From assembly GCF_900101025.1 (NCBI RefSeq), contig NZ_FMUH01000003.1:62001-126000 (forward strand): 64,000 bases of DNA. Reading direction: 5' to 3'. The position numbers and the translations under genes were made by a program. The stretch is from Klenkia marina. GTDB taxonomy: Bacteria > Actinomycetota > Actinomycetes > Mycobacteriales > Geodermatophilaceae. This document shows, piece by piece, positions 1 through 64,000 of the stretch. The first letter of the stretch is position 1, and the number at the start of each line of letters is the position of its first letter. The notes beneath the pieces were generated by a model. That model was given only the letters and a program-made list of their open reading frames with translations. It searched no databases and was not told the DNA's origin.

Positions 1-223
1 CGGCGAGCCGCACGTCCTCGCGCCGACGGGCGATCCCGACGGTGACCTCGGCCAGCGCGGCGGCCAGGTGCTCATCACGGTGTCGGGCCAGGCTGCGGGG
101 GCTCAGGCCGTAGCGCCGGGCCAACGTCTCCAGCGGTACCCGGCGAGATCCACCGGCGCCGATGATGGCGGCGTCGATGTCCTCGTGGTCGTCATGGGCG
201 CAGATCGTGCAGGGGCGAGCCAT
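1..223 (-). CDS. Partial HTH protein with an N-terminal CxxC, mobile-element type
   Basis: The gene runs off the left edge of the window; 74 codons are visible. It starts MARPCTIC, a short Cys-x-x-Cys knuckle followed by acidic and His residues. A segment around residues 35-55 (ETLARRYGLSPRSLARHRDEHL) reads as a helix-turn-helix. Small proteins of this architecture (C-x-x-C, G-x-S, HTH, RHxxxHL) are common in actinobacterial prophages and integrative elements; I infer DNA binding and cannot name a function. The ATG overlaps the preceding stop in a TGATG junction, so translation is probably coupled to the 125-residue gene upstream. The C-terminus is missing. Confidence 0.6.
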   Translation of the reverse strand, partial: MARPCTICAHDDHEDIDAAIIGAGGSRRVPLETLARRYGLSPRSLARHRDEHLAAALAEVTVGIARRREDVRLA

Positions 224-600
224 CAGCGCATCGCCCCCGGCAGCCCGTCGCGTAGCAGCGCGGCGAACGTCGACAGGGACATGACCACGTAGTGCTGAGC
301 GTCGTCGGCCATGCGGCGCTTCTGCACCACGACGGGGTACACGCGGCCCAGGCGCTCGGCGACGGCTCCTGCGTCGTCGGCAGCGTCGGCCAGGTCCAGA
401 CGACGGACAGAGCGCGGTCGGATGGCCCACGACGTCGTCATCGTGGCGTTGGCGGGATCGGGCTCGATCGTGCCGGTGGTGGCGTCGAAGGTGGCCCGGG
501 GAAGGCCGGCGTCACGCAGCGCGAGTGCCACGGCGTGGGCGTGCGCCCGGTGCGCGGCGATGGTGGCCAGCTCGCCGGTGGGCGCCGTGGTCGTCGTCAT
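223..600 (-). CDS. Hypothetical protein of the mobile element (125 aa)
   Basis: I do not recognise the family. The product is a soluble 125-residue protein, Ala-rich and helical at the N-terminus (residues 1-35), with a later segment RVYPVVVQKRRMADDAQHYVVMSLSTFAALL that looks like mixed strand and helix. No signal peptide or membrane segment is visible. Its ATG overlaps the stop of the HNH gene in an ATGA junction (597-600), and its own stop overlaps the next ATG (TGATG at 223). This position inside a fully coupled cassette is the main evidence that it is a real gene. Confidence 0.55.
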   Translation of the reverse strand: MTTTTAPTGELATIAAHRAHAHAVALALRDAGLPRATFDATTGTIEPDPANATMTTSWAIRPRSVRRLDLADAADDAGAVAERLGRVYPVVVQKRRMADDAQHYVVMSLSTFAALLRDGLPGAMR

Positions 601-1547
601 CGCGAGGTCTCCCCGCCGCTGTCGTTGGTCACGACATCTCCTTCGGCTTCCAGTGGCGCTGACCCCGGTACGACGACCAGGTCGGCGAAGCTCTTGCCGG
701 TGGTGAGTCGTCCTGGCGGCGGTGCCGGCGTCGTGGTGGGGGCTCGGTAGTCGGCCAGCTCTGCGAGCGTGAGCCGCTGCGTCGTCGGTGCTTCTTCGTG
801 GTCGGGGGATGAGGTCTGAGCGTCGGAAGCTGCGCTAGGAACAGCACCCGACCCGAGCCCGACCCGACCCGGCGTCACCCCTGGTGACCCTTGATCTGTA
901 CTTAGTTCAGATCCAGGTACGTACCTGGGTTCTGCGCGACTCGGGTTCTGAGCTGCGCTTTGCCTCCTGCGCGGCTGTCCACGGCGGGGCTCTGGCAAGA
1001 GGGTCATGCCAGCCTGATCGGGGGTGCGCCTGGCCTTCTTGCTGTTGCACGACCTGCACGAGGTCACGCAGTTGTCGACGCTGCTGGGGCCGGTGGGGTC
1101 GACGTGGTCGTAGGTCAGCCCGGTCGGGCCTCGGCGATCCGTGTGGTTGCCCTTGATCCCGCAGTACCTGCACCGGTCGCCATCGCGCTTCTTGATCGCG
1201 GCCACCAGGCCCGGGATGCGCTTCATCTGCTGGCGCTTGTTGTTGGCCTCACGGTCGGCGAGGACGTCCGCTCTCAGGGGCTGGTCGGGTGCCCACGGGG
1301 TGAACTGCCAGCCGGTCTCGTCGTTCTCGGCGTCGGTCGTCTCGATCCAGAGGCCGGCGGTCACCAGTCTGGCCGCCATCTCCGCTGTCGCGCCGAGCGA
1401 CGCGGGCACCCACTCGGGAACGAAGCCGTCGGTGAGCTGGTCGGATGCCCAAGCGCCGGCCAGGGCCCACAGGCCCATCGCGGCGACACCGGCGCGACGG
1501 GCGCGCCGGTCGCCGTGGAGCTTGTCGTCCACCTTGAACCAGACCAT
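597..1547 (-). CDS. HNH-nuclease-containing mobile-element protein
   Basis: The N-terminal 100 residues (MVWFKVDDKLHGD, then GLWALAGAWASDQLTDGFVP) match the entry region of phage and integrative-element replication-type proteins of actinobacteria. From about residue 120 comes an HNH zinc nuclease core: CRYC (C126, C129), YDH (D147-H148) and CRSC (C164, C167) followed by NSKK. The last 120 residues are Pro/Ser/Thr-rich and probably disordered. I chose ATG 1547 over the GTG three bases earlier because ATG 1547 forms a TGATG overlap with the preceding stop, the same junction type seen at 223. Nicking or replication initiation for the element is plausible but not shown. Confidence 0.75.
   Translation of the reverse strand: MVWFKVDDKLHGDRRARRAGVAAMGLWALAGAWASDQLTDGFVPEWVPASLGATAEMAARLVTAGLWIETTDAENDETGWQFTPWAPDQPLRADVLADREANNKRQQMKRIPGLVAAIKKRDGDRCRYCGIKGNHTDRRGPTGLTYDHVDPTGPSSVDNCVTSCRSCNSKKARRTPDQAGMTLLPEPRRGQPRRRQSAAQNPSRAEPRYVPGSELSTDQGSPGVTPGRVGLGSGAVPSAASDAQTSSPDHEEAPTTQRLTLAELADYRAPTTTPAPPPGRLTTGKSFADLVVVPGSAPLEAEGDVVTNDSGGETSR
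893..928. repeat. Two adjacent palindromes inside the HNH gene
   Basis: GATCTG (893-898) and CAGATC (908-913) form an interrupted inverted repeat. Directly after it lies a perfect 16-bp palindrome, CCAGGTACGTACCTGG (913-928). Both lie in the disordered C-terminal part of the HNH coding region, where protein constraint is low. A nick site, an origin-like site or chance are all possible. Confidence 0.5.
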
Positions 1548-1783
1548 CACGTGCTCCCGAGGTGCTGGACGGGCCGACGCGCTCCCGGCTGCCGGACGTC
1601 GGCTGCCTCTTCCTCTTCGGCCTCCAGCGCTGCTGACCCCGGAACGAGACGGGATGACACCCTCTGCGGGCCTACGTGGCCGGCGACGTGCGCCCCGGGG
1701 CGATTGGTCTCGCAGGTGGCCGTCAGTCGGCTACGTGGCGGCTGGTGAGCTGCGTGGGGCTGGCGGTGGGGTAGTCCGTTCAC
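1547..1783 (-). CDS. Small hypothetical protein (78 aa) in coupled cassette
   Basis: This is an unrecognised 78-residue protein, rich in His, Pro, Arg and Ala, with an acidic run LEAEEEEAADV near residues 52-62. It contains VPGSAALEAE, closely matching VPGSAPLEAE near the C-terminus of the downstream HNH protein, so one may be a partial copy of the other. The GTG start overlaps the upstream stop (GTGA, 1780-1783) and the stop overlaps the HNH ATG (TGATG). The tight coupling argues for translation, but composition alone would not convince me. Confidence 0.45.
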   Translation of the reverse strand: MNGLPHRQPHAAHQPPRSRLTATCETNRPGAHVAGHVGPQRVSSRLVPGSAALEAEEEEAADVRQPGARRPVQHLGST

Positions 1784-1998
1784 TGGTCCGTCGAACGCTC
1801 GGCCTCGTGGCGCTCGACGTCAGCCAGACGCACGCGGATGGCCCGACGACGGGGGTCGGGGTGCGGGCCGACGCGCACCACAGGGATCTCACCGGTGGCG
1901 AGTGTGGCTCGGACCGTGTTCTCGGCGAGCATCCAGCGCTCGGCGAGGTCGGCGACGGTCAGGAACGTGGTCGGGGCAGACTTCTTCGCTCGTGGCAT
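1780..1998 (-). CDS. Small HTH (excisionase/MerR-like) protein
   Basis: A 72-residue protein starting MPRAKKSAPTTFLTVADLAERW. TFLTVADLAERWMLAENTVR is the helix-turn-helix of the helix_turn_helix_17/excisionase class, followed by the short wing GEIPVVRVG and a basic segment. I chose ATG 1998, just after a purine-rich AGAGGAG, rather than the longer upstream reading frame, because the family domain begins a few residues after this Met. It is the first gene of a four- or five-gene coupled cassette pointing away from tRNA-Gly, the usual place for an Xis or regulator of a tRNA-integrated element. No integrase is seen in the window. Confidence 0.7.
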   Translation of the reverse strand: MPRAKKSAPTTFLTVADLAERWMLAENTVRATLATGEIPVVRVGPHPDPRRRAIRVRLADVERHEAERSTDQ

Positions 1999-2171
1999 GA
2001 CTCCTCTACCGGTTGAGAGGTGCTCGACGCCACCCGTTGGTGCCCGATGGTCTCGGCAAGGCCGGGACAGATGAGGGGCCCCGGCCGCCGTCGGCGCCGG
2101 CTGGTTCGCCCGTGCCACTCGCGTGTCACTAGCCGTTGGGACCGGGTGGGATCCGATGGGTCCGAACGCAG

Positions 2172-2213
2172 ATCGGGCCTGGCCGCCGCGTGTGCGGTCT
2201 GACCAGGCCCGAT
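2172..2213 (-). terminator. Long hairpin downstream of tRNA-Gly
   Basis: ATCGGGCCTGG (2172-2182) pairs perfectly with CCAGGCCCGAT (2203-2213), with an inner stem CCGC/GCGG closing a GTGT loop. It lies 25 nt past the encoded CCA of tRNA-Gly on the same strand, so termination of the tRNA transcript is the simplest role. No T tract follows, as is usual in this genome. Confidence 0.55.
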
Positions 2214-2240
2214 GCGTGTTCGTGCAGGTGGTGAGCGTGG

Positions 2241-2311
2241 AGCGGGTGACCGGGATCGAACCGGCATGGCCAGCTTGGAAGGCTGGGGCTCTACCATTGA
2301 GCTACACCCGC
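2241..2311 (-). tRNA. tRNA-Gly (anticodon TCC)
   Basis: Read on the minus strand, the acceptor GCGGGTG pairs with CACCCGC, and the anticodon arm CCAGC-CTTCCAA-GCTGG gives anticodon TCC. The T arm is CCGG-TTCGATC-CCGG. The discriminator is T at 2241 and CCA is encoded directly after it (2240-2238), whereas the neighbouring tRNA-Pro has no encoded CCA. The 3' half faces the mobile-element genes at 1-2000, as expected if it served as the attachment site of a tyrosine integrase. Confidence 0.95.
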
Positions 2312-2380
2312 GAGGTGCTGCCCGACCAGGGTAGCGGTAGGTCCTGTCCAGGTGGTGCGGCCTAGACTCGGCCCTCGCCA

Positions 2381-2454
2381 CGGGGTGTGGCGCAGCTTGG
2401 TAGCGCACCTGCTTTGGGAGCAGGGGGCCGCAGGTTCAAATCCTGTCACCCCGA
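2381..2454 (+). tRNA. tRNA-Pro (anticodon TGG)
   Basis: The acceptor CGGGGTG pairs with CACCCCG (2447-2453). The anticodon arm CCTGC-TTTGGGA-GCAGG gives anticodon TGG, and the T arm is GCAGG-TTCAAAT-CCTGT. CCA is not encoded (A then CAC). It lies 110 nt upstream of tig, on the same strand. Confidence 0.96.
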
Positions 2455-2564
2455 CACGACGCCCGCCGGTCTCTGGGAGACTGACGGGCATCCCGGCCTG
2501 ACCTTGCCCGATCCGGCACGGCCTCGCCGTTCCCCCTGCTGTCTGCACCGAGGAGCACTGCACT

Positions 2565-4124
2565 GTGAAGAGCACCATCGAGAACCTGGGCCCGACCCGG
2601 GTCCGGCTCGCCATCGAGGTGCCGTGGGGCGACCTGGACCACGCCTTCGGTGAGGTCTACAAGGAGCTCGGCCGCCAGGTCCGGGTCCCCGGCTTCCGTC
2701 CGGGCAAGGTCCCCAACCGCATCCTCGACCAGCGCATCGGCCGGGCCGCCGTCCTGGAGCAGGTCGTCCAGCACGCCGTCCCCGAGGTGTACTCGGAGGC
2801 CATCCGCGAGAACCAGGTGCGGGTGCTCACCCAGCCCGACGTCGAGGTCACCCGGCTCGACGACGGCGACACCCTCGCCTTCACCGCCGAGGTCGACGTC
2901 GCCCCCACCCTCGAGCTGCCCGAGCTCGACTCCCTGGCCGTGACCGTCGACGACGTCGAGGTCACCGACGAGGAGATCGACACGCAGGTCTCGACCATGC
3001 GTGAGCGCTTCGCCGTCCTGACCGGTGTCGACCGCGCGGCCGCGGACGGCGACTACGTCTCCATCGACCTCGAGGCCACGCTCGACGGCGAGGTGCTGGA
3101 GGACGGCACCACCAGCGGCATGTCCTACGAGGTCGGCACCGGCACCCTCATGGAGGGTCTCGACGAGGCCGTGCGCGGCCTGTCGACCGACGAGTCGGCC
3201 ACCTTCACCACCAAGCTCCTCTCGGGCGACGCCGCCGGCCGCGACGCCGAGGTCACCGTCACCGTCCGCTCGGTCAAGGCCAAGGAGCTCCCCGAGCTCG
3301 ACGACGACTTCGCCTCCACCGCCAGCGAGTTCGACACCCTCGCCGAGCTGCGCGACGACGTCCGCACCCGGCTGGGCCGCGTCAAGGTCATGCAGCAGGG
3401 CAGCCAGGCCCGCGACAAGCTGGTCGAGCACCTGCTCGAGGTCGTCGAGGTCCCGATCCCCGAGACCCTCGTCGAGCGCGAGCTGCAGTGGCGCAGCCAG
3501 TCGATGGAGCGCGAGCTCCAGCAGGCCGGCATGGACTGGGACGCCTACTTCGAGATGGCCGGCATCGAGGGCCGCGAGGCCTACGACGCCGACATGCGCG
3601 AGAACGTCGAGAACGCCGTGCGCACCCAGTTCGTGCTCGACGCGATCGCCGACGCCCGCGAGGTCACCGTCGACAACGACGACCTCTCGGCCCAGATCAT
3701 GGCCCAGGCCCAGCGCAACCGCGTGAGCCCTGAGCAGTACGCCCAGCAGCTGCAGCAGGGCAACAACATCGCCGACTTCGTCGCCGACGTCCGCCGCACC
3801 AAGGCGCTGGCCCAGCTGCTGGAGTCCACGACCATCACCGACGCCTCCGGCAACGAGGTCGACCTCGAGGCACTGCGCCCGCGCACGACCACCGCCGACG
3901 GCGACGAGGCCGCGGAGGCCCCGAAGAAGAAGGCCGCCGCCAAGAAGGCCCCCGCCAAGAAGGCGCCGGCCAAGAAGGCAGCAGCCGCCGAGGCCGACGC
4001 CGACGAGGCCACCGACGAGGCCGCGGAGGCCCCGAAGAAGAAGGCCGCCGCCAAGAAGGCCCCCGCCAAGAAGGCGCCGGCGAAGAAGGCAGCGGCCGAG
4101 GTCGAGGACGCCGACGAGTCCTGA
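2565..4124 (+). CDS. tig: Trigger factor with duplicated Lys/Ala/Pro tail
   Basis: Ribosome-associated chaperone and peptidyl-prolyl isomerase that receives nascent chains at the exit tunnel. The N-terminal ribosome-binding domain carries the signature region [12 protein letters not shown] (about residues 44-55). A FKBP-type domain follows (about 155-240), then the helical C-terminal chaperone domain to about residue 430. At 519 residues it is 50-90 longer than usual; the excess is a tail made of two near-identical lysine-rich units (from about residue 447). The GTG start gives [15 protein letters not shown], the normal family N-terminus. Next on the strand are clpP1P2-clpX, the common actinobacterial arrangement. 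Confidence 0.97.
3903..4094 (+). repeat. Direct repeat coding for the trigger factor tail
   Basis: About 81 bp at 3903-3983 recur at 4014-4094 with a single visible mismatch, offset by 111 bp (37 codons, in frame). Each copy encodes an acidic DEAAEAP lead-in followed by [21 protein letters not shown] recent in-frame duplication is likely; slippage could change copy number. Confidence 0.9.
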
Positions 4125-4148
4125 TGCACCGCTGATCAGCACGGCGCC

Positions 4149-4185
4149 GACGCCCGCCCCACCGCACCGCGGTGGGGCGGGCGTC
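4149..4185 (+). terminator. Strong GC hairpin after tig
   Basis: A 16-bp perfect stem, GACGCCCGCCCCACCG (4149-4164) with its complement at 4170-4185, and a 5-nt loop, 24 nt after the tig stop. There is no U tract, in keeping with actinobacterial terminators. Confidence 0.8.
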
Positions 4186-4207
4186 GTCGTCCGCGGGGCG
4201 GGCGCAT

Positions 4208-4224
4208 GTGCGCCCTCGGCGAAC
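4208..4224 (+). promoter_or_regulatory. Candidate ClgR operator upstream of clpP1
   Basis: GTGCGC-CCTCG-GCGAAC is an inverted repeat of the form GTNCGC-N5-GCGNAC, close to the motif known for the actinobacterial Clp activator ClgR. It lies 39 bp upstream of the putative clpP1 -10 box, a fitting place for an activator. Inferred from motif and position only; clgR itself is not in the window. Confidence 0.5.
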
Positions 4225-4262
4225 ACCGGCCGTCGCGGGAGTGGCCTGTCGGACGTGCGCGT

Positions 4263-4268
4263 TAGGGT
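4263..4268 (+). promoter_or_regulatory. Putative -10 box of the clpP1P2 operon
   Basis: TAGGGT fits the actinobacterial TANNNT consensus and would leave a 5' leader of roughly 120 nt before the GTG of clpP1. No good -35 is visible, which agrees with an activator-dependent promoter served by the upstream ClgR-like site. Confidence 0.4.
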
Positions 4269-4392
4269 CGACGTGACACCGAGAAGGGGCCCGCCCGCAC
4301 CGGGCGCGACCCGCCCCCGGCGGCCCACCAGCTCCACCGCACCACCATCCAGAGACCGCCTGCTCGACAGTCCAACGGAGGTCACCGCACAC

Positions 4393-5025
4393 GTGAGCAC
4401 CACACACCCGACCGCGCCGGTGATGCGCGGCGCCGGGAACATGATGAACCTCGGCGACTCGGTCTACGAGCGCCTCCTGCGCGAGCGCATCATCTTCCTG
4501 GGCACCCAGGTCGACGACACGATCGCCAACCAGCTCGCCGCCCAGATGCTGCTGCTGTCCGCCGAGGACCCCAAGCGCGACATCCACCTGTACATCAACT
4601 CGCCCGGCGGTTCGGTCACGGCCGGCATGGCGATCTACGACACGATGCAGTTCATCGACTGCGACGTCGCCACCTACGGCATGGGACTGGCGGCCTCGAT
4701 GGGACAGTTCCTGCTGACCGCCGGTGCTCCGGGCAAGCGCTACGCCCTGCCCCACGCCCGGATCATGATGCACCAGCCCTCGGCCGGCGTCGGCGGCACC
4801 GCGTCGGACATCGCCATCCAGGCCGCCGTGTTCCGCCGCACCAAGCAGGAGCTCAACGAGCTGCAGTCGCGGCACACCGGCCAGACCATCGAGCAGATCG
4901 AGATCGACTCCGACCGCGACCGCTGGTTCACCGCGGCCGAGGCGTTGGAGTACGGCTTCGTCGACCACGTGGTCACGAAGGCCTCCGCGACCACCGAGAC
5001 CGACAACCCGGTCACCGAGAACTGA
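4393..5025 (+). CDS. clpP1: ATP-dependent Clp protease proteolytic subunit 1
   Basis: Serine peptidase subunit of the ClpP1P2 barrel in the cytoplasm, degrading proteins unfolded by ClpX or ClpC. The catalytic triad is visible as Ser102 (LAASMG), His127 (MMHQPS) and Asp176. SPGGS (about 70-74) is the oxyanion-region loop. I chose GTG 4393, 11 nt after GGAGG (4377-4381), giving 210 residues; ATG 4423 is an alternative, and the longer upstream frame has no family similarity. The gap to clpP2 is 17 nt, so the two are cotranscribed. Actinobacterial ClpP1 and ClpP2 form mixed two-ring complexes. Confidence 0.95.
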
Positions 5026-5042
5026 CGGTCGGAGGACCTGAC

Positions 5043-5669
5043 ATGAGCTTCGAGATGCCGCAGAGCCGGTACATCCTGCCCTCCTTCACCGAGCGCACCA
5101 GCTACGGGATGAAGGAGTCCAACCCCTACAACAAGCTCTTCGAGGAGCGCATCATCTTCCTCGGGGTGCAGGTCGACGACGCCAGCGCCAACGACGTCAT
5201 GGCCCAGCTGATCACGCTGGAGTCCACCGACCCCGACCGCGACATCACGATGTACATCAACTCGCCCGGTGGATCGTTCACCGCGCTGATGGCCATCTAC
5301 GACACGATGCAGTTCGTGCGGCCCGACATCCAGACCGTCTGCATGGGGCAGGCCGCCTCCGCGGCTGCCGTCCTGCTCGCGGCCGGGACCAAGGGCAAGC
5401 GGCTCGCGCTGCCCTACTCGCGGGTGCTCATCCACCAGCCCTCGGGCGAGGCCGGCGGCCAGGTCACCGACCTGGAGATCCACGCCGCCGAGATCGAGCG
5501 CGTGCGCACGCAGATGGAGCACATCCTGGCCCGGCACACCGGTCGGACCCAGGAGCAGGTCCGCAAGGACATCGACCGCGACAAGATCCTCACGGCCGCC
5601 GAGGCCAAGGAGTACGGGATCGTCGACGAGGTCATCCAGAGCCGCAAGCTCAACGCCCTCCCGGCGTGA
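5043..5669 (+). CDS. clpP2: ATP-dependent Clp protease proteolytic subunit 2
   Basis: Second ClpP paralogue, 208 residues. The triad is Ser106 (QAASAA), His131 (LIHQPS) and Asp180. The N-terminal segment [25 protein letters not shown] is typical of actinobacterial ClpP2. The ATG is preceded by GGAGG at the usual distance. It partners ClpP1 in the heteromeric protease, and the unfoldase gene clpX follows after 280 bp, probably with its own promoter. Confidence 0.96.
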
Positions 5670-5676
5670 CCCGCAC

Positions 5677-5708
5677 GGCTCCGGGGTCTCTCCTGAGGCT
5701 CCGGAGCC
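5677..5708 (+). terminator. Weak hairpin after clpP2
   Basis: GGCTCCGG (5677-5684) pairs with CCGGAGCC (5701-5708) over a 16-nt loop, starting 8 nt after the clpP2 stop. It may end the clpP1P2 transcript or only stabilise its 3' end. The rest of the 280-bp gap before clpX shows no gene; TACGGT at 5817-5822 is a possible -10 for clpX. Confidence 0.4.
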
Positions 5709-5949
5709 GCGCGGTCGCAGGCGGGCGCCGGGGGTCCCCGGGGCTCGTGCGACTCGGGGTGGACGACAGCTGACAACCCGGGTGCGTCACTGCCCGGGAA
5801 CGTCGGAGAGGGCCGGTACGGTCGGCGGACACCCGATCCCCGGCACCCGCCGGCTCGTGCACGAGGCCCGCCGCCGGCGGGGTGATCAGGGATGACGAAC
5901 AGGGTCCTGCGCTTCCCCGCAGGCCCGTTGTGACACGGAGGTCAGCCAG

Positions 5950-7224
<1,275 letters not shown>

Positions 7225-7275
7225 CCCTCCCGGCGGCCGCCGCGCCGCCCCTGTAGGTGCACGAGCTCTGAACGC

Positions 7276-7310
7276 CGATGGCCCAGAACCCACCCGGTTC
7301 TGGGCCATCG
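7276..7310. terminator. Bidirectional terminator after clpX
   Basis: CGATGGCCCAGAACC (7276-7290) pairs perfectly with GGTTCTGGGCCATCG (7296-7310) around a 5-nt loop, midway between the convergent stops of clpX and the DUF559 gene. Its core GGCCCAGAAC recurs in the hairpin at 8619-8645. Confidence 0.85.
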
Positions 7311-7349
7311 ACGTTCGCGGCCCGGGTACTGACCACCCTGGCCGAGTCG

Positions 7350-8372
7350 TCAGGCAGCCAGTTCGTGGGCGCGACGGCGGAGGACGAGCTCGATCTCCCG
7401 GCGGCACCCCTCGGGGTCGGTCGTCAGCCGCGCGTGGCTGAACCGGAGCACCACCCAGCCCGCCGCAGCGAGGGCGGTGTCCCGGCGCATGTCCCGCTCG
7501 CGGTCGGCCCGGCTGCTGTGGAAGCGGTGCCCGTCGAGCTCGACGGCCACGCGAAGGTGGGGCCAGGCGGCGTCCAGGCGAGCCCGCACGCCCGGCAGTG
7601 CGACCTCGTGCTGATGCACGCACCGGGGCAGATCGGGGATGCGCAGCACGTGCAGGAGGCCGAACACCTCGAGCTCGCTCTGGCACCCCGCCTCGATCAA
7701 CCCGAGCAGCTGCTCGAGCGTGCGGCGTCCGGCGTGCGTCCGTTGTACGGCGGACTCCGCCCGCACGGCCGCGACCTCGACCTGCCCGTCCCGCACCGCG
7801 CCGATCAGCGCATGCCGGACGGTGGTCATGTCGATCGCTGCTCTCGGGTTGAGCCTGGTGCAGCTCGCCCACGCCCACGCATCGACCAGGCTGCGGGCCA
7901 GACCGAGCACGGGCAGTGCCTCGGGGCGGCCGGACGTCGGGGGTTCGCGGTCTGCCGCGGGTGATCCCGCGAGGCGCGCGGACACAGACGGCGACCGCCC
8001 CTGGCCGGCGGCCGGCCCCCGGTGGTGCAGGACCGCCATGGGGAGCGTCGTGCGGTGGGCGAGGACGTCGTCGGACCCGCGGGGCCAGCGGTCGGCGGGC
8101 ACGGTGACGTGGATCGGACCGGTGTCGCGGGGGAGCAGCCCGAGGTGGACCAGAGCCGACTGGTGGCTGAGCGGTCCATGGGCCCACAGCGTGGCGGCTC
8201 GGGCGCGGACGTCCCACTCGCGGATGCGGCCGGGCAGCGCCAGCACGCCGGGGTGGGGGAGGACGAGGTCGCCGTCGGCTAGCCATCGGGTGACGCTGCT
8301 CGAGCTGGCGGCGAGCGTGACCTCGTCGCGGCGGGCGGCACCGTGCGGCAGCAGGGACGAGAGCGCGTGCAT
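7350..8372 (-). CDS. AbiEi-like HTH plus DUF559 (Vsr-type nuclease fold) protein
   Basis: A 340-residue protein. Residues 10-90 resemble the AbiEi-antitoxin-like N-terminal module of this family. The last 110 residues are a DUF559 domain: LDAAWPHLRVAVELDG, then FH, RD and AAAGWVVLRF, the layout of PD-(D/E)XK/Vsr-like endonuclease folds, with the acidic pair in VELDG as candidate catalytic residues. The family is common and multi-copy in actinobacteria; its role is unproven (DNA repair, defence and toxin-antitoxin roles have all been suggested). The ATG at 8372 has only a weak GGGTG upstream. Related palindromes lie on both sides, hinting at an insertion between clpX and valS. Confidence 0.75.
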   Translation of the reverse strand: MHALSSLLPHGAARRDEVTLAASSSSVTRWLADGDLVLPHPGVLALPGRIREWDVRARAATLWAHGPLSHQSALVHLGLLPRDTGPIHVTVPADRWPRGSDDVLAHRTTLPMAVLHHRGPAAGQGRSPSVSARLAGSPAADREPPTSGRPEALPVLGLARSLVDAWAWASCTRLNPRAAIDMTTVRHALIGAVRDGQVEVAAVRAESAVQRTHAGRRTLEQLLGLIEAGCQSELEVFGLLHVLRIPDLPRCVHQHEVALPGVRARLDAAWPHLRVAVELDGHRFHSSRADRERDMRRDTALAAAGWVVLRFSHARLTTDPEGCRREIELVLRRRAHELAA

Positions 8373-8517
8373 GCCGGCACCCTGACCGATCGGGCGCCGT
8401 CCCCGCTCGGCCCCTGTGGACAACGCGGACGTCGAACCCCGACGGCCCGGATCGAGGGCCACGGACCCGCACGGGGTGCAGTGGCGCCCTGTCCGCACGT
8501 GGAGTGCGCTGCTGGCG

Positions 8518-8559
8518 CACCCGCACCCGCACCCGCACCCGCACCCGCACCCCCACCCG
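8518..8559. repeat. Seven-unit CACCCG hexanucleotide tandem repeat
   Basis: CACCCG repeats seven times, with one variant unit (CACCCC, sixth). It lies in the 323-bp gap (8373-8695) between the DUF559 start and the valS stop, which otherwise holds only the valS terminator. The repeat is G-rich on the minus strand and could form G-quadruplex-like structure upstream of the DUF559 gene. Confidence 0.9.
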
Positions 8560-8618
8560 CAGCGGAGCGAGCGCGGCCGGCGTTCACCGGCCCCGGGCAG
8601 GGATCTGTGAACCCCGGG

Positions 8619-8645
8619 GGCCCAGAACAAGGTGCGTTCTGGGCC
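8619..8645 (-). terminator. valS terminator, sibling of the clpX terminator
   Basis: GGCCCAGAAC (8619-8628) pairs with GTTCTGGGCC (8636-8645) over a 7-nt loop, about 50 nt past the valS stop. The 10-bp arms are the same sequence as the core of the hairpin at 7276-7310. Confidence 0.75.
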
Positions 8646-8695
8646 GCCGGAGTTCAACGCTTCGCTGAGCGCGCAGCGCTGAGCGCCGGCGCGGG

Positions 8696-11275
8696 CTACT
8701 CCGCGGCGGGGACCTCGGCGAGCACCACGTCGACGCTCAGTGGGCCCTGGGCGGGCTCCACCGTCAGCGTGGTGATGATCCCGGCGGCCACCAGGTCGCG
8801 GCGCACGGCCTCGACCAGCGCCACCGACGCCTCCGGGGCGCGCACGACGGCGGACTCGACCGGCGCGCGCATCGACACCTTGGCCTCGCTCTTCGCCTTC
8901 CGGATCGCGGCGAGCGCCTCGGCGGCCACCCCGACCAGTGCCGGGTCGCCGCCCGCGGGCAGCTCGTCGGTGGTCGGCCACGCGGCGCGGTGCACCGACC
9001 CGCTCTGCCACCACGACCAGACCTCCTCGGCGGCGAAGGGCAGCACCGGGGCCAGCAACCGGTTGAGCACCGACAGCGTGGTCGCCAGGCCCGCCTTGGC
9101 CGACGCGGCACCCTCGGCGGGGCCGCCGTCCTCGCCGTAGGCCCGGGTCTTCACCAGCTCGACGTGGTCGTCGCAGAACTGCCAGAAGAAGGTCTCGGTG
9201 ACCTCCAGCGCCCGGGTGTAGTTGTAGGCCTCCATCGCCGCGGTGGCCTCCTCGACCACCGTGCGCAGCCGGGCCAGCAGTGCGGCGTCCACCGGCTCGG
9301 TGACGTCGGCGCCCACCAGGTCGGCGGTGGCGCCGAGGCTGCCGAGCACGAACTTGCCGACGTTGAGCAGCTTGATGGCCAGCCGGCGGCCGACCTTCAT
9401 CTGCACCTCGTCGAACGGCGAGTCGGCCCCCGGACGGGCCCCGGCGGCGCGCCAGCGCACGGCGTCGGTGCCGTACTTCTCCAGCACGTCGATGGGCGTG
9501 GTGGCGTTGCCCTTGGACTTGCTCATCTTCTTGCGGTCGGGGTCGACGACGAAGCCGGAGATGGCCGCGTGCGTCCAGGGCACCTGGCCCTGCTCGTAGT
9601 GCGCGCGCACCACCGTGGAGAACAGCCAGGTGCGGATGATGTCGTGCGCCTGCGGGCGCAGGTCCATCGGGAAGACGTGCGCGAACAGCTCGGGGTCGGT
9701 GTCCCAGCCCGAGGCGACCTGCGGCGACAGCGACGACGTGGCCCAGGTGTCCATGACGTCGGGGTCGGCCATGAACCCGCCAGGCACCCCGCGCTGGTCC
9801 TCGGTGAAGCCCTCGGGCACGTCGGAGGACGGGTCGACCGGCAGGGCCGACTCGGGGGCCAGCAGCGGCTCGTCGAACACGGGCTCGCCGGCCTCGTCGA
9901 GGCGGTACCAGATCGGGAAGGGGACGCCGAAGAAGCGCTGCCGGCTGATCAGCCAGTCGCCGTTGAGGCCCTCGACCCAGTTCTCGTAGCGGTGCCGCAT
10001 GTGCTCGGGCACCCACTGGATCTCGCGGCCCCGGGCCACCAGCGCAGCGCGCAGGTCGGCGTCGCGGCCGCCGTTTCGGATGTACCACTGGCGGGTGGTG
10101 ACGATCTCGAGGGGCCGCTCGCCCTTCTCGAAGAACTTCACCGGGTGGTTGATCGGCCGCGGGTCGCCCTCGAGGTCGCGGGACTCGCGCAGCAGCTCCA
10201 CGACCCGCTGCTGGGCGCTGAACACGGTCTTGCCGGCCAGCTCGGCGTACACCTCGGCGGGCACGCCGTCGGGGGCGTCGGGCAGCAGCCGGCCGTCCCA
10301 CCCGATGATCGCGCGGGTGGGCAGCTGCAGCTCGCGCCACCAGATGACGTCGGTGAGGTCACCGAAGGTGCAGATCATCGCGATGCCCGAGCCCTTGTCC
10401 TTCTCGGCCAGGCGGTGGGCGACCACGGGGACCTCCACGCCGAACAGCGGCGTGCGCACGGTCTGCCCGAACAGCGGCTGGTACCGCTCGTCGTCGGGGT
10501 GGGCCACCAGCGCGACGCACGCGGGCAGCAGCTCGGGGCGGGTGGTCTCGATGTGCACCGGGCCGTCGGGGCCGGCGAAGGCGACCCGGTGGTAGGCGCC
10601 GGGACGCTCGCGGTCCTCGAGCTCGGCCTGCGCCACGGCGGTGCGGAAGGTGACGTCCCAGAGGGTCGGCGCCTCCTGCGCGTAGGCCTCGCCGCGGGCC
10701 AGGTTGTGCAGGAACGCCCGCTGCGCGGTGGCCCGCGAGGACTCGGAGATGGTGCGGTAGACGTTGCCCCAGTCGACCGACAGGCCGACCTGGCGCCACA
10801 GCTTCTCGAACTCGGCCTCGTCGACGGCGGTGAGCTGCTCGCACAGCTCGACGAAGTTGCGCCGGCTGATCGGCACCTGGTCCTTCCCCGCCTTCTCCGG
10901 CGGGGTGAACGAGGCGTCGTAGGGCAGCGAGGGGTCGCAGCGCACGCCGTAGTAGTTCTGCACCCGGCGTTCGGTGGGCAGGCCGTTGTCGTCCCAGCCC
11001 ATGGGGTAGAAGACGTGCTTGCCGGTCATGCGGTGGTAGCGGGCCACGATGTCGGTGTGCGTGTAGCTGAACACGTGCCCGACGTGCAGCGACCCGCTCG
11101 CGGTCGGCGGCGGGGTGTCGATGGCGAAGGTCTGCGAGCGGGGCGCGGCGAGCGCGGCCTCGCGGTCGAAGCCGTAGACGTCGTCGCGCGCCCACGCGGC
11201 TACCCACTTGGCCTCGAGGCCGTCGAGGGTGGGCTTGTCGGGCACGGTGCCCGGGGCGGTGACGTCTGTGGACAT
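8696..11275 (-). CDS. valS: Valine-tRNA ligase
   Basis: Class I aminoacyl-tRNA synthetase charging tRNA-Val. The HIGH motif is HVGH (64-67) and the KMSKS motif is intact near residue 583. The insertion between them holds the CP1 editing domain ([12 protein letters not shown] region). The 859-residue length fits the actinobacterial form. It ends in TAG, notable here because UAG is the predicted selenocysteine codon. The ATG lies 6 nt after TAGGAT, so the mRNA may be leaderless. It is divergent from folC. Confidence 0.97.
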
Positions 11276-11281
11276 GCCCTC

Positions 11282-11287
11282 ATCCTA
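11282..11287 (-). promoter_or_regulatory. Leaderless-type -10 box of valS
   Basis: TAGGAT on the minus strand ends 6 nt before the valS ATG, the spacing expected when transcription begins at the start codon. No T-box leader can exist in the 42-bp divergent gap. Confidence 0.5.
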
Positions 11288-11317
11288 GGAAGGGCCGCGA
11301 CTGGCATCCTGGGCGGA

Positions 11318-12700
11318 GTGACCACCTCCCGTGACGAGGCCCGGGTCGAGGCCGAGCTGCTCGCCCGCTGGCCCGAGAGCCGGCTGGAACCCAGCCTCAC
11401 CCGCATCTCGGCCGTGCTCGACCTCCTCGGCTCCCCGCACAAGGCCTTCCCGGTCATCCAGGTCACCGGCACCAACGGCAAGACCTCGACCGCGCGCATG
11501 GTCGACGAGCTGCTGCGCGGGTTCGGCCTGCGCGTGGGCCGGTTCACCAGTCCGCACCTGGAGTCGGTGCGCGAGCGCATCGTCGTCGACGGGCGGCCCA
11601 TCCACGCCGAGCGCTTCGTCGAGGTGCACGACGACATCGCGCCCTACGTGCAGATGGTCGACGGCTCCTCCGACGTCCCGATGTCCTTCTTCGAGGTCAT
11701 GGTCGCCATGGCCTACGCCGCCTTCGCCGAGACCCCGGTCGACGTCGCGGTGGTCGAGGTGGGCATGGGCGGCACCTGGGACGCCACCAACGTGGTCGAC
11801 GCGCGCGTCGCCGTCGTCACCCCGGTCTCCATGGACCACGCCGAGTACCTCGGCCCGGACGTCGCCACGATCGCGGCCGAGAAGGCCGGCATCATCAAGC
11901 CCGCGCCGCCGACCGAGGACGGCGTGCCCGGTCCCGACGTCGTCGCGGTGCTGGCGCACCAGCCGGCCGGCGCGCTCGAGGCGCTGGTCCGCCGGGCCGT
12001 CGAGGTCGACGCCACCGTGGCCCGCGAGGGCACCGAGTTCGGGTTGCTCGAGCGCCGGGTCGCCGTCGGGGGTCAGCAGATCCGCATCCAGGGGCTGGGC
12101 GGGGAGTACCCCGAGGTCTACCTGCCGCTCTTCGGTGCCCACCAGGCGCAGAACGCCACCGTCGCCCTCGCCGCCGTCGAGGCGTTCCTGGGCGCCGGTG
12201 CGGCCAGCGGGCCGGTGGACCCCGAGGTGGTGCGCGAGGCGTTCGCCGCCGTCCGGTCGCCGGGGCGGCTCGAGCGGGTGCGCAGCTCGCCGTCGGTCCT
12301 CGTCGACGCCGCGCACAACCCGGCGGGCATGCGGGCCACCGTCGAGGCGGTGCGCGAGTCCTTCGACTTCACCCGCCTGGTCGGCGTCGTGGGCTGCGTG
12401 CGCGGCAAGGACGTCGCCGGCATGCTCGCCGAGCTCGAACCGCTGTGCGCCGAGCTGGTGGTCACCCAGAACACCTCGCCTCGGGCCATGCCGGCCGACG
12501 AGCTGGGCGCCCTGGCCGTCGACGTGTTCGGCGCCGACCGGGTCAGCGTGCACCCCCAGCTGTTCGACGCCCTCGAGGCCGCCATCGAGCTGGCCGAGGC
12601 CGGCCGCGACCACGCGCTGGGTGGCTCCGGCGTGCTGGTCACCGGCAGCGTCGTGACCGCGGGGGAGGCCCGCACCCTCATGGGCGGGAAGAAGAAGTGA
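11318..12700 (+). CDS. folC: Folylpolyglutamate synthase / dihydrofolate synthase
   Basis: ATP-dependent ligase of the Mur-ligase family that adds glutamate to folates (and to dihydropteroate in bifunctional members). The P-loop is GTNGKT (51-56), SPHLESVRERI follows, and the C-terminal domain has VDAAHNPAGM. I chose GTG 11318 because it gives the family N-terminus and lies 42 bp from the divergent valS start; the much longer open frame upstream is antisense to valS. 460 residues. The stop overlaps the next start (GTGA). Confidence 0.95.
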   Translation: MTTSRDEARVEAELLARWPESRLEPSLTRISAVLDLLGSPHKAFPVIQVTGTNGKTSTARMVDELLRGFGLRVGRFTSPHLESVRERIVVDGRPIHAERFVEVHDDIAPYVQMVDGSSDVPMSFFEVMVAMAYAAFAETPVDVAVVEVGMGGTWDATNVVDARVAVVTPVSMDHAEYLGPDVATIAAEKAGIIKPAPPTEDGVPGPDVVAVLAHQPAGALEALVRRAVEVDATVAREGTEFGLLERRVAVGGQQIRIQGLGGEYPEVYLPLFGAHQAQNATVALAAVEAFLGAGAASGPVDPEVVREAFAAVRSPGRLERVRSSPSVLVDAAHNPAGMRATVEAVRESFDFTRLVGVVGCVRGKDVAGMLAELEPLCAELVVTQNTSPRAMPADELGALAVDVFGADRVSVHPQLFDALEAAIELAEAGRDHALGGSGVLVTGSVVTAGEARTLMGGKKK

Positions 12701-13092
12701 CCGCTCCGCGCGCGGCCGACCCGGCCCGGGCGGCCAAGGCGCTCTCCGGGGCAGCCGCGGCCGTGCTGCTGCTGGAGGGCATCGCGGTGCTGTTCGTGCC
12801 GCGCGGGATCGTGCAGTCCGACGGCCTCGGCTGGGTGCGGCTCACCGTGCTGCTCGCGCTCTCGGTGGTGCTCATCCTGTCCAGCGGGCTGCAGCGGCGT
12901 CCGCAGGGTTTGCTGATCGGTACGGTGCTTCAGGTCCCCCTGCTGCTCACCGGGCTCTACTCGAACGCGATGTGGTTCGTGGGCGGGATCTTCCTGCTGG
13001 TGTGGCTGTACCTGCTGCAGATCCGCAAGGACCTGGTCGGGTCGCCGTTCGGGCCGGTGCCCGACCCGCCCGGGGCACCTGACCCCAGGTAG
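12697..13092 (+). CDS. DUF4233 membrane protein
   Basis: A 131-residue protein with about four hydrophobic helices (near residues 16-37, 45-60, 70-85 and 89-106) and short polar ends; inner-membrane location is likely. DUF4233 proteins regularly follow folC in actinobacteria, and here the GTG overlaps the folC stop (GTGA). Function unknown. It ends in TAG. Confidence 0.85.
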   Translation: MTAPRAADPARAAKALSGAAAAVLLLEGIAVLFVPRGIVQSDGLGWVRLTVLLALSVVLILSSGLQRRPQGLLIGTVLQVPLLLTGLYSNAMWFVGGIFLLVWLYLLQIRKDLVGSPFGPVPDPPGAPDPR

Positions 13093-13098
13093 TCCACC

Positions 13099-13605
13099 TC
13101 AGGCGGCGCGGGCCCCGGTGAGGTCCGCCCGCACCGCCCGGGGGTCCACGCCCTGGTCGGCCAGCACCGCGGCCACGACCGCGTCGCGGACCTCGAGGAC
13201 GCCCAGGAGCACCGAGCCGTCGTCCAGCCGGCGGCGACCCTGGCCCACCTCGGCCCGCAGGGCCTCCCGCAGCACGCGCTTGGCCGACCCGCCGAACCGC
13301 AGGTGCCCGCGGCGCGAGCGGGGGTCCAGGGCGCCGGCGCCGAAGGTCTGCTCCGCCCGTGCGCGGACCAGGTCGAGGTCGACGCCCAGCGCGGACAGGG
13401 CCACGTCGTCGGCGGCGGTGGCGGCCGTGCGGGCGCGCACGGCGTCGAGGCCCGCCGCGCGCAGGGCGGCGGCGCCACGACCCTCGCCGACGGCGACGGC
13501 GAGCAGCAGGTGCACCGGCTCGATGCGGTCGGCGCCGGTCGAGCGGGCGACGTCCTGGGCCCGGACGACGGTGGCGCGGGCCTCGTCGGTGAAGCGTTCG
13601 AACAC
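13099..13605 (-). CDS. Clp N-terminal (repeat) domain protein
   Basis: A 168-residue protein beginning VFERFTDEARATVVRAQDVAR, the Clp-N repeat that in ClpA/ClpC binds adaptors and substrates. Two Clp-N-like repeats span about residues 1-75 and 80-155 (ending GARAA), with no ATPase domain. It may act as a free adaptor or decoy for ClpC. The GTG at 13605 follows AGGAG and lies one base after the HTH stop, so the pair is cotranscribed. Longer in-frame starts upstream are in HTH-gene sequence. Confidence 0.85.
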   Translation of the reverse strand: MFERFTDEARATVVRAQDVARSTGADRIEPVHLLLAVAVGEGRGAAALRAAGLDAVRARTAATAADDVALSALGVDLDLVRARAEQTFGAGALDPRSRRGHLRFGGSAKRVLREALRAEVGQGRRRLDDGSVLLGVLEVRDAVVAAVLADQGVDPRAVRADLTGARAA

Positions 13606-13606
13606 C

Positions 13607-13831
13607 TCAGGGCTCCTTCCGGGAGCGGGCGTGCTTCTTGTGGACTGCTTGCCGGCTGACGCCGAGGGCCTCGGCGACCTCCTGCCAGGACCACCCGCGC
13701 TCGCGGGCTGCCTGGACCTGGAGCACCTCGAGGCGGTCGGCGAGCTCGCGCAGCGCCCGCACGCCGCGCAACCCGGTGGCGGGGTCGTCGGCAGCCGCCG
13801 CGGTGGCCACGGCATCGGTGGGGGAGGCCAT
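13607..13831 (-). CDS. Small HTH regulator paired with Clp-N protein
   Basis: A 74-residue protein with an HTH near residues 46-66 (SWQEVAEALGVSRQAVHKKH) and a basic tail, preceded by a leucine-rich helix (LRELADRLEVLQVQAARERG). Short HTH proteins next to Clp-N proteins are a known actinobacterial pairing. Its ATG follows two GTCAACC-x2-GGTTGAC palindromes that cover its -35 and -10, so autoregulation is very likely. The sensed signal is unknown; the Clp-N partner could couple it to protease status. Confidence 0.85.
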   Translation of the reverse strand: MASPTDAVATAAAADDPATGLRGVRALRELADRLEVLQVQAARERGWSWQEVAEALGVSRQAVHKKHARSRKEP

Positions 13832-13834
13832 GGC

Positions 13835-13850
13835 GTCAACCTAGGTTGAC
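13835..13850. promoter_or_regulatory. Proximal operator palindrome over the -10
   Basis: GTCAACCTAGGTTGAC is a perfect 16-bp palindrome. On the minus strand it contains TAGGTT (13843-13838), a -10 box 6 nt upstream of the HTH ATG, so bound protein would cover the -10 and the start codon. Confidence 0.8.
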
Positions 13851-13862
13851 GAAGTGGACTGT

Positions 13863-13878
13863 GTCAACCTCGGTTGAC
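13863..13878. promoter_or_regulatory. Distal operator palindrome over the -35
   Basis: GTCAACCTCGGTTGAC repeats the proximal palindrome with one central change, 28 bp away centre to centre. On the minus strand its end gives TTGACA (13867-13862), a consensus -35 placed 18 bp from the TAGGTT -10. Confidence 0.8.
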
Positions 13879-13934
13879 GCCGGGTCCGGACCGGGCCGCG
13901 GGGCGCCGATGGTGGAGGAGGGACGACCGGGCCC

Positions 13935-15023
13935 GTGGGAGCGTGTGGCGTGCGAGGAACAGTGCGAGGACGACGTCGGGCCGCGGTCCTGGGTCTGGCG
14001 GCGGTGCTGCTGGCGGGGTGCGGGTCGGAGGCGGCCGCCCCGGCGGCGGCCCCGACGAGCACCGAGGCGGCGCCCGCGACGACCGCGGCGCCGGTCGCGA
14101 CACCCGCGCCCCAGCCGGTCGCTCCGCTCACCGGGCTCCCGGTGGCCGCGGTGGACCCGCGCCCCGCGCTGGCGGTGAAGATCGAGAACCCGCCGATCGC
14201 CCGCCCGCAGGCCGGGCTGACCGAGGCCGACATCGTCTGGGAGCAGGTCGTCGAGGGCGGCACCAGCCGCTTCGTCGCGGTCTACCAGTCGCGGCTGCCG
14301 GCCTCCATCGGCCCGGTGCGCTCGACCCGGCCGATGGACCCCGCCATCGCCGCCCCGCTGCGCGGGCTGTTCGCGACCTCGGGTGGACAGGGGCAGTACC
14401 TGTCGGCCGTCTCGGCGTCCGGGCTGCAGCTGTTCAGCTTCGACGCCGGGGACGACGGCTTCGCGCGCCAGGGGCCACGGCAGGCACCGCACAACGTCTA
14501 CCTCGACCCGGCTGCGCTCTACGCCGCCGCCGACGCCGAGCACCAGGCCCCGCCGGCCGCCCAGTTCGGCTACGCCCCCACCGCGGGAACCCAGACCACC
14601 ATCGCCCAGGGCAGCGCAGCCTCCGGTCTGGACCTGCAGCTCTCGCCCGACGCCACGCCGTCCTGGACCTGGGACCCGGTGGCCCGCAGCTGGGCCCGCG
14701 CGGAGGCCGGCACGCCGGCGACCGCCGCCGACGGGGTGCGCGTGAGCGCCACCAACGTCGTCGTCCTGCGGGTCGAGGTCGTGGCCACCGACGCCGTCGA
14801 CCCGGCCGGCAACCCCGTCCCCGAGACGCTGCTCGCCGGGCGCACCGGCGAGGGCCTGGTCGCCACCGCGGGGCGCACCGTGCCGATCACCTGGACCAAG
14901 GGTGGCGATGGTGACCCCGTGACGCTCGCCGCCCCCGACGGCAGCCCCGTGCTGCTGGCGCCGGGCACCACCTGGGTCGAGCTCGTGCCCACCGGCAGCG
15001 GAGCGGTCACGGTCGTTCCGTAG
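13935..15023 (+). CDS. DUF3048 (YerB-like) lipoprotein
   Basis: A secreted lipoprotein of 362 residues. After a basic start there is a hydrophobic run [14 protein letters not shown] with a lipobox Cys near residue 29, then a Pro/Ala/Thr linker. The DUF3048 domain begins around PLTGLPV (residue 65), with [12 protein letters not shown] and [19 protein letters not shown]. subtilis YerB is the reference member; function is not established. Several GTG codons could start it (13935, 13950, 13962); all leave the lipobox intact. Its TAG stop is part of the -10 box of ndk. Confidence 0.85.
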
Positions 15024-15026
15024 GCT
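15021..15026 (+). promoter_or_regulatory. -10 box of ndk overlapping a TAG stop
   Basis: TAGGCT lies 8 nt before the ndk GTG and begins with the TAG stop codon of the DUF3048 gene. It fits TANNNT and a near-leaderless start. Confidence 0.4.
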
Positions 15027-15034
15027 GCGCAGCC

Positions 15035-15442
15035 GTGACTGAGCGCACCCTGATCCTGGTCAAGCCCGACGGCGTCGCCCGCGGCCTCGTCGGCGAGGTC
15101 GTCGGCCGGCTGGAGGCCAAGGGCCTGCGGCTGGTGGCCGCCGAGCTGCGCACCCTGCCCCGCGAGACCGCCGAGCAGCACTACGCCGAGCACAGCGAGA
15201 AGCCGTTCTTCGGCTCGCTGGTCGACTTCATCACCGGTGGGCCGTTGCTGGCCCTGGTCGCCGAGGGCCCCCGGGCCATCGAGGCCTTCCGCGCCCTGGC
15301 CGGTGCCACCGACCCCGTGAAGGCCGCCCCGGGCACCATCCGCGGCGACTTCGCCCTCGAGGTGCAGAACAACATCGTCCACGGCTCGGACTCGCCCGAG
15401 TCCGCCGCGCGCGAGATCGGCCTGTTCTTCCCCTCGCTGTAG
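15035..15442 (+). CDS. ndk: Nucleoside diphosphate kinase
   Basis: Transfers the gamma-phosphate between nucleoside triphosphates and diphosphates through a phosphohistidine. The active-site motif NIVHGSDS is intact near residue 115, and the N-terminus [20 protein letters not shown] is canonical. 135 residues, full length. The GTG at 15035 is the only start giving the normal N-terminus. It ends in TAG. Confidence 0.98.
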
Positions 15443-15446
15443 CCCC

Positions 15447-15512
15447 GACTGTGCAGTTGCGGTCGCCCGCCACGGCGTGTCCGCCCGCGTTGCCGACCGC
15501 AACTGCACAGTC
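15447..15512. repeat. 66-bp inverted repeat with 19-bp perfect arms
   Basis: GACTGTGCAGTTGCGGTCG (15447-15465) and its exact reverse complement (15494-15512) flank a 28-nt GC-rich loop, 4 nt after the ndk stop. It may terminate ndk, but the long loop and exact arms also suit a dispersed palindromic (REP or MITE-like) element. Confidence 0.85.
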
Positions 15513-15558
15513 GACCCCGTCTGGACCTCGGCGAGCGGCGACTACCCTCGACAGCGCT

Positions 15559-17562
15559 ATGACTGTCGAGAGCCTGTACCCCCGACTCGAGCCGCTGCTG
15601 GCGCAGGTGCAGAAGCCGATCCAGTACGTCGGCGGTGAGCTGAACGCCCAGACCAAGCCGTGGGACGCCGTCCGCGTGCACTGGGCGCTCATGTACCCCG
15701 ACGCCTACGAGGTCGGCCTGCCCAACCAGGGCCTGATGATCCTGTACGAGGTGCTCAACGAGCGCCCCGACGCCCTGGCCGAGCGCACCTACGCGGTCTG
15801 GCCCGACCTCGCCGGGCTGATGCGCGCGAACGACGTCGGCCAGTTCACGCTGGAGAACCACCGCCCGGTGCGGGCCTTCGACTTCCTCGGCGTCAGCTTC
15901 GCCACCGAGCTGGGCTACACCAACCTGCTCGACGCGCTCGACCTCGCCGGGGTCCCGCTGCACGCGGTCGACCGCGACGAGACCCACCCGGTCGTCGTCG
16001 CCGGCGGGCACGCCGCCTTCAACCCCGAGCCGGTCGCCGACTTCGTCGACTGCGCGGTGCTCGGCGACGGCGAGCAGGTCGTCGGCGACATGACCGACGT
16101 GCACAGCGCCTGGACGGCGGAGGGCCGGCCCGGTGGCCGCACCGAGCTGCTCGCCCGGCTCGCCCGGGTCGAGGGCGTGTACGTGCCGCAGTTCTACGTG
16201 CCCAGCTACGCCGCCGACGGCACCATCGCGGCGTTCACCCGCACCCGCGACGACGTCCCGGTCACGATCGCCAAGCGCACCGTCATGGACCTCGACGAGT
16301 GGCCCTACCCCAAGCAGCCGCTGGTGCCGCTCGCCGAGAGCGTGCACGAGCGCATGAGCGTCGAGATCTTCCGTGGCTGCACCCGCGGCTGCCGGTTCTG
16401 CCAGGCCGGGATGATCACCCGCCCCGTGCGCGAGCGCACCATCACCGGCATCGGCTCGATGGTCGACGCCGGCCTCAAGGCCACCGGCTACGAGGAGGTG
16501 GGCCTGCTCTCGCTGAGCTCGGCCGACCACTCCGAGATCGGGCAGCTGGCCAAGGAGCTCGCCGACCGCTACGAGGGCACCAACACCGGTCTGTCGCTGC
16601 CCAGCACCCGGGTCGACGCCTTCAACGTCACCCTGGCCAACGAGCTCTCCCGCAACGGCCGGCGCTCGGGGCTCACGTTCGCCCCGGAGGGCGGCAGCGA
16701 GCGCATCCGGCGGGTGATCAACAAGACCGTGTCCAAGGAGGACCTGGTCCGCACCGTCACCACCGCGTACGCCAACGGCTGGCGCCAGGTGAAGCTGTAC
16801 TTCATGTGCGGTCTGCCGACCGAGACCGACGAGGACGTCCTGGAGATCGCCGAGCTGGCGGTCGAGGTCATCCGCGCCGGCCGCGAGGCCAGCGGCTCCA
16901 AGGACATCCGCTGCACCGTGTCGATCGGCGGTTTCGTCCCCAAGCCGCACACGCCGTTCCAGTGGGCGTCGCAGGCCTCGGCCGAGACCATCGACCACCG
17001 GCTGCGGGTCCTGCGCGACGCCATCAACGCCGACCGCCGCATCGGGCGCTCGATCGGCCTGCGCTACCACGACGGCAAGCCCGGCGTGATCGAGGGCCTG
17101 CTGTCCCGCGGCGACCGCCGCGTGGGCCGGGTCATCGAGCGGGTGTGGCGCGACGGCGGGCACTTCGACGGCTGGAGCGAGCACTTCTCCTACGACCGCT
17201 GGGTGAACGCGGCCACCGAGGAGCTCGCGCCCTTCGGCGTCGACCTCGACTGGTACACCACCCGCGAGCGCGGCGAGCACGAGGTGCTGCCCTGGGACCA
17301 CCTCGAGTCCGGCCTGGACAAGGAGTGGCTCTGGGACGACTGGCAGGAGGCGCTGAACGAGGACGAGGTCGCCGACTGCCGCTGGACCCCCTGCTACGAC
17401 TGCGGCGTCTGCCCGACCATGGGCACCGAGATCCAGATCGGCCCCACCGGCCGCTCCCTGATCCCGCTCACCCCGGTCGGCGCCGGGCCCCGGCCGCAGG
17501 TGCGCGCCGACGTCGACGTCGACGTCGAGGCGTCGGTGCCCGACCCGGTGCACACGCACTGA
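15559..17562 (+). CDS. B12-binding-domain radical SAM protein (TIGR03960 family)
   Basis: A 667-residue radical SAM enzyme with an N-terminal B12-binding-like domain and a central radical SAM core with CTRGCRFC (C274, C278, C281) for the 4Fe-4S cluster. Its C-terminus carries further Cys residues (CYDCGVCP). The reaction is unknown. It is always paired with the DUF2344 protein that follows, here by a TGATG overlap. ATG 15559 is 10 nt after TACCCT (15543-15548), a likely -10; upstream in-frame codons fall in the inverted repeat. Confidence 0.93.
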   Translation: MTVESLYPRLEPLLAQVQKPIQYVGGELNAQTKPWDAVRVHWALMYPDAYEVGLPNQGLMILYEVLNERPDALAERTYAVWPDLAGLMRANDVGQFTLENHRPVRAFDFLGVSFATELGYTNLLDALDLAGVPLHAVDRDETHPVVVAGGHAAFNPEPVADFVDCAVLGDGEQVVGDMTDVHSAWTAEGRPGGRTELLARLARVEGVYVPQFYVPSYAADGTIAAFTRTRDDVPVTIAKRTVMDLDEWPYPKQPLVPLAESVHERMSVEIFRGCTRGCRFCQAGMITRPVRERTITGIGSMVDAGLKATGYEEVGLLSLSSADHSEIGQLAKELADRYEGTNTGLSLPSTRVDAFNVTLANELSRNGRRSGLTFAPEGGSERIRRVINKTVSKEDLVRTVTTAYANGWRQVKLYFMCGLPTETDEDVLEIAELAVEVIRAGREASGSKDIRCTVSIGGFVPKPHTPFQWASQASAETIDHRLRVLRDAINADRRIGRSIGLRYHDGKPGVIEGLLSRGDRRVGRVIERVWRDGGHFDGWSEHFSYDRWVNAATEELAPFGVDLDWYTTRERGEHEVLPWDHLESGLDKEWLWDDWQEALNEDEVADCRWTPCYDCGVCPTMGTEIQIGPTGRSLIPLTPVGAGPRPQVRADVDVDVEASVPDPVHTH

Positions 17563-18329
17563 TGGCCCGCCAGCCCAGCGGCCCGCCCCCACCGCCCACC
17601 GTGCAGAAGCTGCGGCTGCGCTACACCAAGCGCGGCCCGCTGCGCTTCGCCAGCCACCGCGACCTCGCCCGGGCCCTCGAGCGGGCGCTGCGCCGGGCCC
17701 AGGTGCCCATGGCGTTCTCCGCCGGCTTCAGCCCGCACCCCAAGATCAGCTACATGGGCGCGGCGCCGACGGGGGCGGCCTCGGAGGCCGAGTACGTCGA
17801 GATCGGGCTGTCCGCGCGGTGCGACCCCGAGGCGGTGCGCGCCGCCGTCGACGCCTCGCTGCCCCCGGGCATAGACGTCCTGGAGTGCGTCGAGGCCGCC
17901 GAGGGCACCGGTGGTCTGGCCGAGCGGCTCGACGCCACCCGCTGGCGCATCGACCTGGCCGGCGTCGACCCGGCCGAGCTCGCCGACGCCGTCTCCACGC
18001 TGCTGGCAGCCGAGACCGTGACCGTCTCCAAGCGCACCAAGAACGGCCCGCGGGACATCGACGCCCGAGCCGCCGTCGTCTCGGCTGCGGCGTCGGGGGA
18101 GGCAGGTCGTGCCATACTGCACGTGGTCGTACGGCAGGTGACGCCGACCGTACGACCGGACGACGTGTTGGCCGCACTGGCTGCCGTCGCCGACCTGCAC
18201 CCGCCGTTGCCCCCCCGGGCCGTGCGTGAGGCGCAGGGCCGGCTCGACGACACCGGTGAGGTGGCCGACCCGCTCGGACCGGACCGCGAGGCCGGCTCCC
18301 GCTGCCAGGGGGAGCCCCAGCCGGTCTGA
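17562..18329 (+). CDS. TIGR03936/DUF2344 radical-SAM-linked protein
   Basis: A 255-residue partner of the upstream radical SAM enzyme. The family core KLRLRYTKRGPLRFASHRDLARALERALRR lies near residues 16-45, followed by PMAFSAGFSPHPKISYMGAAP. Some actinobacteria carry both parts as a fusion. The ATG overlaps the upstream stop (TGATG), so the two should be made in step. Specific function unknown; the rne gene downstream is the usual neighbour. Confidence 0.92.
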   Translation: MARQPSGPPPPPTVQKLRLRYTKRGPLRFASHRDLARALERALRRAQVPMAFSAGFSPHPKISYMGAAPTGAASEAEYVEIGLSARCDPEAVRAAVDASLPPGIDVLECVEAAEGTGGLAERLDATRWRIDLAGVDPAELADAVSTLLAAETVTVSKRTKNGPRDIDARAAVVSAAASGEAGRAILHVVVRQVTPTVRPDDVLAALAAVADLHPPLPPRAVREAQGRLDDTGEVADPLGPDREAGSRCQGEPQPV

Positions 18330-18660
18330 CCCGGAGGGTTGCGCCGCTCGGGCCGACGGCGACGCCGCCCGCACCGCGAACTGCCAGCCGCGGCGCACCC
18401 CAGCCTTCTGCACCACCTGCAGTCCCCGCACGACCGCACCACAGCCTTGAGCACCACAGCCTTCGCACCACAGCTCCACCCGCCAGCACTGCGCACAGCA
18501 CCACCGGGACCCGATCACGTGGCCGGGTCCTGGCACAGACTTCATGCGGGCCGCGGCGCGCCGCACGGCGCACCGCTCCCGCCCGACCCCGCGCCCCTGC
18601 GCGGCCGCCAGTCGTCGACGACGATCGGCGCCCGGGGGTGCACCAGGAGGCGAGCCCCTC
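18330..18660 (+). other. Leader region of rne with small repeats
   Basis: No gene is supported in these 331 bp. GCACCACAGC recurs three times (18436, 18451, 18465; spacing 15 and 14). A 7-bp hairpin GGACCCG/CGGGTCC (18507-18530) has a CACGTG in its loop. AGGAGG at 18645-18650 is the rne ribosome site. RNase E mRNAs are autoregulated through their leaders in enterobacteria; whether this one is cannot be told. Confidence 0.4.
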
Positions 18661-21600
18661 GTGGCCGACACCGACGACACGACGACCGAACCGACCAGCA
18701 CGGGGGAGACCGACTCACCCCAGCAGGACCTCACCCCGCCCGACACCGCCGCCGGCGACCCCCGCCCCGAGCACGTCCCGGCCGAGCCGATCGACGCCGA
18801 GGACGCCGCCGAGGACGACGCCGCCGACGAGCCGGTCGCCGACGACGTCCACGACGCGGCCCCCGATGCGGCGGGAGCCCCCACGGAGGGCGACACCGGC
18901 GAACTGCGGCTGCGGGCCGACGCCGAGACCCTCGAGGCCGCGGCGATCCCGCCCTCGCGGGTGGTCGCCGAGCCCGTCGAGACCCGGTTCGGCGCCCAGT
19001 TCAGCTCGCCGGACAGCAGCACCGTCACCGCACGCCCCCGCCGTCGGGCCACCCGACCCGCGCTGGCCGCCGACCCCGCGTCGGTCGAGCCCGCCGCGCC
19101 CACGCCGCCCACCGTGCCGGCCTTCGTCGCGTTCCAGGCCCCCTCCGCCGACGCCGAGCCCGCCGCCCCGGCCCCGCGCCGGCGCAGCCGCCGTCCGCAG
19201 GCCGAGACGCCCGCCGAGCCGGTCGAGGAGCAGGAGGCCGTCGCGCCCGAGGCCGACGAGGACCAGGAGCAGAAGCCCCGGCGCAGCCGGTCCCGTCGTC
19301 GCACCGCCGAGGTCGAGCGCCCCGCCGAGGACGACGAGGCCGTCGTCCTCCCGACCCCCGACACCGAGGACGACACCGAGGACGGCGACGACGCCGACGA
19401 CGCGCAGGACCGCGACGACAACGGCTCGGGCAGCCGGCGCCGCCGCCGGGGTCGCCGCGGACGTGGCCGGGGTCGCTCCGGCGAGGACGACGACGACCGC
19501 GAGGAGGCCGAGAGCGGCACCGAGGACACCGGCGCGGACAGCTCCGGCGACTCCGCCGACGAGGAATCCTCCGACGACGACGCCGAGGACGCAGACGGCG
19601 AGGGCTCCGGTTCGAGCACCCGTCGCCGTCGTCGCCGCCGCCGCCGCGGGGGCGAGAGCTCCGGGGACACCAGCGACAGCAGCGACGACGACCGGCCTGA
19701 GCGCGCCGGCCGCAACGGCCGCGACTCCAGCGACGACGCCGTGCGCGGTGTCGCCGGCTCCACCCGGCTGGAGGCCAAGCGCCAGCGCCGTCGCGACGGC
19801 CGCGACACCGGCCGCCGCCGCGCCCCGATCCTGAGCGAGTCGGAGTTCCTGGCCCGCCGCGAGGCCGTCGACCGCGCGATGGTCATCCGCCAGCAGGGCG
19901 AGCGCACCCAGATCGCCGTCCTCGAGGACGACGTGCTGGTCGAGCACTACGTGACCCAGGCGCAGTCGACGTCCTTCGCCGGCAACGTCTACCTCGGCCG
20001 CGTGCAGAACGTGCTGCCCTCGATGGAGGCCGCGTTCGTCGACATCGGCAAGGGCCGCAACGCCGTGCTCTACGCCGGTGAGGTCAACTGGGAGACCGCG
20101 GGCCTGTCGGGCAAGTCGCGCTCGATCGAGCAGGCGCTCAAGTCCGGCGACAAGGTGCTGGTGCAGGTCACCAAGGACCCGATCGGCCACAAGGGCGCCC
20201 GGCTGACCCAGCAGATCAACCTGCCCGGCCGTTTCCTGGTCTACGTGCCCGGCGGCACGATGACCGGCATCAGCCGCAAGCTGCCCGACAACGAGCGGCA
20301 GCGGCTCAAGGACATCCTGAAGAAGATCGTCCCCGACGACGCCGGCGTGATCATCCGCACCGCCGCCGAGGGCGCCTCGGAGGAGGAGCTCACCCGCGAC
20401 GTCGCCCGGCTGCAGGCGCAGTGGGAGGTCATCCAGACCAAGTCCCAGACCGTCACCAACGCGCCCACGCTGCTGTACGGCGAGCCCGACCTCGCGATCC
20501 GGGTCATCCGCGACGTGTTCAACGAGGACTTCAAGCGGCTGGTCGTGCAGGGCGACGACGCCTGGGACACCGTCGAGGCCTACGTCGCGCACGTCTCGCC
20601 CGAGCTGTCCGAGCGCCTCGAGCGCTACGTCGGCAACGGCGACGTCTTCCGCGACCTGCGGGTCGACGAGCAGCTGCTCAAGGCCCTCGACCGCAAGGTG
20701 TGGCTGCCCTCGGGCGGCTCGCTGGTCATCGACCGCACCGAGGCGATGACCGTCGTCGACGTCAACACCGGCAAGTTCGTCGGGTCCGGCGGCAACCTCG
20801 AGCAGACGGTCACCCGCAACAACCTCGAGGCGGCCGAGGAGATCGTCCGCCAGCTGCGGCTGCGCGACGTCGGCGGCATGATCGTCATCGACTTCATCGA
20901 CATGGTGCTCGAGAGCAACCGCGACCTCGTGCTGCGCCGGCTCACCGAGTGCCTGGGTCGCGACCGCACCAAGCACCAGGTCGCCGAGGTCACCTCGCTC
21001 GGCCTGGTGCAGATGACCCGCAAGCGGGTCGGCCAGGGCCTGCTCGAGGTGTTCAGCGAGAACTGCGAGCACTGCCGCGGGCGCGGCGTCGTGGTGCACC
21101 TCGACCCGGTCGACGAGAAGAAGCGCTCGGGTTCGGGCGGTGCGGGGAACGGCGGCAACGGCGCCTCGGGCAACTCCGGGTCGGGCAACTCCGGGTCGGG
21201 CAACTCCGGCTCGGGCGCCGGTGGCTCCGGCAACGGGGGCGGCCGCAACCGCGACGGCGGGCGTGGCCACGACCGCGGTGCCGACCGGGCGCCCGAGGCG
21301 CCCGCCGAGGCCGACGCGGTGCCGAGCACCGGCCCCGATGCCGGTGACGACGCCCCGCAGGAGTCGACCGGCCGATCGGGCCGGCGCAACCGGGGGCGCC
21401 GCAACCGCGGGCGCAGCGGCGAGGAGCAGGTGGCCGAGGACGCCGCCGCGGTCGCCGCCGGCCACGGTGCCGACGCCGACGCCGACGCCGCAGAGGCCGT
21501 GGGCGACCCCGATGTCCCCGACACGGGGGCCGTCGAGCCGACCTCGGACACCGATGTCCCCGACACCGGGGCGGGCCCGTCGGAGAAGGCCGGGGCCGTC

Positions 21601-22047
21601 GAGCCCGACGAGGTCGTCGCCGCCGTCACGGCCGCCGAGGACGTCGCGCCGGATGCCGACGTCGCCGAGGACGCCGCGCCGGATGCCGACGTCGCCGAGG
21701 ACGTCGCGCCGGATGCCGACGCCGCCGAGGACGTGGCGCCGGCTGTCGGCGCCGCTCCCGAGCTGCCCGAGGCCGCGGACGCGGTGACCGGGCAGACCCC
21801 GGCGACCGCCACGGACGGCGACGCCGCCCCCGAGCCCACCGCCGCCCCCGAGCCCACCGCCCCTGCCGAGCCCGTCGCCGCTCCCGAGCCGACCGCGACC
21901 CCCGTGGCTCAGGCCGAGGACGGGGCCCAGGACGAGGCCCGGGACGAGGGGCAGCCCGCTCCCGCACCGGCCGTCGCGGAGGCGCCGGTCGCCCGCCCGC
22001 GCCGCCGCCGGGCCGCCAGCCGGCCCGCCGGACCGCCCCAGGAGTGA
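18661..22047 (+). CDS. rne: Ribonuclease E/G
   Basis: Endoribonuclease for rRNA maturation and mRNA decay. Of 1128 residues, the catalytic part spans only about 375-830: an S1 domain from about 437 ([23 protein letters not shown]), catalytic acidic motifs VVDVNTG (near 698) and IVIDFIDM (near 740), and the Zn-link CEHC (near 802). Long disordered arms flank it: an acidic, Arg-block N-arm and a C-arm of Gly/Ser and acidic Ala/Pro repeats, as in actinobacterial RNase E, where such arms bind RNA and partners. GTG 18661 lies 10 nt after AGGAGG. Confidence 0.96.
21168..21212 (+). repeat. Gly/Ser/Asn tandem repeat in rne
   Basis: A 15-bp unit (GGCAACTCCGGGTCG) repeats about three times, encoding GNSGS. 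It forms a flexible linker just after the Zn-link region. Confidence 0.8.
21637..21742 (+). repeat. 30-bp tandem repeat in the rne C-arm
   Basis: Three and a half copies of a 30-bp unit encode the decapeptide [10 protein letters not shown] with small changes. The array is acidic and presumably disordered; copy number may vary between strains. Confidence 0.85.
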
Positions 22048-22143
22048 CCCGCTCCGGTGCCGGGGGAGGCCTGACCACCCCCGGCGCCGGAGCGCGGACG
22101 CGACGTCGGGCACACGGGTTCGACCTCCGTCGGTCGGCTCGGG

Positions 22144-22149
22144 TACGCT
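22144..22149 (+). promoter_or_regulatory. Putative -10 of the rplU-rpmA operon
   Basis: TACGCT fits TANNNT and would give a leader of about 135 nt ahead of rplU. The -35 is poor (TTCGAC with a long spacer). Confidence 0.35.
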
Positions 22150-22291
22150 TGCCGGGTTGCTCCGTCCGGAGTGGCTGCTGCCCCGCGCCTCGTGCGTGGA
22201 GGTCGGTGGCCCCGGTTCGAGCAGCCCGTCCCGCACACCGGTCCACACCGGGGTGCGCCCAGGACAACGAAGACCTATCGAGGAGTCAGTG

Positions 22292-22612
22292 GTGTACGCA
22301 GTCGTCAAGGCCGGTGGGAAGCAGCACAAGGTGGCTGTCGGTGACCGGTTCACCGTCAACCGTCTCGAGGGGTCGGCCGGCGACACCGTCACCCTGCCCG
22401 TCGTGCTGCTGGTCGACGGCGACACCGTCACCAGCGACGCCGACGCGCTGGCGAAGGTCACCGCGACCGGCGAGATCGTCGAGCACGGCAAGGGCCCGAA
22501 GATCAAGATCCACAAGTTCAAGAACAAGACCGGCTACCACAAGCGCCAGGGGCACCGTCAGCCGCTGAGCGAGGTCGTGGTGACCGCCATCGGTTCCGAG
22601 AAGAAGGGCTGA
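22292..22612 (+). CDS. rplU: 50S ribosomal protein bL21
   Basis: 106 residues: [19 protein letters not shown] at the N-terminus and [21 protein letters not shown] near 68-90 are the rRNA-binding signatures. Two GTG codons lie in tandem (22289, 22292); the second gives the normal M-Y-A-V start and follows GAGGAG at 22279-22285 with good spacing. It is cotranscribed with rpmA 7 nt downstream. Confidence 0.97.
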
Positions 22613-22619
22613 CGCCGCC

Positions 22620-22895
22620 ATGGCTCACAAGAAGGGCGCATCGTCGTCCCGCAACGGTCGTGACTCGAACGCGCAGCGCCTGGGCGTGAAGCGCTTCGGC
22701 GGCCAGATCGTCAAGGCCGGCGAGATCATCGTCCGCCAGCGCGGCACCCACTTCCACCCGGGCCTCGGCGTCGGCCGCGGCAAGGACGACACCCTCTTCG
22801 CCCTCACCCCCGGTGCGGTCGAGTTCGGTCGTCGTGGCGGCCGTCGCGTCGTCAACGTGCAGCTCGTCGAGCCGGCTCTCGAGCCGGCCGTCTGA
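22620..22895 (+). CDS. rpmA: 50S ribosomal protein bL27
   Basis: 91 residues. The N-terminus [20 protein letters not shown] reaches the peptidyl-transferase centre in the family, with no extra cleaved leader as in Firmicutes. The C-terminal extension VEPALEPAV is slightly long. It follows rplU closely and is closed by two hairpins. Confidence 0.98.
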
Positions 22896-22899
22896 CACC

Positions 22900-22956
22900 G
22901 CGACCCCGGTACGGGGTCGCACGACACGGGCCCGGCGGGATCACCCGCCGGGCCCG
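22900..22956 (+). terminator. Tandem hairpin terminator after rpmA
   Basis: The first stem is GCGACCCC (22900-22907) with GGGGTCGC (22913-22920). The second is CGGGCCCGGCGGG (22927-22939) with its complement at 22944-22956 around ATCA. The pair ends the ribosomal-protein operon before obgE. Confidence 0.85.
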
Positions 22957-23023
22957 GTCCTGTTCTGAAGCCGGGTAGACCGGCACCACCCACGACGGCC
23001 GACAGCGCAGAGAGGCGGCGACC

Positions 23024-24496
23024 ATGGCCGCTTTCATCGATCGCGTGACCGTGCACGTGTCCGCAGGCAACGGCGGGCACGGGGTCAGCTCCGTGCACCG
23101 CGAGAAGTTCAAGCCCCTCGGCGGTCCCGACGGCGGCAACGGCGGGGACGGCGGCGACGTCGTCCTCGAGGTCGACGCCAGCGTGCACACGCTGCTCGAC
23201 TTCCACCACCACCCGCACCAGAAGGCGCCCAACGGCAAGCCCGGTGCCGGTGGCAACCGCAGCGGCGCCCGCGGCGAGGACGCCGTCCTGCGCGTCCCCG
23301 AGGGCACAGTCGTCAGCGTCGGCGGCGAGGTCGTCGCCGACCTCATGGGCGTGGGCACCCGCATGGTGCTGGCCGCCGGCGGCAAGGGCGGGCTGGGCAA
23401 CGCCGCGCTGGCCAACGCCCGCCGCAAGGCCCCCGGCTTCGCGCTGCTGGGCGAGCCCGGCGAGGACGTCGACGCCGTGCTGGAGCTCAAGAGCGTCGCC
23501 GACGTCGGCCTGGTCGGGTTCCCCTCGGCCGGCAAGTCCTCGCTGGTCGCATCCATGAGCGCCGCCAAGCCGAAGATCGCCGACTACCCGTTCACCACCC
23601 TGGTGCCCAACCTCGGGGTCATCCGCTCCGGCGACGTCACCTACACGATGGCCGACGTCCCCGGCCTGATCCCGGGCGCCTCCACCGGCAAGGGCCTGGG
23701 CCTGCAGTTCCTCCGGCACGTCGAGCGCTGCGCCGTGCTGGTGCACGTGGTCGACATGGCGACGATGGAGCCCGGCCGCGACCCCGAGAACGACATCGTG
23801 GCCCTCGAGCACGAGCTGCACGAGTACGACGAGGAGCTCGACCTCGTCGGCCGGCTGCGCATCGCCGTCCTGAACAAGATCGACGTGCCCGACGGGCGCG
23901 AGCTGGTCGACCTGGTGCGCACCACCCTCGAGGCCCGCGGCCTCGAGGTCTTCCCGATCAGTGCCGTCACCGGTGAGGGCCTGACCGAGTTCGGCTACGC
24001 CCTGGCCCGCGAGGTGCAGGCGCACCGCGCCTCGCTGCCCGCGCCCGAGGCCACCCGGATCACCATCAACCCCCGGGCGGTCGACGACACCGGCTTCACC
24101 GTGCAGCCCGACCCGCGCACCGACGGCTGGGTCGTGCTGGGCGTCAAGCCCGAGCGCTGGGTCCGCCAAACCGACTTCTCCAACGACGAGGCCGTGGGCT
24201 ACCTGGCCGACCGGCTCAACCGGCTGGGTGTCGAGATCGAGCTGGCCAAGGCCGGCGCCCGGCCCGGTGACGCGATCACCGTCGGCGACGTCACCTTCGA
24301 CTGGGAGCCCACGCTGCCCGCGGGCACCCTCACCGTCGAGGAGACCGCCGGGCTGGGCGGGCGCGGCACCGACGTCCGGCTGGAGACCAACGCGCGGCCC
24401 CGGGCCGACGAGCGGCTGGCCGCCAAGCGCCGTCGCCGCACGCCCTACGAGCTGCTGGAGCCGGAGGACGACGACCCGAGCTGGGACGACGAGTGA
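23024..24496 (+). CDS. obgE: GTPase Obg/CgtA
   Basis: Essential GTPase in 50S assembly and the stringent response. The Gly-rich Obg domain spans about 1-160 ([13 protein letters not shown]), the G domain starts with [10 protein letters not shown] (near 165), has DVPG for G3 and NKID for G4, and an OCT domain follows to about 430. The 60-residue acidic/basic tail is common in actinobacteria. ATG 23024 follows GAGAGG. Its stop overlaps the proB start (GTGA). Confidence 0.97.
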
Positions 24497-25599
24497 CCCG
24501 CGAGGTCGTCGCCCGCGCCCACCGGGTGGTCGTCAAGGTGGGGTCCTCCAGCCTCACGTCGCTCGAGGAGGGCCTGGACGTCGCCCGCCTGCATGCGCTG
24601 GTCGACGTGCTGGCCGCGCTCCGGGCGGCGGGCCGCGAGGTCGTGCTGGTGTCGTCGGGGGCCATCGGCACCGGGCTGGCCCCGCTCGGCATCGGCGGTC
24701 GCCCGCGTGACCTGGCCACCGCGCAGGCCGCGGCCAGCGTCGGACAGCTGCTGCTGATGCGCGCCTACGCCGACGCCTTCGCCGGGCACGGGGTCACCGT
24801 CGGCCAGGTGCTGCTCACCGCCGACGACCTCACCCGGCGCGGGCACTACCGCAACGCCCGGCAGACCGTCGAGCGGCTGCTGGCCCTCGGTGTGCTGCCG
24901 ATCGTCAACGAGAACGACACGGTGGCCACCGAGGAGATCCGGTTCGGCGACAACGACCGGCTCGCCGCCCTCGTCGCGCACCTCTCGGTGGCCGACGCGC
25001 TGGTGCTGCTGTCCGACATCGACGCCGTCTACGACGGCGACCCCCGTGTGGGTGCGGCCTCCCGCATCGACACGGTGCGCTCGGCCGCCGACCTCGAGGC
25101 GGTGGTGCTGGGCTCGGCGGCTCGCAACGGTGTGGGCACCGGGGGCATGGCGACCAAGGTCGAGGCCGCGTTCATCGCCTCGCAGGCCGGGGTGCCGGTG
25201 CTGGTGACCTCCACCCCGCAGGCGGCGGCGGCGCTGGCCGGGGAGCCGGTGGGCACGCTGTTCGCCGCGCACGGACGCCGTCCCTCGGCCCGGCAGTTCT
25301 GGCTGCGGTACGCCTCGCGGCCCCGGGGCCAGGTGCTGCTCGACGCGGGGGCGGTGGCCGCGGTGCGCGAGCGAGGTGCCTCGTTGCTGGCCGCCGGCGT
25401 CACCGGGGCGGTGGGGGAGTTCCTGGCCGACGACCCGGTCGAGCTGGTCGGCCCCGACGGCGCCGTCGTCGCCCGGGGCCTGGCCTCCTACGACGCCCGT
25501 GAGCTGCCTGCACTGCTCGGGCGGTCCACCGCCGACCTGGAGCCCGACCACCGGCGGCCCGTGGTGCACCGCGACGAGCTCGTGCTCGTGGGCACCTGA
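24493..25599 (+). CDS. proB: Glutamate 5-kinase
   Basis: First step of proline synthesis: phosphorylates glutamate to glutamyl-5-phosphate. The amino-acid-kinase domain ([39 protein letters not shown]) fills about 1-260, followed by a PUA domain to residue 368. The GTG overlaps the obgE stop. proA, the next enzyme, lies 1.2 kb downstream, separated by def and a GNAT gene. Confidence 0.97.
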
Positions 25600-25613
25600 G
25601 AGGATCCACGACC

Positions 25614-26093
25614 GTGGCTGTCCGTCCCATCCGTGAACTCGGCGACCCGGTGCTGCGCACCCCCTGCGACCCGGTGCGCGCCTTCGACGACAAGCTGGCT
25701 GCGCTGGTGCGCGACCTCGAGGAGACCGTCGACCACCCCGGTCGTGCAGGTCTGGCGGCCAACCAGATCGGCGTCTCGCTGCGCGCGTTCAGCTACAACA
25801 TCGACGGCGAGATCGGGCACCTGGTGAACCCGGTGATCGTCGAGCGCTCCGAGGAGACCCAGGACGGCGACGAGGGCTGCCTCTCGGTGCCCGGTCTCTA
25901 CGCGCCGACCGTGCGGGCGATGTGGTGCGCGGCCGAGGGGGTCGACGTCGACGGGAAGCCGCTGCGGCTGGAGGGCGAGGGGCTGATGGCCCGCTGCCTG
26001 CAGCACGAGGTCGACCACCTCGACGGCAAGGTCTTCCTCGACCGCCTCACCGGCGATGCCCGCAAGGCCGCCTTCCGCGCCCTCCGCGGCTGA
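25614..26093 (+). CDS. def: Peptide deformylase
   Basis: Metalloenzyme removing the formyl group from nascent N-terminal Met. All three motifs are intact: GLAANQIG (46-53), EGCLSVPG with metal-ligand Cys89, and HEVDH (131-135) with His131, Glu132 and His135. 159 residues, short for the family at the C-terminus but complete. The GTG start is about 9 nt after GAGAGGA. Insertion of def between proB and proA is unusual, so it may be one of several def copies. Confidence 0.95.
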
Positions 26094-26114
26094 GGCACCG
26101 CGGCGCGCGCCACC

Positions 26115-26732
26115 TCACCCGGCCAGGGTGTCCGTGGTCCCCCGCGGGTGGTCGGCCATCGCGATGACCGGGGACCCCGAGGGATCAGTGGACACCCCGC
26201 CACGAGCCCGCCACTCCTCGGCCAGCAAGCTGCCGATCCAGGCGTCGTGCCGCACGCCTCTGGCCACGCTCAGCCCCCGGGCGGTGCCCTCCATGGTGAA
26301 CCCGCACTTCTCGGCCACCCGGCGCGAGGCCTCGTTGCCGACGAAGGCCTCCCACCGCACCCCGGCCAGCCTGCCCGTGGTGAAGCCCCACTCGAGGGCC
26401 AGGGCGTCGGCCGTGGACATCACCCCGCGGCTGCGGGCCCAGGCGGCCAGGCCGTAGCCGACCGACGCCCAGCCCTCGCCGAAGCGCAGGTCGACGGTGC
26501 CGGCGAAGCGCTGCTCGACCTCGATGGCCCACGCGGCGCCGGATCCCGTCGCCCACACCCGGGCCACGGCGTCGAGGAAGGCGGTGGCGTCGACGTCTGC
26601 GTAGGGGACCGGGACGGTGGTGAACCGCTGCATCTCCGGGTCGCGGGCCTGCTCGGCGACGGCCGGGGCGTCCTCGGCCCGGTGGGCGCGCAGGAGGACG
26701 TCACCGTGCTGCAGGAGGGGCACCTGGGTCAT
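26115..26732 (-). CDS. GNAT-family N-acetyltransferase (RimJ/RimL type)
   Basis: 205 residues. The N-terminal VLLRAHRAEDAPAVAEQARDPEMQRFTTVPVPY and the acetyl-CoA region YGLAAWARSRGVMSTADALALEWGF followed by NEASRRVAEKCGFTMEG match RimJ/RimL-type acetyltransferases; the substrate is not predictable. It is convergent with def and divergent from proA. ATG 26732 gives the family N-terminus; longer starts run into the proA promoter. Confidence 0.85.
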   Translation of the reverse strand: MTQVPLLQHGDVLLRAHRAEDAPAVAEQARDPEMQRFTTVPVPYADVDATAFLDAVARVWATGSGAAWAIEVEQRFAGTVDLRFGEGWASVGYGLAAWARSRGVMSTADALALEWGFTTGRLAGVRWEAFVGNEASRRVAEKCGFTMEGTARGLSVARGVRHDAWIGSLLAEEWRARGGVSTDPSGSPVIAMADHPRGTTDTLAG

Positions 26733-26803
26733 GCCGGGACCCTGGGCGGCCCGGGCCGTCGTCCTCACGTGGTTTCCGTCCACGGTCAGGACTGACGGTT
26801 GCG

Positions 26804-26809
26804 TATCGT
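26804..26809 (+). promoter_or_regulatory. Leaderless-type -10 box of proA
   Basis: TATCGT ends 7 nt before the proA GTG, with no Shine-Dalgarno sequence between, suggesting a leaderless mRNA. Confidence 0.5.
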
Positions 26810-26816
26810 CTAGCCC

Positions 26817-28067
26817 GTGCCCGAGGTCGAGCTGCCCCTGATCGGCGACGCCGCGCGTCGCGCCCGTGCCGCCGCCCGGGTGCTGCGCACGCTGCCGACC
26901 GCCACCAAGGACGCCGCCCTGCTGGCGATGGCCGATGCGCTGGTCGCGCACACCGACGACGTCCTGGCCGCCAACGCCGCCGACGTGGAGGCCGCCCGCG
27001 CCGGGGGCACCCCCGACGCGATGCTCGACCGCCTGCGGCTGGACGCCGACCGGGTGGCCGGCGTGGCCGAGGCGCTGCGCCAGCTCGTGGCGCTGCCCGA
27101 CCCGGTGGGCGACGTCGTGCGCGGGTCGACGCTGGAGAACGGCCTTCAGCTGCGCCAGGTGCGCGTCCCGCTCGGGGTCATCGGCATCGTCTACGAGGCC
27201 CGGCCCAACGTCACCGTCGACGCCGCCGGGCTGTGCCTGAAGAGCGGCAACGCCGCACTGCTGCGCGGGTCGGCGTCGGCGTACCGCACCAACGTCGTCC
27301 TCGTGCAGGTGCTCGCCGAGGCCGCGGCCAAGGCCGGGCTGCCCGCCGACAGCGTGCAGCTGCTCCCCGCCGAGCGGGCCAGCGTGGGCGAACTGCTGAA
27401 CGCCCGTGGCCTCGTGGACGTCGTCATCCCGCGCGGGGGGGCCGAGCTGATCCAGCGGGTGGTGCGGGAGTCCACCGTGCCGGTGATCGAGACCGGGGTG
27501 GGCAACTGCCACGTCTACGTCGACGCCTCCGCCGACGCCGAGATGGCCGAGGCGATCGTGCTCAACGCCAAGACCCACCGGGTCAGCGTCTGCAACTCCG
27601 CCGAGACCCTGCTGGTGCACCGCGACTCACCCCTGCTGGGCCGGTTGCTCACGGCGCTGGTCGACGCCGGGGTCACCCTCCACGGCGACGACGCGGCCCG
27701 GGCCGCGCACGACGCCGTCGTCCCCGCCACCGACGAGGACTGGGCGGCCGAGTACCTGTCGATGGACATGGCCGTGCGGGTCGTCGACGACCTGCCCCAC
27801 GCCCTGGACCACATCGCCGAGTGGGGGAGCGGGCACAGCGAGGCGATCGTGGCCGACTCCGCGAGCGCGATCGGTGCCTTCGTGGCCGGGGTCGACGCCG
27901 CGGCCGTGCTGGTGAACGCCTCGACCCGGTTCACCGACGGCGGCGAGTTCGGGTTCGGCGCCGAGATCGGCATCTCCACCCAGAAGCTGCACGCCCGGGG
28001 GCCGCTCGGCCTGCCGGAGCTGACCTCCACCACCTACGTCGTGACCGGCACCGGTCACACCCGTTAG
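26817..28067 (+). CDS. proA: Glutamate-5-semialdehyde dehydrogenase
   Basis: Second proline enzyme: reduces glutamyl-5-phosphate with NADPH. The catalytic cysteine is Cys259 in [41 protein letters not shown] near 120-145 is the family nucleotide-binding region. 416 residues, full length. It ends in TAG, 7 nt before the GTG of moxR. Confidence 0.97.
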
Positions 28068-28074
28068 GAGCCCC

Positions 28075-28959
28075 GTGCCCCCGCAGCAGCCCCACCACTT
28101 CGCCGACGTCGCCGACGTCACCGCCCGGCTGTCGGCCGCGGGGTACCTGCCCGACCCGCAGATCGCCACGACGGTGTTCCTGGCCGACCGGCTGGGCAAG
28201 CCGCTGCTGGTCGAGGGGCCCGCCGGCACCGGCAAGACCGAGCTGGCCAAGGCGCTGGCCACCGCGACGTCCTCGGAGCTGATCCGGCTGCAGTGCTACG
28301 AGGGCCTCGACGAGGCGCGAGCGCTGTACGAGTGGAACTACAAGAAGCAGCTGCTGCGCATCCAGGCCTCGCAGAGCTCCGCGGACGGTGCCGACTGGGG
28401 CGACCTGCACGACGACGTGTTCGGCGAGGAGTTCCTGCTCTCCCGCCCGCTGCTGACCGCGATCCGCCGCACCGACCCCACGGTGCTGCTCATCGACGAG
28501 ACCGACAAGGCCGACGTCGAGGTCGAGGGCCTGCTGCTCGAGGTGCTCAGCGACTTCCAGGTGACGATCCCCGAGATCGGCACGATCGTGGCCACCCGCC
28601 GGCCGATGGTGGTGCTCACCTCCAACGCCACCCGCGAGCTCTCCGAGGCGCTCAAGCGGCGCTGCCTGTACCTGGCGCTGGACTACCCCAGCGCCGAGCG
28701 CGAGCGAGAGATCGTGCTCTCGCGGGTGCCCGAGCTGGCCCCGGCGCTGGCCGAGCAGCTGGTGCGCACCGTGCGGGCGCTGCGGGCGATGGAGCTGAAG
28801 AAGTCGCCGTCGATCTCCGAGACCCTCGACTGGGCGCAGACGCTGCTGGCCCTCGGCCTGGACACCCTGGGCAACGACGAGGTGCGCGAGACCCTCGGCG
28901 TGGTGCTCAAGCACGCCAGCGACCAGACCCGCGCCGCCGCCGAGCTGCGGCTGAACTGA
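28075..28959 (+). CDS. MoxR-family AAA+ ATPase
   Basis: 294-residue AAA+ ATPase with Walker A GPAGTGKT (48-55), Walker B VLLIDETDKAD and sensor region VLTSNATRELSEALKRRC. MoxR ATPases act as chaperones or metal-insertion factors with VWA partners. The next gene encodes such a protein and overlaps it (TGATG), so the two likely form one complex. The pair matches Rv2426c-Rv2425c in position. Client unknown. Confidence 0.93.
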   Translation: MPPQQPHHFADVADVTARLSAAGYLPDPQIATTVFLADRLGKPLLVEGPAGTGKTELAKALATATSSELIRLQCYEGLDEARALYEWNYKKQLLRIQASQSSADGADWGDLHDDVFGEEFLLSRPLLTAIRRTDPTVLLIDETDKADVEVEGLLLEVLSDFQVTIPEIGTIVATRRPMVVLTSNATRELSEALKRRCLYLALDYPSAEREREIVLSRVPELAPALAEQLVRTVRALRAMELKKSPSISETLDWAQTLLALGLDTLGNDEVRETLGVVLKHASDQTRAAAELRLN

Positions 28960-30359
28960 TGGTCGACGGCGGCCTCCCGGCCCACCTCGACGGCTTCGTG
29001 CGCGCGGTGCGCGAGGCCGGCATCCCGGTGGGCATCTCCGCCGCCGTCGACGCGGCGTCCGTGCTCACCGCCGTCGACCTGCTCGACCGCGAGCAGCTTC
29101 GGCACGGGCTGGCCGCCGTCCTGCTGCAGCGGGCCGCCCAGCGGCAGACCTACGACGTCCTGTTCGACCTGTGGTGGCCGTTGACGGACCGCCCCGCCGA
29201 CCCTGCCGAGGTCGACGAGGGCGCGCCGGCCGCCGACGACGGCATCCCGGACGCCGACCGCCAGGCCGCGCTGGCCGCCGAGCTGCGCGCCGAGCTGCTG
29301 CGCCGGCTGCTGGACGGCGACGAGGAGGCGCTCCGGCGCTTCGCCCGCATGGCCGTCGACCAGCTCGGGCAGGGGCAGCCGTCGCCGTCGGGTCAGTCGT
29401 TCTTCTCCTACCGGGTGCTGCGCGCGCTGTCCCCGGACACCCTGGTCTCCCAGCTGCTCGACGGTCTGCTGGGCGGCGCCGACCGCGGTGGGCTGGCCGA
29501 GCAGGTGGCTCGGCAGACCGTCCGGGAACGGCTCGCCGCCTTCCGCGCCGCGGTCGAGGCCGAGGTGCGCCGCCGCTCGGCCGCCGAGCGAGGCCGCGAC
29601 CGGGTCGCCCGGACGGCGGTCAAGCCGCTGGCCGACCAGGTGGACTTCCTGCGCGCCCAGTCCGCCGACCTGGCCGAGCTGCGCCGCTCGGTGGCCCCGC
29701 TGGCCCGGCGACTGGCCGCCCGGCTGTCGGCCAAGCGCCGGCTCGGCCGGGAGGGCCGGCTGGACTTCCGCAAGACGGTGCGGGCCTCGCTGGCCACCGG
29801 CGGTGTGCCCGTGGTGACCCACCACAAGCCGCGCGCGGTGCACAAGCCCGAGCTGGTGGTGCTGTGCGACATCAGCGGCTCGGTCGCCGGCTTCAGCCAC
29901 TTCACGCTGATGCTCACGCAGGCGCTGCGCGAGCACTTCTCCGGGGTGCGGGCCTTCGCGTTCGTCGACTCCACCGACGAGGTGACGCGGTTCTTCGCCC
30001 CCGGCGCCGACGTGGCCGACGCGGTGCAGCGGATCGGCCGCGAGGCCGAGGTGGTGACCTTCGACGGTCACAGCGACTACGGCAACGCCTTCGGGGTGTT
30101 CGCCGAGAAGTGGGCCACCGCGGTGGGGCCGAAGACGTCGCTGCTCGTGCTGGGCGACGGCCGGACGAACTACCGGCAGCCCGGCCTCCCGGTGCTGGCC
30201 GACCTGGTGCGCCGGTCGCGGTCGGCCTACTGGCTCAACCCCGAGCCCGCGCGCCTCTGGGGGAGCGGGGACTCCGCGGCCGACAAGTACGGCCAGGTCA
30301 TCCCCATGATCGAGGTGCGCAACGCCGCGCAGCTGGCGGAGTTCGTCACCACGCTCTGA
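28959..30359 (+). CDS. VWA-domain protein (CoxE-like) paired with MoxR
   Basis: 466 residues. The N-terminal 260 are helical and polar; the C-terminal von Willebrand A domain starts near 297 with the MIDAS motif D304-I-S-G-S (LVVLCDISGSVAGF). Cytoplasmic, no signal peptide. The ATG overlaps the moxR stop. Like CoxE/YehP-type proteins it probably binds divalent metal and presents a substrate to the ATPase. Confidence 0.9.
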   Translation: MVDGGLPAHLDGFVRAVREAGIPVGISAAVDAASVLTAVDLLDREQLRHGLAAVLLQRAAQRQTYDVLFDLWWPLTDRPADPAEVDEGAPAADDGIPDADRQAALAAELRAELLRRLLDGDEEALRRFARMAVDQLGQGQPSPSGQSFFSYRVLRALSPDTLVSQLLDGLLGGADRGGLAEQVARQTVRERLAAFRAAVEAEVRRRSAAERGRDRVARTAVKPLADQVDFLRAQSADLAELRRSVAPLARRLAARLSAKRRLGREGRLDFRKTVRASLATGGVPVVTHHKPRAVHKPELVVLCDISGSVAGFSHFTLMLTQALREHFSGVRAFAFVDSTDEVTRFFAPGADVADAVQRIGREAEVVTFDGHSDYGNAFGVFAEKWATAVGPKTSLLVLGDGRTNYRQPGLPVLADLVRRSRSAYWLNPEPARLWGSGDSAADKYGQVIPMIEVRNAAQLAEFVTTL

Positions 30360-30631
30360 TCTTGCTGGTGCGCGACCGGATCGGGCCAGAGCATGTTTTC
30401 CGGATTCGCCCGTAACCGAGCCGGTTCGGTGCCGTTGAACCGTGTGGAGGCTGCACCACCGCCTCTGCTCGAGGGCCGGGACATCCCGGTCCCGGCCGGC
30501 GACACGGGGGCGCCGGCCGCACGGGCCGGCTGTCGCGGCGCTCCACGGGGACGCCGGGGACGGCCGGCCCGTTCGAGCGCCCCGCACCCGTCGGGGCCGT
30601 CGATCCCGGCGGTGACCAGCGGGGTCCGGGC

Positions 30632-30637
30632 TACAGT
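30632..30637 (+). promoter_or_regulatory. Leaderless-type -10 box of nadD
   Basis: TACAGT ends 6 nt before the GTG of nadD. The 284-bp gap before it (30360-30643) shows no convincing gene and contains a locally AT-richer stretch near 30390. Confidence 0.5.
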
Positions 30638-30643
30638 CGTGCG

Positions 30644-31456
30644 GTGGCAGGCAGTCGACTGGGCGTGATGGGTGGGACCTTCGACCCGATCCACCACGGC
30701 CACCTCGTGGCGGCCAGCGAGGTCGCCAGCCTGTTCGGCCTCGACGAGGTCGTGTTCGTCCCGACCGGCGAGCCGTGGCAGAAGGCCGACCGGCAGGTCA
30801 GCCACGCCGAGGACCGCTACCTGATGACGGTCATCGCGACCGCCTCCAACCCCCGGTTCTCGGTCAGCCGGGTCGACGTCGACCGCGGCACCACGACCTA
30901 CACCATCGACACCCTCACCGACCTGCACCGGCAGCGCCCCGACGCCGAGCTGTTCTTCATCACCGGCGCCGACGCGCTGGCCCAGATCGTCGGCTGGCGC
31001 GACACCGAGCGGCTGTTCGACCTCGCGCACTTCGTCGGGGTCACCCGGCCCGGCTACCAGCTGACCGGCGCCGACCTGCCCGCCCACGCGGTGACGCAGG
31101 TCGAGATCCCGGCACTGGCCATCAGCTCGACCGACTGCCGCGACCGGGTGCGGCGCGGGATGCCGGTCTGGTACCTCGTGCCCGACGGCGTGGTGCAGTA
31201 CATCGAGAAGCGTGGCCTCTACCGCGACGGCCAGCCACCGACCCCGCCGGGCCAGCTGCTGCCGGGCACCGCGGTGCGCCACGCGGGGGCGCCGCTGGCC
31301 GCCGTCCACGCCACCGTGCCACGGACCGACACCCCCCGCACCGACACCCCCCGCACCGATACCTCCCGCACCGGGACCTCCGGTGCGACCCACGCCTCCC
31401 CGCCGGGGCCGACCGACGGCCCCGGCACCCCCGAGCTCCAGGAGATGCCCCGATGA
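30644..31456 (+). CDS. nadD: Nicotinate-nucleotide adenylyltransferase
   Basis: Makes deamido-NAD from NaMN and ATP. The nucleotidyltransferase signature [11 protein letters not shown] (10-20) and the C-terminal [13 protein letters not shown] region near 160-172 are intact. The enzyme ends near residue 205; the remaining 65 are a Pro/Thr tail with a five-residue repeat (RTDTP). The stop overlaps rsfS (ATGA), starting a three-gene coupled run. The GTG follows a leaderless-type -10. Confidence 0.95.
31319..31381 (+). repeat. 15-bp tandem repeat in the nadD tail
   Basis: About four copies of a unit like CGCACCGACACCCCC encode [10 protein letters not shown]. Disordered C-terminal extension, not part of the catalytic domain. 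Confidence 0.8.
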
Positions 31457-31986
31457 CCGCCTCGACAGAGGCCCGCGAGACCGCGTTGCTGGCCGCCCAG
31501 GCCGCCGCCGACAAGCTCGCCACCGACGTGTCCATCGTCGACGTGAGCGAGCGGTTGGCCATCACCGACGCCTTCGTCCTGGCCTCGGCCCCCAGCGAGC
31601 GCCAGGTGCAGTCGATCGTCGACGAGGTGGAGGACCGGCTGCGCGCCGCCGGGATCAAGGCGGTGCGCCGCGAGGGCGTCGCCGAGTCCCGCTGGGTGCT
31701 GCTGGACTTCGTCGACGTCGTGGTGCACGTGCAGCACGCCGAGGAGCGCGCCTACTACTCGCTCGAGCGGCTCTGGAAGGACTGCCCGACCATCCCCTTC
31801 ACCGACAGCGCGCTCCCGCCCGCCGCGGCCCCGGCGCAGCGGGCCGACGCGTCGGCCGAGGCGCCCGTCGCGACCGGGCAGGACGCCGACGCGGTGTCCG
31901 GCGGGGTCTCCGGCGACGGCGACGAGGCTCCCGGGGCACTGGACCCCGCCACCTCCCAGCCGCCGCAGGCGGACCCCTCCCGGTGA
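31453..31986 (+). CDS. rsfS: Ribosomal silencing factor RsfS
   Basis: Binds uL14 and blocks subunit joining in starvation. The RsfS fold occupies about residues 5-115 ([33 protein letters not shown] and [21 protein letters not shown]). The last 60 residues are a disordered Ala/Pro extension. The ATG overlaps the nadD stop (ATGA) and its own stop overlaps the phosphatase GTG (GTGA). Confidence 0.95.
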
Positions 31987-32744
31987 GCGACGGCCCCGCA
32001 CATCTCGAGGGCCCGCCCGTCGAACGGGTGCTGGTGTGGCGGCACGGTCGCACCTCCTGGAACGCCACCGGGCGGTTCCAGGGACAGCTCGACCCGCCGC
32101 TGGACGACACCGGGCGGGGGCAGGCCGACCACGCCGCGCAGGCGTTGGCGGCCGAGCTCCCGGCCGGCACGCTCGTGGTGACCAGCGACCTCGTGCGCGC
32201 ACGGGACACCGCGCAGGCCCTGGCCACCGCACTCGGGGTCGACCTGCGCGTCGACCCCCGGTTGCGCGAGCACAGCCTGGGCAGCTGGGAAGGCCTCACC
32301 CGTGAGGACGTCGCCCGCGACCTGCCCGAGCAGTACGCCGACTGGACGGCGGGGCGACCGGTGCGCGGGCGTGGTGGCGAGGACCCGGCCGAGGTGGCCC
32401 GCCGGGCGACCGCGGCCCTGACCGACCTGCCGCCCGCTCCGGTGGCGGTGGTCGTCACCCACGGCGGCACGGGCGGCCGGCTCATCGAGGCACTGCTGGG
32501 GCTGGGTCCCGAGCACCGGCGGGTCCTCGGTCCGCTGGGCAACTGCCACTGGACCGAGCTCATCCACCAGGGCAGCCGCTGGCGGGTGCTGCGGCACAAC
32601 GCATCGGCCACCGGCGGATCGCCGGGGGTGCCACGGCGATCGGGCGCCGAGACCGGTCCCGACATCGCCGAGGCGGCCGGGGTGGGCAGCGCCACCCCGG
32701 ACGACGCCCCGCCCACCCCGACCGACGCCGACGCCGCTCCCTGA
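31983..32744 (+). CDS. Histidine phosphatase (phosphoglycerate mutase-like), GpgP candidate
   Basis: 253 residues with the histidine-phosphatase RHG motif at 20-22 (WRHGRTSWN), the second catalytic region around LREHSLGSWEG, and VTHGGTGG for the second His. It lies directly after nadD-rsfS, the place of M. tuberculosis Rv2419c, glucosyl-3-phosphoglycerate phosphatase; that specific activity is inferred from synteny. The last 50 residues are disordered. Confidence 0.88.
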   Translation: MSDGPAHLEGPPVERVLVWRHGRTSWNATGRFQGQLDPPLDDTGRGQADHAAQALAAELPAGTLVVTSDLVRARDTAQALATALGVDLRVDPRLREHSLGSWEGLTREDVARDLPEQYADWTAGRPVRGRGGEDPAEVARRATAALTDLPPAPVAVVVTHGGTGGRLIEALLGLGPEHRRVLGPLGNCHWTELIHQGSRWRVLRHNASATGGSPGVPRRSGAETGPDIAEAAGVGSATPDDAPPTPTDADAAP

Positions 32745-32818
32745 GCAGGCCCGCCCGACCCGTGCCGGCCGGACGTCCTGACCAGCCGGTTCCCGGCAGA
32801 GCGGTGGCGGGCGCCGGA

Positions 32819-32824
32819 TAACCT
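32819..32824 (+). promoter_or_regulatory. Leaderless-type -10 box of degV
   Basis: TAACCT ends 7 nt before the degV ATG; no Shine-Dalgarno is present. Confidence 0.5.
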
Positions 32825-32831
32825 CGCGCCC

Positions 32832-33857
32832 ATGTCCGTCGCGGTGGTCACCGACTCCACGGCCTACCTCCCGACGGGGCTCGTGGCCGACCTCGACATC
32901 GAGGTGGTGCCGCTCTACGTCGTGCTCACCGGCCGGTCGGGTCGCGAGGGCCTCGACGTGGGGTCGGCCGAGGTGGCCCGCACCCTGGCGGTGCGGGGCC
33001 AGCAGGTGACCACCTCGCGGCCCACACCGGGGGACTTCGTCGCGGCCTACCGGCGCAGGCTCGACGCGGGCGCCGACCGCATCGTGTCGATCCACCTGTC
33101 CGGTGAGCTGTCGGGCACCTGGGACGCGGCCCGGTCGGCGGCGGCGCAGGTGGGCGACCACGTGGTGACCGTCGTCGACGGGCGCACCGCCGCGATGGGC
33201 ACGGGCTTCGCCGTCCTCGCCGCGGCCCGGGCTGCTGCCGCCGGCGCCCGGGCCGACGAGGTGGCCGACGTGGCCCGCCGCACGGCCGCGGCCAGCAGCA
33301 CCCTGTTCGTGGTCGACACGCTCGAGCACCTGAGGCGCGGCGGTCGGATCGGGTCGGCGGCCGCGGTGCTCGGCACTGCCCTGTCGGTGCGGCCCGTGCT
33401 GCACGTGCAGGACGGCCGCATCGTGCTGCTGGAGAAGGTGCGCACGACCTCGCGCGCCGTGGCCCGGCTGGTCCAGCGGGTGGTCGACCTCTGCGGGGAC
33501 GGCCCGGTGTCGCTGGCCGTGCACCACCTGGCCGCCGCACCCCGCGCCGACGCCCTGGCCCAGCAGCTGCGCGAGCGCGTGCCGATGCTGCGCGAGCTGC
33601 ACGTCAGCGAGCTCGGGGCGGCGATCGGCGCGCACGTCGGTCCGGGCGCCCTGGGCGTGGTGGTCGACCCCACCGCAACCCCGGCGTCGCCCGACGCGCA
33701 ACCGGAGCCCTCCGTGCCGGCCGACCCCGGACCCGCGGCCCCCGCCACCGCCGGTCCGGTCGCCGATCCCGCCGCCGACCCCGGTGCCGAGTCGAGCGCC
33801 GAGCCGGTCACCGCGCCGGGCACGGACCGCCAGTCGGGGCCGACCGGCGAGCCCTGA
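32832..33857 (+). CDS. DegV-family fatty-acid-binding protein
   Basis: 341 residues. VVTDSTAYLP at the N-terminus and TTSRPTPGDFVAAYRR, IHLSGELSGTWDAA and SSTLFVVDTLEHLRRGGRIG are DegV landmarks. In Firmicutes related FakB proteins present fatty acids to a kinase; here no kinase gene is adjacent, so the role is open. Residues after about 285 form a Pro/Ala-rich tail. Confidence 0.92.
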   Translation: MSVAVVTDSTAYLPTGLVADLDIEVVPLYVVLTGRSGREGLDVGSAEVARTLAVRGQQVTTSRPTPGDFVAAYRRRLDAGADRIVSIHLSGELSGTWDAARSAAAQVGDHVVTVVDGRTAAMGTGFAVLAAARAAAAGARADEVADVARRTAAASSTLFVVDTLEHLRRGGRIGSAAAVLGTALSVRPVLHVQDGRIVLLEKVRTTSRAVARLVQRVVDLCGDGPVSLAVHHLAAAPRADALAQQLRERVPMLRELHVSELGAAIGAHVGPGALGVVVDPTATPASPDAQPEPSVPADPGPAAPATAGPVADPAADPGAESSAEPVTAPGTDRQSGPTGEP

Positions 33858-33929
33858 CCCCACGCATGCGGGTGACGCGGGCGGCGATCACCGGCCGCCG
33901 CCCGCTCCGCAGCGACCGTGCAGGTGGGG

Positions 33930-35546
33930 TCAGCAGTGCCCCGACGGCCACCACGAACTGGTCACCGTGACCGCGCCGGCGGCCGAGGCCTCGACGACCA
34001 CCGTGCCCGGCGTCGGGCCGGGCGACAGGCAGCCCTCACCCACGAGCGTCAGGCGCTCGTCCCAGAACATCGACAGGGTGACCTCGCCGGGGTCGGTGAC
34101 CACCAGGGTCAACTCCCGCCGTCCGCTGGTGGTCAGCTCGGCCGGGCCGTCCAGCACCACCCCGGGTCCGTCGACCGCGTAGAGGGTCCAGGTGCCGTCG
34201 GACCAGATGCGCTGCAGCCCGGGCACCCCGTCGCGCACCAGCGTCGCCTCGTCGCGCCCGGCCCAGTCGGGTCGGGAGTCGGAGAGTGCGACGAACGAGA
34301 CGCCGCGTGCGCGCAACCAGTCGAGGTAGGAGCCGGCGTCGAGGGAGCCGTCGTAGAAGAGGGGGTTGCGGGCGACGTCCAGCTGGCGGGTCCACCCGCG
34401 GGCGAGCGGCACCTGCTGACCCAGCGTCGCGTCGGAGTGGTCGGCCATCGGCACCACCTCCACCCGGCCCACCGGACCGCGCCGGTCCAGCTCCGCCAGC
34501 AGGGGCGCCGCCGTCCTCGCCTGCACCGCCGGGTCGCGGACCACGAGGTCGTCGGGCACCAGGGGCGGGAGCAGCCAGGTGACCAGGGCCGTGGCCAGCC
34601 CCACCAGGGCCGTCGACCGCCCCGGCGCCGCCATCAGCACCGGTGCGGCGAACAGGAGCACCATCCGGGTGGAGTTCGACCCCATCGGGTCCGGGAGCAC
34701 CCAGGTCGCCAGGAGCAGCAGAGCCGTCAGGGTCGCCCCGGCCCGCACCACGGGCAGACCCGGCCCGGCCACCGCGAGCACGACCAGGGCTGCCGTGGTC
34801 GCAGCCAGCATCTGGTGCGTGCTGCCGGTCATCGGTCCCCCGGCGGCGTGCAGCAGCAGCATCCCCGCCAGCGGCAGACCTGCTCCCACCAGCAGCGCCA
34901 CCACGTCCCACCCGCGCCGTGACCTCCGTGCGCCGCCCCACCACCACGCCACGGCAGCGAGGCCGAGCAGCACGGCGGCCACCGGGCTGAGCGCTCCGGA
35001 GACCGCTGCGAGCATCCCCGCCCCGACCCTGCGGACCCGGCTCCCCGGGCGGGCCCCCACCAGGACCAGCGCCAGCAGGGCCACCGCCGTGCCCATCGCG
35101 AACGTCAACCGGCCCGACAGCTGGTTCGCCAGGTTCGCGAGGGCTGCGGCCACCGCGACGAGAGGCAGCCGGACCGCTCCCGCCCGGGCCAGCAGCACGG
35201 TCGTCGCCCAGGCGCCGGTCGCCGTGCTGAGGACCCCGGCCACCGCCGTGCCCACCGAGGCCAGCACCCAGGGGGCCACCAGGCTGTAGGAGACGGCGGG
35301 CGAGCCGGCGTACCAGGCCAGGTCGACCGGCTGCCCAGCGGCCGAGGCGGCCCACGACATCCACCAGCGCTGCGCGACGAGGTCGCCGCCCACCCGCGGC
35401 AGCATCTCGACGACGAGCCCGCCGACCAGGCCGACGACCGCGGCCACGGCGGCGGGCGTGGTCAGGGCGGCGCCGTGGTGTCGAGGCGCGGACGGGGGAC
35501 ACCGCGGCAGGCTCTCCCGGACCGGCACGGTCGTGCATGCTGCCAT
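33930..35546 (-). CDS. Polytopic membrane protein of unknown function
   Basis: 538 residues. After a short N-terminus there are about nine hydrophobic segments between residues 25 and 340 (for example AAVAAVVGLVGGLVVEML and LTALLLLATWVLP), followed by a soluble C-terminal part of about 170 residues with aromatic-rich strands (FYDGSLDAGSYLDWLRARGV). The layout recalls lipid-linked glycosyltransferase-like proteins, but I see no diagnostic motif. ATG 35546 is the most upstream sensible start, 75 bp from the divergent comEA. It ends on TGA, convergent with degV. Confidence 0.8.
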   Translation of the reverse strand: MAACTTVPVRESLPRCPPSAPRHHGAALTTPAAVAAVVGLVGGLVVEMLPRVGGDLVAQRWWMSWAASAAGQPVDLAWYAGSPAVSYSLVAPWVLASVGTAVAGVLSTATGAWATTVLLARAGAVRLPLVAVAAALANLANQLSGRLTFAMGTAVALLALVLVGARPGSRVRRVGAGMLAAVSGALSPVAAVLLGLAAVAWWWGGARRSRRGWDVVALLVGAGLPLAGMLLLHAAGGPMTGSTHQMLAATTAALVVLAVAGPGLPVVRAGATLTALLLLATWVLPDPMGSNSTRMVLLFAAPVLMAAPGRSTALVGLATALVTWLLPPLVPDDLVVRDPAVQARTAAPLLAELDRRGPVGRVEVVPMADHSDATLGQQVPLARGWTRQLDVARNPLFYDGSLDAGSYLDWLRARGVSFVALSDSRPDWAGRDEATLVRDGVPGLQRIWSDGTWTLYAVDGPGVVLDGPAELTTSGRRELTLVVTDPGEVTLSMFWDERLTLVGEGCLSPGPTPGTVVVEASAAGAVTVTSSWWPSGHC

Positions 35547-35608
35547 CCACAGCTGGGGGTGCTGTCCACAGATCCGCTGCACCCGGTCCTGGGCGGTGCG
35601 ATCGGCCC

Positions 35609-35614
35609 TACGTT
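35609..35614 (+). promoter_or_regulatory. Leaderless-type -10 box of comEA
   Basis: TACGTT ends 7 nt before GTG 35622. This fixes the comEA start downstream of the longer open frame. Confidence 0.5.
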
Positions 35615-35621
35615 CCGGCCC

Positions 35622-36812
35622 GTGCTGTTCTCCTCCCGACGGTCCGACGACGCCGACGTGATCCGCGCCCGTCTGCGGGCGCTGCTGGCCGACGGTGCCG
35701 ACCGTCGTGGCTGGCTGCCCGACGACGAGCCCGACGACGAGTTCGGACACGGGCACGGACACGGGTACGGCCACGGGCTCGGTGACGAGGCCGACGACGA
35801 GCCCGGAGAGGCGCCGCGGGGCCGACCCGGCCCCGATCCGTCGGCTCGCCCCGGCCGGGCCCCGAACGGCGGCCGTGGTCTCCAGCACGCCGCCGACCCT
35901 GCCGGCGGCGGCCTCGACACCGACGTCGACGGCGACAGCTGGACCGTCGACCTCGCCTACCGCCGTGACCTCGCCGACCGCCGTGACCTCGCCGACCGCC
36001 GTGACCCTGCCGACCGCCGTGACCCTGCCGACCGGGCCCGGGACGACGACCCCGACCGTGCGCCGTCCCGACCGAAGCGCGACCGGGCACCGACGGCAGC
36101 GGCGGACACGGCGGAGTCGGCGGAGTCGGAGGCCCCTCGGGGGAGCGGGCGGCACCGGGCCGCTGGGCCCTCGACCCGCGTGGACCCGGGGCCGCACGGC
36201 GCCCGGACCCTCTGGCTCGTCGCGGTGCTCGCCGCCCTGGCCGTGGCCGGGTGGAGCTGGGTCACCCGCCCCGAGGTGTCCCCGGCGCCGGCAGCCGACA
36301 CCGTGGAGGCCGTGGACTCCGTCGCCCCGGCGGTGCCCGCGGCCAGCACGGGCCAGCCGACGGGGTCACCCGACGCGGCCCCGGCCGAGATCGTGGTGTC
36401 GGTGGTCGGCCAGGTGGTGAGCCCGGGGCTGGTCACCCTGCCGGCCGGGTCGCGGGTGGCCGACGCGCTCGCGGCGGCCGGTGGTCTGCTGCCCGAGGCG
36501 GACCCGGCAGGGGTCAACGCCGCCGCGGTGCTCGCCGACGGCCAGCAGGTCGCGGTCGGGGTGCCGGGCGCGTCCTCGGGGGCTGCGGGGACGACGCCGG
36601 TGGGTGGCACGGGTGCCGGCGGGCCGGTCGACCTCAACACGGCGGGGCTGGCCGACCTCGACGCCCTGCCCGGCATCGGGCCGGTGCTGGCCCAACGCAT
36701 CCTCGACCACCGCACCGAGCACGGACCGTTCACCTCGGTCGAGCAGCTCGACGACGTCAGCGGCATCGGGCCCGCCCTGTACGCCGAGGTCGCCCCCCTG
36801 GTGACCGTCTGA
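35622..36812 (+). CDS. comEA: ComEA-type helix-hairpin-helix DNA-binding protein
   Basis: DNA receptor of competence-type uptake. The N-terminal cytoplasmic arm of about 195 residues is low complexity (a GHG-rich run and four RRDLAD/RRDPAD repeats). One membrane helix follows near 197-215 (LWLVAVLAALAVAGWSWV). Then an SLBB-like domain (VVSVVGQVVSPGLVTLPAGSRV) and two HhH motifs (LNTAGLADLDALPGIGPVLA and DDVSGIGPALYAEV). The start is set by the -10 at 35609. bluB separates it from comEC. Confidence 0.9.
   Translation: MLFSSRRSDDADVIRARLRALLADGADRRGWLPDDEPDDEFGHGHGHGYGHGLGDEADDEPGEAPRGRPGPDPSARPGRAPNGGRGLQHAADPAGGGLDTDVDGDSWTVDLAYRRDLADRRDLADRRDPADRRDPADRARDDDPDRAPSRPKRDRAPTAAADTAESAESEAPRGSGRHRAAGPSTRVDPGPHGARTLWLVAVLAALAVAGWSWVTRPEVSPAPAADTVEAVDSVAPAVPAASTGQPTGSPDAAPAEIVVSVVGQVVSPGLVTLPAGSRVADALAAAGGLLPEADPAGVNAAAVLADGQQVAVGVPGASSGAAGTTPVGGTGAGGPVDLNTAGLADLDALPGIGPVLAQRILDHRTEHGPFTSVEQLDDVSGIGPALYAEVAPLVTV
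35964..36035 (+). repeat. 18-bp tandem repeat in comEA
   Basis: Four units of CGCCGTGACCTCGCCGAC (last two with CCTG) encode RRDLAD/RRDPAD in the cytoplasmic arm. In-frame, alternating charge; copy number is probably variable. Confidence 0.85.
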
Positions 36813-36828
36813 GCGCAGCTCGTGTGGG

Positions 36829-37479
36829 ATGGCGGGCATGGATGCCGGCCTGTACGAGACGATCCACCGCCGCCGGGACGTACGGCGGGAGTTCACCGGT
36901 GCGCCGGTCGACCCGGCGGCCCTGGAACGGGTGCTCCGCGCCGCGCACGCGGCGCCCAGCGTGGGGATGACCCAGCCCTGGGACTTCGTGCTCGTCCGCG
37001 ACGGTGACCTGCGGGCGCGGTTCCAGGCCCACGTAGCCGCCGAGCGTGCGGTCTTCGATGCCGGCCTGGACGCCGAGCGGGCCGAGGTGTTCGCCCGCAT
37101 CTCGGTGGAGGGTGTGCTGCAGTCCAGCCTCGGCGTCGTGGTCACGCACGACCAGTCCCGCGGCGGTCCCGTGGTGCTCGGCCGGCACGCGATCGCCGAC
37201 ACGGGCCTGTTCTCCACCTGCCTGGCCGTGCAGAACCTCTGGCTGGCGGCCACCGCCGAGGGCTGGGGCGTCGGCTGGGTGTCCTTCTACCGCGAGCCGT
37301 TCCTGCGGGAGCTGCTCGGCATCCCCGAGCACGTGCGGCCGCTGGCGTGGCTCTGCGTCGGACCGGTCGCCGCGCTGCAGGAGGTCCCCGACCTCGAGCG
37401 GCACGGGTGGCGTCCTCGGCGGCCGCTGGCCGAGGCGGTGCACGCCGACCGTTGGGGGCGCCGGGCCGACCTGCTCTAG
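36829..37479 (+). CDS. bluB: 5,6-dimethylbenzimidazole synthase (BluB)
   Basis: Flavin destructase of the nitroreductase fold, converting FMNH2 into the lower ligand of cobalamin. Diagnostic segments: YETIHRRRDVRREF, AAPSVGMTQPWDFVLV, GPVVLGR, and QNLWLAATAEGWGVGWVSFY. 216 residues. ATG 36829 and ATG 36838 are both possible starts; the second lies 7 nt after TGGGAT. No cobalamin riboswitch is visible. It is inserted between comEA and comEC, which usually adjoin. Ends in TAG. Confidence 0.92.
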   Translation: MAGMDAGLYETIHRRRDVRREFTGAPVDPAALERVLRAAHAAPSVGMTQPWDFVLVRDGDLRARFQAHVAAERAVFDAGLDAERAEVFARISVEGVLQSSLGVVVTHDQSRGGPVVLGRHAIADTGLFSTCLAVQNLWLAATAEGWGVGWVSFYREPFLRELLGIPEHVRPLAWLCVGPVAALQEVPDLERHGWRPRRPLAEAVHADRWGRRADLL

Positions 37480-37571
37480 CAGACCGGGCGCCGTCGTGCC
37501 GGCCGTCGTCCACATCCGGGGTGCCTGTCCCCAGGGGGCGCCGAGGCCCCTCGGACCGGGTGCGGTGTCCC

Positions 37572-37577
37572 TAGCGT
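37572..37577 (+). promoter_or_regulatory. Leaderless-type -10 box of comEC
   Basis: TAGCGT ends 7 nt before GTG 37585. Confidence 0.45.
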
Positions 37578-37584
37578 CGCCGGG

Positions 37585-40185
37585 GTGCGGGTGCAGCGAC
37601 GGCGGGTACCGCAGCGGTGGTCCTGGACCGACCTGCGGCTGGTCCCGCCCGCGCTGGGGCTGTGGGCCACCACGCTGCTCGTGCCGTGGCTGCCCCCGCT
37701 GGGGGCGGCGGCCCTCGCCGTGCTGTGCGCGGCTGTCGGGTGGGGACTGACGCGCGGCCGACCCGGCACGGTCCTCAGGGTCGTGGTGGCCGTGCTGGCC
37801 GGGGTGTCGGTGGCCGCGGCTGCCGGCGCGGTGCGCTCGGCGGAGCGGGGCGGGTCACCGCTGGTCGAGCTCGCCGACCGGGGCAGCACGGTCACCGTCG
37901 TGATGACCGTGGACGAGGACCCGCGAGTGCTCCCCGGCGGCCTGGGTCCGGCCCGGGTGCTCGTCGCCGGCACGGTGACGGCCCTCGAGGGCGCCGACGT
38001 GCGCGGGGTCCCCGTGCTCCTGTTCGGCCCGGCCGAGGAGTGGGCCGGCTCACTGCCCGGCACGACGGTGACCGTGCGGGCGACCGTGCGGCCGGCCGAA
38101 CGGGGCGACGACGTCGTCGCGGTGCTCAGCGCCCGCGGGCCGCCGACGACGGTGCAGGGTGCCGGGGCGGCCCAGGAGGTCGCCGGTGACCTGCGGGCAG
38201 GTCTCGTGGCCTCGGCGCAGAGGGTGCTGCCGGACGACCCCGCGGGGCTGCTGCCCGGTCTCGTCGTCGGGGACACGTCGGCCATGCAGCCGGGCGTGAC
38301 CGCCGACTTCCGGCGTGCTGGGCTGGGTCACCTCACCGCGGTGTCGGGCGCCAACGTGGCGATCGTGCTGGCACTGCTGCTGTGGCCGCTCCGCCGCCGG
38401 GCGGTCGACCGGCGCTGGCAGGCGCTGGCCGGGCTCGTCGGGCTGGTCGGGTTCGTGCTGCTGGCCCGCCCGAGCCCGAGCGTCGTGCGGGCCGCGGCGA
38501 TGGGCGCGGTGACGTTGCTGGCCCTGGCGTCCGGGCGGTCGAGGGTCGCCGTCCCCGCCCTGGCCGCCTCGGTGTGCGTCCTGCTGCTGGTCGACCCGGC
38601 ACTGGCCGCGGACGGCGGCTTCGCGCTCTCGGTGGCGGCGACGGCGGGCATCGTGCTGCTGGCGCCCGGCTGGTCGCGGTCGTGGCGCAGGTCGGGGCTC
38701 CCCGGCCCGCTCGCGGATGCCCTCGCGGTCAGCGCGGCGGCCGGGCTCGTGACCGCCCCGTTGGTGGCGGGGCTCTCGGGACTGGTCAGCGTCGTGTCGC
38801 TGCCGGCGAACCTGCTGGCCGCACCGGCGGTCGCACCGGCGACCGTGCTGGGGCTGCTGGCCGTGCTCGCCGGTCCGGTCAGCCCCGGCCTGACCGACGC
38901 CCTGGTCTGGACGGCGGGCTGGCCCACGCGCTGGCTGGTGCTCGTGGCCGACCGCGCCGCGGCGGTGCCCGACGGGGCCGGGGGCTGGCCCGCCGGGGCC
39001 TGGGGAGCCCTCCTGCTGGCCGGTGCCCTGCTGGTCGGCAGCGCCGTGCTGGTGCGCTGGCCGCGGGCCCGTCCGGTGGCGCTGGCGGCGGCGGTCGGGG
39101 TCCTGGTGGTGGGGTGGCCGGCCCGGCAGGCGACCGATGGGTGGCCCGCTGCTGACACGGTGGTGGTCGCCTGCGACGTGGGTCAGGGGGACGCGCTGGT
39201 GCTGCCGGTCGGCGGGGGCGCCGGCGTGCTCGTCGACGCGGGGCCGGATCCCGAGCTGGTCGACGGGTGCCTCCGCCGGCTCGGCATCGAACGGCTGCCG
39301 CTCGTGCTCCTCTCCCACCTGGACGCCGACCACGTCACGGGCCTGTCCGGTGCGCTGGAGGGCCGGCAGGTCGGGCAGGTGGCCACCGGCGTCCTGGCCC
39401 CGACCGAGGACCGGCTCCCAGCCGTCGCCGCAGTGGTGTCGGCCGCCGGTGCCGACTTCGTGGTGCTCGCGGCCGGGGCGGTGGCGACCGTGGGGTCGGC
39501 GACGGTGGAGGTGCTGGCCCCCGACCCTGCGGCCGCCCGGCCCGGGGTCGACGCCAACGCGCTCTCGATGGTGGCGCGGGTGACGCAGCGGGGCGTCCGG
39601 GTGCTGCTCACCGGCGACCTCGGGGCCGACGCCGAAGGCGGCTTGCTGGCCGCCGGCGTCGACCTGACCGCCGAGGTGCTCAAGGTCCCCCACCACGGGA
39701 GCGGGGACGCCGACCCCGACTTCCTCGCCGCCACCGGGGCCCGGGTCGCGCTGGTCTCGGTGGGGGCCGACAACACGTACGGGCACCCGGCGGCCCGGCT
39801 GCTGGACTGGCTGGCCCACGACGGCGTCCAGGTGCACCGCACCGACCTCGAGGGCGACGTCGCGGTGGTGGGGGAGACCGGTGACTGGGGCGTGCTGGCC
39901 CGTGGGGTGGACGACGTCCAGCGCGCCGTGGCCGGACCGCCTTCCCGGCCGGAGGTGGTCGGCCCCGGCCAGCGGAGCCACCGGGGACGTCGGAGGTGCG
40001 TGACACGATGGCCGGGTGCCGCAGTCCGCCTCCCCGCCACCCCCGCTGTCCCGCCTGCGGCTGGTCGTCGGCGAGGAGGAGCTGCTGCGCGCGCGGGCCG
40101 TGTCGGAGGTGCGGGCCGCGGTCCGCCGGCTCGACCCCGACGCCGAGGAGCACGAGCTGGCCGCGGCCGGGCTGGCCCTGGGTGA
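37585..40185 (+). CDS. comEC: ComEC/Rec2 DNA-uptake channel with MBL domain
   Basis: 866 residues. An N-terminal membrane region and OB-like domain lead to the Competence domain (LGHLTAVSGANVAIVLALLL near residue 250) with many helices. The C-terminal metallo-beta-lactamase-like domain has DVGQGDALVLP, LLSHLDADHVTGL and VPHHGSG. It conducts one DNA strand across the membrane. The domain ends near residue 775; the last stretch is Arg/Gly-rich and overlaps holA by 170 nt, so the real C-terminus may be irregular. Confidence 0.93.
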   Translation: MRVQRRRVPQRWSWTDLRLVPPALGLWATTLLVPWLPPLGAAALAVLCAAVGWGLTRGRPGTVLRVVVAVLAGVSVAAAAGAVRSAERGGSPLVELADRGSTVTVVMTVDEDPRVLPGGLGPARVLVAGTVTALEGADVRGVPVLLFGPAEEWAGSLPGTTVTVRATVRPAERGDDVVAVLSARGPPTTVQGAGAAQEVAGDLRAGLVASAQRVLPDDPAGLLPGLVVGDTSAMQPGVTADFRRAGLGHLTAVSGANVAIVLALLLWPLRRRAVDRRWQALAGLVGLVGFVLLARPSPSVVRAAAMGAVTLLALASGRSRVAVPALAASVCVLLLVDPALAADGGFALSVAATAGIVLLAPGWSRSWRRSGLPGPLADALAVSAAAGLVTAPLVAGLSGLVSVVSLPANLLAAPAVAPATVLGLLAVLAGPVSPGLTDALVWTAGWPTRWLVLVADRAAAVPDGAGGWPAGAWGALLLAGALLVGSAVLVRWPRARPVALAAAVGVLVVGWPARQATDGWPAADTVVVACDVGQGDALVLPVGGGAGVLVDAGPDPELVDGCLRRLGIERLPLVLLSHLDADHVTGLSGALEGRQVGQVATGVLAPTEDRLPAVAAVVSAAGADFVVLAAGAVATVGSATVEVLAPDPAAARPGVDANALSMVARVTQRGVRVLLTGDLGADAEGGLLAAGVDLTAEVLKVPHHGSGDADPDFLAATGARVALVSVGADNTYGHPAARLLDWLAHDGVQVHRTDLEGDVAVVGETGDWGVLARGVDDVQRAVAGPPSRPEVVGPGQRSHRGRRRCVTRWPGAAVRLPATPAVPPAAGRRRGGAAARAGRVGGAGRGPPARPRRRGARAGRGRAGPG

Positions 40186-41020
40186 CCTGGCCGAGGCGCT
40201 GTCGCCCTCGCTGTTCGGGGGCCACCGGCTCGTCGTCGTCACCGGCGTCCACGAGGCCGCCGGGGCGCTGGCCGACACCCTGGTGGCCTACGCGAAGGAC
40301 CCCGACCCCGAGCTGACCCTGGTGCTGGTGCACGCCGGGGGCAAGCGCAACGAGGCTCTGCTGAAGGCGTTCCGGCAGGCCGGCGCCGCCGAGGACGAGT
40401 GCCCCAAGCTGACCAACGCCGGAGAGCGCATGACCTTCGTGCGCAACGAGGTGCGCCGGGCCGGCGGGCGGATCACCCCCGACGCGGCCACCGCGCTGCT
40501 CGAGGCGGTCGGCAACGACCTGCGCTCGCTGTCGGCCGCGGCCAGTCAGCTGGTGTCGGACTTCGGCGGGTCGATCGACGCCGACGCGGTGGCCCGCTTC
40601 CACCGGGGGCAGGCCGAGGTCAGCGGCTTCACCGTCGCCGAGCGGGTGCTGGTCGGCGACCACGCGGGGTCGGTGGAGATGCTCCGTTGGGCGCTGGACC
40701 GCGGGGTGCCGCACGTGCTGCTCGCCGATGCCATCGCCGACGGTGTGCGCACCGCGGCCCGGGTCGCCTCGCTGGGCACGTCGAACATCGGCGACCTGGC
40801 CCGGCAGCTCAAGCTGCCGCCGTGGAAGGTGAAGAAGGCCCAGGCCCAGGCCCGCGGGTGGAGCATCCCTGCCCTGCAGCAGGCCATCGGGGTGGCCGCC
40901 GAGCTGAACGCCGACGTCAAGGGTGTGGCGGCCAGCGCGGACTACGCCCTGGAGCGCGCTGTGCGGCGCATCGTGGAGCTGCGCCAGACCTCGGGCGCCG
41001 GCCGCGGCACCCGGCGCTGA
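40016..41020 (+). CDS. holA: DNA polymerase III subunit delta
   Basis: Clamp-loader delta subunit. The N-terminal region RLRLVVGEEELLRARAVSEV and the central LLEAVGNDLRSLSAAASQLV are family landmarks, with a C-terminal collar domain to residue 334. GTG 40016 gives the normal N-terminus and lies 6 nt after CACGAT, a degenerate -10. It overlaps the open end of comEC by 170 nt in another frame, far more than the 4-nt couplings elsewhere here. Confidence 0.93.
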   Translation: MPQSASPPPPLSRLRLVVGEEELLRARAVSEVRAAVRRLDPDAEEHELAAAGLALGDLAEALSPSLFGGHRLVVVTGVHEAAGALADTLVAYAKDPDPELTLVLVHAGGKRNEALLKAFRQAGAAEDECPKLTNAGERMTFVRNEVRRAGGRITPDAATALLEAVGNDLRSLSAAASQLVSDFGGSIDADAVARFHRGQAEVSGFTVAERVLVGDHAGSVEMLRWALDRGVPHVLLADAIADGVRTAARVASLGTSNIGDLARQLKLPPWKVKKAQAQARGWSIPALQQAIGVAAELNADVKGVAASADYALERAVRRIVELRQTSGAGRGTRR

Positions 41021-41043
41021 TCGCCTGCGAGACCCAGGAACGC

Positions 41044-41080
41044 GACGAGCCCCCGTCCCCGGCGGGGGAGGGGGCTCGTC
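41044..41080. terminator. Bidirectional terminator between holA and rpsT
   Basis: GACGAGCCCC (41044-41053) pairs with GGGGCTCGTC (41071-41080), with further pairing inside. It lies 23 nt after the holA stop and 16 nt after the convergent rpsT stop. Confidence 0.85.
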
Positions 41081-41095
41081 GGAGCAGCCGGCGGC

Positions 41096-41356
41096 TCAGA
41101 GAGCGGCGGCCTGCTTGGCCAGCGACGACTTGCGGTTCGCGGCCTGGTTCTTGTGGATGACGCCCTTGCTGGCGGCCTTGTCCAGCAGCTTGCTGGCGGC
41201 GCGCAGGGTGGTGTCGGCAGCGTCCTTGTCCCCGGCCGCGGCGGCGGCGTGGAAACGCCGGACCGAGGTCTTCAGGGCGGACTTGACGGCGACGTTGCGC
41301 TGACGCGCCTTCTCGTTGGTCTTGATCCGCTTGATCTGGGACTTGATGTTCGCCAC
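41096..41356 (-). CDS. rpsT: 30S ribosomal protein bS20
   Basis: 86 residues, exactly family length: [20 protein letters not shown] at the N-terminus and [19 protein letters not shown] at the C-terminus. GTG 41356 follows AGAGG by 7 nt. It is convergent with holA and divergent from lepA, the standard actinobacterial order. Confidence 0.97.
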
Positions 41357-41585
41357 GCGTGAGCCTCTGGGTCTTCTCGGGGAAAGTCTCTGCTGTCTCG
41401 TCCACGGCGCACAGGCGCAGCGCGGACCGGTTCGCCAGGCTACCAGCCCGCCGGACCGCTGCCCAGCGTGGCCGGGGCCACCCCCGCGGAGGGCGGCGCG
41501 GGGACCGGTTCCACGGCGGTGCACCGCGTCGGCGTCCCGGCGGTGCACCACGCCGCCGTCCCGGCGTGGGACGATGGGCAGCACT

Positions 41586-43424
41586 GTGACTGCACCCGCC
41601 CGCACCGACCCGACCCGCATCCGGAACTTCTGCATCATCGCCCACATCGACCACGGCAAGTCGACGTTGGCCGATCGGATGCTCGAGGTGACCGGCATCG
41701 TCGAGGGGCGCAACATGCGCGCCCAGTACCTCGACCGCATGGACATCGAGCGCGAGCGCGGCATCACCATCAAGAGCCAGAACGTGCGGCTGCCCTGGAC
41801 CCCGCGCTCGGGCGAGCACGCCGGCACCGAGTACGTGCTGGACATGATCGACACCCCGGGCCACGTCGACTTCACCTACGAGGTGTCCCGGTCGCTGGCC
41901 GCCTGCGAGGGTGCGGTGCTGCTGGTCGACGCCGCGCAGGGCATCGAGGCGCAGACGCTGGCCAACCTGTACCTGGCGATCGAGAACGACCTGACGATCA
42001 TCCCGGTGCTCAACAAGATCGACCTGCCGGCGGCCCAGCCCGAGAAGTTCGCGGCCGAGATCGCGCACATCATCGGCTGCGACCCCGACGACGTGCTGCG
42101 GGTCAGCGGCAAGACCGGCGAGGGCGTGCCCGAGCTGCTGGACATGATCGTGGAGAAGATCCCGGCCCCGACCGGCGACGCCGACGGCCCCGCCCGGGCG
42201 CTGATCTTCGACTCGGTCTACGACATCTACCGCGGTGTCATCACCTACGTCCGCGTCGTCGACGGCCGCATCTCCGGCCGCGAGCGGATCAAGATGATGA
42301 GCAACAACGTCACCCACGAGCTCCTCGAGATCGGCGTCATCTCACCCGAGCCCAAGCCGGTCGAGAGCCTGGGCGTCGGCGAGGTCGGCTACTTCATCAC
42401 CGGGGTGAAGGACGTCCGGCAGTCCCGGGTCGGCGACACCGTCACGCTGCAGCACCGCCCGGCGGCCGAGTCGCTGGGCGGCTACCGCGACCCCAACCCG
42501 ATGGTCTACTCCGGGCTGTACCCCATCGACGGCAGCGAGTACCAGCTGCTGCGCGAGGCGCTGGACAAGCTGCTGCTCAACGACGCCGCGCTGGTCTACG
42601 AGCCCGAGACCTCGGCCGCCCTGGGCTTCGGGTTCCGGGTCGGCTTCCTGGGCCTGCTGCACCTGGAGATCGTGCGCGAGCGGCTCGAGCGCGAGAGCGG
42701 CCTGAGCCTGATCTCCACCGCGCCCAACGTGGTCTACCGGGTGGTGATGGAGGACGGCAGCGAGCACGTCGTCACCAACCCCAGCGACTGGCCGCACGGC
42801 AAGATGTCCACGATCTACGAGCCGATCGTCAACGCCACGGTCATCGCCCCCAGCGACTACACCGGCACCATCATGGAGCTCTGCCAGGGCCGCCGCGGAT
42901 CGCTGACCGGCATGGACTACCTGTCGGAGTCCCGCGTCGAGCTGCGCTACACGCTGCCCCTGGGCGAGATCATCTTCGACTTCTTCGACGCGCTGAAGTC
43001 CCGCACCCGCGGGTACGCCAGCCTGGACTACGCCGAGGCCGGCGAGCAGGAGGCCGACCTGGTCAAGGTCGACATCCTGCTGCAGGGCGAGGCCGTCGAC
43101 GCCTTCTCCTCGATCGTGCACAAGGACAAGGCCTACGGCTACGGCGTGATGATGGCCGGCAAGCTGCGCGAGCTCATCCCGCGCCAGCAGTTCGAGGTGC
43201 CGATCCAGGCCGCCGTCGGCGCCCGGGTCATCGCCCGCGAGACCGTGCGCGCGATCCGCAAGGACGTCCTGGCCAAGTGCTACGGCGGTGACATCTCGCG
43301 CAAGCGCAAGCTGCTGGAGAAGCAGAAGGAGGGCAAGAAGCGGATGAAAATGGTCGGCCGCGTCGAGGTCCCCCAGGAGGCCTTCGTGGCTGCGCTCTCC
43401 AACGCCGAGCCCACCAAGAAGTGA
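41586..43424 (+). CDS. lepA: Elongation factor 4 (LepA)
   Basis: Translational GTPase that back-translocates or remodels stalled ribosomes. G1 is AHIDHGKST, the effector region RERGITIK, G3 DTPGHVD and G4 NKIDLP; the LepA-specific C-terminal domain includes [10 protein letters not shown] and [29 protein letters not shown]. 612 residues from GTG 41586; ATG 41574 in frame would add four residues and cannot be excluded. Its stop overlaps the MOSC gene (GTGA). Confidence 0.96.
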
Positions 43425-44068
43425 CCGGCCGGGTCGAGGCCGTCTGCGTCTCGGGCGACGACCTGCTCCCGCTGCCGGGCAAGCGGCCCTCGACCACCGG
43501 CATCCGCAAGCGGCCGGTCGCGGGCCGGGTGGCGGTGCTCGACGAGACGCTCGACGGCGACCGCCAGGTCAACCGCAGGCACCACGGCGGCGAGGGCCAG
43601 GCGGTCTACGCCTACGCCGCCGAGGACGCCGCCTGGTGGGCGGCCGAGCTCGGCCGCGACCTGCCGGCCGGGTCGTTCGGGGAGAACCTGCGGACGACGG
43701 GGCTCGACCTCACCGGCGCCGTGCTGGGGTCCCGGTGGGCGATCGGCAGCGCCCGGTTCGAGGTCACCGCGCCGCGCATCCCGTGCGCCAACTTCGCCCG
43801 CTTCTGGGACGTCCCGGACCTGGTCAAGCGGTTCACCGCGCACGGGGCCAGCGGCGCCTACCTGCGGGTGCTGCAGACCGGCGACGTCGGGGCCGGCGAC
43901 GCCGTCGAGGTCGTGCACGTCCCCGACCACGGGGTGACCACCGGGCTGCTCTTCCGCGCGCTGACCACGCAGAAGTCCCGGCTGGTCGAGGTCGAGCCGG
44001 CACTGGACGTCGTACCGCACAAGGACCGCGACAAGCTCGCCCGGCGCATCGCGGCGCTGGTCGGCTGA
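43421..44068 (+). CDS. MOSC-domain protein
   Basis: 215 residues, YiiM-like layout: [13 protein letters not shown], a [19 protein letters not shown] strand region, then [13 protein letters not shown], and the MOSC cysteine in [15 protein letters not shown] domains handle sulfur on molybdenum cofactor or related adducts; YiiM-like members deal with hydroxylated base analogues. The GTG overlaps the lepA stop. Substrate unknown. Confidence 0.88.
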
Positions 44069-44130
44069 ACCGTCGCACCCCCGCGCTACTGTCCGCGCGG
44101 GCCTCACGGGGAGTCCCGCGAGGAGGCGAC

Positions 44131-44832
44131 ATGCGACGGCGTTCGACGGCGGCCGCGCTGCTGACCGTGCTGGCCGCGGCCCTGGCGCTGTCCGGGTGCG
44201 GGGGCAGCAGCTCCGACGAGTCGGCCGGCGACCTGCTGGCCCGGGCGAAGTCCGTGCTCGACGACGCGAGCAGCGCCCACTTCGAGCTCACCAGCGACGG
44301 TGCCCCGCCGACCGGCAACGCCCTGCTCGGCGGCGAGGGCGACATCGCCCGGCCGGCGTCGTTCGACGGCACGCTGCAGGTGCGGGCCCTGGGCAGCGCG
44401 ATCGACGCGGAGGTCATCTCGGTCGACGGCACGGTCTACGCCCAGCTCCCGTTCGCCAGCGGGTACAGCGTCGTCGACCCGGCCACCATCGGGGTGGGCG
44501 ACCCGGGTGCGCTGCTCGACCCCGAGACCGGCATCAGCCAGCTGCTCACCGCCACGCAGTCGCCCGAGCTCGGCGACGAGTCCCGGGTCGACGGCGAGGT
44601 GGTCCGCGAGGTCAGCGGCACCCTGCCCGGTCAGCTGGTGGCCGACCTGCTCACCAGCGAGGACCCCGCGCAGGACGTCTCCGCGGTGTTCTCGGTCGCC
44701 ACCGACAGCGGTGAGCTGCGCCAGGTGCAGCTCACCGGACCGTTCTTCTCCGCCGACGACACGGGCAGCTACACGATCGTGCTGTCGGACTTCGGGGCCG
44801 ATGTCTCCATCATCGCACCGCCCACCGGCTGA
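44131..44832 (+). CDS. LprG/LppX-family lipoprotein
   Basis: 233-residue lipoprotein with a lipobox LALSGC ending at Cys23, then a Gly/Ser linker and an LppX_LprAFG-like domain (LLARAKSVLDDASSAHFELTSDG, then repeated amphipathic strands). In M. tuberculosis LprG binds triacylated lipids and works with the MFS exporter P55. Here an MFS gene follows with a 32-nt overlap, reproducing that operon. ATG 44131 is preceded by GAGGAGG. Confidence 0.85.
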   Translation: MRRRSTAAALLTVLAAALALSGCGGSSSDESAGDLLARAKSVLDDASSAHFELTSDGAPPTGNALLGGEGDIARPASFDGTLQVRALGSAIDAEVISVDGTVYAQLPFASGYSVVDPATIGVGDPGALLDPETGISQLLTATQSPELGDESRVDGEVVREVSGTLPGQLVADLLTSEDPAQDVSAVFSVATDSGELRQVQLTGPFFSADDTGSYTIVLSDFGADVSIIAPPTG

Positions 44833-46522
44833 GGTCGCGGCTCCGGGGCGGGCCGCCGTCGTCCTGGCGACGCTGGCGGTGCTGGTCTCGGCGGCCGACA
44901 CCTACGTCGTCGTGCTGGCCCTGCCCGACATCCTCACCGGGGTCGGCGTGGGGCTCGACCAGCTGCAGGAGGCCACCCCGATCATCGGGGGCTTCCTGCT
45001 CGGCTACACCGCCACGTTGCCGCTGCTGGGCAGGTTGGCCGACCTGCGGGGCCGGCTGCCGGTGCTGGTCGGTTGCCTGCTGCTGTTCGCCCTGGGCTCC
45101 CTGCTGACTGCCACCGCCGTGGCGCTCGGCCCCGCGGTGCTCGGTCGGGGCCTGCAGGGGATCGGCGCCGGCGGGCTCGTGCCGGCGACGCTGGCCCTCG
45201 TGGCCGACCGGTGGCCGCCCGAGCGCCGGGCCGTGCCGCTCGGGGTCGTCGGGGCCGTGCAGGAGGCCGGCGCGGTGCTCGGGCCGCTGGCCGGGGCGGC
45301 CGTGCTGGCGGTGTCGGACTGGCGGGCGATCTTCTGGCTGAACCTGGTGCTGGGCGTCGGCCTGGCGGTCGCGCTGCGGCTCACCGGCCCGCGGCGGGCG
45401 GGCCGCGACGTCGTCGGGGTCGTGTGCGCGGTGGTGGCCGCGACGGCGCTGGCACTGCAGCTCGCCGAACCCGACGCGCTGGCCACCGACGTGACGCTCG
45501 GGTTGGCCTGGGTGCCCCTGGCCGGGCCGGCCTGGAGCACCCCGTTGGTGCTGGTCGCCGTCCTGGGCGCCCTGGGTGTGCTGGTCCGCTCGGCGACCGC
45601 CGCGCACCCGGTGCTGCCGCTGCGCGGGCTGCCGGCGCTGGCTCGCGAGGTCGACGTCCTCGGGGCGGTGCTGGTCGTGGTGGCGCTGGGCAGCCTGGTG
45701 TGGGCCTTCGCCGCGGCCGACCCGGCCAGGCAGGTGGTCGCGCACGGCCCGGTGCTGCTGCCGCTGGCTGCGGTCGCCGCCGTGGCGTTCGTGCTGCACG
45801 AGCGCCGCACCGCCGAGCCGCTGCTGCCGCTGACCGAGCTGCGGCCGGTCGCCGCGTGGGGCGCGCTGCTGGTGAACGTGCTCGTCGGCGTGGCCCTCGT
45901 CGCCGCGCTGGTCGACGTCCCGCTGTTCGCCCGGGCCACCACCGAGACCGATCAGCTGGGTGCCGCCCTCGTGCTGGTGGAGTTGCTGGTCGCCGTCCCG
46001 GTGGGGGCGGTGGCCGGGGGGTGGCTCTGCCGCCGGGTGCCGCCCCGCTCGATCGCCGGTGCCGGGATGGCGCTGGCCGCGCTCGCGTTCGTCGCCATGA
46101 CCCGCTGGGACGCCTCGTCGCTGGACAGCTGGACCTCCACCGCCGCGCTGCTGGCCGCCGGGCTGGGGTTCGGGTTGGCGGTCGCCCCGGTCACCGTCGT
46201 GCTGCTCGGGGTGACGCCGTCGCGGGTGCACGGCAGCGCGAGCGCACTGGTCGTGGTCGCCCGCACGGTGGGCATGCTGGTGGGGCTCTCGCTGCTCACC
46301 GCGATCGCGCTGCGCCGGTTCACCGCGGTGGTGCGCGAGATCCCTAGCCCGCTGGTCAGCTGCCCCACCAGCCCGACCGACTGCCCGGTCTACGACCAGG
46401 CGGTCGACGCCGCCGTGCTGACGCAGCTGCACACCGTCTTCACCGGCGCCGCCGTGGCAGCCGCGCTGGCCGCGATCACCGCCGTCGTCCTGCTCCGCGT
46501 CCCCGCACCCGCGCGGCACTGA
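44801..46522 (+). CDS. MFS transporter (DHA2, P55-like)
   Basis: 573 residues with about 14 membrane helices and MFS motif A as GRLADLRGRLPVLVG near residues 78-92, and motif C-like GAVQEAGAVLGPLAGA. The pairing with an LprG-like lipoprotein suggests lipid or drug export like Rv1410c. ATG 44801 lies inside the lipoprotein gene (32-nt overlap). It is convergent with the oxidoreductase gene and separated from it by a long hairpin. Confidence 0.88.
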   Translation: MSPSSHRPPAEVAAPGRAAVVLATLAVLVSAADTYVVVLALPDILTGVGVGLDQLQEATPIIGGFLLGYTATLPLLGRLADLRGRLPVLVGCLLLFALGSLLTATAVALGPAVLGRGLQGIGAGGLVPATLALVADRWPPERRAVPLGVVGAVQEAGAVLGPLAGAAVLAVSDWRAIFWLNLVLGVGLAVALRLTGPRRAGRDVVGVVCAVVAATALALQLAEPDALATDVTLGLAWVPLAGPAWSTPLVLVAVLGALGVLVRSATAAHPVLPLRGLPALAREVDVLGAVLVVVALGSLVWAFAAADPARQVVAHGPVLLPLAAVAAVAFVLHERRTAEPLLPLTELRPVAAWGALLVNVLVGVALVAALVDVPLFARATTETDQLGAALVLVELLVAVPVGAVAGGWLCRRVPPRSIAGAGMALAALAFVAMTRWDASSLDSWTSTAALLAAGLGFGLAVAPVTVVLLGVTPSRVHGSASALVVVARTVGMLVGLSLLTAIALRRFTAVVREIPSPLVSCPTSPTDCPVYDQAVDAAVLTQLHTVFTGAAVAAALAAITAVVLLRVPAPARH

Positions 46523-46523
46523 T

Positions 46524-46596
46524 CAGCTGGGTCCACCGGGGTCCGTCCTGGTCCATCGGCGTCGGCTATCCAGGACGGTCCTGGTGGACCCAGCTG
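46524..46596. terminator. Very long hairpin between convergent genes
   Basis: CAGCTGGGTCCACC (46524-46537) pairs perfectly with GGTGGACCCAGCTG (46583-46596); with wobble pairs and one bulge the stem extends about 13 bp inward to GTCCTGG/CCAGGAC. It separates the MFS gene from the convergent oxidoreductase. Far longer than a normal terminator here, so a palindromic repeat element is also possible. Confidence 0.75.
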
Positions 46597-46618
46597 CTCC
46601 ATGCCGGGGGCCGCCGGC

Positions 46619-47587
46619 TCAGACGGTGAAGACGATCTTGCCGTTGGTGCGGCCCTCGAGCATGCGCTCGAAGCCCTCGCGGGCGTCGGCCAGCGGCAGC
46701 TCGACGTCGATCTGCGGGCGCAGGCCGGTGGTCGCGCACAGCTGCACGAGCTGCTCGAGCTCGGCCCGGGTGCCCATGGTCGAGCCCTCGACCCGCAGCT
46801 GGGTGAAGAAGACCCGGTTGAGCTCGGCCGAGGGGTCGAAACCGGTGGTCGCGCCCGAGGTGACGATGACCCCGCCGGGCTTGAGCGACTTCACGCTGTG
46901 CGACCAGGTGGCCTTGCCGACGGTCTCCATGACGGCGTCGACCCGCTCGGGCAGCCGGGCGCCGGTCTCGAAGGCCTGGTCAGCGCCGAGGGCGAGCGCG
47001 GCGGCCCGCTTCTGCTCGCTGCGCCCGGTCACCCACATGCGGTAGCCGGCGACCCGGCCCAGCGCGATCAGCGCGGTGGCGACGCCGCCGGAGGCGCCCT
47101 GCACCAGCACGGTCTGCCCCGGCTGCAGCCCGGCCTTGGTGAACAGCATCCGGTAGGCGGTGAGCCACGCGGTGGGCAGGCACGCGGCCTCGGCGAAGGA
47201 CAGGTCGGCGGGCTTGGGCAGCACGTTGCGCGCCGGCACCAGCACCTGCTCGGCCAGCGTCCCCTGGTGCAGCTCCGACAGCAGCGAGCGCTTGGGGTCC
47301 AGCGTCTCGTCGCCCGACCACCCCGGGGTGCCGGTGATGACCGCGTGCACCAGCACCTCGTTGCCGTCGGCGTCCAGACCGGCGGCGTCGCAGCCCAGCG
47401 TCATCGGCATGCGCTCCGCGGGCAGGCCCACGCCGCGCAGGCTGAACAGGTCGTGGTGGTTCAGCGACGCCGCCTTCACGTCGACGGTCACCCACCCGTC
47501 ACGGGCCTCGGGGGCCGGGCGGTCGCCGACCTCCAGCACGGACAGCGGGTCGTCGGCGGACGGTGTCGAGACGAAGGCAGCCAGCAT
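46619..47587 (-). CDS. Zinc-type alcohol dehydrogenase/quinone oxidoreductase family
   Basis: 322 residues of the MDR superfamily. GroES-like N-domain (VTVDVKAASLNHHDLFSLRGVG), then a Rossmann domain with VLVQGASGGVATALIALGR. The catalytic zinc ligands of true alcohol dehydrogenases are not evident, suggesting a quinone- or enoyl-reductase-like member using NADPH. ATG 47587 is 8 nt after TAACCT on the minus strand. Substrate unknown. Confidence 0.88.
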   Translation of the reverse strand: MLAAFVSTPSADDPLSVLEVGDRPAPEARDGWVTVDVKAASLNHHDLFSLRGVGLPAERMPMTLGCDAAGLDADGNEVLVHAVITGTPGWSGDETLDPKRSLLSELHQGTLAEQVLVPARNVLPKPADLSFAEAACLPTAWLTAYRMLFTKAGLQPGQTVLVQGASGGVATALIALGRVAGYRMWVTGRSEQKRAAALALGADQAFETGARLPERVDAVMETVGKATWSHSVKSLKPGGVIVTSGATTGFDPSAELNRVFFTQLRVEGSTMGTRAELEQLVQLCATTGLRPQIDVELPLADAREGFERMLEGRTNGKIVFTV

Positions 47588-47623
47588 GGTCCTGGAGGTT
47601 AACCAGGACTCACGGCGCCGGCA

Positions 47624-48619
<996 letters not shown>

Positions 48620-48719
48620 CCGGCCCAGTGAACCGGACCGGACCGGAGGGGGCAGGATCGGCAGCGAGGTCCGGGCCGGAGCCGGCGGCCGAGGACCCGC
48701 GCCACCGAGGGGACCCCGC

Positions 48720-49823
48720 ATGCCCACGACCGACCGCGCGGTCCCGCCCGCCGAGCCGGGCACCGCCCCCACCGGGCCGGACCGACGCCGGGTGCTGCTG
48801 CTCGGCGGGGTCGCGATCGCGCTGCTGGTCGCCGGTCTGTGGTGGGCCAAGTACGGGCCCTACACCGAGAAGGTGCCGGCCGTCCTGGGCAGCCACGACC
48901 TCGGCGCCTCGATCCTCACCGGCGAGGGCGAGCAGGCCCCGCCGGTGTCGCTCGCCGCTGGGTGGGACTTCACGGTCGCCTACACCGCCGCGATCTGGAA
49001 GGCACTGGTCGTCGGCCTGGTGCTGGCCGCCGCGGTGCAGGTGCTGCTGCCGGTCACCTGGCTGCAGCGGGTGCTCGGTGCCCCGGACGCCGGTGCCGCC
49101 CGCGGGGGTCTGCGCGGCGGCTTGGCCTCGGTGCCCACCCTGATGTGCTCGTGCTGCGCCGCCCCGCTCGCCGTGGGTCTGCGGCGCGCGAAGGCGGGCA
49201 CCAGCGCGGTGCTGGCGTTCTGGCTGGGCAACCCGGCGCTCAACCCGGTGGTGCTCGTCCTCTGCCTCGCCGTGCTGCCCTGGCCCTGGGCCGTGCTGCG
49301 CTTCGGGGCGGGCCTGCTCGTCGTGGTCGGCGCGGTGGCGCTCGCCGGGTGGCTGGGCCGCCGGGCGGAGGCGGACGTCGTCCCGGTCGACGTACCCGCG
49401 CCCGTGGCCGACCGGCGTCCGGTGCTCGTGCGGTTCGTGGCGACGCTGGCCGGGCTCGCCGTCCGGTTGCTGCCCGAGTACCTGGCCGTGGTGTTCGTGC
49501 TGGGCACGTTCCGCGGCGTGCTCTTCCCGGCCGACGGCGGCAGCGGGGTGGCCGCCGTCGCGGTGCTGCTGCTCCTGCTGGTCGCCGGGCTGGCGCTGCC
49601 GGTGCCCACCGGCGGCGAGGTGGCGGTCGTGTCGGCGGCGCTGGCGGCGGGGCTGGCCGCACCGTCGGCTGCGGTCCTGCTGGTGGCGCTGCCGGTGCTG
49701 AGCCTGCCCTCGCTGCTGATGGTCCGGCACGTCTTCCCGCGCCGGCTGCTCGCGGGGACGACGGCCCTGGTCGCCGTGGTGGCCCTCCTGGGTGCCGGGG
49801 TCACCGCCGTGCTGACCGTCTGA
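48720..49823 (+). CDS. ArsP/DUF318-type permease in the selenocysteine locus
   Basis: 367 residues with about nine to ten membrane helices arranged in two halves. Between them TLMCSCCAAPLAVGL gives Cys143, Cys145 and Cys146, the CxCC motif of permeases related to ArsP. GNPALNPVVLV and VPTGGEVAVVSAAL are paired re-entrant-like segments. ATG 48720 lies 7 nt after GAGGGG. It is divergent from selD and 21 bp upstream of selC, so transport of selenium or thiol-reactive metalloids is inferred from context only. Confidence 0.8.
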   Translation: MPTTDRAVPPAEPGTAPTGPDRRRVLLLGGVAIALLVAGLWWAKYGPYTEKVPAVLGSHDLGASILTGEGEQAPPVSLAAGWDFTVAYTAAIWKALVVGLVLAAAVQVLLPVTWLQRVLGAPDAGAARGGLRGGLASVPTLMCSCCAAPLAVGLRRAKAGTSAVLAFWLGNPALNPVVLVLCLAVLPWPWAVLRFGAGLLVVVGAVALAGWLGRRAEADVVPVDVPAPVADRRPVLVRFVATLAGLAVRLLPEYLAVVFVLGTFRGVLFPADGGSGVAAVAVLLLLLVAGLALPVPTGGEVAVVSAALAAGLAAPSAAVLLVALPVLSLPSLLMVRHVFPRRLLAGTTALVAVVALLGAGVTAVLTV

Positions 49824-49831
49824 TCCGCCCG

Positions 49832-49837
49832 TACCGT
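49832..49837 (+). promoter_or_regulatory. -10 box of selC set for a start at the mature 5' end
   Basis: TACCGT ends 7 nt before G1 of the tRNA, so transcription could start at the mature 5' nucleotide. No good -35 is visible. Confidence 0.45.
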
Positions 49838-49844
49838 GGCCCAC

Positions 49845-49940
49845 GGAGGCGTCAGGGTGTCTGGTGACCCCCGCGGCCTCTAAAGCCGACGTGGCCCGGT
49901 AGCCGGGTCAGGCGGGTTCGATTCCCGTCCGCCTCCGCCA
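49845..49940 (+). tRNA. selC: tRNA-Sec with anticodon CTA (reads UAG)
   Basis: A 96-nt gene including encoded CCA (49938-49940). Acceptor GGAGGCG (49845-49851) pairs with CGCCTCC (49930-49936), discriminator G. The anticodon stem CGGC/GCCG (49874-49877, 49885-49888) closes the 7-nt loop CTCTAAA, giving anticodon CTA at 49880-49882 after the invariant T33. A long variable arm GGCCCGG/CCGGGTC with a 3-nt loop and a T arm with TTCGATT follow. The long arm, the encoded CCA and the position directly before selA-selB identify it as tRNA-Sec. The canonical anticodon is TCA (UGA), so this one decodes amber codons. Confidence 0.93.
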
Positions 49941-49955
49941 ACAGACCCTGGAGAG

Positions 49956-51233
49956 ATGACGACCGACCCCCGCCGCCGGGTGCCCCGCACCGACGCGCTG
50001 CTCGCCGACCCCCGGGTCGCGGCGGGCGTCGAGCGCCTCGGGCGCGAGCTGGTGAAGTCCGTGGTGGTCGCCGTCCAGCAGCGCGTGCGCGAGGGCGGGC
50101 TCGCACCCGGGGCCGCCGCCGACGCCGTGGTCGCGGCGCTGCCCGCCTCGGCGGCCAGCCTGCACCGGGTGCTGAACGCCACCGGCGTGCTCGTGCACAC
50201 CAACCTGGGCCGGGCGCCGTGGTCGCCTGCGGCGGTCGAGGCGGTCGTCGCAGCCAGCGGGACCACCGACGTCGAGCTCGACCTGGCCACGGGCCGGCGC
50301 GGGCCGCGCGGCGAGGGGGCGATCGACGCCCTGCTGGCCGCCGTCCCGGCCGCGCAGGCGGCGATCGTCGTCAACAACTGCGCGGCCGCGCTCGCCCTGG
50401 TGGCCACCTGCCTCGGCGGCGAACTGGTGGTGGCCCGTGGCGAGCTGGTCGAGATCGGGGACGGCTTCCGCATCCCCGACCTGCTGGTCTCGACCGGCGC
50501 CCGGCTGCGCGAGGTCGGGACGACGAACCGGGTCACCCGTGCCGACTACGCCGCGGCGGTGGGCCCGGACACCGGCGCGGTGCTGAAGATCCACCCCTCG
50601 AACTTCGTCGTGCGTGGCTTCACCGCAGCCGTCGAGGTGGCCGAGCTCGCGGGCATCGGCGTCCCGGTCGTGGCCGACGTCGGGTCAGGGCTGCTGCGGC
50701 CGCACCCGGCCCTGCCCGACGAGCCCGACCTGCAGACCACGCTGGCTGCCGGCGCGGACCTGGTGCTGTGCAGCGGCGACAAGCTGCTGGGCGGCCCGCA
50801 GGCCGGGTTGGTCCTGGGCCGCGCCGACCTGGTGCAGCGGCTGCGCCGGCACCCGCTCTACCGCGCGCTGCGGGTGGACAAGACGATCCTGGCCGCGCTG
50901 GAGGCCACGCTGCGCGGCCCGGTGCCCCCGGTGCACCGCATGCTCGCGACGACGACCGGCGAGCTGCGGGCCCGAGCCGAGGCGGTCGTCGCCGCGCTGG
51001 GCGGCGACGCGCACGTGGTCGAGGCGAGCGCGCGGGTCGGCGGTGGCGGGGCCCCGGAGTTCGAGCTGCCCAGCGTCGCCGTCGCGCTGCCCGCGTCGTT
51101 CGCCGAGCCGCTGCGGCACGGCGCGCCCCCGGTGGTCGGCTACCTGGCCGACGGGCGCACCCTGCTCGACCTGCGCAGCCTCGACCCCGCCGACGACGAG
51201 GCGCTGGTGGAGGCGGTCCGGGCGTGCAGGTGA
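49956..51233 (+). CDS. selA: L-seryl-tRNA(Sec) selenium transferase
   Basis: PLP enzyme converting Ser-tRNA-Sec to Sec-tRNA-Sec with selenophosphate. The PLP lysine is Lys276 in SGDKLLGGPQAG. NATGVLVHTNLGRAP near residues 72-88 and VVADVGSGLL are further family marks. 425 residues from ATG 49956, preceded by GGAG, 15 nt after the tRNA. The stop overlaps the selB start (GTGA). Confidence 0.97.
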   Translation: MTTDPRRRVPRTDALLADPRVAAGVERLGRELVKSVVVAVQQRVREGGLAPGAAADAVVAALPASAASLHRVLNATGVLVHTNLGRAPWSPAAVEAVVAASGTTDVELDLATGRRGPRGEGAIDALLAAVPAAQAAIVVNNCAAALALVATCLGGELVVARGELVEIGDGFRIPDLLVSTGARLREVGTTNRVTRADYAAAVGPDTGAVLKIHPSNFVVRGFTAAVEVAELAGIGVPVVADVGSGLLRPHPALPDEPDLQTTLAAGADLVLCSGDKLLGGPQAGLVLGRADLVQRLRRHPLYRALRVDKTILAALEATLRGPVPPVHRMLATTTGELRARAEAVVAALGGDAHVVEASARVGGGGAPEFELPSVAVALPASFAEPLRHGAPPVVGYLADGRTLLDLRSLDPADDEALVEAVRACR

Positions 51234-52951
51234 TCGCCACCGCCGGGCACGTCGACCACGGCAAGACCTCGCTGGTCACCGCGCTGACCGGCATGCAGCC
51301 CGACCGCCTCGAGGAGGAGCGCCGCCGCGGGCTGACCATCGACCTCGGCTTCGCCTGGACCACGCTCACCTCGGGCCGCACCGTCGCCGTCGTCGATGTC
51401 CCGGGGCACGAGAAGTTCGTCGGCACCATGCTCGCCGGGGTCGGCTCGGTGCCGGCGGCGCTGGTCGTGGTGGCCGCCGACGACGGCTGGTCCGCCCAGA
51501 CCGCCGAGCACGTCGCCGTCCTCGACGCCCTCGGCGTGCGGCACGGGTTGCTGGTGGTCACGAAGTCCGACCTCGCCGACCCGGCTCCGGTGCTGGCCGA
51601 CGTGCGTGAGCGGCTGGCGCAGACCTCGCTGGGCGAGGTGCCGGGGGTGGCGGCCAGCTCGCGCACCGGCGACGGCGTCCCGGCGGTGGCCGCCGCGCTG
51701 GAGGAGCTGCTCGCCGGCCTGCCCGCCCCGGACACCGTCGCGCCCGTGCGGCTGTGGGTGGACCGCGCGTTCACCATCCGCGGCGCCGGCACCGTCGTCA
51801 CCGGCACCCTGGCGGCGGGCACCGTGCGCGCCGGTGACCGGTTCGACCTCGGCGGCCGGGAGGTCGTGGTGCGGGGGCTGCAGTCGCTGGGCGAGCCGGT
51901 CGAGCAGGCCGCGGCGACCGCCCGGGTGGCGCTGAACCTGCGCGGCGTCGCGGTCGAGGAGATCTCCCGGGGCGACGCGCTGCTGACGCCCGGGGCGTTC
52001 CGGGACACCGCCGAGCTCGACGTCGTCCTCGTGCGTCCGGCCGAGCGGCTGCCCGCCGAGCTCGTGGTGCACATCGGCTCGGCGACCGTCGCGGCCAGGG
52101 TGCGGCCGCTGGACGACGCCGCGGTGCGGTTGCGGCTGGCCCACCCGCTGCCGCTGCGGGTGGGGGACCGGCTGCTGCTGCGCGACCCCGGCACCCGCAC
52201 GGTGCACGGCGCCGACGTCCGGGACGTCGACCCGCCCGAGCTGCACCGGCGGGGCGCCGCCCGGGCCCGGGCCGCCGATCTCGCCGCGGGCGGGGGAGCG
52301 CTGGCCGACCTCGCCCGCCGGCGCGTGGTGCTGCGCGCGGAGTTCGTCGCGATGGGTTGGTCGGTGCCTGCCGAGGCCACCGCGGTCGGCCGCTGGTTGC
52401 TCGCCCCCGGCCTGGCCGACGAGCTGGCCGCCCGGGTGCCCGCGGTGGTCGCCCGCTACCGGCAGCTGCGCCCGCTGGAGCCCGGCCCACCGGTCGCCGT
52501 GCTGCGCAGTGCGCTCGAGCTGCCCGACGTCGAGCTGGTCGCCGGGCTGGTCCGCGCCCCGCTGCAGCTGCGCGACGGGCGGGTGGTCGCCGAGGGCGGC
52601 CTGCCCGAACCGGTCCAGCGTGCGGTGTCGGCGGTCCTCGCCCGGCTGGCCGAGCAGCCCTTCGCCGCCCCGGACGCCGAGGAGCTGGCCGCCGCCGGGC
52701 TCGGTCCGCGCGAGCTGGCGGCCGCGGTGCGCGACGGCCAGCTGGTGCGCATCGCCGAGGGCGTCGTGCTGGCTCCCGGCGTCGAGGAGCGGGCCCGGCG
52801 GGCGCTCGCCGGCATCGCGCAGCCGTTCACGCTGAGCCAGGCGCGGCAGGCCTGGGGGACGTCGCGCCGCGTCGCCGTCCCGCTGGCCGAGTGGCTCGAC
52901 GCCCGTGGCGTCACCGAGCGCCTCCCCGACGCCACCCGCCGCCTGCGCTGA
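51230..52951 (+). CDS. selB: Selenocysteine-specific elongation factor SelB
   Basis: Delivers Sec-tRNA-Sec to the ribosome at a recoded stop with help of a SECIS RNA. G1 is GHVDHGKT (6-13), G3 DVPGHEKFVG and G4 TKSDL. EF-Tu-like domains 2-3 follow, then a C-terminal winged-helix region (about 400-573) that binds SECIS. GTG 51230 overlaps the selA stop (GTGA) and gives the normal start VIATAGHVDHGK; GTG 51224 is an alternative. In this organism it should act at UAG. Confidence 0.96.
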   Translation: MIATAGHVDHGKTSLVTALTGMQPDRLEEERRRGLTIDLGFAWTTLTSGRTVAVVDVPGHEKFVGTMLAGVGSVPAALVVVAADDGWSAQTAEHVAVLDALGVRHGLLVVTKSDLADPAPVLADVRERLAQTSLGEVPGVAASSRTGDGVPAVAAALEELLAGLPAPDTVAPVRLWVDRAFTIRGAGTVVTGTLAAGTVRAGDRFDLGGREVVVRGLQSLGEPVEQAAATARVALNLRGVAVEEISRGDALLTPGAFRDTAELDVVLVRPAERLPAELVVHIGSATVAARVRPLDDAAVRLRLAHPLPLRVGDRLLLRDPGTRTVHGADVRDVDPPELHRRGAARARAADLAAGGGALADLARRRVVLRAEFVAMGWSVPAEATAVGRWLLAPGLADELAARVPAVVARYRQLRPLEPGPPVAVLRSALELPDVELVAGLVRAPLQLRDGRVVAEGGLPEPVQRAVSAVLARLAEQPFAAPDAEELAAAGLGPRELAAAVRDGQLVRIAEGVVLAPGVEERARRALAGIAQPFTLSQARQAWGTSRRVAVPLAEWLDARGVTERLPDATRRLR

Positions 52952-52969
52952 CCGCGGTCGCGACCTCCG

Positions 52970-53140
52970 TCAGGGCAACGGGCCGCCGAGGTAGGTGGCG
53001 CGGGTGGTCTCGCCGAGGGTCTCGCGGCGTTCGCGGTCGGCGTCCACCGGCCACTGCGAGGTGTCGGTGGTCTCCACCCACTCGTCGGGCTGCGGCCCGT
53101 CGGGCAGGACGGTGAAGCGGCTGCGGTCGGGCTCGCTCAT
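52970..53140 (-). CDS. Small hypothetical protein (56 aa)
   Basis: An open frame of 56 codons from ATG 53140: MSEPDRSRFTVLPDGPQPDE at the start and RRETLGETTRATYLGGPLP at the end. Acidic, no membrane segment. It fills the gap between selB (convergent) and the enoyl-CoA hydratase gene upstream on the same strand, and its codon positions show the usual GC3 bias. Unrecognised; likely real because of composition and position. Confidence 0.55.
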   Translation of the reverse strand: MSEPDRSRFTVLPDGPQPDEWVETTDTSQWPVDADRERRETLGETTRATYLGGPLP

Positions 53141-53178
53141 GCCCGCAGGGTCCCGCCGGGCCGTCGTCGGGGCAAGCC

Positions 53179-53943
53179 TCAGCCCTGGGGCACCCAGGAC
53201 GCCGGGCGCTTCTCGCGGAACGCGGCGATGCCCTCCTGGCCCTCGGCGGAGGCGAAGAACCGGGCCGAGGTCTCCAGCAGGGGCGCGAAGTCGAGCTCCG
53301 ATCGGAGCAGCCGCTTGGTCTCGGCCAGCGCGGCCGGGGCGCCGGCGGCCAGCGCGGTCACCTGGGCCTCGACGGTCGCGGACACGTCGTCGTCGGCGAC
53401 CGCGAGGTCGACCAGACCCGTGGCCTGCGCGGTCGCGGCGTCGAACACCTCACCGGTCAGCATCAGCCGGTGCACGGCGTTGGCGTGCATGCGCGGCCGG
53501 CACACCGCGGAGATGACGGCCGGGACCACGCCGATGCGCACCTCGGCGAACCCGAAGGTGGCCGAGGCGCCCGCGACCACGACGTCGCAGGCGGCCAGCA
53601 GGCCCACCCCGCCCGCCCGGGCCGGGCCGCGGACGGCGGCCAGCACCGGCTTGGGCGAGTGCCAGATCGTCGACAGCAGGTCGGGGAACTCGTTCACCCC
53701 CTGGTCGGCCGCGGCGCCGCCCGCGGCCTCGGAGAGGTCCATGCCGGAGCAGAAGACCCGGCCGGTGTGGTCGAGGACCACCACGCGGACGGCGTCGTCG
53801 GCCAGCGCGGCGGCGAGGGCGTCGCGCAGCTGGGCGCGCATGGCGCGGGAGAGCGCGTTGCGGTTGGCGGGGGAGTCGAGGGTGAGGGTGGCGACACCGC
53901 GGGACACCTCGACGTGGAGCACCGAGTCGGTCACGGCACCCAT
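53179..53943 (-). CDS. Enoyl-CoA hydratase/isomerase family protein
   Basis: 254-residue crotonase. The oxyanion-hole segments are RVFCSGMDLSEA near 65-76 and VRGPARAGGVGLLAACDVVVAG near 105-125; AEVRIGVVPAVIS follows. The usual catalytic Glu pair is not obvious, so hydratase activity is uncertain and an isomerase or hydrolase role is possible. ATG 53943 gives MGAVTDSVLHVEV; GTG 53934 is an alternative. Divergent from hemW. Confidence 0.88.
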   Translation of the reverse strand: MGAVTDSVLHVEVSRGVATLTLDSPANRNALSRAMRAQLRDALAAALADDAVRVVVLDHTGRVFCSGMDLSEAAGGAAADQGVNEFPDLLSTIWHSPKPVLAAVRGPARAGGVGLLAACDVVVAGASATFGFAEVRIGVVPAVISAVCRPRMHANAVHRLMLTGEVFDAATAQATGLVDLAVADDDVSATVEAQVTALAAGAPAALAETKRLLRSELDFAPLLETSARFFASAEGQEGIAAFREKRPASWVPQG

Positions 53944-53974
53944 CCTGCACCGGCCGTGGACACTGGGTGCAGCG

Positions 53975-55207
53975 ATGACCACGACCCTCCCCATCCTCGG
54001 CCAGACCCCGGTGCTCCCGGCGGGCCCGCAGATGCTCGACGACGCGGCCCGGGCGACGGTGCACGGCACCCCGTTCGGGCTCTACGTGCACGTGCCGTTC
54101 TGCGCCACGCGCTGCGGCTACTGCGACTTCAACACCTACACCTCCGACGAGCTCGGCCCCGGCGCCAACCGCAGCGAGTACGCGGCCACCGCGATCGCCG
54201 AGCTCGAGCTGGCTGCCCGGGTGCTGGGCCCCGAGCCGCCCGAGATCAGCACCGTGTTCGTCGGCGGCGGCACCCCGACGCTGCTGCCGGCGGCCGACCT
54301 GGTCGCCGTCCTCGCCCGGGCCCGCGAGCTGTTCCCGGTGGCGGCCGACGTCGAGGTCACCACCGAGGCCAACCCCGAGTCGGTGACACCCGAGTCGCTG
54401 GACGTGCTGCGCGCGGGCGGGTTCACCCGCATCAGCCTGGGCATGCAGTCGGCCGCGCCGCACGTCCTCGCCGTCCTCGACCGCCGGCACACCCCCGGCC
54501 GGGCCGCCGAGGCCGCCCGCGAGGCCCGCGGCGCCGGGTTCGAGCACGTCAACCTGGACCTGATCTACGGCGCGCCGGGGGAGACCGACGCCGACTGGGA
54601 CCTCTCGCTGCAGGCCGTCCTCGACGCCCCGGTCGACCACGTCAGCGCCTACGCCCTCATCGTCGAGCAGGGCACCAAGCTCGCCCGCCGGGTGGCCCGC
54701 GGCGAGCTGCCGATGCCCGACGACGACGTCCTGGCCGACCGCTACGAGCAGGCCGACCGGGTGCTGCGCGGCGCCGGGCTCGAGTGGTACGAGGTCTCCA
54801 ACTGGGCCACCGACCGGGCCGCCCGCTGCCGGCACAACGAGCTGTACTGGGCCAACGCGCACTGGTGGGGCATCGGGCCGGGCGCGCACAGCCACGTCGG
54901 CGGCCTGCGCTGGTGGAACGTCAAGCACCCCGCCGCCTACGCCGGTCGCCTCGCCGCCGGTGAGCACCCCGCCGCCGGTGCCGAGCGACTGACGCCCGAG
55001 GACGTCGCCCTGGAGACCGTGATGCTCGGCCTGCGGCTGCGCGACGGCCTGCCGCTGTCTGCGCTGTCGGACGTCGGTCGCGCCCGGGCCGAGCACGCCG
55101 TCGCCCGCGGGCTGCTCGAGCCCGCCGCCCACGCGGCCGGCCGCGCCGTCCTCACCGACCGGGGGCGCCTGCTGGCCGACGCCCTGGTCCGCGACCTCAC
55201 GGACTGA
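53975..55207 (+). CDS. hemW: HemW-like radical SAM protein (heme chaperone)
   Basis: 410 residues. Radical SAM motif CATRCGYC (C43, C47, C50) followed by DFNTYT. The HemW-type HNxxYW motif is present as RHNELYW near residue 287, while the substrate-binding features of true coproporphyrinogen dehydrogenase HemN are absent, so a heme-inserting chaperone is the better call. ATG 53975. The homologue in M. tuberculosis is Rv2388c. Confidence 0.92.
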   Translation: MTTTLPILGQTPVLPAGPQMLDDAARATVHGTPFGLYVHVPFCATRCGYCDFNTYTSDELGPGANRSEYAATAIAELELAARVLGPEPPEISTVFVGGGTPTLLPAADLVAVLARARELFPVAADVEVTTEANPESVTPESLDVLRAGGFTRISLGMQSAAPHVLAVLDRRHTPGRAAEAAREARGAGFEHVNLDLIYGAPGETDADWDLSLQAVLDAPVDHVSAYALIVEQGTKLARRVARGELPMPDDDVLADRYEQADRVLRGAGLEWYEVSNWATDRAARCRHNELYWANAHWWGIGPGAHSHVGGLRWWNVKHPAAYAGRLAAGEHPAAGAERLTPEDVALETVMLGLRLRDGLPLSALSDVGRARAEHAVARGLLEPAAHAAGRAVLTDRGRLLADALVRDLTD

Positions 55208-55368
55208 GGTTCGAGGAGCGGGGCCCGGAGGGTCTCGGACGAGGACCTCGACCCCGTCCCGACGACGGGAGGCCGCGAGGCACGAGTGCCCTCCCGAGGA
55301 GGGAGCAGCGTCGCTCGTCGCCGCGGGGGAACGGCTCCTGGACGCGGTGTGGTCCGGAGGACCACGAT

Positions 55369-56247
55369 GTGCCCGTGCGGCACCGCTACGACATCCTGAC
55401 CCGGATCACCGCGATGGACCCCGTGCGCGACCACCTCGCGGTCCACCGGCTCACGGCGACGCACGAGTTCCCGTGGGACATGAACCAGGCGCTCAGCTTC
55501 GCCCTGTTCCGCACGTACGCCGTGCCGAGCATCGGGGAGCTGCTGGCGCGGACGGGGGAGTTCACCGAGCGGGTGCAGAAGCGCTACGACGACACCGGGT
55601 TGATCCTCGACGCCGTCCTCGAGCACGGGCCGGACTCGGCCACCGGCAAGGCCGCGATCCGGCGGATGAACCAGATGCACCGGTCGTACGAGATCAGCGA
55701 CGACGACATGCGCTACGTGCTGTGCACCTTCGTGATCACCCCGATCCGCTGGATGGACGCCTACGCCTGGCGGCCGATGAGCGGCGTGGAGAAGATCGCC
55801 AGCGCCGAGTACTACAAGGCGCTCGGCACGCGCATGGGCATCAAGGGCATCCCGGACACCTGGCAGGAGTTCGCCCGGGTGCACGACGCCTACGAGGCCG
55901 ACCACTTCGCGTTCAGCGAGGGCGGCCGGGCCGTCGCGGACGCCACGCTCGCGCTGCTGGGCACCTTCCCGCCGCACGACAAGCTACCGGCGGCCGTCGT
56001 CCGGCAGACCTCGTTCGCGCTCATGGACGACGCCCTGCTCGCCGCCTTCCGCTACCCGCAGCCGAACCCCGTGCTGGCCGCCACCACCCGGGCCGGGCTG
56101 CGGGCGCGCGGGCGGGCCCTGCGCTTCGCCGCGCCGCGCACCGAGCCCTTCTACGCCCGGCAGCTGCCGACCATCCGCAGCTACCCCGACGGCTACGACG
56201 TGAGCGCGCTCGGCACGTTCCCCACCGGCTGCCCGGTCCCGCACTGA
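55369..56247 (+). CDS. MpaB/DUF2236-type oxygenase-like protein
   Basis: 292 residues of the DUF2236 (oxygenase MpaB) family, related to latex-clearing protein heme enzymes. Landmarks: RHRYDILTRI, DHLAVHRLTATHEFPWDMNQALSFALFRTYAVPSI, MNQMHRSYEISDDDMRYVLCTF and WMDAYAWRPMS; the family heme His is probably in the HEFPWD or MHRSY segment. GTG 55369 follows GGAGG by 8 nt. Its TGA abuts the recQ stop. Confidence 0.85.
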   Translation: MPVRHRYDILTRITAMDPVRDHLAVHRLTATHEFPWDMNQALSFALFRTYAVPSIGELLARTGEFTERVQKRYDDTGLILDAVLEHGPDSATGKAAIRRMNQMHRSYEISDDDMRYVLCTFVITPIRWMDAYAWRPMSGVEKIASAEYYKALGTRMGIKGIPDTWQEFARVHDAYEADHFAFSEGGRAVADATLALLGTFPPHDKLPAAVVRQTSFALMDDALLAAFRYPQPNPVLAATTRAGLRARGRALRFAAPRTEPFYARQLPTIRSYPDGYDVSALGTFPTGCPVPH

Positions 56248-58059
56248 TCAGGCGTGCAGGGCGGCGAGGATGCCCTCGCCGTAGCGCTCGAGCTTGGCCG
56301 CGCCCACGCCGCTGATCGAGCCCAGCGCCGCGACGTCCACGGGCTGCTCGGTGGCGATCTGCCGCAGCGTCGCGTCGTGGAAGACCACGTATGCGGGCAC
56401 GCCCTGCTCCTTCGCCGTCGCCGCCCGCCAGGCGCGCAGCCGCTCGAACGCCGGTGCCGCCTCCGCGGGCAGGTCGACCGCTGCCTTGGCGGCCTTGCCG
56501 GTGCGCCCACGGGCCACCCGCTCGGGCTCTCGGCGCATCGGCACCGACTGCTCGCGGCGCAGCACCGGCCCGCTGGCCTCGCTGAGCGCCAGCGTGCCGT
56601 ACTCGCCCTGCACGGCCAGCAGCCCCAGCGCCAGCAGCTGCCGCACGACCCCGCGCCACTGCTGCTCGGACAGGTCGGCGCCGATGCCGAAGGTGCTGAG
56701 CTGGTCGTGGGCGTGCTGCACCACCTTCTCGGTGCGCTTGCCCAGCAGGATGTCGATCGACTGGCCCGCCCCGAACGACTGGCCGCGCTCGCGCTGCAGC
56801 CGCAGCACCGTCGACAGCAGCATCTGGGCCGGGATCGTGGCGTCCCACGTCTCCGGCGGCACCAGGCAGGTGTCGCAGTTGCCGCAGGGCTCGCTCTGCT
56901 GCCCGAAGTGCGCGAGCAGACGCACCCGCCGGCACTCGACCGTCTCGCAGAGGGCGAGCATCGCGTCGAGCTGCGCGGCGAGCATGCGGCGGTGCGCGAG
57001 GTCGCCCTCGGACCCCTCGATCATCTTGCGCTGCTGGACGACGTCGGCCAGGCCGTAGGCCAGCCAGGCCGTGGAGGGCAGGCCGTCGCGGCCGGCCCGG
57101 CCGGTCTCCTGGTAGTAGCCCTCGACCGACTTCGGCAGGTCCAGGTGCGCCACGAACCGGACGTCGGGCTTGTCGATGCCCATGCCGAACGCGATGGTCG
57201 CCACCATCACCAGGCCGTCCTCGCGCAGGAACCGCGACTGGTTGGTCGCTCGGGTGCGCTGGTCGAGCCCGGCGTGGTACGGCAGCGCCGGGATGCCGTT
57301 CTTCACCAGGAACTCGGCGGTGGTCTCGACCGAGGACCGCGACAGGCAGTAGACGATGCCGGCGTCGCCGGGGTGCTCGGTGCGCAGCAGGTCCAGCAGC
57401 TGCTTGCGGGGCTCGTTCTTCGGCGCGATGCGGTACTGGATGTTGGGCCGGTCGAAGCCCGCGACCACGTGGAGAGCGTCGTCGAGCTGCAGCCGGGTGC
57501 TGATCTCCGCATGCGTGCGCGGGGTCGCCGTCGCCGTCAGCGCCACCCGGGGGACGTCGGGCCACTTCTCGTGCAGCATCGACAGGCCCAGGTAGTCGGG
57601 CCGGAAGTCGTGCCCCCACTGGGCCACGCAGTGCGCCTCGTCGATGGCGAACAGCGCGATGCGGCCCCGCTCGAGCAGCCGGGCCGTGCGCGACTCCCCG
57701 CCGCCCAGCGACTCGGGCGCGACGTAGAGCAGGTCGAGCTCCTCGGCGAGGAAGGCCTGCTCGACGGCCCGGCGCTCGTCGGGGTCCTGGCTGGAGTTCA
57801 GGAACCCGGCCCGCACGCCGAGCGCGGTCAACGCGTCGACCTGGTCCTGCATGAGCGCGATGAGCGGGGACACGACCACGCCGACGCCGTCGCGCAGCAG
57901 CGCCGGCACCTGGTAGCAGAGCGACTTGCCGCCGCCGGTGGGCATGAGCACCAGCGCGTCGCCGCCGGCCGCGACGTGCTCGACCACCTGCTGCTGCGGG
58001 CCGCGGAAGCTGTCGTAGCCGAACACCCGGCTGAGCACGTCGAGCGCGGGGGCGGTCAC
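56248..58059 (-). CDS. recQ: ATP-dependent DNA helicase RecQ
   Basis: 603 residues, 3'-5' helicase for repair. Walker A PTGGGKS (near 40-46), DEAH box in [19 protein letters not shown], the aromatic-rich loop, then helicase C with GRAGRDG. The RQC zinc site is visible (CETVECRRV, then PCGNCDTC), and an HRDC domain ends the protein ([12 protein letters not shown]). GTG 58059 lies 7 nt after TACCCT on the minus strand. Confidence 0.96.
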
Positions 58060-58066
58060 GCAGTCG

Positions 58067-58072
58067 AGGGTA
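58067..58072 (-). promoter_or_regulatory. Leaderless-type -10 box of recQ
   Basis: TACCCT on the minus strand ends 7 nt before the recQ GTG. Confidence 0.5.
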
Positions 58073-58155
58073 GGGGCGCGGATCTGACATCCGTCAGGGC
58101 CTGTGGACGACGTCCGGCACTACAGCCGGGGCGCCGCGCTGACCAGGCTGGACGC

Positions 58156-59037
58156 ATGACACCGGCACTGGAGATCCGCGGGCTGACGGTCCGCTACGGC
58201 GGCACCACCGCCGTCCACGACCTGGACCTCAGCATCGCCCGCGGCGAGACGGTGGCCCTGCTGGGCACCAACGGCGCGGGCAAGTCCTCGACCGTCAACG
58301 CCGCGCTCGGGCTCTTCCGCCCGAGCGCCGGCACCGTGCAGCTGCTGGGCCGCGAGCCGCTGGCCGCCGTCCGCTCCGGCGGGGTCGGCGCGATGCTGCA
58401 GCACGGCGGGCTGCCCAGCGAGTCGCGGGTGGGCGAGGTGCTCCGGCTGGTCGCCGGCCGCTACGCCGACCCGTGGCCCCTGGCCGACCTCGTCACGACC
58501 ACCGGCATCGACGGCCTGCTCGACCGGCGCACCGAGCAGCTCTCGGGCGGGCAGCGCCAGCGCGTGCTGCTGGCCCTCGCGCTGGCCGGCACGCCGCCGC
58601 TGCTCGTGCTCGACGAGCCCACCAGCGCCATGGACGTCGAGGGCCGGCAGGCCTTCTGGACGACGATGCGCGACCTCGCCGACCGCGGGCACACCGTCGT
58701 GTTCGCCACCCACCACCTCGCCGAGGCCGACGCCGTCGCCGACCGCGTGGTCGTGGTGGACGCCGGCCGCGTGGTCGCCGACGGCAGCTCGGCGCAGATC
58801 AAGTCCCGCATCGCCGGGCGCACCGTCCGGTTCGGCTGCACCGACCGTGCCGGGCTGGCCGAGCTGCCCGGCGTCACCTCCGTCCGCGGCTCCGGCGACC
58901 TGGTCGAGCTGGCCACCACCGACGCCGAGGCCACCCTGCGCGCCCTGCTCACCACCCGCGACCGCCTGCCCGACCTCGAGGTGGCCGGCGCCAGCCTCGA
59001 GCAGGCCTTCCTCACCCTCACCGGAGGCACGAAGTGA
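58156..59037 (+). CDS. ABC transporter ATP-binding protein
   Basis: 293 residues. Walker A GTNGAGKS (37-44), signature LSGGQRQR, Walker B LLVLDEPTSAMD and H-loop ATHHLAEAD. DrrA/NatA-type exporter ATPase with a C-terminal extension. It forms the exporter with the ABC-2 permease that overlaps it (GTGA). A histidine kinase and regulator follow, so the transporter is probably their target. CAGGCT 6 nt before ATG is a degenerate -10. Confidence 0.93.
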   Translation: MTPALEIRGLTVRYGGTTAVHDLDLSIARGETVALLGTNGAGKSSTVNAALGLFRPSAGTVQLLGREPLAAVRSGGVGAMLQHGGLPSESRVGEVLRLVAGRYADPWPLADLVTTTGIDGLLDRRTEQLSGGQRQRVLLALALAGTPPLLVLDEPTSAMDVEGRQAFWTTMRDLADRGHTVVFATHHLAEADAVADRVVVVDAGRVVADGSSAQIKSRIAGRTVRFGCTDRAGLAELPGVTSVRGSGDLVELATTDAEATLRALLTTRDRLPDLEVAGASLEQAFLTLTGGTK

Positions 59038-59777
59038 CCGCCCTGCTGACCTTCCAGCTCCGCCGCGTGCTCCGCTCCTGGGAGTACCTGTTCTTCACCG
59101 TCGTGCTGCCGGCACTGTTCACGGTCTTCTTCACCAAGGTGTTCGGCGGCCAGGCCGGCAGCGGCGCCGAGTACCAGGACTACGCCCGCACCTACATGGT
59201 CTCGATGATGGCCTACGGCGGGCTCGGCGCCGCCCTGGGCGCGACCATCCGGCTCTCGTTCGACCGGGCCTCCGGGTGGCTGCGCCAGCTGCGCGTACTG
59301 CCCGTGCCCGCACGCGACGTGGTCGTCGTCGACATCGCCGTCGGCATGCTGCTCGTCCTGCCGAGCCTGGTCGTCGTCGCCCTGGTCGGCCGGTTCGTCA
59401 ACGGCGTCCAGCTGGGGCTGGGCACCTGGGTCGGGCTGGTCGCCGCGCTGTGGCTCGGGTCGGCGGCGTTCGTGGCCCTGGGCATGCTGCTGGGCCTGGC
59501 GCTGGAGCAGAAGGCGGCCGGTGCCGCGATGGGCATCGTGTCGGTGGTGCTGGCCGCGCTGGGCGGGTTGTGGATCCCCGTCGAGGTCTTCCCGGCCGGG
59601 TTCCGCACGGTGGCGCAGGCGACGCCGTCCTACTGGTACGCCGAGCTCGGCCGCGGGGTGGTCGGGGACGGCGGCACGGTGCTGCCGGTGCTGGCGCTCG
59701 CCGGGTTCGCCGCGGTGTTCGCGCTGGCCGCGCTGGCCGTCGGCGCACGGCGCCCGCTGCACGCCGTCGCCGGCTGA
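59034..59777 (+). CDS. ABC-2 type permease
   Basis: 247 residues with six membrane helices (first at FFTVVLPALFTVFF, last at VLALAGFAAVFALAALAV) and the ABC-2 signature region around LGGLWIPVEVFPAGFRTVAQATPSYWYAELGR. GTG 59034 overlaps the ATPase stop. Likely exports a drug, lipid or peptide; substrate unknown. Confidence 0.92.
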   Translation: MTALLTFQLRRVLRSWEYLFFTVVLPALFTVFFTKVFGGQAGSGAEYQDYARTYMVSMMAYGGLGAALGATIRLSFDRASGWLRQLRVLPVPARDVVVVDIAVGMLLVLPSLVVVALVGRFVNGVQLGLGTWVGLVAALWLGSAAFVALGMLLGLALEQKAAGAAMGIVSVVLAALGGLWIPVEVFPAGFRTVAQATPSYWYAELGRGVVGDGGTVLPVLALAGFAAVFALAALAVGARRPLHAVAG

Positions 59778-59794
59778 GCGGGGAGACTGGCGCC

Positions 59795-60912
<1,118 letters not shown>

Positions 60913-60916
<4 letters not shown>

Positions 60917-61518
60917 TCCGGGTGCTGCTGGCCGAGGACCAGCAGCTCGTGCGCGGTGCGCTGCGCGCGTTGCTGGAGCTGGAGGAGGACATCACCGTCG
61001 TCGCCGACGTCGGCCGCGGCGACCTGGTGCTGGCCGCCGCCCACGAGCACGCCCCCGACGTCGCCGTGATGGACATCGAGATGCCCGGCTGCGACGGCAT
61101 CGAGGCCGCCCGCGGCCTGGCCCGTGAGCTGCCCGCGGTCAAGGCCGTCATCCTCACGACCTTCGGCCGGCCCGGGTTCCTGCGCCGGGCGATGGAGGTG
61201 GGCGCGCAGGGCTTCCTGGTCAAGGACTCACCCGTCGCCGAGCTCGCCGCCGCGATCCGCTCGGTCGTGGCGGGGGAGCGGGTCATCGACCGCGACCTGG
61301 CCGCCGCCGCGCTGGCCCTGGGCTCCTCGCCCTTGTCGGCGCGGGAGGCCGACGTGCTGCGGGCCGCGGCCGACGGCGCGACGGTGGCCGACATCGCCGG
61401 CCGGCTGTTCCTGTCCGAGGGCACGGTGCGCAACTACCTGTCCAACGCCATCGGGAAGACCGGCGCCCGCACGAGGGTCGAGGCCGCGCGGGTGGCTGCC
61501 GACAAGGGCTGGCTCTAG
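60913..61518 (+). CDS. LuxR/NarL-type response regulator
   Basis: 201 residues. Receiver domain with phospho-acceptor Asp54 (VAVMDIEMPG) and conserved Lys104 (FLVKD). C-terminal LuxR HTH: LSAREADVLRAAADGATVADIAGRLFLSEGTVRNYLSNAIGK. GTG 60913 overlaps the kinase stop. Likely controls the ABC exporter upstream. Ends in TAG. Confidence 0.94.
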
Positions 61519-61564
61519 CCCCGCCCCGGCCGTGAGCCCGGGGTGCACCAGCTCCGACGAGCCG

Positions 61565-61606
61565 CGTGCACCCTCCTGCGCCGACAACGCCCCAGGGGGG
61601 TGCACG
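61565..61606. terminator. Bidirectional terminator
   Basis: CGTGCACCCTCCTG (61565-61578) pairs over 14 positions (one wobble) with CAGGGGGGTGCACG (61593-61606), between the convergent response-regulator and Rv2375-like genes. Confidence 0.8.
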
Positions 61607-61650
61607 TTCGTCGTCCCACCTGGCCCACGCCGAGCCGGAGGCGGCGGGGC

Positions 61651-61962
61651 TCAGGCGCCGGGCATCAGGGAGTCGAGGTCCAGCACGCGCACGTGGATGA
61701 CGTTGCGCTGCTGCAGGGCCGCACGCAGGGCGCGGTGCAGGCCGTCCTCGAGGAACATCTCGCGGTGCCACTGCACGGCGTGCGGGAACAGGTCGCCGTA
61801 GAAGGTGGAGTCGTCGGCGAGCAGGGCGTCCAGCTCGAGCGTGCGCTTGGTGGTGACCAGCTGGTCGAGCCGGATCTGGCGGGGCGGGATCATCGCCCAG
61901 TCCCGCGTCGAGAAGCCGTGGTCGGGGTAGGGACGCCCGTCGCGCACCGCCTTGAAGATCAG
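61651..61962 (-). CDS. Conserved actinobacterial protein (Rv2375-like), CTG start proposed
   Basis: 103 residues, conserved as a type: FKAVRDGRPYPDHG, IPPRQIRLDQLVTTKRTLELDALLADDSTFYGDLFPHAVQW, YLEDGLHRA-like region here as FLEDGLHRALRAALQQRNVIHVRV. Function unknown. In M. tuberculosis Rv2375 has the same divergent position beside hrcA. No ATG, GTG or TTG lies near the conserved start; CTG at 61962 is 7 nt after a strong GAGGGGAG (61970-61977), so I place the start there. Confidence 0.75.
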   Translation of the reverse strand: MIFKAVRDGRPYPDHGFSTRDWAMIPPRQIRLDQLVTTKRTLELDALLADDSTFYGDLFPHAVQWHREMFLEDGLHRALRAALQQRNVIHVRVLDLDSLMPGA

Positions 61963-62073
61963 TGCCCGGCTCCCCTCAGACCCGACCCCGGGGACCCGGG
62001 GCGCTCCGCCGCGACCCACCCTAGTGGGGCCCGGCCGGGGTCGGAGGTGCGGGACGCGGTGCGTGTCCGGTCG

Positions 62074-62079
62074 TATGCT
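62074..62079 (+). promoter_or_regulatory. -10 box of hrcA-dnaJ
   Basis: TATGCT fits TANNNT and lies 5 bp upstream of the CIRCE operator, so HrcA binding would block initiation. Confidence 0.55.
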
Positions 62080-62084
62080 GATCG

Positions 62085-62111
62085 TTGGCACTCGGGATCG
62101 GTGAGTGCCAG
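62085..62111 (+). promoter_or_regulatory. CIRCE operator
   Basis: TTGGCACTC-N9-GAGTGCCAG matches the CIRCE form (TTAGCACTC-N9-GAGTGCTAA), with an 8-bp perfect inverted repeat. It is the binding site of HrcA, here 27 nt before its own gene, giving feedback control of the operon. Confidence 0.92.
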
Positions 62112-62137
62112 TCGTCGGTCGGTACGGGAGGTGCGGG

Positions 62138-63181
62138 ATGGCCCACGAGGACCGTCGTCTGCAGGTCCTGCGGGCGATCGTGCAGGACTACGTGTCCACC
62201 AACGACCCGGTGGGGTCCAAGGCCCTGGCCGCCCGGCACGACCTCGGCGTCTCCCCGGCCACCATCCGCAACGACATGGCGGTGCTGGAGGAGGAGGGCT
62301 ACATCACCCAGCCGCACACCAGTGCCGGCCGGGTGCCCACAGACAAGGGCTACCGCTTCTTCGTCGACCGGCTCTCGCAGGTCAAGCCGTTGTCGGTGGC
62401 CGAGCGGCGGGCCATCGAGCGCTTCCTCGACGGCGCGCTCGACCTCGACGACGTGCTCAGCCGCACGGTGCGCCTGCTGGCCCAGCTCACCCGCAACGTC
62501 GCGGTGATCCAGTACCCCACGCTGTCGCGCTCGGCGGTCCGGCACCTCGAGGTCGTGCAGCTGGCGGCCAACCGGCTGCTCGTCGTCCTCATCACCGACA
62601 CCGGTCGGGTCGAGCAGCGGGTGGTCGAGATCCCGCCGGTCACCGACGCCCCCGCCGGCGTCGACCCCGTGGCCGAGCTGCGCACCCTGCTCAACGCCGC
62701 CTTCGTCGGCGCCAAGCTGGCCGAGGCCGGTGTGAAGGTCGCCGACCTCCTCGACACCGCCCCGGCCCACCTGCGCGGGCTGGTGGCCGCGGTCAGCGCG
62801 ACGCTGGTCGAGACCCTCGCCGAGCCGGGTGAGGACCGCCTGCTCGTCGGCGGCACCGCCAACCTCACCCGCGGCGGGGCACTGGACTTCCCCGGCACCC
62901 TGCGCCCGCTCCTCGAGGCCCTCGAGGAGCAGGTCGTGGTGCTGCGGCTGATGGGCGAGGTCGACCCGGGCCACGTGCTGGTCCGGATCGGCGAGGAGAA
63001 CGCCCACGAGGGGTTCACCGGCGCGTCGCTGGTCTCCGTGGGCTACGGGTCGGCCGGCAGCGCCGACCTCGCACTCGGGGGCCTCGGCGTCGTGGGCCCC
63101 ACCCGCATGGACTACCCCGGGACCATGGCCGCGGTGCGCGCCGTGGCCCGCTACGTCGGCCAACTGCTGGCCGAGAGCTGA
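62138..63181 (+). CDS. hrcA: Heat-inducible transcription repressor HrcA
   Basis: 347 residues. N-terminal winged HTH ([25 protein letters not shown], then [30 protein letters not shown]). C-terminal GAF-like and dimerisation regions to [22 protein letters not shown]. Represses its own operon through CIRCE. ATG 62138 follows GGGAGG by 6 nt; an upstream in-frame ATG lies within CIRCE and is unlikely. Confidence 0.97.
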
Positions 63182-63197
63182 GGACTGAGAACACCAG

Positions 63198-64000
63198 ATG
63201 GCTACGGACTACTACGGCGTGCTCGGGCTCTCCCAGGGAGCCACCGACAAGGAGATCAAGAGCGCGTACCGCCGCAAGGCCCGCGACCTGCACCCCGACG
63301 TCAACCCCGACCCCGGGGCCAAGGAGGAGTTCCAGCAGGTCAGCCGGGCCTACGAGGCGCTGACCGACCCCGAGAAGCGGCGCATCGTCGACCTCGGCGG
63401 CGACCCGTTCGAGTCCGGCGGCGGCGGGGGCGGCAACCCGTTCGGCGGGGGAGCGGGCTTCGGCGGCCTGGGCGACATCATGGACGCCTTCTTCGGCGGC
63501 GGCGGGGCCACCCGCGGCCCGCGCAGCCGCACCCGGGCCGGGGGCGACGCCCTCATCCGGGTCGAGCTCGACCTCGACGAGACGGTCTTCGGCACCACCA
63601 CCGACATCACCGTCGACACCGCCGTCCTGTGCACGCAGTGCACCGGCGCGGGCACCGCACCCGGCACCCACCCGGCGCAGTGCACCACCTGCAACGGCCG
63701 CGGCGAGGTGCAGAGCGTGCAGCGCTCGTTCCTGGGCCAGGTCGTCGCCTCCCGGCCGTGCCCCACCTGCGCCGGAACCGGCCAGGTCATCCCGCAGCCC
63801 TGCCCGCAGTGCGCCGGCGACGGCCGGGTGCGCGCCCGCCGCACCATTCCGGTCAAGGTGCCCGCCGGTGTCGAGGACGGCATGCGCATCCGGCTCTCGG
63901 GCCAGGGCGAGGTCGGCCCCGGCGGCGGCCCGGCCGGTGACCTGTACGTCGAGATCCACGAGCGCCCGCACGACGTCTTCACCCGGGACGGCGAGGACCT
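63198..64000 (+). CDS. dnaJ: Chaperone DnaJ (3' end beyond the window)
   Basis: 267 codons visible. J domain with HPD at 32-34, Gly/Phe-rich linker ([22 protein letters not shown]), four zinc-finger CxxCxGxG motifs ([32 protein letters not shown]), then the start of the C-terminal substrate domain ([20 protein letters not shown]). Located after hrcA, this is the DnaJ2-type copy. It lies 16 nt after hrcA in the same operon. Truncated by the window edge. Confidence 0.97.

Follow-up and report, generated by a model that had tools for sequence, protein, structure and literature searches.

UAG as a predicted selenocysteine codon in Klenkia marina: a CUA tRNA-Sec locus and its relatives in Geodermatophilaceae and Coriobacteriia

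In 2016 Mukai et al. reportedly described UAG, UAA and ten sense codons as codons for selenocysteine (Sec), partly from metagenomes, and are said to have given proof for Geodermatophilus and Blastococcus. Three Geodermatophilaceae genomes with a CUA tRNA-Sec are presented in passages of Santesmasses et al. 2017 (PMC5330540), where this tRNA is accepted as tRNA-Sec, Mukai et al. 2016 are credited for the formate dehydrogenases and UGSC proteins, and the AhpC of Blastococcus saxobsidens is added with a TAG Sec codon. The 2016 work is cited to similar effect in passages of PMC10778597, PMC5133445 and PMC8124441, the first two of which also give UGU as a Sec codon in Aeromonas salmonicida. For the other system in which UAG is read by a CUA tRNA, that of pyrrolysine, a passage of PMC7609411 gives the variable arm of tRNA-Pyl as three nucleotides.

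The locus of Klenkia marina shares a CUA tRNA-Sec, a TAG in formate dehydrogenase and the bacterial family with the Geodermatophilaceae cases already described. It differs in that its genus, Klenkia, is not named in the PMC5330540 passages and in that UGSC was not matched: a search of the K. marina genome for this family returned nothing, but the search control was silent as well, and UGSC genes may still be present. With canonical UGA-Sec it has in common selA, selB, selC and selD, the architecture of the tRNA-Sec and the hairpin position seen in the TGA fdhA genes of its order, whereas CUA stands for UCA and TAG for TGA. The likeness to the pyrrolysine system ends with the reading of UAG by a CUA tRNA, as the K. 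marina tRNA has a long variable arm, lies beside sel genes and is accompanied by a conserved hairpin past the codon. As in A. salmonicida, the anticodon of tRNA-Sec has changed together with the Sec codon; there, however, the codon is a sense codon and here it is a stop codon. The UAG-Sec reading of K. marina is correct and already known for Geodermatophilaceae, in keeping with a sequence-only reading of this DNA, which had called it a known but rare change; the CUA tRNA-Sec of the family is in print in the PMC5330540 passages. What we add is the placing of the switch inside the family, a case in Coriobacteriia and a candidate two-codon genome, the last two of which may have been published before.

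The tRNA-Sec locus of Klenkia marina

The window analysed here is a stretch of 64,000 nucleotides (contig NZ_FMUH01000003.1, positions 62,001 to 126,000), and coordinates are given within it unless another contig is named. The tRNA-Sec gene, selC, lies at 49845..49940 on the forward strand and comprises 92 nt up to base 49936, followed by GCCA. A covariance search with the Rfam model RF01852 matched it at 67.6 bits over 49845-49936 (+), covering the full model (1-91), against a gathering score of 47 bits. ARAGORN gave the same placement, 49845-49940, read the anticodon as cta and labelled the gene tRNA-Pyl. The anticodon CTA occupies 49880..49882 of the forward strand within the loop CTCTAAA, as read in the sequence and as placed by both programs; UCA is the usual anticodon of RF01852 tRNA-Sec, though not one demanded by the cut-off, and in K. 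marina it is replaced by CUA. In the Rfam alignment the variable arm is the long arm of tRNA-Sec. Rfam also marked non-standard pairs, some of them at the inner end of the acceptor stem. Since the acceptor and T-arm bases concerned are also present in UCA tRNA-Sec genes of Geodermatophilaceae, they are not tied to CUA. A degenerate pattern for CUA tRNA-Sec had 0 matches in 100 shuffles of the window.

In the genome searched (4,219,224 bases, or 4.22 Mb, in 14 contigs, 99.97% complete), selC is the only tRNA-Sec to exceed the Rfam cut-off. The four matches to RF01852 below the cut-off were three tRNA-Ser and one tRNA-Arg.

Immediately downstream lie selA (L-seryl-tRNA(Sec) selenium transferase, 49956..51233, forward strand; TIGR00474, 407.5 bits, cut-off 267.9) and selB (Sec-specific elongation factor, 51224..52951, forward strand; TIGR00475, 279.1 bits, cut-off 242.25), the start of selB overlapping the end of selA. 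SelB-wing_3 and SelB beta-barrel domains were detected in the selB product. The K. marina SelA is nearest to Klenkia records in the SelA tree, with 90% identity to one of them (L074). On the reverse strand, selD (selenide water dikinase, 47624..48619) scores 386.6 bits against TIGR00476, above the curated cut-off; its probable start is the GTG at 48619, the open frame extends to 48850 and its stop codon, read in the sequence, is TAG. Between selD and selC is a predicted permease of the ArsP_1 type (48720..49823, forward strand; PF03773, 62.2 bits), for which matches to NF033936 and NF040736 are weak and far under their cut-offs.

The sequence-only reading had proposed a tRNA-Sec with CTA at 49880-49882, with selA and selB directly after it and selD nearby, and had argued that it was no stray amber suppressor. 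The first proposal is borne out by the bases, the ARAGORN anticodon and the covariance-model check that had been advised (67.6 bits against 47), and the neighbourhood by the three TIGR models, all above curated cut-offs. A full-length tRNA-Sec match, the long variable arm and the adjacent selA, selB and selD likewise support the view that it is not a suppressor. A further tRNA-Sec with TCA had been named as evidence that would count against the proposal; it was sought and none was found above the cut-off in the 99.97% complete genome.

A formate dehydrogenase gene with TAG at the Sec site

The same reading had pointed to fdhA with an in-frame TAG at the Sec position and a SECIS-like hairpin behind it, and such a gene was found, outside the window. 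It encodes the alpha subunit of a Sec-type formate dehydrogenase (NF041513) and lies on contig C7 at 827216-830353 on the reverse strand, which refines the earlier view of the locus. Its translation through TAG reaches 1912.9 bits with NF041513, for which the cut-off is 1400. The single in-frame TAG falls at residue 223 when the ORF is read through, flanked as ENQARI-U-HSATVPGLG. A TGA codon at this site had been named as a contrary finding, and the sole Sec-type fdhA found in K. marina has TAG instead. Fragments matching molybdoenzymes on contig C5 were weak and had no internal stop. Other selenoprotein genes may exist in K. marina, because the search covered three families: formate dehydrogenase, UGSC and AhpD-like peroxidase. 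In the window, three further in-frame stops passed the read-through filter; we read them as ordinary gene ends, one of them the end of selD.

Across 112 Geodermatophilaceae genomes there were 115 fdhA matches above the curated cut-off, in 99 of the genomes, and 113 of these carry exactly one stop, a TAG, with the rest of the frame open. The two exceptions both begin past the Sec site: a fragment in G035 starting at profile position 203, and a match with two TGA in G080. This last genome, of the same genus, has two fdhA copies (L217 and L218), both without the segment around the Sec codon, which could be either an assembly artefact at the hairpin or a genuine loss.

The codon at the Sec site was read directly in 57 fdhA loci. 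It is TAG in all 31 from Geodermatophilaceae (K. marina and 30 relatives); the 26 from other families of the order have TGA (21/26) or Cys (5/26), and TAG in none. Among the matches listed for 200 genomes of the order, none outside Geodermatophilaceae has TAG as its only stop, and one, in G269, has both TGA and TAG.

The hairpin stem begins at the 15th base, counting the first base of the codon as 1, and consists of seven pairs closed by a five-base loop. This loop is GGTCT in 30 of the 31 TAG loci, AGTCT in the remaining one, and GGTCT in 11 of the 21 TGA genes. Among the 17 distinct TAG fdhA sequences that we used for covariation, all 119 of 119 cells are paired. Both sides have changed at three of the seven pairs, in 8 cells against a mean of 2.2 in shuffled data; as a control, sliding the partner by 1-3 columns left at most two such cells. 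The covarying pairs (15:33, 18:30 and 21:27) all connect third codon positions, that is, synonymous sites. Six of the seven pairs are kept in the 21 TGA genes, with 18:30 in 20 of them, and the outermost pair 15:33 is present in only 2/21. In the five Cys homologues the stem is broken, with 18:30 in 0/5 and 19:29 in 1/5. The folding energy of the K. marina hairpin is no better than that of shuffles (z -0.06; 80 of 200 fold equally well), and none of the four hairpins tested was significant by single-sequence energy. Because folding energy is not significant, the case for the fdhA hairpin rests on covariation, position and loss in the Cys genes, and it is by covariation in 17 sequences that a SECIS-type hairpin past the codon was recognised.

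We put at about 0.96 the probability that this K. marina locus synthesises selenocysteine and supplies it to UAG codons, on the strength of what can be read in the DNA: the tRNA, the sel genes, TAG at the Sec site, the covarying hairpin and the TAG stop of selD. From these we infer charging, decoding and the Sec residue itself. SerRS would charge the CUA tRNA-Sec with serine, SelA would turn the Ser-tRNA into Sec-tRNA using selenophosphate from SelD, and SelB would bring the Sec-tRNA to the ribosome at a UAG closely trailed by a bacterial SECIS-type hairpin. The target identified is the fdhA of contig C7, and a UAG with no such hairpin would still lead to termination.

Three other explanations have to be weighed. 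The ARAGORN label would fit a pyrrolysine tRNA or a general amber suppressor, with another residue at the fdhA UAG; we give this hardly any credence, as the Rfam family is tRNA-Sec, matched at full length and with the long variable arm, selA, selB and selD are adjacent, and TGA or Cys occupies the same site in the 26 loci from the order's other families. It is highly improbable, too, that UAG has been reassigned to Sec throughout the genome and no longer serves as a stop. Such a change would sit well with the CUA tRNA-Sec being the only tRNA-Sec above the cut-off, but TAG was found by a rough ORF caller at 9/44 ORF ends in the window and at 141/481 in related loci, and the hairpin is conserved after the Sec UAG. 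The caller is noisy: selD is not among the nine TAG ends, and one that is, ORF 52456-52935, is probably spurious because it is antisense to selB. selD itself ends in TAG, so that the change is one of recoding directed by the hairpin and not reassignment of the whole codon. An fdhA cut off at UAG, or a pseudogene, with the tRNA as a relic, can be discounted as firmly, given TAG and hairpin in 31/31 Geodermatophilaceae loci examined, covariation at third codon positions and the 113 of 115 family matches that are open save for one TAG. We conclude in favour of hairpin-directed recoding, in which UAG, like UGA in other systems, would specify Sec only if the hairpin follows it.

The switch within Geodermatophilaceae and a case in Coriobacteriia

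A tRNA-Sec was found in 108 of the 112 Geodermatophilaceae genomes (E 1e-9 or better). Seven genomes of three genus codes have the anticodon UCA: G068, G070 and G071 (g6), G072 (g7), and G074, G075 and G076 (g8). The switch therefore falls inside the family, since these genomes keep UCA. G069 and G073, whose genus codes are among g6-g8, gave no tRNA-Sec match. CUA was read in K. marina, G018, G038 (in two genes), G040, G060 and G095, and it is for these and the seven UCA genomes that anticodons were read singly. The pair closing the anticodon loop is U-A in all 7 UCA genes of g6-g8 and C-G in 90/90 matched CUA genes, including that of L107 (below), from which it follows that anticodon and closing pair changed together in Geodermatophilaceae.

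A pattern scan for CUA tRNA-Sec in the named GTDB collection matched 108 stretches, of which 89 contain a cta tRNA of 94-98 nt. In 87 of these a Sel protein is more than 60% identical to that of K. marina; the two with no close Sel protein are L046, a 3.4-kb contig with no sel gene, and L107, from Coriobacteriia. A further 18 of the 108 were other tRNAs or chance matches, and in L103 the tRNA is at a contig end. The CUA records are named Geodermatophilus, Blastococcus, Modestobacter, Klenkia, Trujillonella, Goekera or simply Geodermatophilaceae, except for MAGs named Jatrophihabitans and Frankiales and one record named Bacillus. This record, "Bacillus sp. AZ43" (L023, SPQJ01000003.1), sits among Blastococcus in the SelA tree and is probably misnamed. 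Blastococcus endophyticus has two sel clusters (L102 and L118) about 59 kb apart on one contig (NZ_JABGCI010000003.1), both with a CUA tRNA-Sec. In a scan of viral contigs, 32 of 38 stretches have a cta tRNA of 86-94 nt according to ARAGORN, with the anticodon at position 33-34 in 31/32, compared with 36 in K. marina selC. The one with the anticodon at 36 (L136) matched an ordinary tRNA in Rfam; we take the viral cta tRNAs for probable amber suppressors of phages, not for tRNA-Sec.

The contig L107 (JAUNNF010000009.1, 66,293 bases) comes from a MAG of Coriobacteriia. Its CUA tRNA-Sec scores 64.2 bits and lies after selA and selB, and no other tRNA-Sec passes the cut-off in the 1.5 Mb of that MAG. 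Upstream is grdA, which scores 266.7 bits against Pfam GRDA when read through and has its TAG in TECFV-U-TSAGAMDLENQ. On the same contig, grdB (TIGR01918, 673.8 bits) has one TAG, in TST-U-GTCTRC. A relative, G120, has a UCA tRNA-Sec and TGA at these sites in three grdB and one grdA. Among 60 genomes, comprising this MAG and its relatives, 28 have a tRNA-Sec (E 1e-9 or better), with UCA in 27 and CUA in the MAG itself. For sequencing error to account for this, the anticodon and, in both genes, two bases would have to be wrong. Counting against the case is the weakness of the hairpin past the grdB TAG, which 164 of 200 shuffles equal in folding (z +0.84); a possible fold was seen after the grdA TAG. 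TAG serves as a stop in this MAG as well: in three stretches of the L107 contig it stands at 12/52 rough ORF ends, one of which is the Sec codon of grdB.

The UAG-Sec of this MAG thus appears from the sequence to be a second, independent switch. The fewest changes of Sec codon on a quick SelA tree number two, a count in which L243 was assigned from its TGA fdhA with no tRNA in its locus, and this fits one change in Geodermatophilaceae and one in the Coriobacteriia genome. Horizontal transfer from Geodermatophilaceae could explain why the anticodon is again CUA and its loop again closed by C-G, though the UCA relative G120 has C-G too. Transfer is nevertheless very unlikely: the Coriobacteriia SelA is 34% identical to that of K. 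marina over 457 residues, its SelB is 37% identical over 339 residues or 27% over 630, and the grdA and grdB of G120 have TGA at the same site. Moreover, SelA groups with that of G120 in the quick tree (SH-aLRT 100, with long branches flagged unsure). In the open literature searched we found no paper joining Coriobacteriia with the 2016 work or with Sec in glycine reductase; the case may nevertheless have been published, and a relative of it may already be in the tables of Mukai et al. 2016.

Taken together, the outgroup, the Cys homologues and the covariation as controls support, at the level of sequence, a Sec codon that moved in a whole bacterial clade while the hairpin signal stayed. The Coriobacteriia case points to a change that can happen more than once, there in glycine reductase and not in formate oxidation. 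In the families searched, few selenoprotein genes were found, one in K. marina and two in the Coriobacteriia MAG, and these low counts make testable the hypothesis that the codon is freed where the selenoproteome is small. For annotation, ARAGORN labels such tRNAs tRNA-Pyl, and fdhA, grdA or grdB with TAG appear truncated when read with the standard code.

A candidate double Sec code in Geodermatophilus sp. LHW52908

Geodermatophilus sp. LHW52908 is the genome G060, as its named locus L026 is contained in L210. It has a CUA tRNA-Sec with selA, selB and selD, and an fdhA with TAG (L171). On another contig (C17, 69 kb) it has a second tRNA-Sec, with anticodon UCA, whose 81.8 bits is the top tRNA-Sec score among the matches listed for Geodermatophilaceae. 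Beside it in the stretch L209 1169-2157, with its ATG 316 nt from the UCA tRNA, is a peroxidase-related gene scoring 112.6 bits against TIGR01926 (cut-off 81.8), and 51.8 bits, far under the cut-off of 175, against NF041238, a (seleno)protein family whose name includes CFYUT. The TGA of this gene falls in NRCFY-U-MESH, where 29/29 homologues compared (33-40% identical) have Cys. Some match to the gene occurs in 73 of the 112 Geodermatophilaceae genomes; these other matches are about 30-40% identical and, among those listed, have no stop. The UCA tRNA agrees with Geodermatophilaceae tRNA-Sec in the T-arm and over most of the acceptor arm and differs from it in the D, anticodon and variable arms. 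Given the shared arms, the host SelA and SelB might serve both tRNAs; no gene for a sel protein was found in the first 9 kb of C17.

We regard LHW52908 as a candidate for a double Sec code. An ancestral CUA tRNA would serve fdhA, and an imported UCA tRNA would travel with its own TGA selenoprotein gene. If true, this two-tRNA state would be a living model of an intermediate in Sec codon exchange. The wider proposal, that UGA gave way to UAG at least twice independently and that LHW52908 decodes both codons as Sec with one SelA and one SelB, is tentative, and we place it slightly below an even chance. Contamination or misassembly, or a dead gene, would account for the UCA tRNA and the TGA gene as well, and to this we attach a likewise not quite even chance. 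In its favour, the first 6 kb of C17, at a contig end, have 61-68% G+C compared with 72-82% beyond 26 kb, and nearby ORFs were read as transposases. The hairpin after the TGA is no better than shuffles (z -0.64), the other Geodermatophilaceae matches lack the stop, and a plasmid search with the TGA protein returned no match. Against it, dxs on the same contig, about 58 kb from the island, has 88% DNA identity to a genome of its own genus code and 87% to a g2 genome, and the far part of C17 therefore belongs to Geodermatophilaceae. Also against it, the TGA falls on the Cys of all the homologues compared, and the tRNA has a high score and lies close to the start of the gene.

Elsewhere on C17, a segment of about 54-98 bases (65369-65464) has counterparts in five other Geodermatophilaceae loci, with identities of 79-92%, and may be either a family-wide repeat or a conserved RNA.
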